NCBI GenBank assembly: GCA_018292915.2
Contig: JACVVK020000225.1
Span: 300,001-364,000 of the forward strand
DNA from: Batillaria attramentaria
Taxonomy: Eukaryota; Mollusca; Gastropoda; Batillariidae
DNA length: 64,000 nt
Direction of reading: 5' to 3'
The notes beneath the pieces were generated by a model. The model was not told where the DNA came from. It worked only from the letters and a program-made list of their open reading frames with translations, and searched no databases. This document shows, piece by piece, positions 1 to 64,000 of this stretch. The translations under genes and the position numbers were made by a program. Within the stretch, counting starts at the first letter, position 1. The number at the start of each line of letters is the position of its first letter.

Positions 1-1545
1 CAAAAGATAATTTTTTTTCAGCGCACACATACAGCGCAGACTTTGATTCACGAGAGGTGATAGTCTTCTCCGGTCTTGAATTAAATCCTATTTTATTGCG
101 TTCGAGGGTTTGTTTGTTGCGTTGCGCTTTATTTGTTAGTATTCCAGATATGCAACTCATGGTCAGTACATTTGTAACTGTCGTCAAAGGTTGCGCTCTA
201 GATACATAAGACTGAGGTCTCAACCTTGTCCAGTCTCTAATTGAAATAGTCTTTGTTGCTTGTGCGGCTTTATAACTGAAATACCCACCAGATACTCACT
301 CTGTAGTAAGTACTCCGGATAAGCAACTCATGGTTAGAGCGTTAACATATGTCGTCTTATGTGGCTCTCTTGATACATATGAGAGGACTTAATTTCTCCA
401 GCAGAATAGTCTTTGTTGCTTGCTCGGCTTTATACTGAAATACTCACTAGATACTCACTCTATAGTAAGTACTCCAGATAAACAACTCATGGTTAATACG
501 TTCACATCTGTCGTCTAATGTGGACGTGGCGCTCTTGATACATGAGAGGTCTTTATCTTCATTAATAGTCTTTGTTGCTTGCGCGGCTTTATAAATATAT
601 GTACTCACTAGATACTGCACGTGTTAGTACCCCAGATGCCCAGCTCATGGTCAGTGCGTTGGGAACTATCATCAAAAGTGGCGCTCTTGATACATGAGAG
701 GCTTTAATTGAACAGTCTTTGTTGCTTGCGCGGCTTTATAAAGACTCACTAGATGCTCACTGACTCTGTAGTAAGTACTCCAGATAAGCAACTCATGGTT
801 AGAACGTTCACATCTGTCGTCTTATGTGGCGCTCTTCAGTGATACATGAGAGGTCTTAATCTTCTCCAGTCTTTGATTGGACTAGTCTTGGTTGCTTGCG
901 CGGCTTTATAAATGCATCTACTCATTAGATACTCAGTGTGCACGTGTTTGTTCTCCAGATACGCAACTCGTGGTCAGTACATTTGAAACTATCGTTAAAA
1001 GTGGCGCTCTTGATACATAGGAGGTCTCAATCTTCTCCAGTCTTTAACTGGAATAGTCTTTGTTGCCTGCGCGGCTGTATGAATACATGCCCTCACTGGA
1101 TACTCACTCTTTACTTTTAGTTCTCCAGATACGCACTTGAAACTCGCGGTCAGTACATTTGGAACTATCGTCAGAAGGAGAGCTCTTGATACATAAGAGG
1201 TCTCAATCTTCTCCAGTCTTTGATTGGAATAGTCTTTGTTGCTTGTGCGGCTTTATGCATACATATACTCACTGGATACTCGCTCTTTACTTGTTAGTTC
1301 TTCAGATACGCATTTGAAACTCGCGGTAAGTACATTTGTGTCAGCATATCGTCAGTAGTGGAGCTCTTGATACATAAGAGGCCTCAGTCAGGCTTCCCCA
1401 GTCTTTAATTGGAACAGTCTTCCTTGTTTGTGATGCTTTATAAATACATGTACACACTGGATACTCACTCTGCACGTGTCAGTTAGTTCTCCAGATACGC
1501 AGCTCATGGTCAGTACATTTGAAACTATCATCAGAAGTAGCGCTC
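1..1545 (+). repeat. Satellite array, monomer about 165 bp
   Basis: Eight successive copies of a core reading TAGTCTTTGTTGCTTGCGCG or close variants lie near 248, 407, 568, 714, 883, 1054, 1231 and 1414, a spacing of 146-183 bases. Between cores each monomer repeats the same landmarks: CTCACTAGATACTCACTCT, TCTCCAGATAAGCAACTCAT, and GCGCTCTTGATACATGAGAG. A diverged partial monomer opens the window and the array ends near 1545. Copies differ by point changes and short indels, so the array is not young. It carries no credible gene. Confidence 0.85.
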
Positions 1546-2683
1546 TAACTTCGCCAAGTGGGCGCCAGTCAACAGAATTGCACTTCCTCCAAAACGACAG
1601 CACAGTACAGTACTCCACACCTGTATAGGCCGTGTGACGTAACAACCACCTACCTCAAAAATAAGACAGGCCTGTCTCAGTGTAGCGCCGGGCAGAGCAC
1701 AGTTCCCAGACACTTGCCAATTTTCGCGTTTCAACGCCGCCAGGAACCAGGTTCAATCAGTTTTGAAGACCAGTCTCACTGACCTTTTCACCACTACCGT
1801 TGAGTCGTGCTTGAGTTTGTCCGGTCACAGTACTGAGTTGGAGTTTGGTTCGTCTAGCGATACACAGTAACGCTCGAGAACAATAGAGGCACACAAAGGC
1901 TGCATTAGCAACTGCCAAAACCACCCGGCCTTGGTATAATTGATCTCGCAATAGAACCTTAATACCTACAGCCCAGGCTCAGTGCCTTTCTGGTCTGGTC
2001 CGCCACTGAGGCTTAACTGAAGTAAAAGTCTGGCTTTCTCGGTGGTCAGTCTCTGACTTGCTGTCCTTGTAATTAGTAGCGCTGTCATTTTTTTTTTGTT
2101 TTGTTTTGTTTTGTTTTTTGCACGGTACGCTCATGCATTGTTACATACTAATACCTACTTGCTTACCCACATGCGACCATATCCGCAAATATGTGCAACA
2201 GACAGACACACGTGAGACGACACAGCAACATATGTCATTTGTATTGGTTTAAACATGTTTATTCATTGAAGCCGGATCACCGTCAAGCAGTAAACAGTAT
2301 TACGTAAAAAGAGGGCACAACAAGTAAAAACTTATATATACGTGCTCATCTGAACCAGCTTACAAAAAGCATGGCGGAGAAATTGGCGTGGAAAACTGGA
2401 CTGAAATGTAAAGACATAAAAAAAGAAAAAGAAGAAGAGAGCAGGAAGAAGATGTCATTTGTATTCGTGAAATTACGTATAAGCTTACACATAATTATCA
2501 TGATCAGTTGTTGTATGCTCATCCCCACAGTTGCAGCTAGAGGCCAAGCATGCGGCCTGAAACAATAATTTGAAATCTTCCGTTCGTCTGTTCTTTAACT
2601 CAATCCCTACCATGTAAGTTTGGGGTTGTGCACGGGTGGCCTCACTAGAAAAAAAAAATCATAATTAATATAAATTTGGATTT
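1546..2683. other. Unassigned intergenic DNA
   Basis: Nothing coding is supported here. The open frames on both strands overlap one another, are under 90 codons and show no recognisable domain. A-rich and T-rich runs occur near 2090-2120 and 2420-2440. Confidence 0.5.
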
Positions 2684-2787
2684 AAATATGGCTTTGTGGG
2701 AGTGTTGCACTTTGATTATTGAATTGCCCTACGGGGATAAATAAAGTATTTTGACTTGACTTGACTTGACTTGACTTGACTTGACTT
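2684..2787 (+). mobile_element. 3' end of a non-LTR retrotransposon with (TTGAC)n tail
   Basis: The segment ends in ATTGCCCTACGGGGATAAAT, then AAAGTATTT and about seven TTGAC units (about 2751-2787). A short CCCTACGGGG-type hairpin followed by ATAAATAAAG and a simple tandem tail is the usual 3' end of CR1/L2/RTE-type LINEs. No ORF2 sequence is visible upstream, so this is a heavily 5'-truncated copy. The exact clade is not decided by this sequence. Confidence 0.6.
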
Positions 2788-3125
2788 ATACTCGTGTTTG
2801 CTGCAATAAAAGCCGTCGAGAAACCGTTAATCTTGCCTGATTTTCATATAGAGGGCCAAAACCGAAAAAGAGTTTTAAAAAAAAAGGAACGAAACTGTAG
2901 GAAATTAGTTAAAATTTCAATTTTTTTTCAGCTTGGCCTTTCCGGTCTTCCTCTAGAAAACAGGACGGGACATGCGGAACTCAGTTCAGGACTCAGCCCG
3001 GCGAAAAATCACGTGCTGTCTGATGCACATAAAGTAGCGCTCAGCAACAGCAGGCTTTCACTGCTTCGTCTTCCAACCCTGCGGCGCCTTGAGCGCCTCA
3101 GAAGAGCCGAAAAGTACGCCGAGGA

Positions 3126-3177
3126 ATACCATACCATACCATACCATACCATACCATACCATACCATACCATACCAT
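3126..3177 (+). repeat. (ACCAT)n microsatellite
   Basis: About ten uninterrupted pentanucleotide units of ACCAT. They generate the repeated YHTIP string in one frame, which is not a protein signal. Confidence 0.95.
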
Positions 3178-3545
3178 GCAAAATCAATTCAAACAACACT
3201 TTGCTTTTACAAGTCTCGTCTCGCGCGATGCCGGCCGGAATAAATCACAGCGGGAGTAAATTGCAATATCCGATGTCGAACAGCGTACATATTGACAAAG
3301 CGGTGTTTTCTTTCGTTTAGTCGCATGCCATACTGCGTCGCGAAGAACGGTCATGGTTGACCAACTTAATTTCCGACGGCCCAAGTCACGAGCTAAGTGG
3401 CTTAATAGCATACAGGCAACAACTGCAGACCATATGGAGACGCGTAGTTAAAACCGTTACTTGTCCGGAGGGCTGTAGTTAGGTCGTTCAGTGTAGATTA
3501 CAGCCCGGGCCCTTATTTTAAGATTTTTAGGCTCAGTTTGAGTGA

Positions 3546-3547
<2 letters not shown>

Positions 3548-3614
<67 letters not shown>
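3548..3614 (+). repeat. (GT)n microsatellite
   Basis: Uninterrupted GT dinucleotide run of about 33 units. The 3615-5305 stretch after it contains only chance short ORFs, A/T runs and an 18-base G run near 4461. Confidence 0.97.
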
Positions 3615-3615
<1 letters not shown>

Positions 3616-5305
3616 GGGTAGTGGGGTGGGTGGTTAATGCATTACAAGTGGTTAAAGCTAGTTCTCCACTATGATTTAATCCAGAAAAGATGCTTTGTCC
3701 TACTTTCTTACGAACTGTGTGTCGTGCAAGATCAGACTTAAAACAACAACAACAACAGCAACAAAACCATGGGAGGTATATGGGATGGGGGCCGTGAGGG
3801 GAGAGGAGAGGAGGTATTGCAAAATGCGGTCCCGTGCTTTGAATGTGTACAGAACTGGAGCGAGGAACCCAAGTTAAACCAAACTGGCCATTAGTTGTTG
3901 GTTTTTCCCCCATCACGATCGCATACGGTGGGGAAGAAAAAAAAAAAAGTCCAAAAGGTCCTCAAGTCTGGCTGTCTGAAACAGAAGGTTAATGTCCCTG
4001 CCTCCCAGAAGGGAGATATTGGGACGTACAAGTGCATGAATATTTGGTATGGTAGACTTCTCCTCGGCGCACATATCCATCTCTGCTGAAATGCTCACGG
4101 CGCCGCAGGGCTGGAGGACGAAGCAGTGAAAGCCTGCTGCCGCTAAGCGCTACTTTATGTGCAAACCTCCACCCTGCTATTCACTCTGGTGCGTGCGACA
4201 GTATTTCTGTTTACCACGACACCGGCCACAGCCCACTCTTCTTCGAAAGATGAACGTGGGATTTTTAGCGTGCACACTTGATGTATATTTATGATGGGTT
4301 TAAAAAAAAATTGTTTAACCCAATTTATCTTTTTATCATATTATTTTACATATGTGTCCTCGGCAAAAGCAGCTGCTGATTGTTTTGTGTAGACAGTTGT
4401 ATGAGTCGGTGGCATTCTAGCTGTGTTTGTTTTGTGAGAAGTTGGAGGAAGACTGACGAGGGGGGGGGGGGGGGGGGCGTTGTGTATGTCAGGGTGTTGT
4501 GTGGATGTTACAGTATGTGTTGCATGTTTAAGAGTGGAAGCTCCGGCCTTTAAAGGGCTTTATATTGGAGAGGAGCGACAAGATAAATAATTTTTTTAAC
4601 CCAATTTATCTTGTTATTATATTATTTTACATATTTAATTCATGTTATGTGGAGAGAGTTATATTAAAAACTTCATACCTCAACCGTCCCAAAACGGTCC
4701 TATCCGTACATGTTTATCTGATTAATTAAGATCCTAAAGAGCCGAAGAAGCACAATTTATAGACCGCCAGCAACACTGACCGGATGCACATTCCCCAAAC
4801 ACAGGAGACATCGGAGACACACACAACAGTCATTTTATGCGTCACAAACACACAGACAACAGTGTTAGCCTGACGAATGCAGATCAGACTCTCAGACAGG
4901 CGACACAAAGCTACTGTTTATGGCATTGTTTACGGCCGTTTTTGTTTGGTCTGACCAAACAGTAGTGCGTCAAACTGTGACGAGGAAACTACCGGGTTGG
5001 TATGACTCATGGTAATTTGGTTACTCGTACATGGCAACTGCATGAGCGCAGAAACAAAGTCACAAATGTGTTCTGCACGTTTCTGGGTCTCTTCTGTTAA
5101 TGGTTGTTTGTTTTGTTGTTCGTGCGCGTGTAGTTGGAGTTCGCTAGGTTTGTGTTTCCCACTTGTCCGCACTTTCTTGATAGTGTTGTGGTGACCGTCA
5201 GTATGTGTTCAGTAGTATTCGTTCACCGCCATTCGTTCCATCGTTCCATTTTGTCTTGGATACAAAAATATGTTTGTTTACGAAGTTTGTTTATGAAGTT
5301 TGTTT

Positions 5306-5306
5306 A

Positions 5307-5377
<71 letters not shown>
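5306..5377 (+). repeat. Compound (CT)n(CA)n microsatellite
   Basis: A short CT run passes directly into about 28 CA units. Confidence 0.96.
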
Positions 5378-5379
<2 letters not shown>

Positions 5380-5586
5380 TGACACACACACACACTGACA
5401 CCATCCGCTCTCTGATACCAACTCTGAGCCGGCCGCTATAATTATTTACCCGTCAGTGAAAGAGAGCAGTCTTGGCAAATTTAACGGACTAGAAAACCTC
5501 CTGACAAAGAGATCTCAAACACGTATCGAAAACACGTGTTTCTGGCTTACAGACGACTGATAAAAGTACATGTACACGACCCGCCA

Positions 5587-5589
<3 letters not shown>

Positions 5590-5656
<67 letters not shown>

Positions 5657-5692
5657 GTGCGTGCGTGCGTGCGTGTGCACGCGTGCGCGCAC
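5590..5692 (+). repeat. (GT)n followed by (GTGC)n
   Basis: About 32 GT units, then GTGC/GCGT-type tetranucleotide repeats to 5692. The 5700-7030 stretch that follows shows no supported gene. A 173-codon minus-strand frame at 6338-6859 has hydrophobic stretches but no recognisable domain. Confidence 0.95.
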
Positions 5693-7037
5693 ATAATATG
5701 TTCAATACTTCTACTACAACCCTCGGAAACAAAGCCGACTTGTACGCCGCTCTTGTTTCAGCAAGACGGTTTGCATCCAGTCCTTTATTACACTGCCCAT
5801 ATAGCCATTACTGCCTCGTGCGGCGGTAGGGAAATAAATGGGGATAGCAAACAAGTCTCTCAGAACCTTGTTGACATAAATCGAACAACTTACATAACAA
5901 AACGTGAGTCATTGCTCTATGCAGTGCAGTCGGTTTTAGCTTGACTCTAACTCTGTCCATACAGTTGCGCAATGCTTCGTGTGTACTGACAAAGAAGGTA
6001 ATATCATTGTGTCACTCATTTTGAGTGTCCTTCTTGAGTTCATCTCTCACTTTGCTTCCGCGTTACGTTACCGGCTTCATGTTCTTCCTGATTTCTGCTT
6101 CTGTTTCAGTATCATCAGTTTCCAGTGTCGTCTGCCGGTGGCTCTCGATATCAGTGTTTGTCACGGGCATGCAACGACGCTGTGGTAGTAAACTTTTCAG
6201 CGAATTGCGCTTAATCTTTGCATTAGAATCAGTCACTTTGGACACAATATAGCATCTGAAACCATTGTGGAGACTCTGGTTGGTGTATGTGTTGTTTATA
6301 CGTACGTAGAAACGTACCGCGTAATGAGCAGACGACTTTATTTGGCTGCGGACTGAAGACCAACTAGACAGCGCTGACTGGTGACTATGTTTAGCGACTT
6401 CGTCGTATCGACGCGTAGTATATGTATGAAAACGTTCGGGAACAGACTGAGGCACTGAAAAACAAACCCAGACCAGGCATCTGAGAGCGAAGCAGAGATC
6501 CTCTGACGTAGCCCATAGCTAAGCAAAACAGCCCTCACCCACCCCAAAGACACTCGCCCAGCCAAGCAGCCAAAGACACATGCCAGGAACAACTTGTCCT
6601 TAAGGGCTAAAAGCCATAGGACGTAAAGCAAGCTAATGATGATGAAAACGTTCGGCCAACGAAAGTCACATTTTTCTGCTACTAGAATCCGCAAAGTCAC
6701 GAAAATGGTCGCGATGGCCAGAAGAAACATTCTATTCATTTTGCAAACAACCTTAGAGCTTTGTGAGCGGCAGTTACTCCCCCTCAGCACTGGTACGAAC
6801 ATATAGACTTTTAAATATGTTCTAAGCTTCTTCTTCTTTTTTTTTCTTTTTTTTTTCATTGCTGGTGTTATGGACTCTTCTCAATTTTCTGTCCAAAAGT
6901 CATTCGCATTTTGATAACCTTTCCAGATTTTCGATGCAAAATTTACGAAAAAAAAAAAAAAAAAATACACACCTAAAAATGGAATCTCCCATCTAGCGAT
7001 ACACCATTTTACTCAAGATGTGCGATACAAATAATAG

Positions 7038-7292
7038 TTTTTCTTCTTCACCTCTCGTTCCTTCCTTCTCTCCTTCTTCACTCCTCCCTCTCTCCTTCCT
7101 TCTCTCCTTCTTCACTCCTCCCTCTCTCCTTCTCTCCTTCTTCACTCCTCCTTCTCTCCTTCTTCACCCCTCCTTCTCTCCTTCCTTCTCTCCTTCTTCA
7201 CCTCTCCCTCTCTCCTTCCTTCTCTCCTTCTTCACCTCTCCCTCTCTCCTTCCTTCTCTCCTTCTTCACCCCTCCCGCTCTCCTTCCTTCGC
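7038..7292 (+). repeat. Polypyrimidine minisatellite
   Basis: Tandem units of about 25-45 bases built from TCTCTCCTTCCTTCTCTCC and TTCTTCAC(C/T)CCTCC. This is a 250-base pure C/T strand asymmetry, interrupted only by the A of TTCAC. Mirror-symmetric homopurine/homopyrimidine tracts like this can form triplex DNA; that is a property of the sequence class, not shown here. Confidence 0.9.
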
Positions 7293-7860
7293 TCCGTGTC
7301 CCTCCCATGGCCATTCCACGAATCAAGTACCGGCTGTCATCACATCATTAAACTACCTGTGCAAAGGAACAAAGTGTTGTTTTGTCTCCCTGCTTCGTCA
7401 AACACGGAGCAATAAAGAGATCCAAGCCTTCTCGCAGGTAATGTTTTCCTTTGCCAGTGCATGAGTCATTTCAATGCTTTCATATCAAGATCCGAGTGTT
7501 TTTGCAGGCGCCTCGATACGGAAGACTTCTGATCTTTAGTCTGAGGTTGTTTTATTATTATTATTAAGACGCGGTGTAATGGGGAGGTGAGGAGGGGTTG
7601 GGGGATTGGGGTGGGGGGGGGAGGGGGGGGGGGGGCACAGTCGCTAGGGGGAAGGAAGGTGGAGAAGAGCGGAGCCTGTACAGTGCGGGGGCGTGTGAGG
7701 GTGTCTTAAAAAAAAACTGATACCACATAAAGCGTAAACACGAAAAAAACAACAAAAAAACAACAAAAACTCAAACAAACAAGCAAAGAAACAAAAAACC
7801 AAATCCAACAACAAACTAAAACAATAATACAAGTGTTCCACCTTCACCTACCTCCTCCCC

Positions 7861-8373
<513 letters not shown>

Positions 8374-8460
8374 AGAATATGAGATTAATTTGACCACTCC
8401 CCCGCCAAAAACAAAAAACAAAACAAAACAAAAAACAATCAAAAACCAACAACAAACAAA

Positions 8461-8757
8461 CACCACCACCACCACCAACAACAACAAGAACAAAACTGCT
8501 ATTTGCGCGAACATTTATTCGGAGAGCACAGAGACTGAATCAGGAGAAAAATCGCGATTTGTACTTGTTGTACAAGATCATGTTACTATCATTCGAGCAA
8601 CAGGATACACCACCACCACCACCAACAACAACAAGAACAAAACTGCTATTTGCGCGAACATTTATTCGGAGAGCACAGAGACTGAATCAGGAGAAAAATC
8701 GCGATTTGTACTTGTTGTACAAGATCATGTTACTATCATTCGAGCAACAGGATACAC
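8461..8757 (+). repeat. 147 bp perfect tandem duplication
   Basis: Two head-to-tail copies (8461-8607 and 8608-8757) appear identical. Each begins with five CAC units and CAACAACAACAAG and ends with GAGCAACAGGATACAC. The unit is a multiple of three and open in one frame across both copies, but its composition and repeated codons give no protein family. It is either a very recent duplication or an assembly artefact. Confidence 0.9.
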
Positions 8758-9100
8758 ATGACACGTACTGTTCACGAACTTCGAGCAGCAACGAAAGGTG
8801 AGTCATACGCGGCCGTGAACTTTTGTTTTGACATAAATGCTTTGACTGTCAAGTCAAGTACCGAGACGACACATTTACGGGTAGATTCTAACTGTGATTT
8901 ATAATTAGATCGTTAGTTCCGCCTTCTATTCCGCACCCAGCATGTATTCGCGGGAAACCAGAGACCGTCAGATTACCGGTCTAATTTTATCGTCGTGTTT
9001 TCCGTGGTGCAAATCAGCTTGTTAGTCATTTTTACCGAGCAGTTCCGCGTAAAGATACTCAGTGTTTACCCGGACAGAACGCTCCGTTAACCGGCAGCGC

Positions 9101-9254
<154 letters not shown>

Positions 9255-9907
9255 CAGTGAATTTTGTTTATCTACTGTAAAATAAAAAAAAAATTGACGG
9301 TTTGCAAACTTGCTGTCGCTAAAACTGACCGCAAATGCTACCTACTTAAATTAGAAAATATTTCAACGAAAAATTTCTAAACTACGAGAGAGAGAGAGAG
9401 AGAGAGAGAGCACGTTACCACGTTACCTTTTTCAGTTTCATCAAATTAACCAACTGATCTAACAACTGACGGATTTTGTGTGATAAGGTGGTGACTTAGA
9501 CCTAAATCATCACCATCTGGCGTCCTCTAGATAAGGGGCTTGAGATGGCCGGGGGGGGGGGGGGGGGGGGGGTGGAGGGGGGAACTAAGGTGCGTCACAC
9601 TTTGCACAGTGGTCATGGTAACAAGATCTTAAGACCGACAATGCATCGAACGCTTGGAGAACAACCATGTCTTGCTCAAGACGTCCGGTTTTACAGGCTA
9701 TCATAATCTTGAAACAAGGCAATGACGCGTTCAGTTTCCACTGACAGCGAGGTCAGATCTAACAGATCTAGAACAGGTCAGATCTAAAACCTAAATTCTC
9801 CCCCCCCCCCCCCAAAAAAAAAAGAAGAAGATAAAACCGTGTCATTAAAGATCTAAGCTCCCAACAAAAAGCTTTCCGAAGTGCGAAATTTTTTTTACAG
9901 AGTCTTT

Positions 9908-10156
9908 GCTAAGCCAACTTACGGTTCGGAACAGTTTCGCTCATAGGTGCACATGTACCGTTCGATATACTCTACCTTGATGACTAGTACAGCTCTTAAT
10001 GCGATACAGTTTTGCTTACACTTTGCGCGAGCGGTTGAACATTCAAATTCTTCGACTGTTGTTACAACCGTACTGGAACGCTCAGTGTGGTCGCCGTCGG
10101 CGTCAGTCATCGAGTACCGGCTTCTGTTGGCTCAGTGCCAGCATTACAGACGCTGA
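9908..10156 (+). repeat. Dispersed repeat family X, copy 1
   Basis: This segment aligns with 60566-60812 and more distantly with 62705-62965, all in the same orientation. Shared landmarks in order are TTGCTAAGC, GGAACAGTTTCGCTC, AATGCGATACA, GAACGGTTGAA (or variants), CGACTGTTGTTACA, and CTGTTGGCTCAGTGCCAGC. I cannot assign the family; no terminal repeats or tail are visible. Confidence 0.7.
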
Positions 10157-10580
10157 AGTACAGGATCGCCTCCAGTTAGTGTGGCATTTTTCACATTGTT
10201 GCTCACCTTGATGACTCAGAAGTAATCGCTTTCCATTGGTCGATCAGAGCATGTGACAGATGGCTGACTTGACTCCGGCCTGTGAAACAACAAAAGTGAC
10301 CAGCTACTTCGCGCTTTGCCCTGATTATTGCTTGTAAAGGTAGTACTGTGACCCTCGTCTTGTTTTCGTCCGGCCATGGCTTCAGTTTGTGGTCCTTATT
10401 TAATTTTCAGAAAGACAGGCCATCATTTGTATCAACGCTGTGTAGAGCTGACTCCGGACTGGCGTACCGTGTGGAGGAATATATATGGGTCCAGTAGCTG
10501 CAATTCAAGTCTTTATTAAAGAACCCGAAACGCACAGCGTCTGCCTACCGTTTAAACTTTAGAACCATGTACACGTACTA

Positions 10581-10773
10581 GCACAGGCAATACGTTATTT
10601 GTTAACACAATAGGTGGTGATCGGGGGAGGAGGGGGAGGGGAAGTATAACTGACTCAATTTTTTTTAACGTTCTTTATTATCCCTTTCGGGCATTTCGCG
10701 TCACCGCAATGCAGCGCCACCCAATACCTTTTTTTGTTTTTGTTTTTTTAAATTTTGCTCAATTTAATCTTGT

Positions 10774-10804
<31 letters not shown>

Positions 10805-10933
10805 AGGGCGGGGATTGACTCTTTTTTTTTCTTTTTTTTTTAACTACATGTACTTTATTATCCTTTTCGGGCAATTCGGGCTGCTCCCCCAGGGGGGAAG
10901 CGCGTTACCGCGGTGCAGCACCACCCAATACCT

Positions 10934-10970
<37 letters not shown>

Positions 10971-11300
10971 TTTTGCTCACTTTCTTTCTTTCTTTCTTTT
11001 TTTTTTTTGGGGGGGGGGGGGGGGGATTATAACTGACTCAATATTTGTTTCTACTTTATAATCCCTTTCGGGAAATTCTGACTGCTCCCCCCCCTCCCCC
11101 CCCCCGGGGGGGGGGGGGGGAAGCGCGTCTCCGCGATGCAACGCCACCCAATACCTATTCTTTTCTTTTTTCAATTTCGCTCAGTTGCATGTCCCACTGA
11201 GCACAGGCAATAAATTAGTTGTTAACAAAATAGTGGAAGATTTGGATTGGAGGGGGCAGGGAGGAGGGGGTGGGGGGAGAGGTGGGGGTTGTTTCTACTC
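10581..11300 (-). repeat. Three tandem LINE-like 3' ends separated by long G runs
   Basis: Three copies of CTTTATTATCCCTTTCGGG, each followed by a GC-rich hairpin segment and CACCCAATACCT, occur near 10670, 10853 and 11054. On the minus strand each reads as the hairpin-plus-ATAAAG end of a non-LTR element. They are separated by T runs and G runs of up to about 31 bases. The flanks at about 10581 and 11197 also match each other (AGCACAGGCAATA...GTTAACA), so the whole block looks like an iterated duplication. Confidence 0.65.
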
Positions 11301-12330
11301 ATTTGCTCATTTATTAAACTGACATAAATGATTGTGTTTTAGTTTTACATGACCCGGTGAAACAGCTGCTGACACTGAATTCTCTGCCGCCACACACAGC
11401 CAGCACCGAGACAAGTTTATTGAAATTGCCGGGAGGGCTAGTTGCGCCTTGTTACCGCAGACAATACCGGAAGCCTCGCAGATCGTCGGAGCGTGTAACA
11501 GCTTGATTAAACGACATAAAAGCGACGAAAACAAACTCGTTAGCGACACACACACCACGCAGCCAGGTTCGAACAACGGATGCCCTTCTCAAACGCTCGG
11601 TCAGCCGAAACCATTTGACCTCACGAACTCTTTTGTGTCAGTGAGTGTTGTGATCTTCCCTCACTTTTCTACGTAACACACGGACAGGAAATTATTATAT
11701 CTTACAGTCGTTTCCTGTGTTAACGAAAGTCGGTCGATTTAGTGAAATGAAAAAGAAGGAAAATTACGAGGACGCTCGCACTAACGCATGTGTATTACAT
11801 ACGGTTGAACTCAGCCTGAAAACTTTGAAATCTAACTCAAACGTGAGGTGGCCTGCGTGATGCGCACCAGGGAATACGAGATTTCTTCTTCTTTTTTTTT
11901 TTTGCCGGGCTGAGTCAGAACTGTGTAAAGAAATGGTAGATAGTGATGAATCCCACCCAGAATCCCCCCCCCCCCCCCAAAAAAAAAAACAACAACAACC
12001 AAACAAACAAAAAACAAAACAAAACAAAAACAAAACAAAACAAAACAAAACAAAACAAACTACGAACAACAACAAAAAACTACAAAACAAACAAACAAAC
12101 AAACAAAAACAAACAACAACGTGTATTCAGCAAAGGTAACAAATGTAAAGATCGCCCCCCCCCCCCCCCCCCCCCCCCCACCCCACCCCGTCACAAGTCG
12201 TGAAAGGTCTAAAGACTGGTGATGACCGTGACTGTGTGAGACGCTGCGCTACGCGTCAGTCCACCTGGCGTCACTAATTAACTTATTTGTTACGATTTTT
12301 TTTTTAAAGAGGCACACACTTGTTACAGAT
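11300..12330. other. Non-coding stretch with C/A homopolymer-rich tract
   Basis: No supported gene. The section 11964-12120 is a 16-base C run followed by A runs and (CAAAA)n/(CAAA)n repeats. A second C run of about 23 bases lies at 12157-12179. Frames across them are low complexity. Confidence 0.6.
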
Positions 12331-12340
12331 ACCAAAAACA

Positions 12341-12415
12341 CATCACGACAACCCCCGACCTCTCGCATTGGTGACGAAGTCTCTTAACCACGAGACCACC
12401 AACCGCCGGTTGTCA
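12341..12415 (-). mobile_element. Degenerate tRNA-SINE head fragment
   Basis: On the minus strand the segment reads GGTGGTCTCGTGGTTAAGAG, which fits the D-arm/A-box region of a tRNA. It runs on to a GAGAGGTCGGGGGTTGT segment where a B box would lie but has lost the GTTCGA core. No tail or duplication is visible. Weak call. Confidence 0.35.
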
Positions 12416-12720
12416 ATACAAAGGATTTTTGTTGTTTTTGTTGTTGTTGTTTGTTTGTTTTTTCGGGCACACTTTTCCAGCGAAAAAAAGAATGATTTTG
12501 ATTTGGGCTCATAGTCATACAATACCGTGTTTGTTCCTACTGCGTGATACTATGTACTAGCCAGCACCTTTCACCATTTAAGTGTTAGGTGAAAGCGAGC
12601 GTCGCCGGTACGCGCATTCAGTTCCATCGTTACCTCTTGAGAGCCCGTGTCTGACCACCCGCCCTGCCCGCTGTATGATAAGACTTGTTAAAAAGAACAA
12701 GCCACTGCGCACCAGCAGGA

Positions 12721-12811
12721 GCCACTTCAAACCACTATTACGCAAGGCGAGTGGGTCTTGCCCGCTGGGCCCGCGACTGCTAAAGATTGCATAGTAGTGG
12801 CTTGAAGTGGC
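12721..12811. repeat. Imperfect inverted repeat (hairpin)
   Basis: GCCACTTCAAACCACTA at 12721-12737 is complementary, with one mismatch, to 12795-12811. The loop is 57 bases and GC-rich. Possible MITE remnant; no duplication is identifiable. Confidence 0.6.
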
Positions 12812-12908
12812 TTTTAGTGATCTGACAATTTCAAATAAACTTGCGATTTTTGCATGGTCTTTTATGAGTTATTTCGGGCGGAATTCCCCAGAAGTGCTGG
12901 AAATAATA

Positions 12909-13140
12909 CAGACTTCAACATAAGTCAAGGACCACTTTGACAGACAGGTCTAATTTTTAAGAATTCACAAAAAATAGAGACCAAGGAAACTTTCAAAATT
13001 TTTTGCTGCGAAAGTGTTAAAGGGTTAACAATGCATCCTGCAAAGCTTGCTGAAGCTGAAAAACCACCATGTGCTGCACGGACATCTTCCAGGAATTTTA
13101 GCCAAATTTGCAAGTGGTCCTTGACTTATGTTGAAGTCTG
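12909..13140. mobile_element. Tc1/mariner-type MITE, TA-flanked
   Basis: The 232 bp element is bounded by 29-base terminal inverted repeats that begin CAGACTTCAACATAAGTCAA and match perfectly at both ends. TA dinucleotides flank it at 12907-12908 and 13141-13142, as expected for the Tc1/mariner superfamily. It encodes nothing. The right end was later used as the insertion site of the retroposon at 13145-13408. Confidence 0.85.
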
Positions 13141-13144
13141 TAGA

Positions 13145-13408
13145 CGACAGCATCTTCAGTTTCCTGAAAGAGGTCAACCTGTTCTATAAATTATAGACTT
13201 CAAACATTCAGTCTTTCACTGACCACCCAGTCTTTTTTTTCTTTTTTTTTTTAAAGACACGATAGATTTTTCATATTTATTTACAATCTGTGTTTTAAAG
13301 TGGGAATTTTTATGTTTTATAGGACCTGGCAGGAAGGGACTTTCATGAGCCGCGAATTAGCCTTTGTTGCTTGCGCGGCGTTAAGCCCTAAATAACTAAC
13401 TAACTAAC
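13145..13408 (+). mobile_element. 5'-truncated retroposon with (TAAC)n tail
   Basis: TGAAGTCTGTAGA occurs at 13132-13144 and again at 13409-13421, a 13 bp target-site duplication. The insert ends GAGCCGCGAATTAG...TTGCTTGCGCGGCGTTAAG followed by CCCTAAA and four TAAC units. GCCGCG and CGCGGC can pair as a terminal stem. The same 3' end, on the other strand, closes the insertion at 51854-52977. This fits a non-LTR element or a SINE mobilised by it. Confidence 0.8.
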
Positions 13409-13429
13409 TGAAGTCTGTAGAAGTTTATG

Positions 13430-14395
13430 ATAATAATAATAAAAGTTTATCACTAAAAAGCAATGCGCGTAATTAAAATAAAAACAACAACAACAACAAC
13501 AACACCCTCCTATCGAAAACCAACAACAAAACTGATTTGACTGAAACTCAAGCTTTTAATGCGGGTCAGTCCAATGAGGAGTGATGAAGGAAAATGCGTG
13601 TTAACAGATACAGTATAAAAAAGCTGCTGGGGCCTTTGTACCTACGCTTTTCTTTTTTTTTCTTTTTTTCTCGTCTGGCCGAAATAACAGTCTCCCGAGC
13701 GAACTCTATCTTTCTTTAGACACTTGCTTCCTTTCATGATTCACTATGAAACTAGTACTTGAGGCAGGTATGTAGCCTGCATCACCGCATCCATCCCACG
13801 CAAAATTGAAACGAAATTGGATTAAAACTAATTCATTAAAAGAACAAAAGGAAAACCCCGCACAGCGGGTAACAGATATGCCTCGACCAGGACCCAAACA
13901 CGATTAAATGTCTGGGGAAAGACAAAGGTGTTGCCTCCACCCCATCCACCCCAACCCCCTCCCCTAACTCCCATCACCACCACCACCCTATTTCTCATCC
14001 ACCCCCCCCCCCCCCCACCTTTCCTCCGTGGCCCTTTAACCTTGCACCCCTTCAACCAGATGTCGGTCCAAACGTGTGATCCGCATGACGTGTACTTGGT
14101 AAAACAAAAGCAGGTAGCGATAAGGGAGGGTGGATGGGAAGGAGGAGGGGAGGGGGGAGGCTGAGAGGAGGGGATAAGATCGGGGCGGGGCCTGGGGGGG
14201 AACAAAGCCAGGTGAGAGCGGCAGGCCACAGGTGGGAGACAAAGGCACTGAGTCACTGGGAATCGAACAGGGGGGGCCGGATCCGCGATGGCGCATGCTG
14301 TACAAACGCTACGGCGGTGTCAGCACGTGCATCGCGGCGGGGGATGAACCAACTTCGATGCCGCCCGCTGAGACAGAGTCAGTCACACACACACA

Positions 14396-14426
<31 letters not shown>

Positions 14427-14689
14427 CAGTGGAACACTGACGTTTCACTGTCAGTGAGCCAGTGGCGTGGCAACACTAGTAACTAAGAAAGAGGAAAGGT
14501 GTTATACACAGCTTCATACTTTCTTCAGTTTGCTTTCACTTAAACCGATTTAAAAAAAAGAAAACCTTCTGAATCACGCTGAGTAACAGCCTTTGAGAGT
14601 TTGAGAATGAACACTTGCGGCAAAAGGAAAATAGGATTTTTTGTTTAAAAGCCGAAAAAATTGTTGTTGTAATAACTTGTTGGATGTGG

Positions 14690-14720
<31 letters not shown>

Positions 14721-14946
14721 GGTGGCGGTGGTGTTGATGGAGATGATGGGGTGTTGTTGTTCGTTCGTTCGTTCGTTTCTTTGTTTGTGGTTTGAGATTT
14801 TTGAAAAAAAAATTCTTTTCTTTTTGGGAGACCCGGGTGGGTGTGCGGGGGAAGGGGGTGGTGGTAGTAGTTAAAGCACCTCAGTCCTGAAAAATCTCAA
14901 CCGAACAAGCTGCTTTTTTTGTCGTTGTTGTGAGTACACATAGAAC

Positions 14947-14990
<44 letters not shown>

Positions 14991-15935
14991 TGTAGTTTTA
15001 ATTTATCATAATTACTGACCAGTTTAGCCTGCTATTGCAATACTGTCAATATGTACTTGTTCCCCGCTGAGCATTATCATAAGCGGTGCTTTTTATGCTC
15101 ACTAGTTGTTTACTTGTACGAATTTGTTTGCAATAACTTGAACCTGTTTAAACCAAGCCGCTTTGCATAACAATCAAATCCGACAACGTGCTTACCGTTG
15201 TGAGACAGACCCCTGTGAGACATCAGGCCAAGTCCCACTTTTTTTTTACATGTACACCTGGATGACGTAGCCGCAAAGCAAAACACCTGTCATCAACAGC
15301 AGCACCCGTTTCGTCAGTCTTTGTTTCCTTAAGACGGCGCCGGCTACGTCATCTGACCGCCGCGAACAACTAGACCTATAAATTTTAAAAGAGAGACAAA
15401 AGTGCATTTCCAGTTTGTCGTACGTCCAGACATGCCCTTAGGTGATAGATGGCGTGAAGGACATGAGGCGAGCCGTCACCTCGTGGACGAAAGTTTACTC
15501 TATGACTCATTCGTGGACAAAAGCGAAGTGTAGCCTACGTGACGCGAGAAATAATTGTTAAGTTCGTGTCCTCTTTTTCCCCAGCATCCGTATGTACAGC
15601 GGCCATTCAGCGAGAACTTGCCGCCCATGTCATCAACCGCTTTGTACAATCCAACAGCGCTTTCGGCAACAGTTAGTGAAAACTTGAATGGTCTGAGGGG
15701 TTGTGGGTTGGGAGGGCTCGTCTTCCGCGATGGCTTAGATCATGTGCAACCGCTCAAGTTTTTAATTCCAGCGTCAGTATAGATCTGCAGCATCCACCCA
15801 TCCATCCATCCACCCATCCAAACAAACAAACAAACAAACAAACAAACAAACAAAGAGCCGTAAACAACAACAGCAGCAACAACAGAAAGACTAAACAAAA
15901 ACAAGGACCAGACAATGACAACAAGGGTGGGTGGG
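13430..15935. other. Intergenic DNA with scattered simple repeats
   Basis: No supported gene. Contains (CAA)n near 13486, a C run near 13999, (CA)n at 14389-14427, a GTT/GGT-rich tract at 14690-14730, (CT)n at 14950-14987, a 13 bp inverted repeat at 15261-15273/15341-15353, and (AAAC)n at 15820-15853. Confidence 0.5.
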
Positions 15936-16045
15936 TGTTTGAGGGTTTGTTTAACATCTTTTTCCACCACATCAAAGACAGGGCAACGAGGAGAAGGCCG
16001 GCACAAATGTTTGGCCACAGCCGAGACTCGAACTCACGACCCTGA
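15936..16045 (-). mobile_element. tRNA-SINE family A, truncated copy
   Basis: On the + strand the copy reads GTTTAACATCTTTTTCCACC, then CAAAGACAGGGCAACGAGGA, GGCACAAATGTTTGGCCACA and GACTCGAACTCACGACC. This is the reverse complement of the family A body seen intact at 50199-50374. The tRNA head is truncated. Confidence 0.8.
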
Positions 16046-16742
16046 GCATCAATAACAACAAAGAGTAAGCATTAATGACAACAAATAAATAAGCAACAAC
16101 GACAACAACGCAACAGTGGATGGCTAGTAATATTAAGGCTGACACTTTGGGCATCCAGACACAAAGCTCGCTTCGACTGTGACGTCACCGCCGTCGGCGC
16201 GTGCAGTTTCAGTGTCGGACATCTACAGTGCGCCGCAAAAGAGGGTGGACATACATCTTTGCTGAAATGCACACTCCCGCGGAAAGCTCTGATGACAGCT
16301 CCTCATGTTTCAGCTGCCGCTAAAAACTAATTTTTAAAAAAAGTTTTTAAAAAAAGCAAAGTTTTACTTTCCCGTCAATGATTCCCCGTCGGTAACAGAG
16401 GTGACACACTAACTGCTGAGAAGCAGTTTCCCCGAGGGCGTAGATGATATCTTGTCTAGTTCAGAGAAACAGATGAGATAACTCTGTCCATCTAGTGAAA
16501 CATCAGTGGTATCAGTCCTAGGCATAGTCGGATGGGTGTTGTATCCAAGTAAAGATCTTTCTCAAGTGTACACTGCGGGGGGTGAAACAAGATGGGACGG
16601 GTGTTTTTCCAGTGCTATGCCGCTTCAAATCATTGCACCGCCAGTCAGCGGGTTTCCACGGCATAGCACCGCGTTTTTGTTGTTGTTGTTGGTGTTTTTT
16701 TTTTGTTGTTGTTGTTGTTTTCGTCCAAGAATGTGGATAAGA

Positions 16743-17248
16743 CCGGCCCCCGTAGTGTAGTGGTTAGCACTTCGGATCATGGACCGGGAGACCCGGGTTC
16801 GAATCCCAGCCGAGGCAAGCGGGATTTTTCCTACCTAGGTCGGCTCCTACCCAGAGTGGGTGTGCTATGGCCCCAATGGGGAGGCTGTTGCCACACAGCC
16901 GAGCTTCACCCACTTCACGGGTGCGACTTTGGGGGTGCTTCCCTTGGTATGACACGTCTTATGATGTGGATGATTACACGGCCGGCACCGCAGGTGCCAA
17001 GTTCCCGGGCCTGGTTAATGCCGGGATATTTATGACAGGAAGCGTGGAATGCGGCCCTGTCCCGCAGTCCCAAACCACATGGACCTCCATAGCATCATCT
17101 TACTATCATCCTCATCTCCATCATCATGCATAATAAAAATTGTCCCAGCTTCCGAGTCCTCCGTGGGTTCCACCCATGACCTGGGAGGAACACCACTGGA
17201 GCTGGCAAAGAGTTGGGGCAGCAAAAAAAACAAAAAAAAATAAAAAAA
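16743..17248 (+). mobile_element. Complete tRNA-derived SINE (family B) with target-site duplication
   Basis: AATGTGGATAAGA flanks the element at 16730-16742 and 17249-17261. The head contains a pol III A box, TAGTGTAGTGG (16753-16763), and a B box, GGTTCGAATCC (16796-16806), in a tRNA-like region that most resembles tRNA-Asp/Glu. The acceptor and anticodon stems are degenerate, so this is not a working tRNA gene. A body of about 430 bases follows and the element ends in a long interrupted A run with single C and T interruptions. The perfect duplication suggests a fairly recent insertion. Confidence 0.92.
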
Positions 17249-17489
17249 AATGTGGATAAGATATAAAAGATGAAAGATTTTGGAATCGTCAGTAACCTGC
17301 TGTGCACTACCATTATCACTGAGCCATCGGAGATGATTCGTCTCTTACGATAACGTGTCCGCCGCCCTGGAGCGATTTTGGACGGCCCTTGTACGTAAGG
17401 GGGGTGTGTGACGTCGCAACTCAGTGAGTTTAGCCGTCAGCATCCTTGTGTGGCCTCAGCCCTTACATATTTCTCTGAAAAACCACGGT

Positions 17490-17813
17490 TTGGTTGGTTG
17501 GTTTTGTTAGCTGGGGTTTATCGTCCACGCCACAACGAGGTGACTGCAGACGACCCTAGGAGGGCAGGTTATGGGGGATGGGGATAGCTATCCTAAATGT
17601 ACAGTCCAGCTGAACACTTATTCAATCCGGTCAGACTGCCAGGTCGGCCACATTTTATGTATGCTTGATACACAAACAGATCCAGTTCACAGTCAGCGGA
17701 AGCGGGGCAACGTGAAAAAAGGCCTGTACAAATTTTGGCCCTGTCGGGATTCGAACCCGGGATCTTTCGATCTCCAGTCCAACGCTGAAAACCGTTGAGC
17801 CACCTACTCCCCC
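17490..17813 (-). mobile_element. Complete tRNA-derived SINE (family C) with 18 bp target-site duplication
   Basis: TCTCTGAAAAACCACGGT is repeated exactly at 17472-17489 and 17814-17831. On the minus strand the head carries an A box, TGGCTCAACGG, and a B box, GGTTCGAATCC. The element ends GTTGTGGCGTGGACGATAAA, then CCCCAGCTAAC and an (ACCA)n tail. That 3' end resembles the GTGGAAAAGGACGTTAAAC end of family A, so the two probably use the same partner LINE. Confidence 0.92.
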
Positions 17814-17831
17814 TCTCTGAAAAACCACGGT

Positions 17832-18539
17832 CATCTCATCTAGTTTAAATCCGAACTGACTAAAGGGGCGGAAAGTATCCGTCACGGGCCATTACCCAAT
17901 GAGAGAGATGGCCAACCATTTCAGTCTTGTCTCCCCCCTGGTACTACTCTTTTGATTTGGAGGTAATCAAGGCGTTGGCTGAAGGTTGAAGGACATCTCA
18001 CCGGCTTGAGTTTACGAACAGAGTTTGGCTGTGGTTGCGGCATCCTTTCGCTTGCTGGCTGCGATGGTAAACCCAAAGACAACAAGCAACGCAAGATCGG
18101 CCCCTGGCTACGTGAAAGGGGAGGGGGGGGGGGATAAGCTCCATCGCCACGTAAAAATAGGGCCCAAGATGTGATAAGCTGTGAAACCCCTCTCCCACGT
18201 TGAGCCGAAATCCCTATGTATCTCCTATCACCTCGAGGGGACCCCCCCCCCCCTTCCACCTCTTCCTACCTTTCCCTTCTTGCATAGTTGAGCCTTTTCT
18301 GTATTTTTTTTTTCTTTCTTTTAGGAATTCTTTGTTGTCGGTCTTGCATTTCTCCCTGATCTGTCGCGAGTTTGTCCATGTCAGGGACTTTCCGTTCGTC
18401 GGTCTGTGTGTGTGTGTGTGTGGGGGGGGGGGGTCTGTGTGTGTGTGTGTGTGTGTGGGTGGGTCTCTGTGTGTGTGTGTGGGGGGGGGGGGTGTCTGTG
18501 TGTGTGTGTGTGTGGGGGGGGGGGGTCGTGCCTCTGTGT

Positions 18540-18579
<40 letters not shown>

Positions 18580-18787
18580 CAAGTGCGTCAATGCACCAAA
18601 ATAAATACTACTCAGACGGGAGACTTATTTTAAAATCTATTTGTGACACACTGTCCACATTGCTGACGAGCAAAACATATTGCAGTGTAACTATAGCAAC
18701 AAGGTAAATCTACTCAGTCGAACAAGTTCGAACTAGTTTGAATCGTGCGCAGTTATGTCGAAATCACCGACGGAGTTGATTACAAAA

Positions 18788-18826
<39 letters not shown>

Positions 18827-19859
18827 AAAAAACGCTTCGTCATTCATGTCCGACACGTGGCAGCAGAAACAAGTTCGATCCTCCCTGTGATTGATTGATT
18901 AATTAGCATACACATTAGCATACACATTAGCATAAATGATTAAACACACTCAGCTTCGTCAAACGAAATTTAATAGAGCAAAAACTGATTTTTGAAACTT
19001 CGTCGGAGAATGGGCACCACGTGAGTCACACCAACATCAGCCACTATAATAACCATAAATTTAAGATTTAAAAAAAATCCGATTTCTTTCCTTTTTCTCT
19101 GTTAACCTGAAGACTTTGTGGTAGGTCAGTTGTGTGTATGTGTGAACGACATTGTGTTCCTTTGTTTTGTTAAAAGGAGCGAGTACCTTTCCTTTGTGTC
19201 TGCTAGTAGCGGGAAACTCAGTGTAAGAACTGAAAACTGGCCGCCGGGCGCGTGACTGAAAATTTGGTTTAAACTGATTTATTTTGTTGCACTGGTGGAA
19301 GTACAGAAACACAGTTTGAGCATAAACAAGACGTGCTTATGACAAATTTGAAAATTTGATGGTAGGGCACTCAAATGGCTATGATGCAACTAATCAGTCT
19401 CGACGTGACTCAGTTACCCAGGCCATTCTACAAAGAATCTTCGAAATGGGTACTGATTATGCTCGACGGCGGATTTCCGTGTGAATAATTATTTATTCAC
19501 CGGTGTATCACTGAGAGGGGATGAGTGTGCTGTAGTATGAATGCACACCGGCGACTGACGGAATAGGTTATTCCAAGATTCATGATTTGACAGACACCTC
19601 AGAGTAACAGTTTAATCAGATCCTGTTGCGTTTCATATACGGTATACGCTCGAGTTATTGCGAAAGTCCACTGAACAGGCCCGCTAGAAAGGTGAATGGC
19701 TTTCATCAGTGTATCACTATGACTGATGTCCGACAGTGACTCGACTGACTCGTCAACGCTGTACGTTTGGGTGATTTAACCACCCTGCCACGTGGGGAAC
19801 AGCCACCCGGGTTATACCGGCGTGTCCCGTGACAGTGACACACTTAGTCATGTCACGCA
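17832..19859. other. Intergenic DNA upstream of the phosphatase gene
   Basis: No supported gene. It contains a GT/G-run compound repeat (18405-18576), (CAA)n at 18789-18826, and three 12-base-spaced ATTAGCAT copies at 18902-18933. The remainder is unique-looking sequence. Confidence 0.5.
18405..18576 (+). repeat. (GT)n blocks alternating with G runs
   Basis: Four GT blocks separated by three runs of 10-12 G plus a GGGTGGG, ending in a pure GT run. The G runs are long enough to make G-quadruplex folding possible in principle. Confidence 0.95.
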
Positions 19860-20755
19860 TGTGTTAGTCAAAACCGGCTGACTGCTCGGTCGCTCTTTGT
19901 GTGTCACGTCACAACCCGGCGGTCATCAGTCCCCGCGCGCGGCCGCGCTGACTGAGAACTTTGCCACGTGTTGGAAGAGGTTGTTGCCAACTGTTTCATC
20001 CGCCGTTGTCTTTGAGTAACAAGTTGTGGTGATGCTTGATTCATTCAAACTTTTGGTCGGTAACAGCATAATGAGCCTCGATCACTGAACGCTTCTCCCG
20101 CTTAGCAACCAGGGACGCTTTCCGTCTATCGTCCACGCATGAAAACTCACAGTGGGGAAACACCACACTGGGCATGTGCGCAGCGAGCCAATCGCTGCGC
20201 AGTTTACAGCGAGGCGCGCGCAGACGTAGTCGCGTGGCAGCTAAATTTGGAAACGGTGATCTCATCGCTCGTTGAGGGCTATGCGCAGGTCAGGCAAGTA
20301 AACAGTTCATTCATATCAGCCGCGAGCGACTGGCGTGGTGCGTGAGCGTGAGAGGCAGAGAGAGAGAGAGAGGGGAGAGAGGAAAGAAAGAAGGCTGAAG
20401 GATTTTTACCTCACATCTACGTCGAAGTCGCTACGAATCTATTGTGGTTATATCTTTGTTACTTCATTTGGATGTGTTCAAACTACGAGCGACCGCATTC
20501 TGAGAACTCAGCGATCGACTTTTGGATTACCCAAGCGGTGATTTCCGTGTGACGCAGTGCTCGGCGCTAGTGTTACAGGTGTTTTGTGTGCCGCACATAT
20601 TACAGCGCTGACAGAATCAAAACAAAGCATCGCCAGGGGAGGGAGGCTTCGAGAAGGAAAGCACGCTTCGTCCTTCCTTCCTCGAACGGAGGAGTGAGTA
20701 TACAACCTTGTTGCTTCAACACCCATCATGCTAGCGTGGCTCTGAGTCTAAACCT
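19860..20755 (+). promoter_or_regulatory. Probable promoter and 5' UTR of the DUSP10-like gene
   Basis: The stretch is GC- and CpG-rich compared with its surroundings and leads directly into the first coding exon. It contains a CRE-like TCACGTCA near 19908 and a perfect 10 bp inverted repeat, TGCGCAGCGA / TCGCTGCGCA (20177-20186, 20192-20201), whose 5-base loop contributes to a CCAAT box. A GA-rich tract lies at 20341-20395. No TATA box is convincing. The transcription start is not visible from sequence; I infer it lies downstream of the CCAAT box. Confidence 0.5.
20728..20745 (+). CDS. Upstream micro-ORF (5 codons) in the 5' leader
   Basis: ATG CTA GCG TGG CTC TGA ends 10 bases before the first in-frame ATG of the phosphatase. 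It has an A at -3, whereas the ATG at 20756 has a C at -3. If the leader is transcribed, scanning ribosomes would meet this micro-ORF first, which could lower use of 20756 and favour the ATG at 20882. Translation itself is not shown. Confidence 0.35.
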   Translation: MLAWL

Positions 20756-21572
20756 ATGACGACGCTGTGCGTTGCGGACTCTGCATTACCTCATCACCAT
20801 CATCATCACCACCTGCATCACCATTTCCACCAGCAGCTTGTTGAGCTGGCTCACACCGACTGCAGCAGCCGGGCCGACACCATGCCAGAGTCGGGCGACA
20901 TCGAAGTCCTGGCCCCACCTCGTCTTCATCTCGCATCCCGCCGGAGATTCGACCTCAAGCTGGACCTGGCCTCGGCTCTCACGGGCCGGGAGAGGGGAGA
21001 GAAGAAACTGCGGTTAGATTTCCTGTCCAACCCGGGCATCCTGACGTCCAAACTGGCCGACGGTTGCAGCAGCTGCATAGGACAGTCGTGTCATAGTCAC
21101 CAACAGGCGGACGACTCGCCCACAGACCCGCCCCACGCCGACAGAACGGTGAAGACAACCACGTGCACATTCCGACCCATCTCGGACTCGGACCGAACGT
21201 TGCCGGAGAGTCCGTCAGCGTTCAGGACTATCATGGGCAGTGAACTGGCGGCCAAGCTCCGCAAGTCTCGCCCTGTCCTTGTGATTGACTGTCGACCTTT
21301 CCTAGCCTACAACTCTCAGCACATTCAGGGGGCACTCAACATCAGCTGCACGGACCGTTTCAACCGCCGTCGTCTTCAGCAGGGTAAGGTCGGGGTGCTG
21401 GACCTTCTAGCGGCCACGCACGGCAAGGACCATTTCCGACGACGTCACTTCCGGGACATCGTGCTGTACGATGATAGCAGCAGTGGGGAGAAAGTGCCAG
21501 AGACCGACAGCGCCCTCCACATAGTCCTCAGCACGCTACACAGGGAAGGGAGACAACCAGCTGTCCTTCAAG
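20756..21572 (+). CDS. DUSP10: DUSP10-like exon 1: His-rich N-terminus and rhodanese/CH2 domain
   Basis: Coding part of exon 1, residues 1-272 plus one base. The donor is AAG|GTGAGT at 21573. The N-terminal 160 residues include His runs from CAC/CAT codons and a Cys-rich patch near 104-112. The conserved part starts at about 160 ([20 protein letters not shown]). The ATG at 20756 is the longest start but has a weak context (CCT ATG A). ATG 20882 (residue 43, CACC ATG C) has a better context and is an equally plausible start, giving 433 residues. Confidence 0.9.
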
Positions 21573-22161
21573 GTGAGTCAGCCAGAAACTTGGGGGGGGG
21601 GGGGGAGGCAGGATGTATGTCCATGTGCCTTGTTTATCCTGTCATTTCGCAATGGCTTTGATGGACCGAAGGCAACATTGTACCATTCTAATCTGTTAAT
21701 TTTATTCCAACCTGCACACACGCGTTCATTTGTTTTCTAGCTTGCAAACATGCTGCCTTTTTTTTTATTCGGTATTGCTGAACAGTTTAGATCATTTATT
21801 TGTCCTGTTGCCATTGAAAATCCCTGTGGTGGTGTTTCTCAGCTGATCACAACTTCCAGGGAAACTGCTTCTCCTCAGTCAGGATACAAGCACTGATGCA
21901 TGCACGCATGTCGTAAGACTTCTAGTCCGGCTCAAGTCAATGCTGGTTCTAAGTAGACCAAGAAAAGATGAGACATAGCCCTGGGAACACAAGTTCCTCT
22001 GATCCTGAAATAAAGTGGGGGGGATTCGCGAAGGTAGTGAGTGATGTAATGTTGAGCGGAGGTCGGGAAACAAGGGTGGTGTGGTGTAGTTGGCGGAGAA
22101 GAAAGCCCTTGTTCCCACTTAGTCCCGAACAGCAGGGAGTCTACTGCTGCCGATGCTCGAA

Positions 22162-22196
<35 letters not shown>

Positions 22197-25100
22197 AAGA
22201 GATGCCTTCCTGATTCATACCATCGGCATGCAGAACGCAGACCTCCTCTCTTGAGTCGCTGTCGTTCCGTCTTCTTCCTCGTCTCCTTCCTCGTCTCTCT
22301 TTCCTGTCGTCTGTTTCTCGTGAATTATTTCCGATGCAGATATATATATACATCACAAATGAAGAGACTGCGTAATACATGCACCCGTTTCAATTTCCCT
22401 TTTTCTTGAGGTCATTAACTTCCTATTTCTCCTTATACTGATTTTTATAAGTTTTGTGTTTCCCTGTTATTCAAACAATTTCCATTTTCCGTATTTGTCA
22501 CCCTGTTTTAAACTTGTGAGGTTGACGTGTACTTGTAGGTTAGTCTGTGAATCATAAAGAAATTTTAAAAACTAGTTGAACACTGAGCTTCTATTTTTAT
22601 TGGTTACAGTCCACGGACGTGCAGAGTAATGCGTATTCTTTTCGAGTAATGCACCTGTTTAGTGTTTGCCAGTTTGTTGTGTGTTTTCCTTCTTGTTAGT
22701 GGTGAGTCAGTTCCTGAAACATAGAGCAATCACATGGAACACACTTCATTGTTGGATACAGGAAAATGTGACATACAGTTTAACCTGTACGCCGTTAGGC
22801 GTTCGTGTGTTTTGTCACCGTTTGTCATATATCACTTCCGCATTGTTGTTGTTTTTAACGCCGACAATGCTGTTTTATCGCAATTCACTTCAAACACAAC
22901 CGCAGCGATTTTGCCGGTAAACTGTCTGCTGCATCTTTCTTTTGCGCTGTCGATTGTTTTCTAAAGAAAGCAGCAATTTCGCCTCGTAAATTCCTCTACG
23001 TCTATCTATTGTGCTGTTACACAGACTGAGCAGCAATTTTGCCTCGTACATTCTAGCCTACATCTTTCTTTTGTGCTGAACTTTTACACAAAGCAGCAAT
23101 TTTGCTTCTTAAATTCTCCAAGACTACATCTTTCTGTTGTGCTGTTACACAAAGCAGCAGTTTTGCCTTGTAAATTCTCCTCTACATCTTTCTATTGTGT
23201 TGTCGATTGTTACACAAAGCAGCAATTTTGCCTCGCAAATTCTCCTCTACATCTTTCTTTTGTGCTGTCGATTTGTTTTCCCACGGTTCAGTTTCAAAGC
23301 CGTTTTGTTTACCTACATCCATCCACCGCCATCGGCTGTACACGTAGACTGTGCCAACGATCGATCCGTCAAAGCGAAGGATACTTGCAGATCATGAGTC
23401 AGCGGCCGCCCGGTGGCCTAGGTAATATCCTAGTTTAGGGCTGCTAGCATATTCTGCATCTCATTTCAGTGCAGTCCGCATACTGCTGACTCCCGCTTCC
23501 CCCCCCCCCCCCCTCCATCTCGGTAGGTGCCTAATTAATTTTGCAACGGTAACTGGATTTGTGAGGGGTGTTTTTGTAAGACTGAGAACGAAAATTGCTA
23601 ACGTCACTGCCACAATAGGTGTACTATCGTGATTCGTGTTGAGAAAGAAAAAAAATTGCAGCGGTAAATTTGCTAGGATTGTTTTGTAAGACTGGACCCC
23701 CCCCCCCCAAAAAAAAAAAAAAAAAAATTTGCTTACGTCACTGCCACAGAGCGCGTAACATCGAGAAATATGAGGAGAAAAAAAAACAACAACAACACAG
23801 AATCAGCCATTGTTGCAAGCGCATTGATATGTTTGACTGAGGTATGACCTGCCTATAAAGCAACCATACAGTGACGATTTGAAGGACTCTCGTGGGAAAT
23901 GTCACCTGTTAAATTCAGTCCATGTGTGTCTCCTTGGTTTATCATCAGTGAAGTACACAATTTATATATTTTCGTCACTGGCTAATGTTATTTGCTGCCA
24001 GGAAGCGATTTCCGACGGTACATGTACTTGCGTAGTAACTTACACTAATTCACATCGATTGAGTTCACTCAGTCAATGCTAAAAATAAAAAAAACAAAAT
24101 CAAATTTGTCAATCTCTGTTAGGATTTAGAACTAAAATTTGCTTTGCGCATAGTTATAGTTGGACCGCAAAATACCAGTAATAGAACACAACCCTCGAAA
24201 CTCATGACACATGCCAACGATAATTCCCGAAAGTTTCGGAAGCTGCTTGGGTCAGGAAGGAAGGAAGGAGAGAGAGAGAGAAGGAAGGAGAAAACGGGAC
24301 CCTTTGTTCGGTTCTGCCTGGCTCCGACCTCATACTTTCCAGACATGCACAGAGTGCGCGTCGCGGTTGTGCCCTGTTGCACATTTTGTGACAAGGCGGC
24401 TGACGCCACAGCTGTTTTCCATTGACCTTGCCCGTTTGTGACCTTCGCCTTGCCGCAGTGAGTGAAGTCAGCATGTGTTTATCAGTCGGGACGAGGGAGT
24501 TGATACGTAACGGAGCCGAGGGCTGATTTCTACCGGGTTTTAATTTCATGACACGTGTGACACTGGCCTGAATAGAAAAAGAAAAGCCATTGGCTTCGGG
24601 TCGTGTGGATGTTTTTCAGTGGAAAATTCCTTTGATGAGCTTTCCATCAGCCAACAGTGAATTTACATGTATACATGTACTTTTTTCTCGCGTCACGGAG
24701 TAAAATCATGTAATGTGCTTTAAGAAGAAGAAAACAAAATCATCAGATTTACGTTTTCTCTGTGAAATCCAGGCTAAACGTTTGTTGAGAGCTGCACTAC
24801 CTGTAGCCACCCTTCCAGAAAGCGAGAAATCGGCAGCTGACTCGGAAAAACAGCACATCATGTACACTCCTTATCTGATAACCATTACACAAAACAGTGA
24901 AACCAAACGCACATTGTGTTTTGTCTGAACTCTTTCTGCAGATTTGGTGCTAATGCACCCACAGCTTAGAGCGATTTCAAGGCCATAAACACACTCACAA
25001 AGAATTTCTCAGTGTTGAATGAAGTGCGGTGGAAACTTCTTTCTGACCGGCTGACAAGAACTGTCAAAAACAATAACAGCAACAAAAAGATATATGGATG

Positions 25101-26212
25101 GAGAGGTATCACGTTAAAAACAATCTAAACAGTTGATTAGCAAAGAAAGATTTTAAAAAGCAACAACCAACTACACGAAGACTAAATTGTCAGTCGTAGC
25201 TGTAGAGTTTTCTTTCTGAATGAGTTAGCATATGTCCACTTCCGTCGCGGCCCAGCGACAATATGTTTGCCATCCAACATCAGCAGGCAATTGAAAAGAA
25301 TTCGGTGGCGTCAGTAGGAAACAAAACAAAGCATTCCAAGGAATTCCAAGCAGAATACAATAGGTGGGTGGAGACCGCAAGAGAGGCGAGGAGAATTTTT
25401 GTCCCGTTACATGTACCGCGTCGCCCGGCCGTCAACCTGTTGGTATGTCACTACTTTCATTCCGGACTTACATGATGACGCACTGTCAGACACACACGCA
25501 CAGGCTACTGAACGCGGCAGCGCATACGTGATTCGCATAACTGCATTATGAAACCCGTCTCAGCGACCGCCTCTGTGACTTCCCAGTCAGTGACCTGTCC
25601 GGTACTGACAGGTCATAATTTTAGGGGGATAGAGTGGACTGTCCGGCACTGACATACTTTTATTTTGAGTCAAAAGACATCATCACTGAGTTCAGTCACC
25701 AACAGCATTCCTCAAAGAAATGGACAAAAAGGGTGTGAAAGTCGTCTGTCAATAACATTGGTAATTTTGGAGGGTCGTAGTTGACAGGTTTTATTGTAAT
25801 TTTGTGACATTGACGCGGGCAGGGTTCAGTTTTTCCATTGCGCAGGCGGCCGCGTGGATAGTGGCGGAGCGCTCAGGCGTAAAACCTTTCATGCTTTCTG
25901 TAGTCTTGTCTTCTGAATGGGTCGGTGTCTAGCAAGTAGGTAGGCGGGGGAGGACTTTTTCATTGAAATTATAGGTGTTTGGGTGCTGTTGTGGGACTGA
26001 AAGCGAGACTGGTTTTGCGTTGCTATGCGTTTAGTCACGGCCGCGTGCAGAAATAGGCCAATGACCCAGTTCAGACGGCGGGCGGCACGATGACTCAGCC
26101 TTGGCAGCACGTGGTGGCCAGACGCTCTCCTCTGTACTCGCTCTGCCCTCTCTCTCCCCCTCCCTCGCCGAGTTGTGTACACTGTAGGTATAGTAATGCC
26201 GATCAGCTGTTG

Positions 26213-26261
<49 letters not shown>

Positions 26262-26280
26262 CGGTTCTTTCAACGGTGCA

Positions 26281-26334
<54 letters not shown>

Positions 26335-29300
26335 TGTTCCCTTGCCGATGCCGGGACGCCGGGACTGAATTTGGCTCAGGTCAAAGACCGCTTAATAGTT
26401 CACACACGACGGAGATCTCCGGAGAGAGAGAGAGAGAGACTCTTCTCAGTTTGGCCCCTGTATTCGCCAGTTAAAAAAAAAATCAGTAACAAATCGAACT
26501 AAAGCTTTTTGTCAGATATTCCATATTGAAATCTTTGCGCTACCGCACATTTCTGTGTCCCTGGAAGAACTGCTTTCAGTCACGCACTCGATTTCACTTC
26601 CGCATCGCCGACTGACGTCAGTTATTCGATGGCGGCGGTCATGTCAGTATTTGAACTAAAATTTTTGGATCGGTCCGGCTGTGGCTCTGAACATAAAATA
26701 GGAGCTGACCTAAATTAATGAGATGTATCTGGGTCGTCAACTCGCCGTGCTGACTGCGCACATTACGTCAGGGACAGCTGGCTAGTTCTGCCAGCACCGC
26801 CCTGCGAACGCAGCAGAAAAATCAATGTCTCTCTTTCTCTCTCGATTTCTCTCACTCTGTGTCTCACAGGAGAATCGCTGGCCGCGTGAGCCGCACAAAG
26901 TCACCGAGGGAGGGCGAAGGAGGGGTGGGTGGTGTTAGGGGGGTCTTGAGAGGGACAGAGGGAGAGATAAAGATATGTGAAAAGTGTTCGTGTTAAGTGA
27001 ATGTCATTAAAAAGTTAATCTTTGTAAGTTGGTGTAATCAAACTATTCTTCGGAAACTTATCACAGAAAATGAGATATTTCTATTCCAATTCCAAATTTT
27101 CGAATGATTTTTTCTCTCTTTTCCGTTCTTGCGGTTTTGTTGTTGCTGTTTGTTTGTTTGTTTGTTTTTTGAGCTGGTCATCGACATGTGTCCCATCAGT
27201 TAATTCTTGGTCACAGAAACCTCCACTGAAAACAAAGGCCAGCGCTGAACGGACGAAAAATATATCCTAGTTTAGTCATCACAGCCGGCAGACTTAGAAA
27301 CGGTCACCACACGAGAAAGAATTCAGTGTCACATTTCAGTATCGGCTGGCTTGCACCACTCGTCAGCGATAAGTTATCTTGTATATATCATTTTATGGAG
27401 CGCTGGTTTACTAACCTACATCAAGCCGAGCCCAGTTTTGTTTAACTGAAACCTGTTCTAGCAGGTTCTCAATGAATCATCCGTCTCAGTGCGGAATATC
27501 TGATGAATATGATGAATGAAATGATGATTTTTTTCAATTTCACCGCGTCAACACACTTCAGTATAGGTTTGTTTGTTTGTTGTTTGTCGGCTTCGGTCTG
27601 TGAGCGAAATCTAGCTGAAAGCTTTTAACAGGTAAAGTAATGCTTCTCTACCTCACATTCTTTGTTATTGGTGTCGATTTTACTCTCCCCCCCCCCCCCC
27701 CTTTTTGTGGTGGTGGTGGTGGGGGGGGGGGGTCGCACGATTTTACCACGATGTGATGTGTGATAATTTTTTTTAAAAAAAGAAGAAAAAAAAGCCTAAG
27801 ACACAGCTATTACACATCATACATGTACATGCGGTGCCCACCTCAGACAGTCACTCCACCCCCACCCCACCCCCCGACCTCCAACCCCTCCTCTGTAAAT
27901 TCTTGCTGTGAATACCAGTAATGAAGCTTACATTCATGAGGCCCACGATTTACTAATACCTAAATCTGCACCGCTTACTCAGTCAGTTCCCACACAGTAT
28001 GTGTACAAGCCTAGCACTCGAAAAACCACTCCTAACCTTGACTGACTGTGTGACTCGTAATTTTCAGGGTCGTGTTACTTCCGCTGCGCGCCGGCCGGCG
28101 GCACCAGCTTGTAGTCGTCAGTGTCAGCGTAGTCAAAAGCCTCTGACAAAATATTTTTAATCGCCTCATTGATTTTCGGTATGGTAGGGATGGTCACACA
28201 GTCAGTGCAGCAGCCGGTGGAGCTGGGAATACCTTTCCGTCTTCTATGTTGCTGCAGAATCCAGTTTAACCGTTATTACATGGAGTGGGGGGCACTTGTT
28301 GAGTCAGTCAGTGCGTGGGATTTGAGCCTCGGAAAGCGGCGGACAGTACACGTGGCATACACTGTTTATTTTAGATAATGCATCGATGTGCTGTGCTATC
28401 ATTAACAATGGACTCAGGATACGTCAGTGTGAACTTTTTATTGTAGTATTCATAAATTATTTATTGTCACGAATTCTAAGGAAAGGCCTCGTTTCTCTAA
28501 ACGCATTAAAGTATCACATTTAATGATTTAGAGGAATTGTTCACATACACAAAAATCCGTAATGCCGCGCAATGACGAAATCCCACTGACATTTCCTCAA
28601 CTCTCCGGCATAATCAGAGGTGTACTAAGTCTTGTTCCTCTGGACAATTTTTTTAAATTATATTTTTTGTTTGTTGGTTTAAGTTGTTTTTACATTAAAA
28701 GCGACTGTTAAAATCTCTTTTGCTCCTTCTGTCGCTTCTCTCTTCTTTTTTTTTTTTTTTAAATGTGTTTCTCGCTTTCTTTGTCGCGACAAAATAAGTC
28801 TCAAAACAAAATTTATGAAAGTGAGATGTCCGAACACTGACTGACAGCCAAGACACGAAGTGGTTCAGTACCGACAGGGAGCACTATAGGGGGGGGGGGA
28901 GGGGAGGGGGGGGGATACGGACCACAGGGCCTGATGTGATTCACAGCCTTAGAATGCCCTTTGTCTTCTGCCCCCACCGACCCCGAGCGTCAGGGAAGCG
29001 TGCGAGAGGGACCCCCCTTCTGGCTTTCATACAAAGCCCCTCTTTAGTCCAGCCCTTGTTTTTGTTTGCGGTCTGCTTGGACTCGTGGTGGGTTTGGGGA
29101 TAGACGTATATATACGCCCTTACATGCTGAGTGGACACTCGCGGTTTCAGTGCGTTGTTTGTGCTGTTCGGCGTTCGAGAAATGTTGGGTATATAATGTA
29201 TGATTGTCTTTTCAGCCGGTCAGTGTCAGCCGTCACAGTGTTGGTTTTGAGAATGTGTACCAGAAGTAGTCAAGGCTACTGGATGAAAGAGAACTAAAGC

Positions 29301-29420
29301 AGAGAAACTCCAGCGTAATTGTAATGATCAGCAGCCAAAACAAAACAGCAATAGACCCCATATATCTAAAAACAACAGCGAAACAAACAAGACAACAACA
29401 AAGCAACCAAGAATAATTAC

Positions 29421-29477
<57 letters not shown>

Positions 29478-30052
29478 TATAACAAGCGACAAATTAGACA
29501 AATTGCCATCAAACTTTTTTTGGGGGGGGGGGGGGACTGCATTTAGTCAAGTTAGTGCAGACATGACATTGTCAGAAACTTGCTTTGATGTCTGGTGCGA
29601 ACTGTTCAAAACGCATACACGCTCCGTCGTTACCGGCCACAGTCTGAAGTATGGTAAACTGCGCTATCAAAACTTGACGTGAAACTGATAATTGTACTGG
29701 CAATATAAACTTGAACACGTCCCCCAACATAGGCCGGCCTGCATGTCTGTTCGAGTCAGTCGGTAGCCGGACGCCGCCACATGACTGTGATTTCAATTTG
29801 CTGTCATAGTCATCCGCGATGACTCATCATCACTGGCCCTGTACAGCTGTCTCTAGGCTTACAGCAGACACTTACTAGCCATTTATCACACAAGGTTCAC
29901 GTTACAAATCTATGGCCCGGATACTATGGCATAATTTACCAGAGTGACAATTTCGATGCGTACAACCTGTGTTAGCATGCCAATACGTGCGTGCGGCTAG
30001 GTATACACGCACTCTGCTTTTCAGTGTAATGTACATGTACGTCAGTCCCGAA

Positions 30053-30095
<43 letters not shown>

Positions 30096-33000
30096 AGTTT
30101 TTTGTTCACTATCTTTTCGCACCGACACTGAGTGATTCCTTTTCGTTTTTCGCTCAAAGGAAGGCAACGCTCAGTAACATTGTCGTGTTCTTTTGCAGGC
30201 GGAATGAAGCAGTTCGACACCGAGTACCCGGACTTGTGTTGGAGCTCTCGAAAAATGGAGGTACCCGGTCGTCTGCTGTGCAGTCCAACAAACGACACGG
30301 TGGAACCGGAAATCGAGACAGCAACCGCCTCCCAAGTCCTTCCCTTCCTTTTCCTTGGTGAGTTCTTGTTCAGCAGTTTTTCGTTTTCAAGGAATTTGGC
30401 CAGTGTGCACTGTCAGTCAAGCGTGTCTTGGTGGAAACTGATTCCAACAGCGCCTGGCTTCAGTAGACATGTTCCTGTACAGCAGAAACATTGTACAGTA
30501 TAATAATAATAAGAAGAATAAGAATAATAATGGGTAGTATCATTAAACTAAATGTGGTGGAAAATACAAGAACATTTGCAGGTATTATCTGGCTGTGTGT
30601 ACATATATATATGCTACACGAGGTTACATAAGCAAACCATTTAGATGTTAAGAACTGACCTTGAATAAGAGATTTGTTTCTCTGCTTTAATGTGCGGATA
30701 AAAAAATTAAAAAAAAAAACTACACTGTCCTCGTGCTGTCAGCCTAAATATAACTGTAGATATAAATGTGTGATGTAAAGTGCGAGACCTATCGTCGAAC
30801 GCCAAAGACGGTGTTTGTTTTTCCAGACCTAACCATACCACACTGAGGTTACCTGGTTATCATCTTGGACACCTTTCATACACCCCTCAATGGCCTGCTT
30901 ATACATCTGGCTTCTCACCAGTCACAGTCGGTCCTTCCCCCCCCCCCCCTCAACATCGGTCGGCATAACCTTCCGTGCCCCTGCCATTCAGTCTTTCTGC
31001 CCTGGCGGTCCAAGCCCTGGCGGCCTGCGCACTGGTAACCACTGATTCACTGAGTCCACGCAGAGTAAAGAATCCGTTTCATCCTCCTGATCTACTGACG
31101 TGACTCGTATGTGACAAGGTAACGAGAGTCGGCTTAATTTTGCGTTACAGGTAACGAGCGTGACGCGGCCGAGCTGGAGCGTTTGCGGCGCCACAACATC
31201 ACGTACGTCCTCAACGTCACGGCGCACGTGCCGCAGTACTGGCACGCGCACGGCATCCACTACAAACGCATCCCGGCCTCCGACAGCGCCCAGCAGAACC
31301 TCAAGCAGTATTTCGAAGAAGCGATCGAGTATATCGGTAAGTCGGTGTCATCCTTGCTAAATCGACGCATCCGGCCAGTTTGTCCCACTCCATCCCAGTT
31401 AGACGTGTCCCACCCAGACGCATCTCAGTTAGACGTCCCACCCAGACGCATCCCCTTTAGACGTGTCCCATCCAGACGCATCCCAGTTAGACTTGTCCCA
31501 CCCAGACGCATCCCAGTTAGACTTGTCCCACCCAGACGCATCCCAGTTAGACTTGTCCCACCCAGACGCATCCCAGTTAGACTTGTCCCACCCAGACGCA
31601 TCTCAGTTAGACTCGTCCCACCCAGACGCATCCCAGTTAGACTTGTCTGCCTTACGCTAGTCGGAGTAACAGTGAATGTTTTTGCAGTTTACCGACAGAC
31701 TGCAATCTTTGGAATGTTCAGGCATCATTAATTTGTTGACAAGACCACGGTCACCTCCCCCTCGTATAAATTTTATTGAACACAAGGTAGTCGGTATGTT
31801 TTTCTTCTGATGTTATCGTGTAACGTTTTCTTGTCGGTGACATTAATTTACGTAATACGAGAAATTCGGCTCGAAGCGTGAGAACTGAAAGAGGCATTCC
31901 GTCGCGCTAGTCTCGTAAAGAAAAAGACTGTGAAAGGTGATATCTTTCAGCGTTTGACCTATGCAAATGGCGTGAAAGTTTGAAATTTGCGTGTGTAACG
32001 TGGATGTGTAGAACTGTGACATCAACCCCCCCCCCCCCCCCCCCGCGAGCGTGTCACGCTGGACTGACCTGTACCTCGTGTCTGTTCATGTAAGTGTGTA
32101 ATCGGTCATATGGCATCTGACTCATGTCACAGCTAGTCAGCCCGGCCTTGACAGATGTGTGCAGAGACATAAAATATCAGCTGTGCATCCTACCTTAGGA
32201 CATGCGATGACTCATGATCTGTATCAAATATGAAAATGCGATTATTTTAGAAACTTTTTTTTGTCACTGTAAACGCGAACTGAACTCAGCGAGCAAACCG
32301 CTTTCGTATCCACATCTCGGTCAGACAGCTTAAGAATGTAAATTGTTACATCAATATCCACGATACAATATCGAAAAGGTCTGATGCCAGAAATAATCAT
32401 TTCGTCTGACAGGGAAGATGCTTCTGTCTGAAATGAATTCATTGTGTCACGACTGGCCTTTCCGTGTATGAAGTAACAACTCGTACGCGACATTTCGAAA
32501 GTACATGGAAACTGTGCTCTTTGCATGTGAACTATAAAAAGCAACATCAGTCTTGAATCTTCTCATCACATGGCCGAGGAAAACCCTGTTGATCATTATA
32601 ATGCACAAAATGGACAACAACGATGTATAGATCAGTCAGTGAGACATATCCTTGTGATGGTGACACTCACGGAAGACATTTGCTGTTGTTTGTGCAGCAA
32701 AGTTTCCGTGTGTGAAAAGCCTTTGTGCGGTCCCTTGTAAGGCAGAGACGTGGAGAGAGAGAGAGAGAGAACTTTATGACTGAACTTTATTTTACAAGGA
32801 TATAAGTGTTAAGCACAAGTGCTTCGCTTACAACTTTTTCTTCTTACAGAAAACAAATTTTAAAAAAAACCCCAAACAAACAAGAATTACTACATGATCT
32901 GGAACACTACAAAAACGAAAGAAAACCAAACAAAACAAGTATAAAGAAAGAAAAGAAAAACAAACAAGCAAAACAAAACAAACAAACAAATAAAATACAG

Positions 33001-33915
33001 CAAGAAATCCAGAGAGAGAGCGAGAGAGATTTGCTGCTATGTTACGCAACGACACACCATCAAAGCCCGGCACAGGCAGAGCCGTAAAGGAAGAGAAGAG
33101 CATTTATACTGCGATGTTTCGCAACTGCGTGTACAAATTAGCAAGGCATAAACCTTTAACTCGGCGTCACCGTCTGTCAAGACAGGATTTCCTCATTGTG
33201 CATACAGAACTGTGACCTCGAGGTGACAAAATGTCAGGTGTAAATCCTCTTGATTCAGGAGGGACAACTGCGCACACTTTCACCGAATGTGGGACAGCTT
33301 ATTTAGGTTACTTTATCAGGGGAATAAAACCCAGTAACATCTTTTTGATTACTCTAGAAATGAATGAACTTCACCAACAGCAGCGGCCGTATAATTCTCT
33401 GCTTTAACCCCCCCCCCCCCCCCCCCCCCAAATAAAATAAAATAAAATAAAAATAAAATAATAAAATAAATAAAATAAAAATTTAAAGTTTTTAAAAAAT
33501 GAAATTTTGTTTTAAGGTAAACTTCGTGTTCAGGCATGACCTGCTAAAAGAATCACTCGGTTCTGTATTACGAGCTACTCAGTGTGACTCCGTTTTCCAG
33601 TGCGCCACCGTGGTCACCTTTTCCCCCGACTAGCAGTCAACTGAGACTGAAGTACCGAACTTTGTCACTGCGGACTAGCTAGCTACCATCTGCTGCAGGG
33701 TGTTAGTCACTGAGCCGAATCGTGGGGACCGACCCCCTTTCGCTAATTAACCGTATCGTCGACCTGCCCCCTGGCCGTGACGTCACAAGCCCTGAGCGCG
33801 CGCGCTGAGTCACCCTTGATTACTGTCATCTTTATGCAAATGAGACGATAATGAGCGACACCGTCAGAGGTTCATTGTTTTAGGACACTTGATTGGCTTC
33901 GCGTAGTTGACGAGC

Positions 33916-33969
<54 letters not shown>

Positions 33970-35130
33970 CGTGCGTGCGCGCGCGAGTGTGTGTGTCATT
34001 ATTGGTCGTCACAGTGTTTCTCCCGCGAAGAAAACAATCATAATCTTGTTTGCTCAAACCGGTTTTCATTGTATTCTTTTCTTAAGCGACAGAAAATCTC
34101 GTAATCGTACAAACTTTGTCTGGGTTAGTGGGTACGTTTGCGCATTTTGTTCGATTGTTTCTGGCTCCGAAATTCTCTTCACTGACATGCAAGTCAGTCA
34201 GTCTTTGTTTAAAGTAAGCAGAAAGACTGAGGCTAAAGAAACAGTTTAACAAATACAAAACATTAGAACGCCGTTAACCAAGAAGTGCACAATAATGAGT
34301 TTTATCTGGAACATGAGAAAATATCAAGGGGAAATTGAGCCTAGAGGTGAAAAAAAAAATAAATAAATAAAGGTCGAGGGGTTGCGGAGGGCAAGGCAGG
34401 AAGGGAAGGTCACTAATGATCAAGGCAGGTAAGCGGGCCGCACTGACGGGGGAAAATAAAATAAAAAGGCCTTGTTTTCTGAGTGTCGACAGGGAAGAAA
34501 CTCAACGTTCCTTTTCTACACTTTAAACAGACTTGAGAAAACGCTTTCTGTCCTCACAGGGAAAGAAAGCGGTTTCCTTTCTACACAACGAAAGGAAACA
34601 AAAGGGAAATTTTTCCTTCAGTTCTGAAGCCGCGACTGAGAGGGGTGCAGTCAGTGTGGGCCCGGTTGGGGGAGCCGGTTTAGAGGGAAGGGGAATCGAG
34701 CAGCATTTTCCTTATCTGAGAACGCGAGTTTTCAAGGGGATAAAGTTCACAAACCACTCGCTTCCTGCTCGAACACGAACAAGTGTTAGATCTGGCGATG
34801 CGAGCGTGCCTGCCTGCTGTTTGACCAGGGAAGCAGACAACTATGTAATGTAGCGAGCCGGTAAAGATGACACAGGGGGAGGCCACCGTGTGCCAACACT
34901 GGGCGGAGAGCAAGGTCACATCCCTTGTCTGGACATTAAGGGCCGCCCCATAAGGCAATACTCCAGGCAGGTGAGAAGGGAGGAGAGTTAATAGGGGTGA
35001 GAGAGAGAGAGAGAGAGAATTTTCCAACGGTAAAGATATTGACACAACTGAGCATTTAAATAGTCGTCAGTCGTAGGTATCTGCTGTTCATCTAAGAACT
35101 CCAGTTGTGAGGCAGCTAAGTCTTCTGTGA

Positions 35131-35170
<40 letters not shown>

Positions 35171-36476
35171 TCTCCCCAATGTTAAAAGTTTTTGCACAAG
35201 TACCGTATCAGTCCAACCGTAGCTAAACGAGAGAGAGGACAGAGAGACTCAACACTCATTTATTATTATTATTATTCAGACCATTGACCAGAGAGAGAGA
35301 GAGAGAGAGAGAGAGTTCAGGTACAGTGCACTTCGCAGTAGTCACTTAAAGTGCGTGTGATGGAACAGAATAAACTGTTGTTACCTCGCGGATTGGCTGC
35401 CCCGACGGCGTTTATTTCTTCTCACACCCCCTCTCCCTCCCCCACCCACCTCATTTCCACTGTATGGATTAAACGTTCAAGGTGGGCTTTGTGTGCCCAG
35501 GTAAACTGTGACTCACAGGCGGCGCCGCTACTGTCTCCAGTTGCCATGGAAACGGGTCCAGCGTGTGTCAGCGGCGGAGGCAGGCCGCGTCCCTCATTAC
35601 CTGCCTTCTTTGTCAGGAGTCGATCCTACAACACCGCTCGCTGATTGGCGTAGCCGGAAAAAAAGTTGGGGGGGGGGGAGGGGGGTGTAGGGGGAGGGGA
35701 GGGTATAGATTCAAATCCGTTATGATGAATATGAACCACCAGGACCGCTTCAGTTTGCCGCGTACTAGTGATCCCGCGCCGTCAGTGGGGTCGCGCACGG
35801 CCGAAACAGGTGTTGAGAGGCGCGTGAGTCATAGGTAGCGCGTGCCGTGCGTGGAGATGCTTTCTTTCCCTCCCTCCTTCCCTCCCTCCGTCCTCCTCCT
35901 CCTTCTTCTCTCCTGTTCGTCTGTCTGCCTGCCTTCACGGTCCATGGCTCATACACCTCTTGAGCCGTTCATTGTACAAGCCGAAAACCGCCGCGTCCGC
36001 CGGATTCCCCCGACAGAAGGAAATGGTTAAAGGAAAACACTGCAAAGCCCCCCGTGCGGCAAACTGATCACCTTTTTCAGTGTGGGACCGTGCGATTTCA
36101 CATAATTTATGATAAAGAGTTTTCTGCTTTGCACTCTCAGTGTCCCCGGGCGGCGGTCATGGTCGGAGGCAAAAGTTTTCGCGGCAGTAGTTCGACTGAT
36201 TTTGTAGAAGCCAGGATGCGAGAAGACCTTTAGTGACACTCGGCTGAGTAAGATTCAGTCTTTGTCAATTAAAGGAAACGTCTTCGGTCGCCGGGAAGTT
36301 TAACCAGCACACGCAGTCTGAACTGGAATCGCAGTCTCACTGTCAACCGCCCCCCCCCCTCTTCCCCCCCCTCTCCCTCCGTGCACCTCAGAACTCTTTA
36401 CAAAAAAAAAAAAAAAAAAAAGTTCTGCGTTCTCTGTGCCACGGAGTCAGTGTGTGTGCCACGGTGTGTGTGTGTC

Positions 36477-36507
<31 letters not shown>

Positions 36508-37470
36508 ACTGACAGTTTTGAATACACCGGTTTCCAGTCACTTAGACGCCCCCGGCTAAATTTGCATGTTTTAAGACTGCTCAGTTTCTGACTGTGACAA
36601 TGAGGAGGCCGACTCTAGTTAATACTGATTGAATACTAGTACCAACATTATGCAATTCTGCACAGTGACTACAAACTATATGCCGGTATTACTGGACGTG
36701 CAGATTTGCCATCCGGGCTGACTGACATGAATACAGTAATTATACAGGCCAGTACATGTACCGCGTGATTAGCAATAAATCAATGTTACGGCGTCTGGAC
36801 GTACGACTGAACGAGGCATGTATGACTAAGTCATCTGTACAGGGGCCGGGGTCTTTTAACGATTTCATCGATAGTCCCCAGCTGCAGTTTTACATAAAGT
36901 CCCGCAACAGACGTGACCAGTCTTGGCGGCATCTACTGAGTAGAACGCTTGCTTGGCATGACTCATTAATTGCACCCTGTAGTCAAGTACTGACTGACTA
37001 TGGTAACTAGTAACTGACTGCTCCGCCGTAGTCCAGGCGCACGTGCCGGGCACCTATCGACCTCGCTTTGGCTTCGACCAATCGTGTTGCAGGCTACACG
37101 ATCACGTGATAAGGTTCAGTGATAGCGGCACTTTTCACTGTGAGACGATTAACGGGTGATGAAGTGTGGATGACGTGTACGGCACAACTGATAAAGACTA
37201 TACAAGGTCTGATTATGACTTTGCGTGATTAGCATATGGGGCAGATCTGGAATTTCTTGATGTCGGTCAATTATAACACTGGTTGTCTTGGCACTTCCTC
37301 GGCGGTCAGTGCAGGGAAAAAAATGGAAAACTGAACTGTACATTTTCCTTCACGGTAGTACGACATTCACGCTTTTTCCTGTTTTTCGCTTTGAAAGGCT
37401 TCTGAAATCCCATGCACTTTTTATTGACACGAGTGTAATGTAACTGACATACCTTACCAATAACGATTCC

Positions 37471-37540
<70 letters not shown>

Positions 37541-38489
37541 CTCTCTCTCTCTTTCTCTCTCTCTCCTTGTGTCCTTGAGCTTTTGTTCTGTGGTTATGAG
37601 AGAGAGAGAGAGAACGCTCGCCGCTGACGAATTGAGGGAAATAAACTGGTGGCATGCTATTTATTTACGTCAGTTACAATCACGACCCGTTGCCCGAGGA
37701 AATTGACAAAGAGCGACACCGTGCCAATTGCATCGGTCGGCCAAAATGCCGCGGGCCTAATTGTACGGACTTAATTACTATGACCTCCGCGTTACCTACA
37801 TGTTTACGGTTCTTGCACTGCAGCTAAAATTTGTTGCTTTTTGAGGAGGCAAAATTATTCTGACATTTCCATTGTGAACACACTTTAGTATTCGAGTGTG
37901 AAAATAGAGTAGTGATCAGACACCCCCCCCCCCCCCCCCCACGATATTTCCTCATGTGGTGAATAATGTCCTTCTGATGACCATACTGCTTTTCATGATC
38001 AGTAATTTCTGAACGTGGACGGTGACTTTCGATCACTGTCAGTAATTTATATATGTCCATTTTAATACATGTATGTCCTTTTTTGTATTTAGTAACTTTG
38101 TTTTAATGGTACATCTTAATTCGTTGACCTAATAAGCGCCTCTTGTCCTTTATAACGGACTCAATAAGCATATTGATGTATTGATCGGTTTATTAATTTC
38201 CATCCATCCCGTGTTTGTTGCAGATGACGCGCGGCAGAACGGAGCCAGCGTCCTGATCCACTGTCACGCGGGCGTGTCGCGGTCGGCCACCATTACCATC
38301 GCTTACATCCTCAAACACACCAAAATGGCCATGAGCGACGCGTACAAGTACGTCAAGGGCAAGCGCTCCATCATCTCGCCAAACTTCAACTTCCTGGGCC
38401 AGCTGCTCGAGTTCGAGCAGGACCTCAACCAGGGCAACTCGCCGCGCATCCTCAACCCTCGTCTGGTGGAGCTGGAGTCCACCGTCTGA
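20756..38489 (+). CDS. DUSP10: Dual-specificity MAP-kinase phosphatase, DUSP10/MKP-5 type (spliced, 4 coding exons)
   Basis: Join 20756-21572, 30199-30357, 31151-31336, 38224-38489: 475 residues, close to the 482 of human DUSP10. All introns are GT-AG and phase 1. Residues about 163-285 form the catalytically dead rhodanese/CH2 domain (VIDCRPF at 176-182). It includes the basic MAPK-docking stretch RRRLQQGK (204-211), which matches the DUSP10 subfamily. Residues about 319-465 form the phosphatase domain. It has the general acid Asp370 in PASDS, the P-loop HCHAGVSRS with Cys401 and Arg407, and the family end SPRILNPRL. The N-terminus is His-rich (13-24) and then poorly conserved. From the family, it should dephosphorylate Thr and Tyr of activated JNK and p38, acting as a feedback brake in cytoplasm and nucleus, like Drosophila puckered. 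All key catalytic residues are present, so I expect an active enzyme. Confidence 0.93.
22905..23275 (+). repeat. Minisatellite, unit 60-65 bp, intron 1
   Basis: AAGCAGCAATTTTGCCTCGT, followed by AAATTCTCCTCTACATCTTT and CTATTGTGCTGT, recurs with starts near 22970, 23030, 23091, 23154 and 23219, plus partial copies at the ends. The copies differ by substitutions and short indels. Confidence 0.88.
26215..26333. repeat. (GT)n and (CA)n in inverted arrangement
   Basis: About 22 GT units (26215-26259) and about 26 CA units (26282-26333) are separated by only 22 bases. The two arms are mutually complementary, so the pre-mRNA could fold into a hairpin of more than 40 base pairs. Confidence 0.93.
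29424..29476 (+). repeat. (CA)n microsatellite, intron 1
   Basis: About 26 uninterrupted CA units, followed by a G run at 29521-29534. Confidence 0.96.
30199..30357 (+). CDS. DUSP10: DUSP10-like exon 2: end of CH2 domain and linker
   Basis: 159 bases, phase 1 at both ends, residues 273-326. It follows the acceptor TTTTGCAG and precedes the donor TTG|GTGAGT. It encodes [14 protein letters not shown], the end of the rhodanese domain (family pattern GG...F....P.LC). A variable linker follows, then VLPFLFLG, the first strand of the phosphatase domain. Length and phase make it skippable without a frameshift, but skipping would remove that strand. Confidence 0.92.
30358..31150 (+). other. Intron 2 of the DUSP10-like gene
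   Basis: A 793-base phase-1 intron, donor GTGAGT and acceptor GCGTTACAG. It contains an (AAT/AAG)n tract near 30505-30530 and a C run near 30938. No other feature is seen. Confidence 0.85.
31151..31336 (+). CDS. DUSP10: DUSP10-like exon 3: phosphatase domain with general acid
   Basis: 186 bases, residues 326-388, phase 1 at both ends. It encodes [12 protein letters not shown], then [12 protein letters not shown] and the general-acid loop KRIPASDS (Asp370), then [10 protein letters not shown], all aligned with DUSP10-type phosphatases. It is much more GC- and CpG-rich than the flanking introns. The donor ATCG|GTAAGT is followed within about 50 bases by a minisatellite. Confidence 0.94.
31389..31652 (+). 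repeat. 30 bp minisatellite, intron 3
   Basis: About nine copies of a 30-base unit built from CCCAGTTAGACTTGTCCCAC plus CCAGACGCAT. Because the unit is a multiple of three without stops in several frames, long repetitive reading frames appear on both strands; they are artefacts. The array begins about 50 bases after the exon 3 donor. Confidence 0.95.
33778..33813. promoter_or_regulatory. CRE plus AP-1 motif cluster in intron 3
   Basis: TGACGTCA (33778-33785), a GCGCGCGCGC tract and TGAGTCA lie within 36 bases. JNK/AP-1 feedback on puckered-type phosphatases makes such sites plausible enhancer parts. However, TGA(C/G)TCA is common across the whole window, so the motif alone is weak evidence. 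Confidence 0.3.
33918..33966 (+). repeat. (GT)n microsatellite, intron 3
   Basis: About 24 GT units followed by GCGT tetramers and a GCGCGCG run to about 33985. Confidence 0.95.
37476..37565 (+). repeat. (CA)n(CT)n microsatellite, intron 3
   Basis: About 31 CA units pass into a CT run. A matching (GA)n lies at 37599-37612. Confidence 0.95.
38224..38489 (+). CDS. DUSP10: DUSP10-like exon 4: catalytic P-loop and C-terminus
   Basis: The last coding exon, residues 388-475 and TGA at 38487-38489. It starts after TTTGTTGCAG and encodes [20 protein letters not shown] (Cys401, Arg407). It then encodes [43 protein letters not shown] and the short tail ending in LESTV. The tail matches the DUSP10 subfamily end, where many other MKPs are longer. 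GC-rich codon use contrasts with the AT-rich intron upstream. Confidence 0.95.
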
Positions 38490-38611
38490 CGCACCCCCAC
38501 GCTCGTCGGGTCTTTGAAGTCTCTTGGGAAGCGGCGTTTTCTTTTTGTTTTTCAGTTGATGCTCGGCTGGACTTTGTGTTTGACGTGATCATCGGACTCT
38601 CTACTCTGTCG

Positions 38612-38790
38612 TGAATCTGAACGCGTACTTCGTGAAGCTGAACGCGTACTTCGTAAAGAGGGACGCGTTCTTCGTGAAGCTGGACGCGTTCTTGATGAAG
38701 ATGGACGCGTTCTTCGTGAAGCTGAAACGCGTACTTCGTGAAGCTGAAACGCGTACTTCATGAAGCTGAACGCGTTCCGTTAGTGAAGCT
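38612..38790 (+). repeat. Tandem 21-22 bp repeat just after the stop codon
   Basis: About nine imperfect copies of CTTCGTGAAGCTGAACGCGT with GAC/AAC and TACT/TTCT variants, starting about 120 bases after the phosphatase stop. Open frames through it on the minus strand are repeat artefacts. Confidence 0.9.
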
Positions 38791-39807
38791 GGACACGTTC
38801 TTCGTCTTCTTCAAGGTTCTGTTGGGACTGTTATGCACGACATCCGTTATTTTCTCATCAAGTTTGACTTTTGTTCTTACCTCCAAGGCTCTTTCACACT
38901 TGTCCTCCCGTGTCTTGTCAAAAGAACAGACCGAAAGAGAGGTGCACATTAAGCCGTCACTGGACCAAAGATTTGAAAAGTCTTCTGCCAAACTTCTGTC
39001 TTCAGTCCGCTTCCAGCTACGCCAAAGCCGACAACCCGCAGACGTCTGCGACTTGGTTCATTCGCACATGCAGCCATCTTCAGCAAGATCGCGTAGTCTC
39101 CTTTGAAGTTTTCATAGTTAAGATGACCACGGGGAAATCAAGAATGAGCTGACGTGACGGCGCCTGTGTGAAGGACTTCCTCAGCTGACTTCTGTCGGCT
39201 TTGCGGGCTGGGCGATGGCTGACTGGACCTTAAGTTTTCGAACGTTTACTGTGCATTTTGTTCCGTTTACACTGAGGCGTTTTTGAGTTTTCCTCTACCA
39301 CAGTTCTAGATCTCAGACGATTATATGACTTCAGGGTATTAACCGCCGATTCCTTTTCGCCCGCTCGGTTTCAAGAGGTGGTGGATGTATCCTCCGTACT
39401 TTGCCGAGTGGGTTTGAGATGGATCCAAGCGTTTAACCACGTGATCACCGGACTGATAACATTGTGTGACAATACTGCCATTTGCTTCTACAAACGTCAG
39501 TGGTGTGAACAGGGTGAGGTCAACAAGTACTTTAAATGTGCTTATGCGATTTCAGAGAAAGAGAGAAAAAAATATTTATTTGCACGGACTGAGACGCAAA
39601 AGGAGCACGGACTCACTTCCCACCCTCGATGACGCTTTATGATTTATCTCAGGAAATTTTACCGGAATGACTTGACCTGACTTGACTGTGCGATGCGCAC
39701 GTCACAAGGACTTACTCAGACAAAACTCACTCGCTGTTGATGACTCGCACATATAATTATATATTCATGAACTACGGCATTTGGACAGTCAGCTTTCTTC
39801 ATCATCT

Positions 39808-39860
39808 GTTATGACATCATCAGGTGTTGTGACGTCATCATCTGTTATGACATCATCGGA
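39808..39860. repeat. TGACATCATC / TGACGTCATC tandem repeats
   Basis: Three tandem segments of GTTATGACATCATC or GTTGTGACGTCATC, including a perfect palindromic CRE, TGACGTCA, at 39830-39837. This lies in the probable 3' UTR. Confidence 0.8.
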
Positions 39861-40313
39861 GGCAGCCACAAAGTCACATCGTTTTCGTGGTTCGCGGATC
39901 AAACTAAAACAGACTTTTCCACATTCCGTGTGTTTAAGTGGTCGGAAGTTGCTGTTCTCTTATCGTAAACCACCAGAATTTGAATGTCATTGCGTAAAAT
40001 CAAACTTGGTTACGTTTTGTGCCTTGATCGGGGTCCTTCTATACCCGGCGTGCTGTGACTCGTGTGAGATTATTTATCAGTCATTCATGAAAGTGCAATA
40101 TGTCTGTCGCATACATGTGTTTGGTGGATTATTTCTGTATAATTTTGTTCAGCTGTCAGGCCACAATTGCACGAACTGATAAGTCAAAAGCGCGCGTGTG
40201 CGAGAGAGAGAGAGAGATTGTACGAATACTTGACTTAGTTGTGAAAGGTGTACACGGTTTAAAAGACAACTTTGAATCGACCGAGAGACAGCTTCTGTCA
40301 GAGCATCTGAGAC

Positions 40314-40396
40314 ATGTCATACTGAGATAAAAATTATGTCGTACTGAGATATGTCATACTGAGATATGTCGTACTGAGATATGTCGTACTGAGATG
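40314..40396 (+). repeat. 16 bp tandem repeat, ATATGTCGTACTGAG
   Basis: Five copies of ATGTC(A/G)TACTGAGAT in tandem, with one interruption (AAAAATT) after the first. Confidence 0.9.
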
Positions 40397-42276
40397 AGCT
40401 TTTAGATTGGTGGTTCGGGAAATGCAGCAGAACGTAAGAGTGACTATCACTGTTGTCATTTGGGTGGATGCTAGGGTCGGAGTAGACAGAAAATGTTAGC
40501 AGTTTTAACGTGCTCGAAATCTAGTAGTTTGATAGATAATGAGCAGATTTTTTTTGTAAATTTCTAGAAACACGTAGTTTTTCCTATGCTGCTGTGCTGA
40601 TGGAGTGTAGCTTGGAACTGCATAGCATATGGTTCTGCAGCTAAGAAAGACCTGCGTGTTTTTTCTTCTACACTCTTAATTTTGTCGGCTGTCGCTTTCT
40701 TTTAACTTTTTTTTATCGACTAAGCAGTCTTCTGTTTGGGTATTTATTTTCGTTATGTTTCTTCCGCTGATTTTTTTTCTTAAATCGTTTTTTTTTTTTT
40801 TTTTTTTTGCATTGCACTGGAAAAAAAAAAAAAACAAAAAAACAGGTCATCCGAAGAAAATAGCTCTTGGGCACACTTTCAACATTTCGTTGTGCACACT
40901 TCGTTTTGAAATGTTTATCTCTCCGTTATTATATAGAGCAAGTTTGATAGCATTCCATGTGCCACTTTTGTCACAGGCACTGCAAGTAAGAGACAGCAAA
41001 TCTGGGAAGAACGACTTTAAAATATGACTTATAAATTATATGTCGTATCATCACTTCTACCTCTTGTTTAAACTTTATTAAGTCTTTATTGTCTTTGGAT
41101 TACGTGAGAATATGTGTGAGACTCAGTCAGTCACTGACTGGTCATCAGTTTTGTTCCGGGTCAGTGACTTTTTGAATGCCTGTAACGGGGTTCACTGAAC
41201 AGCGATGATCATACCCCTCCTGAATCAGTTTGATTGGTGGATATATGTTTGTTGTGTATGCTTGATATGTTTTGGGAGTTTGTATTCTGTGTACATGGTT
41301 TACGATTGTGTTTAATGCGTAGGTGATTGTTTTACTGAGGTGTCAGTTGACGCAGATGGACGCACGAGTATTTCTAGTCTGAACCAAAATGAGATGTTGA
41401 CTGAACACAAATCCGCTGAGATGAACTGCATAAAATGGCCCCCCTCAAAAACAAGCCCTCTTCAACCACCGCCTCTGCCTTATACAGCGCTCATGAGCCG
41501 CCGAACCGAATCAGTTACACAGTTGATGCGGTATCCCGATTCTGGGGCCGCCACAGCACTTGACCTCATTTAAATTGAAGTACCGCCGTCTTGTACCAAC
41601 CACAGTCCGCTATGCAGTCACGGATTCAGTCTCGGTACCCGGCACTACAGTCAGTTCAAACATTTCAGTTACTGATTTTGAATATCGATGTCGTCTTTGC
41701 TGGTTAAGGGCTAACATGGAAAAGTTTGTTGGCCCTGAATAAGCATCGCCAATCTTGAGATGGACGCCATCGAGTGAACCGAAGTGCTGGTAGTATACCG
41801 TGTGGCAGTCCGTCACGTGACCCGCGGCCCTACTCCGTCAGTCAGTCAGTGAAGGCATAGGACAGGTCGTCTTGTGTCAGGGTTCTGATGCATAAGACGA
41901 GAGCAAGCATGACGAAGTATTACTCTAGTGTACATAAATATCTATTTATTTATTCACTCATCCGATACTTACTTTGTACAAGTTTGGTCAAGACCACATC
42001 TACCGGGTTTGTGAATGAAACTGACCGTGACCGGCAGCTGTGGACCTGCAGCCGTCTAAGTTACACAAACTTCAAGTGAACCAGAAGCCGGTATACGACT
42101 AAGAAAAAGCGATGCGTAATATGGTTCATTTAGCTGACACGACTGTGAAATGCAAGTACAGTTCAGGTGCTTTTCACGCATAGTATTATATAAATACAGA
42201 AGGTTCAGTGAACAGTGCACAACATAAAGGATATTTTAACTTCTTGCCGCTGCCACTCTTCTCTAGTAACACTGCC

Positions 42277-42282
42277 AATAAA
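42277..42282 (+). terminator. Candidate polyadenylation signal AATAAA
   Basis: The first canonical AATAAA downstream of the phosphatase stop, followed by a GT/T-rich stretch (GTCTGTGGTCTCTTTGGT). A plausible proximal cleavage signal. Confidence 0.35.
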
Positions 42283-43323
42283 ATGTCTGTGGTCTCTTTG
42301 GTAGTGACTGCACAGCTGAGAAAGGTCTAAAACTGATATTTCATATGTCACAGTCTTGGGGGGGGGAGGGGGGGAATGTTCGAGGTCTTTGTGTAGCAAC
42401 TGAATATATACTTGAGTCTAGTGCAGATTATCCCGAATTTCGATTTCAATTTTGTAACCGGTAATATTTTTAAAAATCTGTGTGTGAAAATACGTGTACT
42501 ATATTCTCTGGAAAAAAGTGTCATTTGGTCTTTTGGTGTAACAACAAATTATTTGTGTTAGAAAGTTTCAGTGGAAGCATTGGTGTAACAAAGAGAATAC
42601 TTTGTGTAAGAACGTTTCAATGGAAGCATGTGAAACACTGGTGTTTTATTTCAGTGTGGAAGCCCCAATTGTGCGTTTTAATCGTAACTTTTTCGTGTGA
42701 ACTGAAAATGTAGCTCTGGGTTGTTACACGTCTAGATGTGTCTTCACAAACATTTCGGTAGACATAAGTGTATCGTAGGTGTTTAGAACTACACGCTAAA
42801 CGTGAAATGTGTACATGGGTGGTTCTGTGGTTTTGAATTTTTTTTTTCTGCGGTGATTTTTGTTTTCTTTTTTTTTTTTTTTTCGCGAATCGAACTCGCT
42901 GATTTTTAGAAGTGAAGTGACTTGTACTCACCCTGTCCTTTGTACAATGTGTCAGTTTCAGTCTGTGATTGATAGGTCGCCAGATCAGACATCAAACACT
43001 GTTTGTTTTAACCCCTCAAGTCATGTACCCTGCGTGCCCTGTCGGACTGCAAAAATGCCTTAGGACATTTACGCCTTTCATATCGTCGTAATGTGTGTAT
43101 ATATATATTATATATATACATATATATATATAAATGCGTGAGGAAGAAGTAAAATGTACACATGTAATGTATGTAAAAAAAAGACGACGCAGTGTGCGTC
43201 AGGACTCTGTGTTTAAGTGTTGTGACAAAATGTATGTTATTTTGTTATCGGCGTCAACTTGGGAGAGAGCGAATTATTATTGAAATTTATGTACATGATT
43301 CAGTCGTGATTCTCATTCTGAAA

Positions 43324-43329
43324 AATAAA
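43324..43329 (+). terminator. Candidate distal polyadenylation signal AATAAA
   Basis: AATAAA followed within about 25 bases by GTTTGTGTCC. It coincides with the end of the microsatellite-poor stretch, since CA/GT arrays resume at 43392. Confidence 0.35.
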
Positions 43330-43391
43330 TATCAGAGAAAGAGAAGTTTGTGTCCGTTATCGGTTCAATGGTCACGGTGTCGCCACCGTAT

Positions 43392-43540
43392 GGTGTGTGT
43401 GTGTGTGTGTGCCCCTCTCCTCCCAGCGACGAAAGCGCGCGCCAAACGGTAGCAAAAGAGTGAAGATGGACTGATACTTTCTTCGCATACGCATACACAC
43501 ACACACACACACGGATACGGATACACGTACACACGCACTG

Positions 43541-43575
<35 letters not shown>

Positions 43576-43597
43576 ACACACACACACACATACACAC

Positions 43598-43663
<66 letters not shown>
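43392..43663 (+). repeat. Clustered (GT)n and (CA)n arrays
   Basis: (GT)n at 43392-43411 is followed by several CA blocks with ACGGATACGG and similar interruptions, the longest at 43542-43663. Confidence 0.93.
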
Positions 43664-43665
<2 letters not shown>

Positions 43666-45559
43666 TGACATATGAAAGCCCTAACATAATACTACTGATC
43701 ATTCAGTATTAATAGTCAGTCAGTAACGGCATGAACTTGACTGACTTAGTGAAACCCTCAGCTGACGGATCCCACATGCACTGAAATTCATTGGAAACTG
43801 AATATGATGCCTTCGGCATGACCGCATTACTCATCCACTGGGAGCCGCGGCCGCCGGGTAGAGACGGAAAAAAAAAGGCCGGAAATGCAGAAAAGGAAGC
43901 GGCGATAACATTCTTTTTTTTACAATTGGCAAACACATTATTATTCTTATTCGAGTTGCAAGAGTATGTGACGCAAGTGCACTGGCCTGTATTTACTAGT
44001 AATTTACGCCCATGCCTGAAGTACAAGGATCAACCCACTTCGCCATGATGCACAAGATGTGCATGTACGTCAGTATGGGTTAATCGTTCCGGCGACTTCT
44101 GCACACACACACAAGCTGCACGTGCACGTGAAAGCGAAAAGAAAAACATGAGGAACACCTACGCTACTCAGACAAAAAGATCCTCCAGCCCCGTTTTCCC
44201 ACGGGGATGCATGTGGTTGCTATTTTTACCACCAGGTCTTCCAGCCATCATCCAGGAATGCTTCCCGACAGTCTGACATCAAAACACGAGTCATGTGACG
44301 CAAACAGCCTCGCTCTGGTCCCCCCCCCCCCCCACCCCGCAACCCGGGCGCGTGCGGGTGCCAAAAGCGGCAATAGAGTTGGGCAGGTACGCTCGCACAA
44401 GTTCACGACACTGAATTCCTCTTGGCACGAGTCATCCCGCGGCAGGCAGCGTGCGTGGAAGAGGAAGCTGAGGCGAACGAACTCCTGCACAGCTACTGTA
44501 GTGCTGGGTACCGGTCTTTTGACTCTTCGTGTTGCCGTATTTACCTGAGTCGGGGGGTATTCCTGTGTTGTGTGGGCCAGATTTAGCACCAGACGATCTG
44601 TTGTTTTGGACGCCTTGCTCGCCTGCATAGCCCCCCCCCCCCTCCCCTCTCTCCCTCCCCCTCCCCCTTCTGCCCTGTCCGGGTGTCCCCTCCCCCCCCC
44701 CCCAACTGAATCCCAGCCTGAAAAGCTCAGTGCATGTCTGAGTCAGTCTGGTCAAAACAATGGGATGCGCATCCCTTCCCAACAATTACTGACCCGACCA
44801 CGCGGAAAACAATTCTACCCTAAACTGGGCGGAAAAAAAGGCTAATCGCCTCTGAAATCAATGGCGTTTATACCCTATTCCGGATGATTGTAGAATTTCT
44901 GTCATCGGAAAAAAGGGCTTGCATGCCCCTTAAATTCATGGTGCTTATACACCCCCCTCCCCCCTCCTCCATTTTTGCCTCCACTGAGCTGGCGGAAAAC
45001 AATTTCCACATTGGCCTGCTCGGGTTTCCAGTTGCCAGGTGCTTCTGATTGTAATCAGAATCCCTGTGCACTGTCGGCAACGTTTATCTCTGGTCGTTGT
45101 ATTAGAAAGGTGATACTACAAACATGCACACAGGCGGCGTAATCTGTTTTGCAATTGTACCGTCATCCTGGCTTCATTGTTCGGTTAGCCTATCCAGTGA
45201 GGATCAGCACTGGATCACCGGCCTGACTCAATTCTCTCCTGAAAAAAAACTCGAACAGTTTTTCGGGGTTAGAGAGCCGGCTGTAATAGATTTTTTTTTG
45301 GAAGATCAGGCAAGGGCTAGTTGTTCTTCTTGTGGCCGGGTTTGTGGTTTTAATTTCTTTTGTTTACACGTACATCACTGAGACGGTCTCATCAAGTTCC
45401 TTACCTACACCCACCTGACCAATTCCGTTTGCCAAATCCGGCCTTCCGGCTTTTTAGAATTAAAAAATAAACTAACCGCAAACACCATTTTGAACAGTCT
45501 CACACATTCAAAGATCTTTTGCTTTTACCGACCTTCTCGCTGACACGGGGATTCTGTCC

Positions 45560-45593
<34 letters not shown>

Positions 45594-47191
45594 CGGTGTG
45601 CCCGGCGGTGCCATGTGGTGCAGCTGCAGAACTTAGAGAGAGAGAGAGAGAGAGAGACGTGTGTGTTGATGGGGGAAGGGGGGAAGGGGGCAGTATTGGG
45701 GCAGGAACTGGCAGTTTACGCACTCACACTTACTACCAAACCTCGGCTTTCATCAAATAGGAGAGTTCATTCAGTACGTCCAACGGGCCGGGCCGGGCCG
45801 TGCCGGGTTATCATCGAGCAGCACCGACCATCGCATGCTGAAAGACGCACATCGCGGCCGATGCGGAAGTGGTACTGACCTTGGCCGGCTGTTCAATGCA
45901 GAAAACGCCGCGCCAAACTAAACCAAATGGGCTCAGAATAGGATGACGGAAACTTGTGGGAAGACTTCCTTGTTTACCAGCCCCTGTTTAGCTTTATGGT
46001 TGCACGACGATGACATAGCTTTTGAACTGCAGCGCGAGCGCACCTCTCAGTCAGTGTTAGAGTCCACGGTAGGCAAAATGACCGCGGTCGAGTGTTTACG
46101 GTGCTACTCAAATCGAGTCAAACGTTTAGACGGTTGCTCCCACATAGAGCAAAATGTCTGAAACTGTATCAGTGATATGAGCATGCACCTATTTTCGTAA
46201 CGCTTTAGCCAAAGTGGTGTCTGGTCAATGAACTACCCGTTTCAATTTCTTTCACACCGACAAATCGAAGTCGGCTGGCCGCCGGAAACACTCGGTCAGT
46301 GCTACTCACATCAGTTTTGCAAACACTGAGGTGCTACTGTTTGGAAACACAAACACTTTATACTGGCGGTGCTATTATTTGGCAACACTTCTGAGTAACA
46401 CTCGTAACACTCGAAGCCGTTTTGATTACTCCCCCCCCCCACCCCATTCCCGGCCGGTGTATAGTGGAGGTTTAGAATAATTATTATCGGCCGGTTTAGT
46501 CACCGACGGCTGCACAAACAGTACACTGTATTATGTACCTTTAAAAAAAAAGAAGAAGAAGTTAAACTGGAGGCGTGCGATAAACATGAGATAGGACCGG
46601 AGCGTGAGTTTCTGGGGAGTGTAGGATCATCTTCGGTTTTTGCTCTCCGTCAGTCTGACGTAGATAACACAGTTTCGCCGACTTTTCGCATTCTATTTCC
46701 CTTTTTTTTCTGTTCTTTGCCCTGTGACGTCAGTTGTTGGTTTTTGTCCTGACGTCAGTAAAGCGAAAGGCACATAAGTCTTGGCATGAGTTACAAAATA
46801 CACATGTAATCGTGATTCGGGAGGATTTTGTGGTTCTTTTATCTGAGCAAAAAACTGTAGAGCTTTCTCTCAGTAGCCTGATAGCGATATGCACCTCACA
46901 CTGCATAAGGATAGTGCAGTCATAAATCAAAGTCAACCACGGGACTGAAGTCTGCAGTCTTCCACAGGCTTTCGGGACAACAACCTGGTTAGAGGCTTTT
47001 TCTCCGTTTCTCCGTCTGAGATATCACCCTTGTGTGGTGGAAAAGGACGTTAAGCCAGGAAACAACAAACAACATAATTCGTAGTCAATTCCCGTGTCGT
47101 AAACGCACTAGATAATTATCACTAGGACCGTGGTCCCGCGCGGTCATAACCCTCGTTCACTTTCACTTGACCACTGCACATCGACAAATCC
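43664..47191. other. Intergenic DNA without supported genes
   Basis: Short overlapping frames only. Contains C runs near 44321, 44632 and 44692, (GT)n at 45561-45592 preceded by a 9 bp hairpin (ACACGGGGA / TCCCCGTGT), and (GA)n near 45634. Two TGACGTCA sites lie at about 46725 and 46750, and a partial SINE at 46995-47070. Confidence 0.5.
46995..47070 (+). mobile_element. tRNA-SINE family A, tail fragment
   Basis: GGCTTTTTCTCCG...GATATCACCCTTGTGTGGTG followed by GAAAAGGACGTTAAGCC matches the 3' half of family A. The tRNA-like head is missing. Confidence 0.7.
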
Positions 47192-47258
47192 TCCCCCGCC
47201 GTAGATGGGGAGCCGGGGTGGCCGAATGGTAGAGCGTAGAACTTCTAATGCTCGGGTC

Positions 47259-48630
47259 CACAGTGGCGATACTACGTCACAACATGGCGGAAAATATCGT
47301 TGAGGTGGGAGCAAAAATACCGATAGTTGGTCCCAAAGTGGACAAATTACTCCACGAAAGGGACACGGTTGTGACTTTGAATGAATGAGCGTTCGTTTTG
47401 AAGAAACTTATGAGTGTTATGAACCAAACGGCGTGTGCATATCGCCTACAGTCGCCACAAACTCGACCGGAATCGGCCGTTGCTCAGTGAAGAATTTGAA
47501 AATGACGACACAAATCCATGCTAAACGCCTCAGCTAGCCAACAGCGAACCTAAACTTCTATTGCAGACGAGAACCTGTGTCCGTTACTTACTAATCAAGC
47601 CGCACTGGCATGCCTGTGAAGGCTTGTTTTGTCTCTGGCTTCCTTTCTTTCCCTGCCCTCGGCACACTATGAGGTGCTGACTGGCTGTGTGGACAGTTAG
47701 TGTGGGAGGTGGCGATTTTGTGAGCACAGCGTGTGCACTGAACGATCCACAAAACAAGTCCATATCGAAGAAAGGACATTTTTTACACAAGAGTAAACTG
47801 TCCAGATTCGGTATTAAAGTTTTGAATTGGGTTATACAACTATTTGCTATATATTTCAAGTAAACACTTACCAACCACCCGAATTCTCGATCCTCACTAG
47901 GCTGATATTATCTCTGCTTCCAGCATGACAAAATGACTGCATGTCCTGAAAACGCATGCACAGTTTAATTTGGGAGCAGATTATTTATTTAGAACTAAAT
48001 TACTCCCCTCCTCACACAAAGTTTGCATTATTATGACAAGGTCGTGCTCCATGGCATTTGAATTTTACGTCAGTTCTCTGTTTCTCATTGGAATGAAGCC
48101 TTTCTAAGACACGTAGGCGACGAAATGTTCACGACATAGTGTTGAAGACCTAACAAAAACAAAACTAAAAAAAAAAGGCAAAAATCCGCAATGACGAAAC
48201 ATGTCGCACATTTGCAAACAGATACTGAAACTGAGTAACCAGATAATGCCATTTCTGAACACAACACTTTATTTTCACTGCCTTCTGCTTTTAAAAACTA
48301 TGTGCAATGCAACCATAACAGTACCCCCCCCCCCAAAAAAAAAAAGAAAAAAAAAAAAGAAGATAAATTGAAAGTGACAAGCACAGGCGTTTTATCTTCA
48401 CACGAAAACGGAACATAAATCATTTCAGAATCTGGCATTTTTGCGAAAAGCTTTTGAAACTATGTGCGATGCAGTCACAATGCAATGCAAACGCACACAA
48501 AAAACTTTTATCATGATGAATTGAAAGTAACAAGCACAAGCTTTTGACCTTCCTACAGAAACGGAAAATAAGTCATTACAGGATTTGGCGATTTTTTTTT
48601 TTTTTTTTAGCTCACTTGTGTAACAAAAGG
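47259..48630 (+). repeat. Left terminal inverted repeat arm
   Basis: 47259 to about 48010 matches 53743 down to about 52991 at roughly 95% or better by eye. About 48010-48630 matches 51840 down to about 51430 with more differences, including C and A runs present only on the left. Both tips encode a short frame starting MAENIVEVGAK in a strong start context (47284-47388 on the left), but nothing shows it is translated. Confidence 0.9.
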
Positions 48631-48654
48631 GAGAATATGTAATAACCCTCCGTC

Positions 48655-48716
<62 letters not shown>
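48655..48716 (+). repeat. (GT)n inside the transposon arm
   Basis: About 29 GT units. The mirror position in the right arm (about 51380-51400) has only about eight CA units plus CAGACAGACA. A second (GT)n of about 28 units is at 49187-49242. Confidence 0.93.
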
Positions 48717-48718
<2 letters not shown>

Positions 48719-48789
48719 GCATTAGCTTTTTCTCAGAATCTGCAAACAGCAGAGGCACCAAATTAACAGTCATGAGCCCTTCCAAAAAA

Positions 48790-49184
48790 TACCATTTTGA
48801 ATGACCTTGACTCCATGTCAAGGTCACTATAGCTGTCTATTTAGAAAGCTCACATTAGCATTTTCTCGGAATCTGCAAACACCAGAGTTTTTAAACTTTG
48901 CATGATGATAGACATTGACAGAGCTTTAGAGAAATACCTGTATTCAAGCTTGTAACATGGTTAGGCCATACAAGCTATTTTTTGGGAAACCTTAACATTG
49001 GCTTTTCCTCAGAAACAACAACAGCAGAGGCACCAACCCTGGCTTGCTACTAGAAGTGATTAGACCTATGCAAACATACGATTTTAAATGACCTTGACTC
49101 AAGTCAAGGTAATTAAAGCAGTCTGACTTATGACTAGTCTGCCATTGTTTCAGTGCCTTTGACTGCAATCTGCATCGGGCTGGG

Positions 49185-49244
<60 letters not shown>

Positions 49245-51270
49245 CGCTATGAGTTGTTTTCAGGCGAGATTAAGCGCTAAACAAGTACTATTCATTATTA
49301 TTATTATTAAGTTTACATCTGCACTTTCTCAGAGGCATCAAATTCTGCATGACAGACAGGCACTGGTAACACCTTTGCTGGCATACATTCAGTGACTTTC
49401 AGTCGAGGTCAAGGCTATACAAGATGTTTTGGGGAAACTTCAACAGTGGCACTTTCTCCGAAACAACGAACAGAAGAGGCACCAAATGAGGCATGATGGT
49501 AAACCAAGAGACCTATGCAGACATGCCTTTTTGAATGACCTTGATTCAAGGTCAACGTCAGTAAAGTTATCTGTTGTGAATTTTAACATTAGCGGTTTCG
49601 CAGGAACTACAAAATTAATACTAGAGGTGTCAAACTTGGCATAATATAGACATTGATGAGATCCTTACCAACAGATCTCATTTCAATGACTTTGACCCAA
49701 GGTCAAGGCCATACAAACTGTTTGGGGGGAAAACTGTACTAAGAACATCAGAGACACCACTTGGAATGATGATATACAGTGATAGGACACAAACATAATC
49801 TTTTGAATGAACTTGACCCACGACACAAGTGAGCCACGGAGATTTTTGCCTCTCTACTTGTAAAAAGCTTTCTGCTTTGCAAACTATGTGCAATGCGATC
49901 ATAACAGCACCAAAACTAGAGGAGCAAAGCCCCCTTGTCTCACTTGTAAGATGGGTCAAGGTCATTCAAAAGAGTATGTTTGTAAAGCTCTTACCACTAT
50001 CCTGAAGTAAGGTGTCTCTTGTGTTCATAGTTCCTAAGAAAACGGCAAATGGCAATAAAGCAGTTTTCCCAGGACAGCTTCTATGACCTTGACCTTGGGT
50101 CAAGGTCATTCAAATGAGATCTGTAAGTGAAGAGCTTATCAGTGACTACGCCAAGTTTGATAGCTCTAGTTTTTGTAGTTTCTGTACAAATGGTAATGGG
50201 GTGGGGTGAGTGTTTAGGAGTTTAACGTCCTTTTCCACCAGGTAAGGGTGATATCAAAGACGGGGCAACGAGAAAAAAGCCAGCACAATATTTGGCCCCA
50301 GCCAGGATTCGAACTCACGACCTGAGGCATTGAAAGTCCAACGCTCTACCATTCGGCTATCCCGGCTCCCACACAATGGTAATGTACAATTTCACAACAG
50401 ACAACTGTAATTACCTTGACCTTGAGTCAAGGTCATTCAAATGGGTATGTCTGCATAGGTCTCGTTGCTGTCTATCATTGTGCCTTGTTTGGTGCCTCTG
50501 CTGTTTGTTGTTTCCAACAAAATGTTAACGTTAAAGTCTCCGCAAAACATGTTAAATGGCCTTGACCTTGACTCAAGGAAATTGAATACAAGTAAGCCAG
50601 TACAGGTTTTGTCAATGTCTATCATCATGCAAAGTTTGATGCCTCTGGTACCCCTACATTCTGAGAAAATGTCAATTTTAAATTTCCCATGAGACAGCTT
50701 TGATGACCTTGAACTTCACTCAAGGTCATTAAAATGGTTTTTTTTTAAAGGTCTTACTGCTTTTTATCAGCAAGCCAGGTTTGGTGCTTCTGCTGTTTAT
50801 TGTTTCTGAGAGAATGCCAATGTTAAGGTTTTGGAAGGTTTTCCGCAAAACTGCTTGTATGTCCTTGAGCTTGACTCAAAGTCACTGAATATAGGTATGT
50901 CAGTAAAGGTGCTGGCATCATGCAGTTTGATGTCTCTTGCTTTTCTAGATTCTGAGAAAATGCCAATGTAAAATTTCCAAATTGACAGCTTTTGTGATAT
51001 GGTCTTATGGTTCTCTATCAGCGTGCCGAGTTTGGTGCCTCTGCTATTCATTGTTTCTGAGAAAATGCCAATGTTAAGGTTTTGAAAGGTTTTCCGCAAA
51101 ACAGCTTGCATGGCCTTGACCTTGACTCAAAGTCACTGAATACAAGTATGTCAGTAAAGGTATTGTCAATGTCTATAATCATGCAAAGTTTGATGTCTCT
51201 GGCTTTTCTAGATTATGAGAAGATGCCAAAGAAAAATTTCCATATAGACAGCTTTCCGTGGGTCAAGGTC
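48790..51270. repeat. Interior repeats (about 170-200 bp) with nuclear-receptor-type half-sites
   Basis: Diverged units share CTCAGAAACAACGAACAGCA, GAGGCACCAAA, GCATGATGATAGACATTGA and a TGACCTTGA...TCAAGGTCA pair. Units left of about 49900 read on the + strand and those to the right on the minus strand, so the interior is itself an inverted array. About a dozen loci carry TGACCTTGA and/or TCAAGGTCA, the extended half-site bound by ERR/FTZ-F1-type nuclear receptors. Binding is only a possibility. Confidence 0.75.
50199..50374 (-). mobile_element. tRNA-SINE family A, complete copy
   Basis: AATGGTAATG flanks the element at 50189-50198 and 50375-50384. On the minus strand it runs GGAGCCGGGATAGCCGAATG (A box), GAGTTCGAATCCTGGC (B box), CTTTGATATCACCCTTACC and GTGGAAAAGGACGTTAAACT. 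At about 175 bases it serves as the reference for the broken copies in this window. Confidence 0.9.
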
Positions 51271-51853
51271 AATCATTATGGTATATTTTGAAAGGTCTTA
51301 TGGCTTTCTATCAGCATGCCAATTTTGGTGTCTCTGCTATTTGTAGATTCAGAGAAAAGGCCAATGTTAAGGTTTACTGCGGACACACACACACACACCA
51401 CACAGACAGACAACGGAGGGTTATTACATAGACTCACTTTGTTACACAAGTAAGCCAAAAAATGATTTAGTTCCCTTTTTGGTAGGATAAACGCTACTTT
51501 CAATTCATCATGATGAAGTTTTTTTGTACTGTTATGATTGCATTGCACATAGTTTCAAAAACAGAAGGCTTTGAAAAATAAAGTTTTGTGTTCAGAAAGG
51601 GCATTAGCTGGTTACTTTCAGTATGTGTTCGTAAATCATGTGTGACATTTTCAGTCACTGCGGATTTTTGGCTTGCTTTTTTTTTTTTTTTTGGGGGGGG
51701 GGGGGGGGGGTTGAGGTCTACAACACTACTTTGTGAACATTTCGGCGCCCACGTGTCTCAGAAAGACTTCATTCCAATGAGAAACAGAGAACTGACTAAA
51801 AGTTTAACTCCGTAGAGCACTTGTCATACTAATGGAAGTTTTGTGTGCGGAGG

Positions 51854-52977
51854 AGTGAGTGAGTTTTTAGGGCTTAAAACCGCGCAAGCCACAAAGACTA
51901 ATTCGCGGCTGAGTGTGCCTGCACTACATGAAAAAAAAAAAAAAAATGTAACGTTGGACAAAGGATGCAAACTGGTCTACGGGGCAATATAAACCTAGGA
52001 CATGCAGGAGACGCTGCACCTTCATGCTAATTTCTCGAACTCCCGGTTACAAAAAAGCGTAGAAAACAAATGACAATTACAACTAGGTAAAACAAAGATA
52101 AATACTAAACGCATATACAGCAAATATTGCAACTTATCATCTCCTAGGCGCAATATACCAATTCGCAGCATATGCCCAACATCACTTATTCCTAACCACT
52201 GGTAGTGCAGACGTACGTGAGGGGTTAAAAAGAAGAAATATACAGTCAAACCTGTGTAAGGCGGTCACCCAAGGGACTGGGTAAAACTGACCACCTTAGA
52301 CAGGGTGACCGGGTTATCCAGGGTGTCATGTCAACAGCTAGTGTGTCAGGGGATCCTCTGGGGTGACCAGGTTAGACAGTGGTTTGGCTTATACAGGTGA
52401 CCGCCTTGGCAGGTTCGACTGCAGAAAGGGCCGAACTCAGAAATCAGCTGAGAGAAGAGAGGAAGGACAGAGCGGCTAAATTCGGGAGGTTTTAAAGAGA
52501 AAGATACAGGTGAATGGGCTGGTGAGGAATAGACAGAGAGGTACGAAGGAAAATTCCTTAGTTGCCAATGAAGACAACATGCCTGGGAGGCAGTTGGAGA
52601 ACAGACCGCTCCAACACGGAACCTCCCCGCCTTGAGGCGGTTTGGGAAAACGCACCAGAGAGGGGTGCGTTGTGAAGGTCTTCCACATGACGGGTGTTCA
52701 GCAGCACCAGCAGGGCGCTGCGAACAAAGCCCGCCAGGGTGAAGACCAGGTGAGGGGAATCCAGTGAAGTCGGCCTTCAGAAATGACCCTCAGATGTCTC
52801 ACTGGACCAAGGGTCAGCAGACACCCGCTTACTGACCTCCCCCCGGAGGAGACTTTAAGAGAGCAAAAGACAGGTGAATGGACCGAGGGAGGCAGAAATA
52901 AGAGTAAAGAAAGAGCAAAAGGGGTGGGCAAGCTTGGCGAAATCAGCCCCGCCGCGTGAAGGCGAGCCCATGGGGCC
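51854..52977 (-). mobile_element. Retroposon inserted in the right arm
   Basis: TTGTGTGC(G/A)GAGG lies at 51841-51853 and 52978-52990, a 13 bp duplication with one mismatch, and the arm alignment resumes exactly on either side. On the minus strand the insert ends CAGCCGCGAATTAGTCTTTG, then GGCTTGCGCGGTTTTAAGCC and a short (ACTC)n tail. This is the same 3' end as at 13145-13408. The body has two related segments (near 52490 and 52850) containing ACAGGTGAATGG. No reverse-transcriptase ORF is recognised. Confidence 0.8.
52243..52421. mobile_element. Tc1/mariner-type MITE inside the retroposon
   Basis: Terminal repeats CAGTC(A/G)AACCTG...AAGGCGGTCACC occur at both ends of a 179 bp non-coding element. 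TA precedes the left end and CA, a probable mutated TA, follows the right. Confidence 0.75.
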
Positions 52978-53950
52978 TTGTGTGCAGAGGGGAGTAATTT
53001 AGTTCTAAATAAAAAATAATCTGCTCCCAAATTAAACTGTGCATGCGTTTTCAGGGCATGCAGTTATTTTGTCATGCTGGAAGCAGAGATAATATCAGCC
53101 TAGTGAGGATCGAGAATTCGGGTGGTTGGTAAGTGTTTTATTTGAAATATATAGCAAATAGTTGTATAACCCAATTCAAAACTTTAATACCGAATCTGGA
53201 CAGCTTCCTGATGTGTAAAAAAATGTCCTTTCTCCGATATGGACTTGTTTTGTGGATCGTTCAGTGCACACGCTGTGCTCACAAAATCGCCACCTCCCAC
53301 ACTAACTGTCCACACAGCCAGTCAGCACCTCATAGTGTGCCGAGGGCAGGGAAAGAAAGGAAGCCAGAGACAAAACAAGCCTTCACAGGCATGCCAGTGC
53401 GGCTTGATTAGTAAGTAACGGACACAGGTTCTCGTCTGCAATAGAAGTTTAGGTTCGCTGTTGGCTAGCTGAGGCGTTTAGCATGGATTTGTGTCGCCAT
53501 TTTCAAATTCTGCACTGAGCAACGGCCGATTCCGGTCGAGTCTGTGGCGACTGTAGGCGATATGCACACGCCGTTTGGTTCATAGCACTCATGAGTTTCT
53601 TCGAAACGAACGCTCATTCATTCAAAGTCACAACCGTGTCCCTTTCGTGGAGTAATTTGTCCACTTTGGGACCAACTAGCGGTATTTTTGCTCCCACCTC
53701 AACGATATTTTCCGCCATGTTGTGACGTAGTATCGCCACTGTGGGGTCGAGAGTTCGTATCCCGGCTGGCGCCAAATATTTGTGCTGTTTTTTTCATCGC
53801 TGCCCCGTCTTTGATATCACCCGTATGTGGTGGAAAAGGACGTTAAACCCCCAAACATCCATCCATCCCCCGCCGTAGGTGGCTGAGACTGATTTCAGGG
53901 GGGACATCATCAGTGTGTGTGTCACTGTGTATGTGCATGCGTGCGTGCAG

Positions 53951-53954
<4 letters not shown>

Positions 53955-54025
<71 letters not shown>

Positions 54026-54087
54026 GTTCAGTAGTTATTGTTGATGTGGTCTGTGTGTCACTGTGTATGTGCATGCGTGTAGTCGCG

Positions 54088-54147
<60 letters not shown>
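53955..54147 (+). repeat. Two (GT)n microsatellites in a duplicated context
   Basis: GT runs at about 53955-54025 and 54090-54147. Each is preceded by the same GTGTGTCACTGTGTATGTGC, ATGCGTG and AGTCG segment, so the whole block was duplicated. Confidence 0.95.
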
Positions 54148-54440
54148 CCCGGTGTTGTCGTCGTTGTTGTTCTTGTTGTTGCCCGCTGTTCACGAACGAT
54201 AACTCCATCCCGACCGACCCAAAGAGTCCCACTTTAGTGCGGGGGTGAGGTGAAGGAACTGAGGTGGTGGGGGAACACGGGTAAACATCAGTGAAACTTG
54301 AAGCTACTCGGTCGCTGCTGTCGCTGTAGGCTGTAGCGCCAGATAAGAAGCGAGCAGGTAAGAACCAAGGCCGGGCCCGCATATTTCCTTTTCCCGCTCG
54401 ATTTGTGCCTCATGCTGAATAGGCGCGTGGGTGGGGGAAG

Positions 54441-54620
54441 GGTGGGTGGGTGTATGGGCGTTTAACGTCCTTTTCCACCACATACGGGTGATATCAAAGA
54501 CGGGACAACGAGGAGACAGCCAGCACAAATGTTTTGCTCCCAGTCTGGATTCGAACTCACGATCCGAGCATTGAAAGTCAAACGTAAGCTGTATCATTCG
54601 GCTATTTCGCCCCCCCCCCC
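54441..54620 (-). mobile_element. tRNA-SINE family A copy
   Basis: The + strand reads GCGTTTAACGTCCTTTTCCA, CACATACGGGTGATATCAAA, GACGGGACAACGAGGAGACA and GATTCGAACTCACGATCC, ending in a degraded A-box region and a C run. It has diverged from the 50199 copy. Confidence 0.85.
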
Positions 54621-55655
54621 CCGCGGCTCAGGAAGCGAGTCTGAAGCTTCGTGTATAGGTCTGTATCATACTGAACTACTCACACAAAAGCGTACGACAG
54701 GAAACACTTCACACACAGCCGGTCAGTGGTCAAGACTGATGTCCACGTAAAAGCGGGTAGCGGAGCAACACATAGGCACAACTGAGTATACTTTCGAGTC
54801 TTTGTTGGGAGAAATGGAAAGAAAGTTATTCATTCATTATTCAGTACGCATTCAGTGTCTATGTAAAGCTAAGAAAATTTACCCAAAGCGAATTATTGTT
54901 AGCTGTCCTTGAGCAGTGTCTCTCAACTGACTGACACACGCGTTTAATCAGTTTCAAAGAGCGCGATTTTCCAGTCTCGAAACGCAGCCGACACGTCACG
55001 TGCTCTCTGGTACGCGGCACGGGTCAGAGACAGTGCGCAGACTGAGGTAAATTTTTCGGGATAAGTCCATAACTGTTCCTGTCCGTCTCACGAACAACGT
55101 TGTTTACGGTAGTTCGTATCTCCCGCCTCTGGCAGTAGTATGGGGTCCTGGAGGCTGGGCAGAAGTTAAGAGGTGAATAGAAATCTAGCGACAGGGCGTG
55201 TATACAGTATAGCTTCTTCATTTTTTTTTTTTTTTTTTAAGCGTTGGCACGGAGACAACCTGTAGGAATCGCTTATCTCTTGTTGCAAGCGGAGGAGTCG
55301 CTGAAAAATGGGAGGAGGAAAAACGGACGGAGGGAGCGTTTCATTCATTCATTCACTGACGCTGTGCAAGCAGGTGGAGAAGTGTGTGGGCTAGCTGAAC
55401 TCACTATCACAGACACGGGAGAGCAGAATGTCGGCTCTGAATGTTGCAGGCAAAGATTATTTTTAGGGTTACAACACAGCCAGGCTGCATGATTTTGGGT
55501 TGTTTCCACAAGGTTATGCGCGGGCGTGAAGTCAATCTCTGCAGAAACTGCTTTTTTTAACGGAAAGGCATAAACTCAAGTTTAGGAACGGCTAGGCCCG
55601 TTGGAAAACCAAGCCAAGCCCAGCGAGTTCAAGCCAAGGCAAAGCACAATGAAAC
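54621..55655. other. Intergenic DNA without supported genes
   Basis: Only short frames without domains. An A/T run at about 55221-55239. Confidence 0.5.
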
Positions 55656-55659
55656 AAGG

Positions 55660-55890
55660 GTGAGTGGGCGGGTGTTTAGTAGGTTAACGTCCTTTTCCCC
55701 CCATGGCCCGGTTAGGAGGTTAACGTCCTCCCCCCCCCCCCCCTTATCATGGATGATATTAAAGACTGACAGGGCAGAGAGAAAAAGGCCAGCACAAACA
55801 TTTGGCCCCAGCCGGGACTCAGTGATTCGAACTCACGACCCGAGCATGGAAAGTGCAACACTCTACCGCTCGGCTATCCCGGGTCCTCCC
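55660..55890 (-). mobile_element. tRNA-SINE family A copy with internal duplication and insertions
   Basis: It has the family A landmarks GTTAACGTCCTTTTCC, GGCCAGCACAAACATTTGGC and TTCGAACTCACGACCCGAGC. The GTTAACGTCC segment is duplicated around a C run. Relative to other copies it carries an extra TGAC in the AAAGACTGACAGGGC segment and an extra eight bases (CTCAGTGA) before TTCGAACTC. Confidence 0.85.
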
Positions 55891-55903
55891 AAAATATATA
55901 ATT

Positions 55904-56101
55904 ACTTACTTACTTAGGCCCCTGGCTCCACGTGGAGCATAGGCCATCGACAACCCTTCGCCATCGCACTCTGTTCTGGGCTAATCTTGCCACTCCAGTC
56001 CAGTTGGTCCCCTGCTTATATAACTCTGCCTCAGTGTCCCGCCTCCAGCTGTTGCGAGGCCGGCCTCTCTTCCTTTTCCCTTGTGGGTTCCATGTCAGGG
56101 C
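55904..56101 (-). pseudogene. 3' end of a LINE reverse-transcriptase ORF with (AAGT)n tail
   Basis: The minus-strand frame encodes GKRKRGRPRNSWRRDTEAEL, then NWTGVARLAQNRVRWRRVV and DGLCS before a stop at 55910-55912. The pattern GKR..GRP...WRR......G..W.....A.DR..WR..V..LC is the conserved C-terminal tail of many non-LTR (RTE/jockey-type) reverse transcriptases. Only about 63 residues remain, so the copy is 5'-truncated and non-functional. An (AAGT)n tail follows at 55904 and below. Confidence 0.8.
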
Positions 56102-58014
56102 TTGGCGTGTGGAAGGCAAAATATATAATAATGCCAGTAAAACATAAAGAAAAAAAAAGAATGAACGAACGAACGCAGAAGAATGACTGAGAAGAATCCA
56201 GAAGAAGAGATAAAATAAAGAAGAAAAAGGAGATGTCTCAGAGTCAACTGAACTAAACTGCTGTAATCGGAGGCGGCCGTTCTCAGTGAACCCAGTCGCA
56301 CCGAACCGTTGCACACGAGTGCAATCCTGTGTCACACTGATACACGCACGTGCAGCATTGCCTTCAGTTCCCCGGCCGCCGCACCAGGCTATGGGCTTAC
56401 AAAAATCACCAATTATCGGAACACACAACACCAAAAACCTCCATATCGACAAGATCGCCACCCATCCATTCTAAGCCAGCAGGGAAAAACGGTTCCCAAA
56501 ATTGCCCAATTATTGCCCGGTGATAGGAAGCACACAAGTGACGTGATCAAACGTGCCTTCCGTTTGAAGTCCGTGACGATAATTTCGACATGTGACGGAG
56601 CGAAAGCGCATCGACCAATCACAGACTGAGAGATGTGGTGATGCGGGACTTCAAACATGGCCGACAGGCGCCGGAAGGATGGCAAGGGCACGGGACGCTT
56701 CAAAGGGATCCAAGTGCTGACGGAAAATGTACTTCATGCACTGCTTATCTGATTAGTTGTTGGAGTCACTCACTCACTCACAACAACGGCCGCTATAGAG
56801 ATCGAATCGTAAATGATTTATCTTAGTCCTGAAGAATTTAGGATTTGTTTTCAAAACTAAACGAAAACACACAAACAAACAAGCAAACGACCCCCCCCCC
56901 AAAAAAAAAACAAAACAAAAAAAAAACCAAAAAACCCCAACAAACAACAACAACAACAAAAACACAACAACAACAAACAAACCAAAAATCAAACCCAAAC
57001 AAACAAACAAAAACAAAAAAACAAACAAACAAAAACAAACAACAACAAGAACAACAACAAAACTACTACACGACTACAAGAACTATGACAACAACGAAAA
57101 ATACGAGAAGAAATCAAATCAAATCGTATGAATTAATACGTTATAGTTTTGCAATTGTTTCTAAATGTTTCCATACTGTGTATTTCTGCGCTGGTTTTTC
57201 TGAATCATTAATTGAGATTTAGTCATTTCCTGAAAAGTGTGGCGATAGTTTGTTGCTTTTTGTCGCAAATTACGCTGTTAAATGTTTTTAATGGTTGCTT
57301 GAAGAATCTTGTGCAAAATTACATCATTTCAGTCTTTCCTGGAGTTTTTGATTTTACCGATTTTACGACGTGGGGTTTTCTCAACGCGTGTCCTTCATTT
57401 TTCACCCTTTTATTTGTTAAAAAAAAAAGTATTGCTTTTACACCTTGTCAGTAAATACAGAGTTCGTTCACTCCTCTGTGTTCATCGAAATAATATGCGG
57501 CCAAACTTCGCATCCGTGGGCACTGTTGATATTGCCTCATATACAGAGCAGTCACCTTGGGTTTGTTCCCAAGAATGACATGAACACACTCCCTACACTA
57601 GTCACCGTTGTTTTTCTGACCGACTGCTCAAGGATCTGTTTCTCCGTACTACAGCACCGGCTCTGCATCTTCAGTCGCGCGGGACGGGCTAACAAGCACG
57701 GAACGGCGCCAATGCGCCACCGCGACCTGCCGTTTTCTGAACAGGTGAGTGCTGGCTTAGGAATGAGAGACCGGCTGTTGTTGTCGTTACCGCTTACTGC
57801 AGAGATGGTGGTTTGGGTTGTCGGTGGCTACCCGGCGCTTACGCGTACCAAAGTTGGAAATGCACGTCAGGAGTTACTGAGCTGCGGTCTGCATCACTGA
57901 CTGGAGACTATGTGCAGGGGAAAAAAAAAGTGAAACGCCCTCAGTTTTTGAGTTCAACTGAGATGCTTCGGAGAAAACAACAACAAATAATCGTCCTCAA
58001 TAAAGACCGAAAGA

Positions 58015-58047
<33 letters not shown>

Positions 58048-58319
58048 AACAGTTTGAGAAAATGTGCAGAGAAAACCGCCATTTGTTTTGTCTGCCGGAC
58101 CGGATGCATCGGAGAAAAGAACAACTTTTAACTCGTTCTCAATTATTTAAAAAAAAATTGGCCAGGTGTAACAGCAACAACGACAACAACAACAACAGCA
58201 ACAACAAACTTCCTTAATGAAACAAAACGGGAGGGGTTGGAGAAGAGAGAAAACAAGTACACGAGTAAGATGTCGGTATCCGTCCATGAAAGCTTGTCTT
58301 TACGTTCCGATTTTCGCTC
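56102..58319. other. Intergenic DNA; CpG-rich patch and low-complexity tracts
   Basis: 56250-56720 is CpG-rich with CCAAT near 56614 and a strong-context ATG at 56657 opening 31 codons (MADRRRKDGKGTGRFKGIQV...); I cannot assign it. 56875-57065 is A/C low complexity and 58016-58050 is (CAA)n. Other frames have no domain. Confidence 0.4.
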
Positions 58320-58324
58320 AAGGT

Positions 58325-58685
58325 TATAAAATCCGAACTGGGTGATGCCTTTTCAGAGTAACCAGCAACGCAAAAATTATAAAGTAAATTTATAAACTCC
58401 CAACTCTGTAACTAATGCGTTTTCAGAGCAGCCAGCAATGAAAAAAAAAAATCAAGTAAATTTATAAACTCCGACTTAGAGTCATCAGTGAATTTTCAGA
58501 GCAACCAGCAATAAAAAAAACAATTAAGGTAAATTTATAATTTCGGCTCAGTGACCAGTGTATTTTCAGAGCAACCAGAAATGAAAAAAAAATCAAGTAA
58601 ATTTATAAACTGGAAAAAAATCTAGTAAATTTATAAACTCCGACTCAATGACTGGTGCATTTTCAGAGCAGCCAGCGACGCAAAG
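58325..58685 (+). repeat. Minisatellite, unit about 75 bp
   Basis: Five diverged copies of TTTTCAGAGCAACCAGCAA, an A run, AGTAAATTTATAAACTCCGA and a short variable part containing ACTGGTGC-like sequence. Confidence 0.88.
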
Positions 58686-59239
58686 CGAAAAACTGTAAAG
58701 TTCACTGATGCTCTAAGCATTGCAAGTCTAGTCAGGCGGTTATCGACAACTCACAAAAGTCGGTCTATGCGCGGTGTTTCTCCTCATCACTTTCATATCC
58801 TCTGCACTGAGCAGCCGTACCCGCAGTACTAAAAATCAAGCTTTTACATTATGCGCCTCATAATCAAGTCAGTTGCACTGTCTTCAGACGGAACCAAGCC
58901 GCTCTCAACAGTAATAATTCCTCTCGTTATCATTAGCATCATTATTGATGGTCATATACTTCTACACCAAGGCGCCAGTCGCCGATCCCTGAAGAGTGGG
59001 GGGGAGTGAGAAATGCACCCTGGCGACCGCCTTGTGTTGTCGGTAGTTCAACTCCCTCTCTCTCTCTCTCCAGATGACTAATTGGTAAAATGACTCACGC
59101 TCTGCCTCCTTCCGTTCATTCACACTCACTGCTCCGCTGCCTTTTTCTTCTTCTTTTTCTGTCGCTCTGTCTCAGGCTGACAAGTTTTCTCAAGTCGTTT
59201 GACCTTGCTTTACACACACACACTGAAAACACGCACGCA

Positions 59240-59271
<32 letters not shown>

Positions 59272-59667
59272 CTGAAAACACACGCACGCACGCACTGACA
59301 CACACGCAGTGTGTGTGGTAGTGAGTCTAGGGCTTGTTTTTGGTTGTTGTTTCTTTCAGTTTTTACCTTTAGGCAACCAAAAATAAATAAATAAATAAAT
59401 GAAATAAAAAATGCTGTATTTTCAACTGACTTAAGTGCTGGAGTTGTACTGGCTCCGACAACTGGAGTGAGTGCACTGACAAATCCAAACAAATAAACAT
59501 TCAAGATTGACCGAAAGACAACAAACTGCGGAGAAACACCAACACTGAAGCCCAGAACAGTCCAAAAAAGTTTTTTATATATTTAAAAAAAAAGTTTTAC
59601 AGAGATTAAAAAAAAAACTTTCAAGAAGAACTGACACCCCCACCCCACCCCACCCCACCCCACCCCC

Positions 59668-59668
<1 letters not shown>
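58686..59668. other. Intergenic DNA without supported genes
   Basis: Contains (CT)n near 59050, (ACGC)n at 59231-59260 and (AAAT)n at 59384-59400. No gene seen. Confidence 0.5.

Positions 59669-59736
<68 letters not shown>
59669..59736 (+). repeat. (CA)n microsatellite after (CACCC)n
   Basis: CACCC pentamers at 59640-59665 pass into about 33 CA units. Confidence 0.95.
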
Positions 59737-59738
<2 letters not shown>

Positions 59739-60565
59739 CCCACTTTCCCTCACGGGTCATGAAAACGCTACAAATCATCTCAATAATGTCATCTCTTGAC
59801 GTCTTTATTTTATTTCACTACAGTCCGCACAGATGCACGCTGAGATTCACAATGCAGTAACACCGTCCGCACACACCGTGACACTGACAGACGGAAATGG
59901 CGATCTACACATGTATACTGAATTTGTCACTTAGTAGTTCGTGCACAATGACATAACTTACGTCAGCACTGCTCTTCAGTGCTTTCAGGCAGCAAAAGAT
60001 CGTTCAGTCAGATAGCGCGGAAAGGCCGGGATGGGGTGGGACGGAGGGGGGTGGGGGGTACGTACCAAGGCCCGTTGTATCACTGAAGTTACTGTGAAGC
60101 CATTCAGTGGTAAAAATGGTCATGAATCAAACGGTCAAATGCAGAAGGCCGGGCCACTGATCATAACGTCAGTCCGAGTCCAGGACCGGCCTCCGCTACA
60201 ACAACTACAAGCACGAACGTGGTCATGAGTAATTAATGGAAGGTGCCAGAATTGATCTCTGTAAATATTGATGAAGATGAGTATCCCGGCCGACCGAACG
60301 CCAACGGCCCCCGCGGCCGGCCGGACTGACTTTCGCCATAACAGAAAACAAGCCAACACACAAAGGGAAGTAATCCACCACAGCACGAATCGACAAAATT
60401 ACTGCCCTTGACTGAAGACTGACCCGGGCACTCCGACCATGAATGAGTCGCCCGCTCTATGCTTCAGAAGATCGAACGGCTGTCACGCGTCGACTTGTTG
60501 GGTTGTACCGTTCGTCATAATTCACATGATATCAAGTTTCTTTTAAACGGGCTTATTCTATGTTT

Positions 60566-60812
60566 GCTAAGCTAGCTTATGTTTTGGAACAGTTTCGCTC
60601 AAGAGTGCGCCTTACTGTACGCCTGTAATAGTCGAACTTGAATACTCTATCGTGATAATGCGATACAATGTTGTTTGCACTTAGGCTAACGTGAACGGTT
60701 GAAAATTCCAATTCTACGACTGTTGTTACACTGCTCCAGCGCTTGGTTCAGTGCCGGATCGCCGCGTCAGTGAGTACGCTTCTTTTGGCTCAGTCATTAC
60801 AGACGCCGCTAT
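60566..60812 (+). repeat. Dispersed repeat family X, copy 2
   Basis: Matches 9908-10156 along its length: TTGCTAAGC, GGAACAGTTTCGCTCA, TAATGCGATACAATG, ACGACTGTTGTTACA, TTGGCTCAGT and CATTACAGACGC. It lies directly before the Harbinger-type element at 60848. Confidence 0.7.
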
Positions 60813-60847
60813 CACTGAGTCATTGTCCAGCCACTCCAGGTTTATTA

Positions 60848-61610
60848 GGGCCGGTGCACACTAGCGTCGGCGCTACATCGCACGCACCACGCGTGTAGCG
60901 CCTTGCGTGCCTCAAGCACAGTGAGAGCTCTCACACGTGGAGTAAACGCACGCCGCGTCATCTGGCCACTGACGAGCCAGTGCTTCTGAGTGTGCGATGG
61001 AATGCGAAATTAGGGATCTGAAACGTATCATAAACTTCAGGCTGCTTGTTCGCAGTCTGAATAGAGACTGGTGATCGAGGCCACGATAACTTGATAGAAT
61101 TTAGCTACAACAAACCCGGCTTTGCTGTAGAATGATATCGTAGACGATGAGAGACCCGGCAGTGACAACACACGGCGGTTCGGTCAGTGTGTATAGTTTT
61201 ATTTACTCCATTTACGTATTTACCGTAGTGTGAGTCAGCGGAGAGTGACACAACAAAACGGCATACCCGTCGACTGTGATATGAATCGAGCTGAAAATTG
61301 TAGAGGTTTTCCTGTTCACGATACAGGTCGATGAGGCGAAACATTTCGTCTTCGCGCAATTCCGCCATCTTGGAAGAGAAGAGGATGGCGAGTCAGCCCT
61401 TGCTGGCTGGCTCTTCTGATCGGCTGAAGCCACGCTACACGCGCGCGTCAAGCGCGCCGAATAGAACAGTTCCTATCCTCGCGCAACAGAATTTTTCAAT
61501 CGTGCTACGTCTGTCGCTTCGCGCTTCAAGGGGTTGCATACGTAGATGCGCGACAAAATTTGCTGCACGCGTGGCGCGACAATGTCGCATGACGCCAGTG
61601 TGCAAGGGCC
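60848..61610 (-). mobile_element. PIF-Harbinger-type element 1 with MADF-like exon remnant
   Basis: The 763 bp element has imperfect terminal inverted repeats (left GGGCCGGTGCACACTAGCGT, right end complementary to GGCCCTTGCACACTGGCGTC) and a TTA duplication (60845-60847, 61611-61613). TWA duplications with GGGCC-type ends fit PIF-Harbinger. On the minus strand, ATG at 61368 opens a frame whose start, EMFRLIDLYREQENLYN, resembles a MADF DNA-binding domain, the partner protein encoded by Harbinger elements. It reaches a possible splice donor (CGACGG|GTATGC) within about 33 codons. No transposase is present. Confidence 0.65.
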
Positions 61611-61614
61611 TTAA

Positions 61615-62227
61615 AGGCCGTTCTTAACCGGGCGAACCACCAGTCTGGCGAACTTGTTCGGCGAACTGTGTATTGTATACGAACAGGGCAAGCGCACGCA
61701 CGTACATAGTTCCAGAGGTTCGGCCGGACTAGTTCTCTTTCTTAACCGACCGTTAATGATATGCATACGTCATCGCCCGAACAAGCGCGGACTCGGAAGT
61801 TGAGACAATCGTAAACAACCAAAATGGGCGCCTTCGTAGATCGAGACGACCAGGCATTTGCGGTAGTTATCGTTTTGAGTGAACTCTTGGAAGCCGAGGA
61901 AGAGGAGATAAGAGGAAAAGAGCGCAAGAGAGGGAAATGTGAAGTGAGTCGATAGCCGCGATGCCGTCCGCCATTTTCCTCAAGTTTGTACATGCGCACA
62001 ACAGCTCAGTCTCCCCGAGCAACCAATCAGAGCGCAGGATCGGCAAAAGGATCGCGAGGGTTCCCACGACACGCTATGCAGTCCTCGAACCTAGTTCGCC
62101 GAACCTTTCGAACCAGGGTTTCCGCACAAGTATTTGGTCGGTTAAGAAACAACGTGCGCGAACCTAGTTCGCCGTACTCTCCGAACCTAGTTCGCGAACC
62201 AAAAGTCTGCCCGGTTAAGAACGGCCT
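61615..62227 (+). mobile_element. PIF-Harbinger-type element 2, abutting element 1
   Basis: The 613 bp element has perfect 19-base ends, AGGCCGTTCTTAACCGGGC and its reverse complement, and a TAA duplication (61612-61614, 62228-62230). The inner flanks contain several TTCG(C/G)CGAAC-like and GAACCTAGTTCGC motifs. It shares the TTAA junction with element 1, so one inserted exactly at the duplication of the other. It is non-autonomous. Confidence 0.8.
61824..61955 (+). pseudogene. Possible transposase first-exon remnant inside element 2
   Basis: A 43-codon frame (MGAFVDRDDQAFAVVIVLSE, then LLEAEEEEIRGKERKRGKCE) ends just after GAA|GTGAGT, a good splice donor. An acidic run followed by a basic run near the N-terminus is typical of Harbinger (HARBI1-type) transposases. 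The catalytic part is absent. The resemblance is short and compositional, so this is a tentative call. Confidence 0.35.
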
Positions 62228-62230
62228 TAA

Positions 62231-62704
62231 GCTGTGTGATCAGTCACAGTGATAGATCAGTCATCACGAAAACAGCTCAGAACGATCTCAGGCTGTGAGC
62301 ATAAAAATGGTAGCATTAGTGTTGTATTTTACTCCTGCTACGTCGCTCTCTTGGTGCACTTGCAGAGAATACACGGGATACAACAATACTATACAACTCC
62401 ACTGAATACTTTATTAACAGAAGATGCGTGGAGAACAAATTCATGAAAGAAGAAGAACCCAGAACGCTGTGCAGGGCTGCTTATATACTAAACAGGCCAG
62501 ATCTAGAACATAGCTCAACTTACTGGCAAATTCGAAATCTTTCCAAGGTGACGTAATCTACTGACGTCACGGTTACTGCACCAGCATGTTCTGGCATGGT
62601 CTAGAAATTTCCATCGAAATGCATAGTGGCTTTTCGCGATCTCTACAACAATTAGTGTCTTTAAACTTTCATAGTCCATGTTTAACAGGCTTCAGAGAAG
62701 TTCA
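62231..62704. other. Intergenic DNA without supported genes
   Basis: No domain-bearing frame, tRNA or repeat recognised. Confidence 0.5.
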
Positions 62705-62965
62705 AGTAACCGATATTTTGGAACACTGAGCCTCTGCTCTTGTGACTGAGTGCACCTCGAAATTGTCAGCCAGTCCTTCAGTCTTGATAATCAGCAGAGC
62801 CTTGAATGCAATACAATGCCGTCTACAGGCTGTGCGAGCCGGTGAAAATTCAGATCCTCTTACTCAGCGGTTAACCGTGCCCGCAACACTAGCTGCCTCT
62901 TTGAGGTATATTCGTGTCGCGTGTACCCTTCTGTTGGCTCGGTCAGTGCCAGCCTGTTAGATGCT
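62705..62965 (+). repeat. Dispersed repeat family X, copy 3 (diverged)
   Basis: It retains TTTTGGAACA, TGAATGCAATACAATG, GAGCCGGTGAAAATTCAGA and CTGTTGGCTCGGTCAGTGCC in the same order as copies 1 and 2. Confidence 0.5.
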
Positions 62966-63283
62966 GTCACTGTGCAGGCGACTGAGTGGTACGACGGGGT
63001 GTTTAACCCTGAGCAGTCTCTCCGCCGGCAGGGAAACGCCAGGAACCGGTGCTTAGGTCCGCCAGATCTACAGACTGGGCTGTTGTCATGGCTTCCAGTA
63101 CCGACTGGCGCCGTCTGGTGGACAGCAGCAACAGATCCCTTAAAAAAAAAAAAAAAAATCACGACATTGGTTTTAACTTCTTCTTTTTTTTTTTTAAATG
63201 CATGCACATAATTGTAATGTTGATCCCGACAGAATTCCACTGATTTAGTTCAGAATTAAGCCCGAAAAATTCCAACTCATGCG

Positions 63284-63287
<4 letters not shown>

Positions 63288-63358
<71 letters not shown>
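63288..63358. repeat. (TA)n microsatellite
   Basis: About 35 uninterrupted TA units. A smaller (TA)n is at 63508-63526. Confidence 0.97.
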
Positions 63359-63361
<3 letters not shown>

Positions 63362-63529
63362 TTGGGATCCATGTTTTCTTAATAATAATAGTTGTTCACA
63401 GTTTTCAAGAAGTGTATTTTCTAGTTATTCAACGTGGATTCATCCATTTCTAAACTCTTTCGGGGATGTGTGGAGCCAGCATGACTTTGTTCGTTTTGTA
63501 AAGTCAGTATATATATATATATATATTTT

Positions 63530-63620
63530 TTTTTTGGCCGGGTTCAGTGCTGAACTTCGATTCCTCTTATATGATCCTTGGGTAGTGGAAAAGGACGTTA
63601 AACACCTTATCAAGCAACCA
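63530..63620 (+). mobile_element. tRNA-SINE family A, tail fragment
   Basis: GGCCGGGTTCAG...TTCGATTCC...GATCCTTGGGTAGTGGAA followed by AAGGACGTTAAACACC matches the 3' part of family A with a deletion in the middle. The end of the window after it (to 64000) holds only short simple repeats. Confidence 0.65.
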
Positions 63621-64000
63621 AGCAAACTCTAGGCTCGTACATCGCATGTGTACATGTATCATGCTTTCATCTAGGATTTAGACAAGAAAAAACAAAACAA
63701 AACACAAAACAACAACAACAACACCCTCTCCAACACACACACACCGCGGGCCAAGTAACGCATACAGCAAAGAAAGAAGTGACCTTCACCTTACTGTAAA
63801 CGAAGTCATTCACAACAGTATTGTTTTTGTGTTATCGCCGGTTTTCACGTGACCATGTTTACCGTGTGCGTCTGAACGAACTGTGAATGCATGAATAGTA
63901 CATCTTCTCCTCCACGCGCATTGATATACTGTGACCTTTAAGGTTGACCTCATTCATTATCATGTGATCCAAGAAATCGATACTTGAACCGCATGAAGAA

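Follow-up and report, generated by a model that had tools for sequence, protein, structure and literature searches.

We identified a 6485-bp DNA element (positions 47259-53743 of the 64-kb window, the whole stretch of DNA analysed) that carries an exact copy of the heptamer CACAGTG at both ends and interrupts a tRNA-type SINE. Among known kinds of element Transib is the best single fit, and we consider it rather likely that the element is a non-autonomous, foldback-type, Transib-like DNA transposon. Because the length of its target-site duplication is ambiguous and no transposase was seen, it is filed here as Transib-like and not as a proven member. The insertion is organized as follows:

47192-47204, no strand: left copy of the SINE's 13-bp duplication, TCCCCCGCCGTAG
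47205-47258, plus strand: left portion of the target, the interrupted tRNA-type SINE, up to and including GGGTC
47254-47258, no strand: left target-site duplication GGGTC (or GGT, 47255-47257)
47259-48019, plus strand: left outer arm (TIR), starting with CACAGTGGCGATACTACG; differs from the right outer arm by 17 substitutions over 761 aligned sites
48020-49886, plus strand: left inner half of the palindrome, with TGACCTTGAC/AAGGTCA motif units and two TG runs; aligned pieces show 66-91% identity to the right half
49887-51840, no strand: right inner half of the palindrome
50199-50374, minus strand: nested SINE of the target SINE's family, with a 10-bp duplication AATGGTAATG at 50189-50198 and 50375-50384
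51854-52977, no strand: 1124-bp insertion in the right arm, without counterpart in the left arm
52978-53743, minus strand: right outer arm (TIR), with CACAGTGGCGATACTACG reading inward
53744-53748, no strand: right target-site duplication GGGTC (or GGT, 53745-53747)
53749-53865, plus strand: right part of the split SINE (target)
53866-53878, no strand: right copy of the SINE's 13-bp duplication

This is a genuine insertion with a clear empty site. Joining the two flanks restores a continuous tRNA-type SINE with a single GGGTC, still framed by the two identical copies of its own 13-bp duplication, and the use of the split SINE as empty-site evidence in the original prediction is thereby borne out. 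The other SINE pieces that align to the empty site have a single copy of the stretch in all four cases, reading GGGTC in two of them and AGGTC and GGATC in the others. The earlier description of inward-facing CACAGTG ends bordered on each side by GGGTC (four of five bases G or C) likewise holds exactly.

The ends themselves are distinctive in the window. The sequence CACAGTGGCGATACTACG is found exactly at 47259-47276 on the plus strand and at 53726-53743 on the minus strand, reading inward, and the two arms are identical to each other over their first 60 bases. Even with up to three mismatches allowed, these are the only 2 matches in the 64 kb, where 0.01 would be expected (100 shuffles). A degenerate version of the end pattern has 12 matches in the window at no more than one mismatch, against 6.27 expected and with 12 reached by 4 of 100 shuffles; its exact matches number only two, both of them ends of this element. 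The heptamer alone is common (over both strands the window has 17 instances of CACAGTG or its complement), and only its placement at both ends matters. No exact match to the 18-base end was found in a collection of viral contigs, nor to the 29-base end in a collection of genome contigs, both of which hold viral or prokaryotic records and may omit the window's own genome. Just inside both ends lie a YY1-like AACATGGCGG and a TACGTCA; a promoter role is possible.

Where exactly does the element begin? The bases immediately outside the two heptamers, C on the left and G on the right, are complementary, and two parses therefore describe one and the same empty site: CACAGTG ends with the 5-bp duplication GGGTC, or CCACAGTGG ends with the 3-bp duplication GGT. 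The borders had been called certain, which goes too far by one base. The ambiguity arises from a symmetry of the target around the duplication's midpoint, which extends to four of the first five base pairs and five of the first eight. DDE transposases frequently use symmetric targets, and the symmetry therefore also speaks for the Transib-like reading. If the 5-bp parse is true, one complementary pair must have arisen by chance (1/4), whereas a true 3-bp parse requires two flanking matches (1/16). Assuming equal base frequencies and no superfamily prior, this locus would thus favour the 5-bp parse by about 4:1, and it is the parse we prefer.

As far as the Pfam, PDB and frame tests reach, the element appears to be non-autonomous. 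When read through stops, none of its six frames gave a Pfam match reaching its cut-off; matches below the cut-off to WH1 (E 0.026), ZrgA (E 0.0036) and LCCL (E 0.38) were treated as chance, as was a PDB match (E 0.38) from the single frame of the six that was compared with the PDB. Frames of at least 60 residues from a start codon number 17, the longest having 110. A protein search with a 42-residue open frame over the left end returned no candidate, and the same frame joined with a 92-residue frame of the arm returned one candidate and none at E ≤ 1, queries so short that both searches are weak tests. They support neither a coding start nor other copies.

Pieces of the element pair over most of both halves around a centre at approximately 49.9-50.0 kb, so that long inverted arms fill most of its length, as in foldback-type structures. 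The inner pieces pair at 66-91% identity, and owing to repeats many of these pairings lie off the main diagonal; the units at the centre are spaced near 146, 251 and 293 bp and carry the TGACCTTGAC/AAGGTCA motifs. The right arm is interrupted by the 1124-bp insertion, which is bordered by 13-bp copies of TTGTGTGCRGAGG at 51841-51853 and 52978-52990 that agree at 12 of 13 positions. One end of this insertion resembles positions 13348-13405 (88% over 58 bp), and it is therefore probably a dispersed retroelement. Since refreshed outer arms enclose inner halves that are decayed and still paired, the element is one giant decayed palindrome with refreshed tips.

The identity of the arms changes abruptly at the 1124-bp insertion. 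Outside it, 17 substitutions (plus 6 gap columns) are seen in 761 aligned sites, compared with 54 mismatched sites of 308 on its inward side (Fisher P 1.5e-17). The outer-arm differences are clustered, with 4 of the 17 falling in columns 533-540, and the longest stretch over which the outer arms agree measures 262 bp (P 0.012 if differences were placed at random). From this pattern we infer that gene conversion between the arms, bounded by the insertion, is the best account of the alike tips. A rival account, selection for mobility, would also keep the outer arms alike but predicts no step in identity at the insertion. The description of the arms as near-identical thus stands for the outer 761 aligned sites and fails inward of the insertion, where 54 of 308 sites differ and the rest pairs at 66-91%. 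The recent activity that had been read from it does not follow, as the inner palindrome is far more diverged and identity falls at the insertion as conversion would have it; under conversion or selection alike, arm identity cannot date the last jump.

The heptamer of the element equals the consensus heptamer of the V(D)J recombination signal (RSS), CACAGTG; that of ProtoRAG is CACTATG (PMC8289069), and the commonest heptamer in human Ig loci is CACAAAG (PMC8355894). Unlike the RSS, the element has no nonamer above chance and, because both its ends are identical, no 12/23 asymmetry. At the element ends the RSS nonamer is fitted at 3 of 9 positions with a spacer of 12, at 4 of 9 with a spacer of 23, and at 2-4 of 9 with spacers of 20-22. 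The best fit over spacers of 9-27 is 5 of 9. When six placements are drawn at random, at least 5/9 is attained in 38% of trials, and a nonamer was accordingly rejected.

How well do these properties agree with Transib? In most Transib families the two ends are symmetric and clearly resemble the heptamer, with little or no likeness to a nonamer, and a bias towards GC marks the duplications of ProtoRAG, Transib and RAG (PMC8289069). In Hztransib, long inverted ends go together with a 5-bp duplication, GCTCG (PMC1852546). The element shares with such Transibs the symmetric, nonamer-free CAC..GTG ends resembling the RSS heptamer and, under the preferred parse, the 5-bp GC-rich duplication, and with Hztransib also the long inverted ends. 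CACAGTG is present at both ends, with the 3-bp parse starting one C earlier, and GGGTC is exact with its empty site, the 3-bp parse fitting equally at this one locus. On the other hand, nonamer-like stretches after 20-22 bp spacers are ascribed to Transib ends by one source (PMC8355894), and asymmetric ends to every Subgroup I Transib and part of Subgroup II by another (PMC9435367), so that the absent nonamer counts somewhat against Transib. The element also differs from Transibs in that no transposase with a RAG1-like core was recognised in it, in that repeat units fill the middle of a giant, decayed palindrome, and in that its duplication length is read at a single locus where the border is ambiguous by one base. 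Palindromes of this size are typically seen in foldback/MULE elements and not in Transib. The single locus, with neither a second copy nor a transposase seen, the possible 3-bp parse and the palindrome all count against a Transib assignment, as do the 5-bp duplications made by hAT5 (PMC12730594) and within the ranges of MuDR-type elements (4-10 bp) and Ginger2 (4 or 5 bp; PMC10045372).

On the favoured reading, the element would have been cut and pasted into the SINE by a transposase acting in trans, most likely a Transib enzyme. This enzyme would have recognized the symmetric CACAGTG ends without a nonamer and cleaved at the heptamer's 5' C; the ends would have been joined to target sites 5 bp apart, and repair would have left GGGTC on both sides. 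Each arm may then have served as the template for the other, so that gene conversion would have kept the outer arms alike as far as the insertion, where the arms cease to match and conversion was halted.

The record of Transib in snails is thin in the tables and the survey compared here. The Batillaria attramentaria assembly has 43.87% repeats and 3.81% DNA elements, and the main text of the paper on it does not contain the word Transib (PMC10382545). A pooled line, "Other (Mirage, P-element, Transib)", amounts to 1.09% in Nucella (PMC12506669) and 0.01% in Biomphalaria (PMC10903818). A survey of 39 genomes, mostly of molluscs (27 bivalves, five gastropods), identified one Transib element (PMC10294476), which is a further point against a Transib assignment. 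Among the matches listed in open-licence literature that pairs Transib with molluscs or gastropods, no title describes this element, as judged by titles and the opening lines of abstracts. The window itself contains an exon (20735-21661) that is 99% identical to BaRGS_008437 of Batillaria attramentaria, a caenogastropod, over 96% of the queried stretch, which places the window in this snail or a species very close to it.

A different origin of the 5-bp duplication would be a hAT element of the hAT5 type, the likeness to the V(D)J heptamer then being a coincidence. hAT ends usually read YARNG, and CACAG has a C in the third place, which speaks against this reading, in which hAT5 is compared by duplication length. 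No hAT transposase was recognised in the six frames of the element. The hAT5 families do make 5-bp duplications (PMC12730594), and hobo-Activator, at 2.93% of the genome, tops the named DNA-transposon lines tabulated for Biomphalaria repeats (PMC10903818). In the Nucella table, however, hobo-Activator (0.59%) falls below the pooled Mirage/P-element/Transib line at 1.09% (PMC12506669). Taken together, we regard a hAT5 origin as unlikely.

The palindrome itself, with its repeated inner units, invites the reading of a foldback or Mutator-like element with very long arms, moved by a MULE-group transposase and leaving a 5-bp duplication of unusual length. Two points argue against it: most MULE/foldback duplications measure 8-10 bp, and CAC..GTG is not a typical end for these elements. 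Foldback transposons such as Tetris of Drosophila virilis resemble the element by structure, in that long inverted arms make up most of their length and contain repeated units, but they are unlike it in end sequence and duplication length. In favour of the reading, Tetris has supplied building blocks to a satellite DNA (PMC4079207), and duplications of the MuDR/IS256 type range from 4 to 10 bp (PMC10045372). We give this origin a low probability.

Of similarly low probability is that the true ends are CCACAGTGG with the duplication GGT, so that the heptamer frame would be an accident of parsing and the element would belong to a superfamily with 3-bp duplications. The identical empty site speaks for it; the two flanking-base coincidences that it needs, compared with one for the 5-bp parse under equal base frequencies, would speak against it. 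EnSpm/CMC duplications measure 2-4 bp, and the combination of CAC ends with a short duplication is not found here, as a CAC start goes with 5 bp and the 3-bp parse starts with CCAC. Superfamilies with 3-bp duplications include Zator (PMC10045372) as well as EnSpm and canonical Harbinger (PMC12730594). The EnSpm duplication is 3 bp and its ends are CAC..GTG, which leaves no start at CC (PMC12730594), and CC..GG ends with 3-bp duplications belong to no superfamily in the transposon literature compared.

The original prediction had called the element Transib/RAG-like; Transib stands as the best single fit, and the RAG-like half is not supported. The consensus of protostome RAGL ends is CACTWMCAAACKTYKBB (PMC7204232), to which the end of the element fits at 7 of 17 positions, where 6.5 are expected by chance. 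The AAA conserved among RAGL elements at positions 8-10 is GCG in this element, and the 13-mer of the Aureococcus RAGL (PMC9435367) fits its end at 4 of 13 positions. Oysters and a ribbon worm carry RAGL transposons with 5-bp duplications, and Pinctada imbricata has non-autonomous RAGL elements (PMC7204232); the element shares with the former the first three bases CAC and, under the preferred parse, the 5-bp duplication, and differs from them in the remainder of its end and in having no RAG1L or RAG2L match. The absence of Pfam matches to RAG1L and RAG2L reaching the cut-off in its six frames is still compatible with a non-autonomous derivative. On the fit to the end consensus RAGL membership was rejected, and a RAG1L-RAG2L derivative mobilized by a mollusc RAGL recombinase is very improbable.

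Returning to the Transib-like reading, could the element represent an undescribed lineage in gastropods? Such a lineage would combine an exact V(D)J heptamer, symmetric and nonamer-free ends and a giant foldback body with a Transib-like transposase that the snail genome would still encode, and the arms would repair each other so that the ends stay mobilizable. We offer this as a speculative extension with a rather small chance of being right.

Apart from the following points, this single non-coding element is unremarkable. The step in identity at the 1124-bp insertion would provide a small natural example of arm-to-arm conversion limited by heterology. If the element is a Transib, the superfamily, which was met once in the survey of 39 genomes (PMC10294476), gains a caenogastropod example, and the symmetric ends of the element, with an exact RSS heptamer and no nonamer, would help to ask which part of the signal Transib-type enzymes need.

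Immediately inward of both inverted ends of the palindromic, non-coding transposon at 47259-53743 lie TACGTCA and AACATGGCGG, the latter being YY1-like. The window contains four copies of AANATGGCGG (0.32 expected), and those beyond the two element ends are located at 61362 and 61968. The transposon may have a promoter in its ends. The features considered here are:

47273-47290 and 53712-53729: TACGTCA and AACATGGCGG
48600-51460: divergent repeat units that form an inner palindrome, with TGACCTTGAC/AAGGTCA motifs
16746-16817: tRNA-like sequence (Rfam tRNA), no anticodon assigned
20735-21661: dual-specificity phosphatase 10-like gene, one exon
61611-62230: separate MITE-like element, from inverted termini and TTAA at both ends

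The repeat units of the inner palindrome are spaced near 146, 251 and 293 bp, and this region could be a satellite or an older element that became enclosed by the arms.

The tRNA-like sequence, scoring 35.6 bits (gathering score 29), is possibly a SINE head. The exon is matched by a Batillaria attramentaria protein at 99% identity, with 96% of the queried stretch covered, which identifies this snail, or a very near relative, as the host.

In the MITE-like element, one end reads TTAA and then (A)GGCCGTTCTTAACCGGGC, while the opposite end consists of the inverted copy GCCCGGTTAAGAACGGCC followed by TTAA. This TTAA duplication suggests a family of the piggyBac or Kolobok type.
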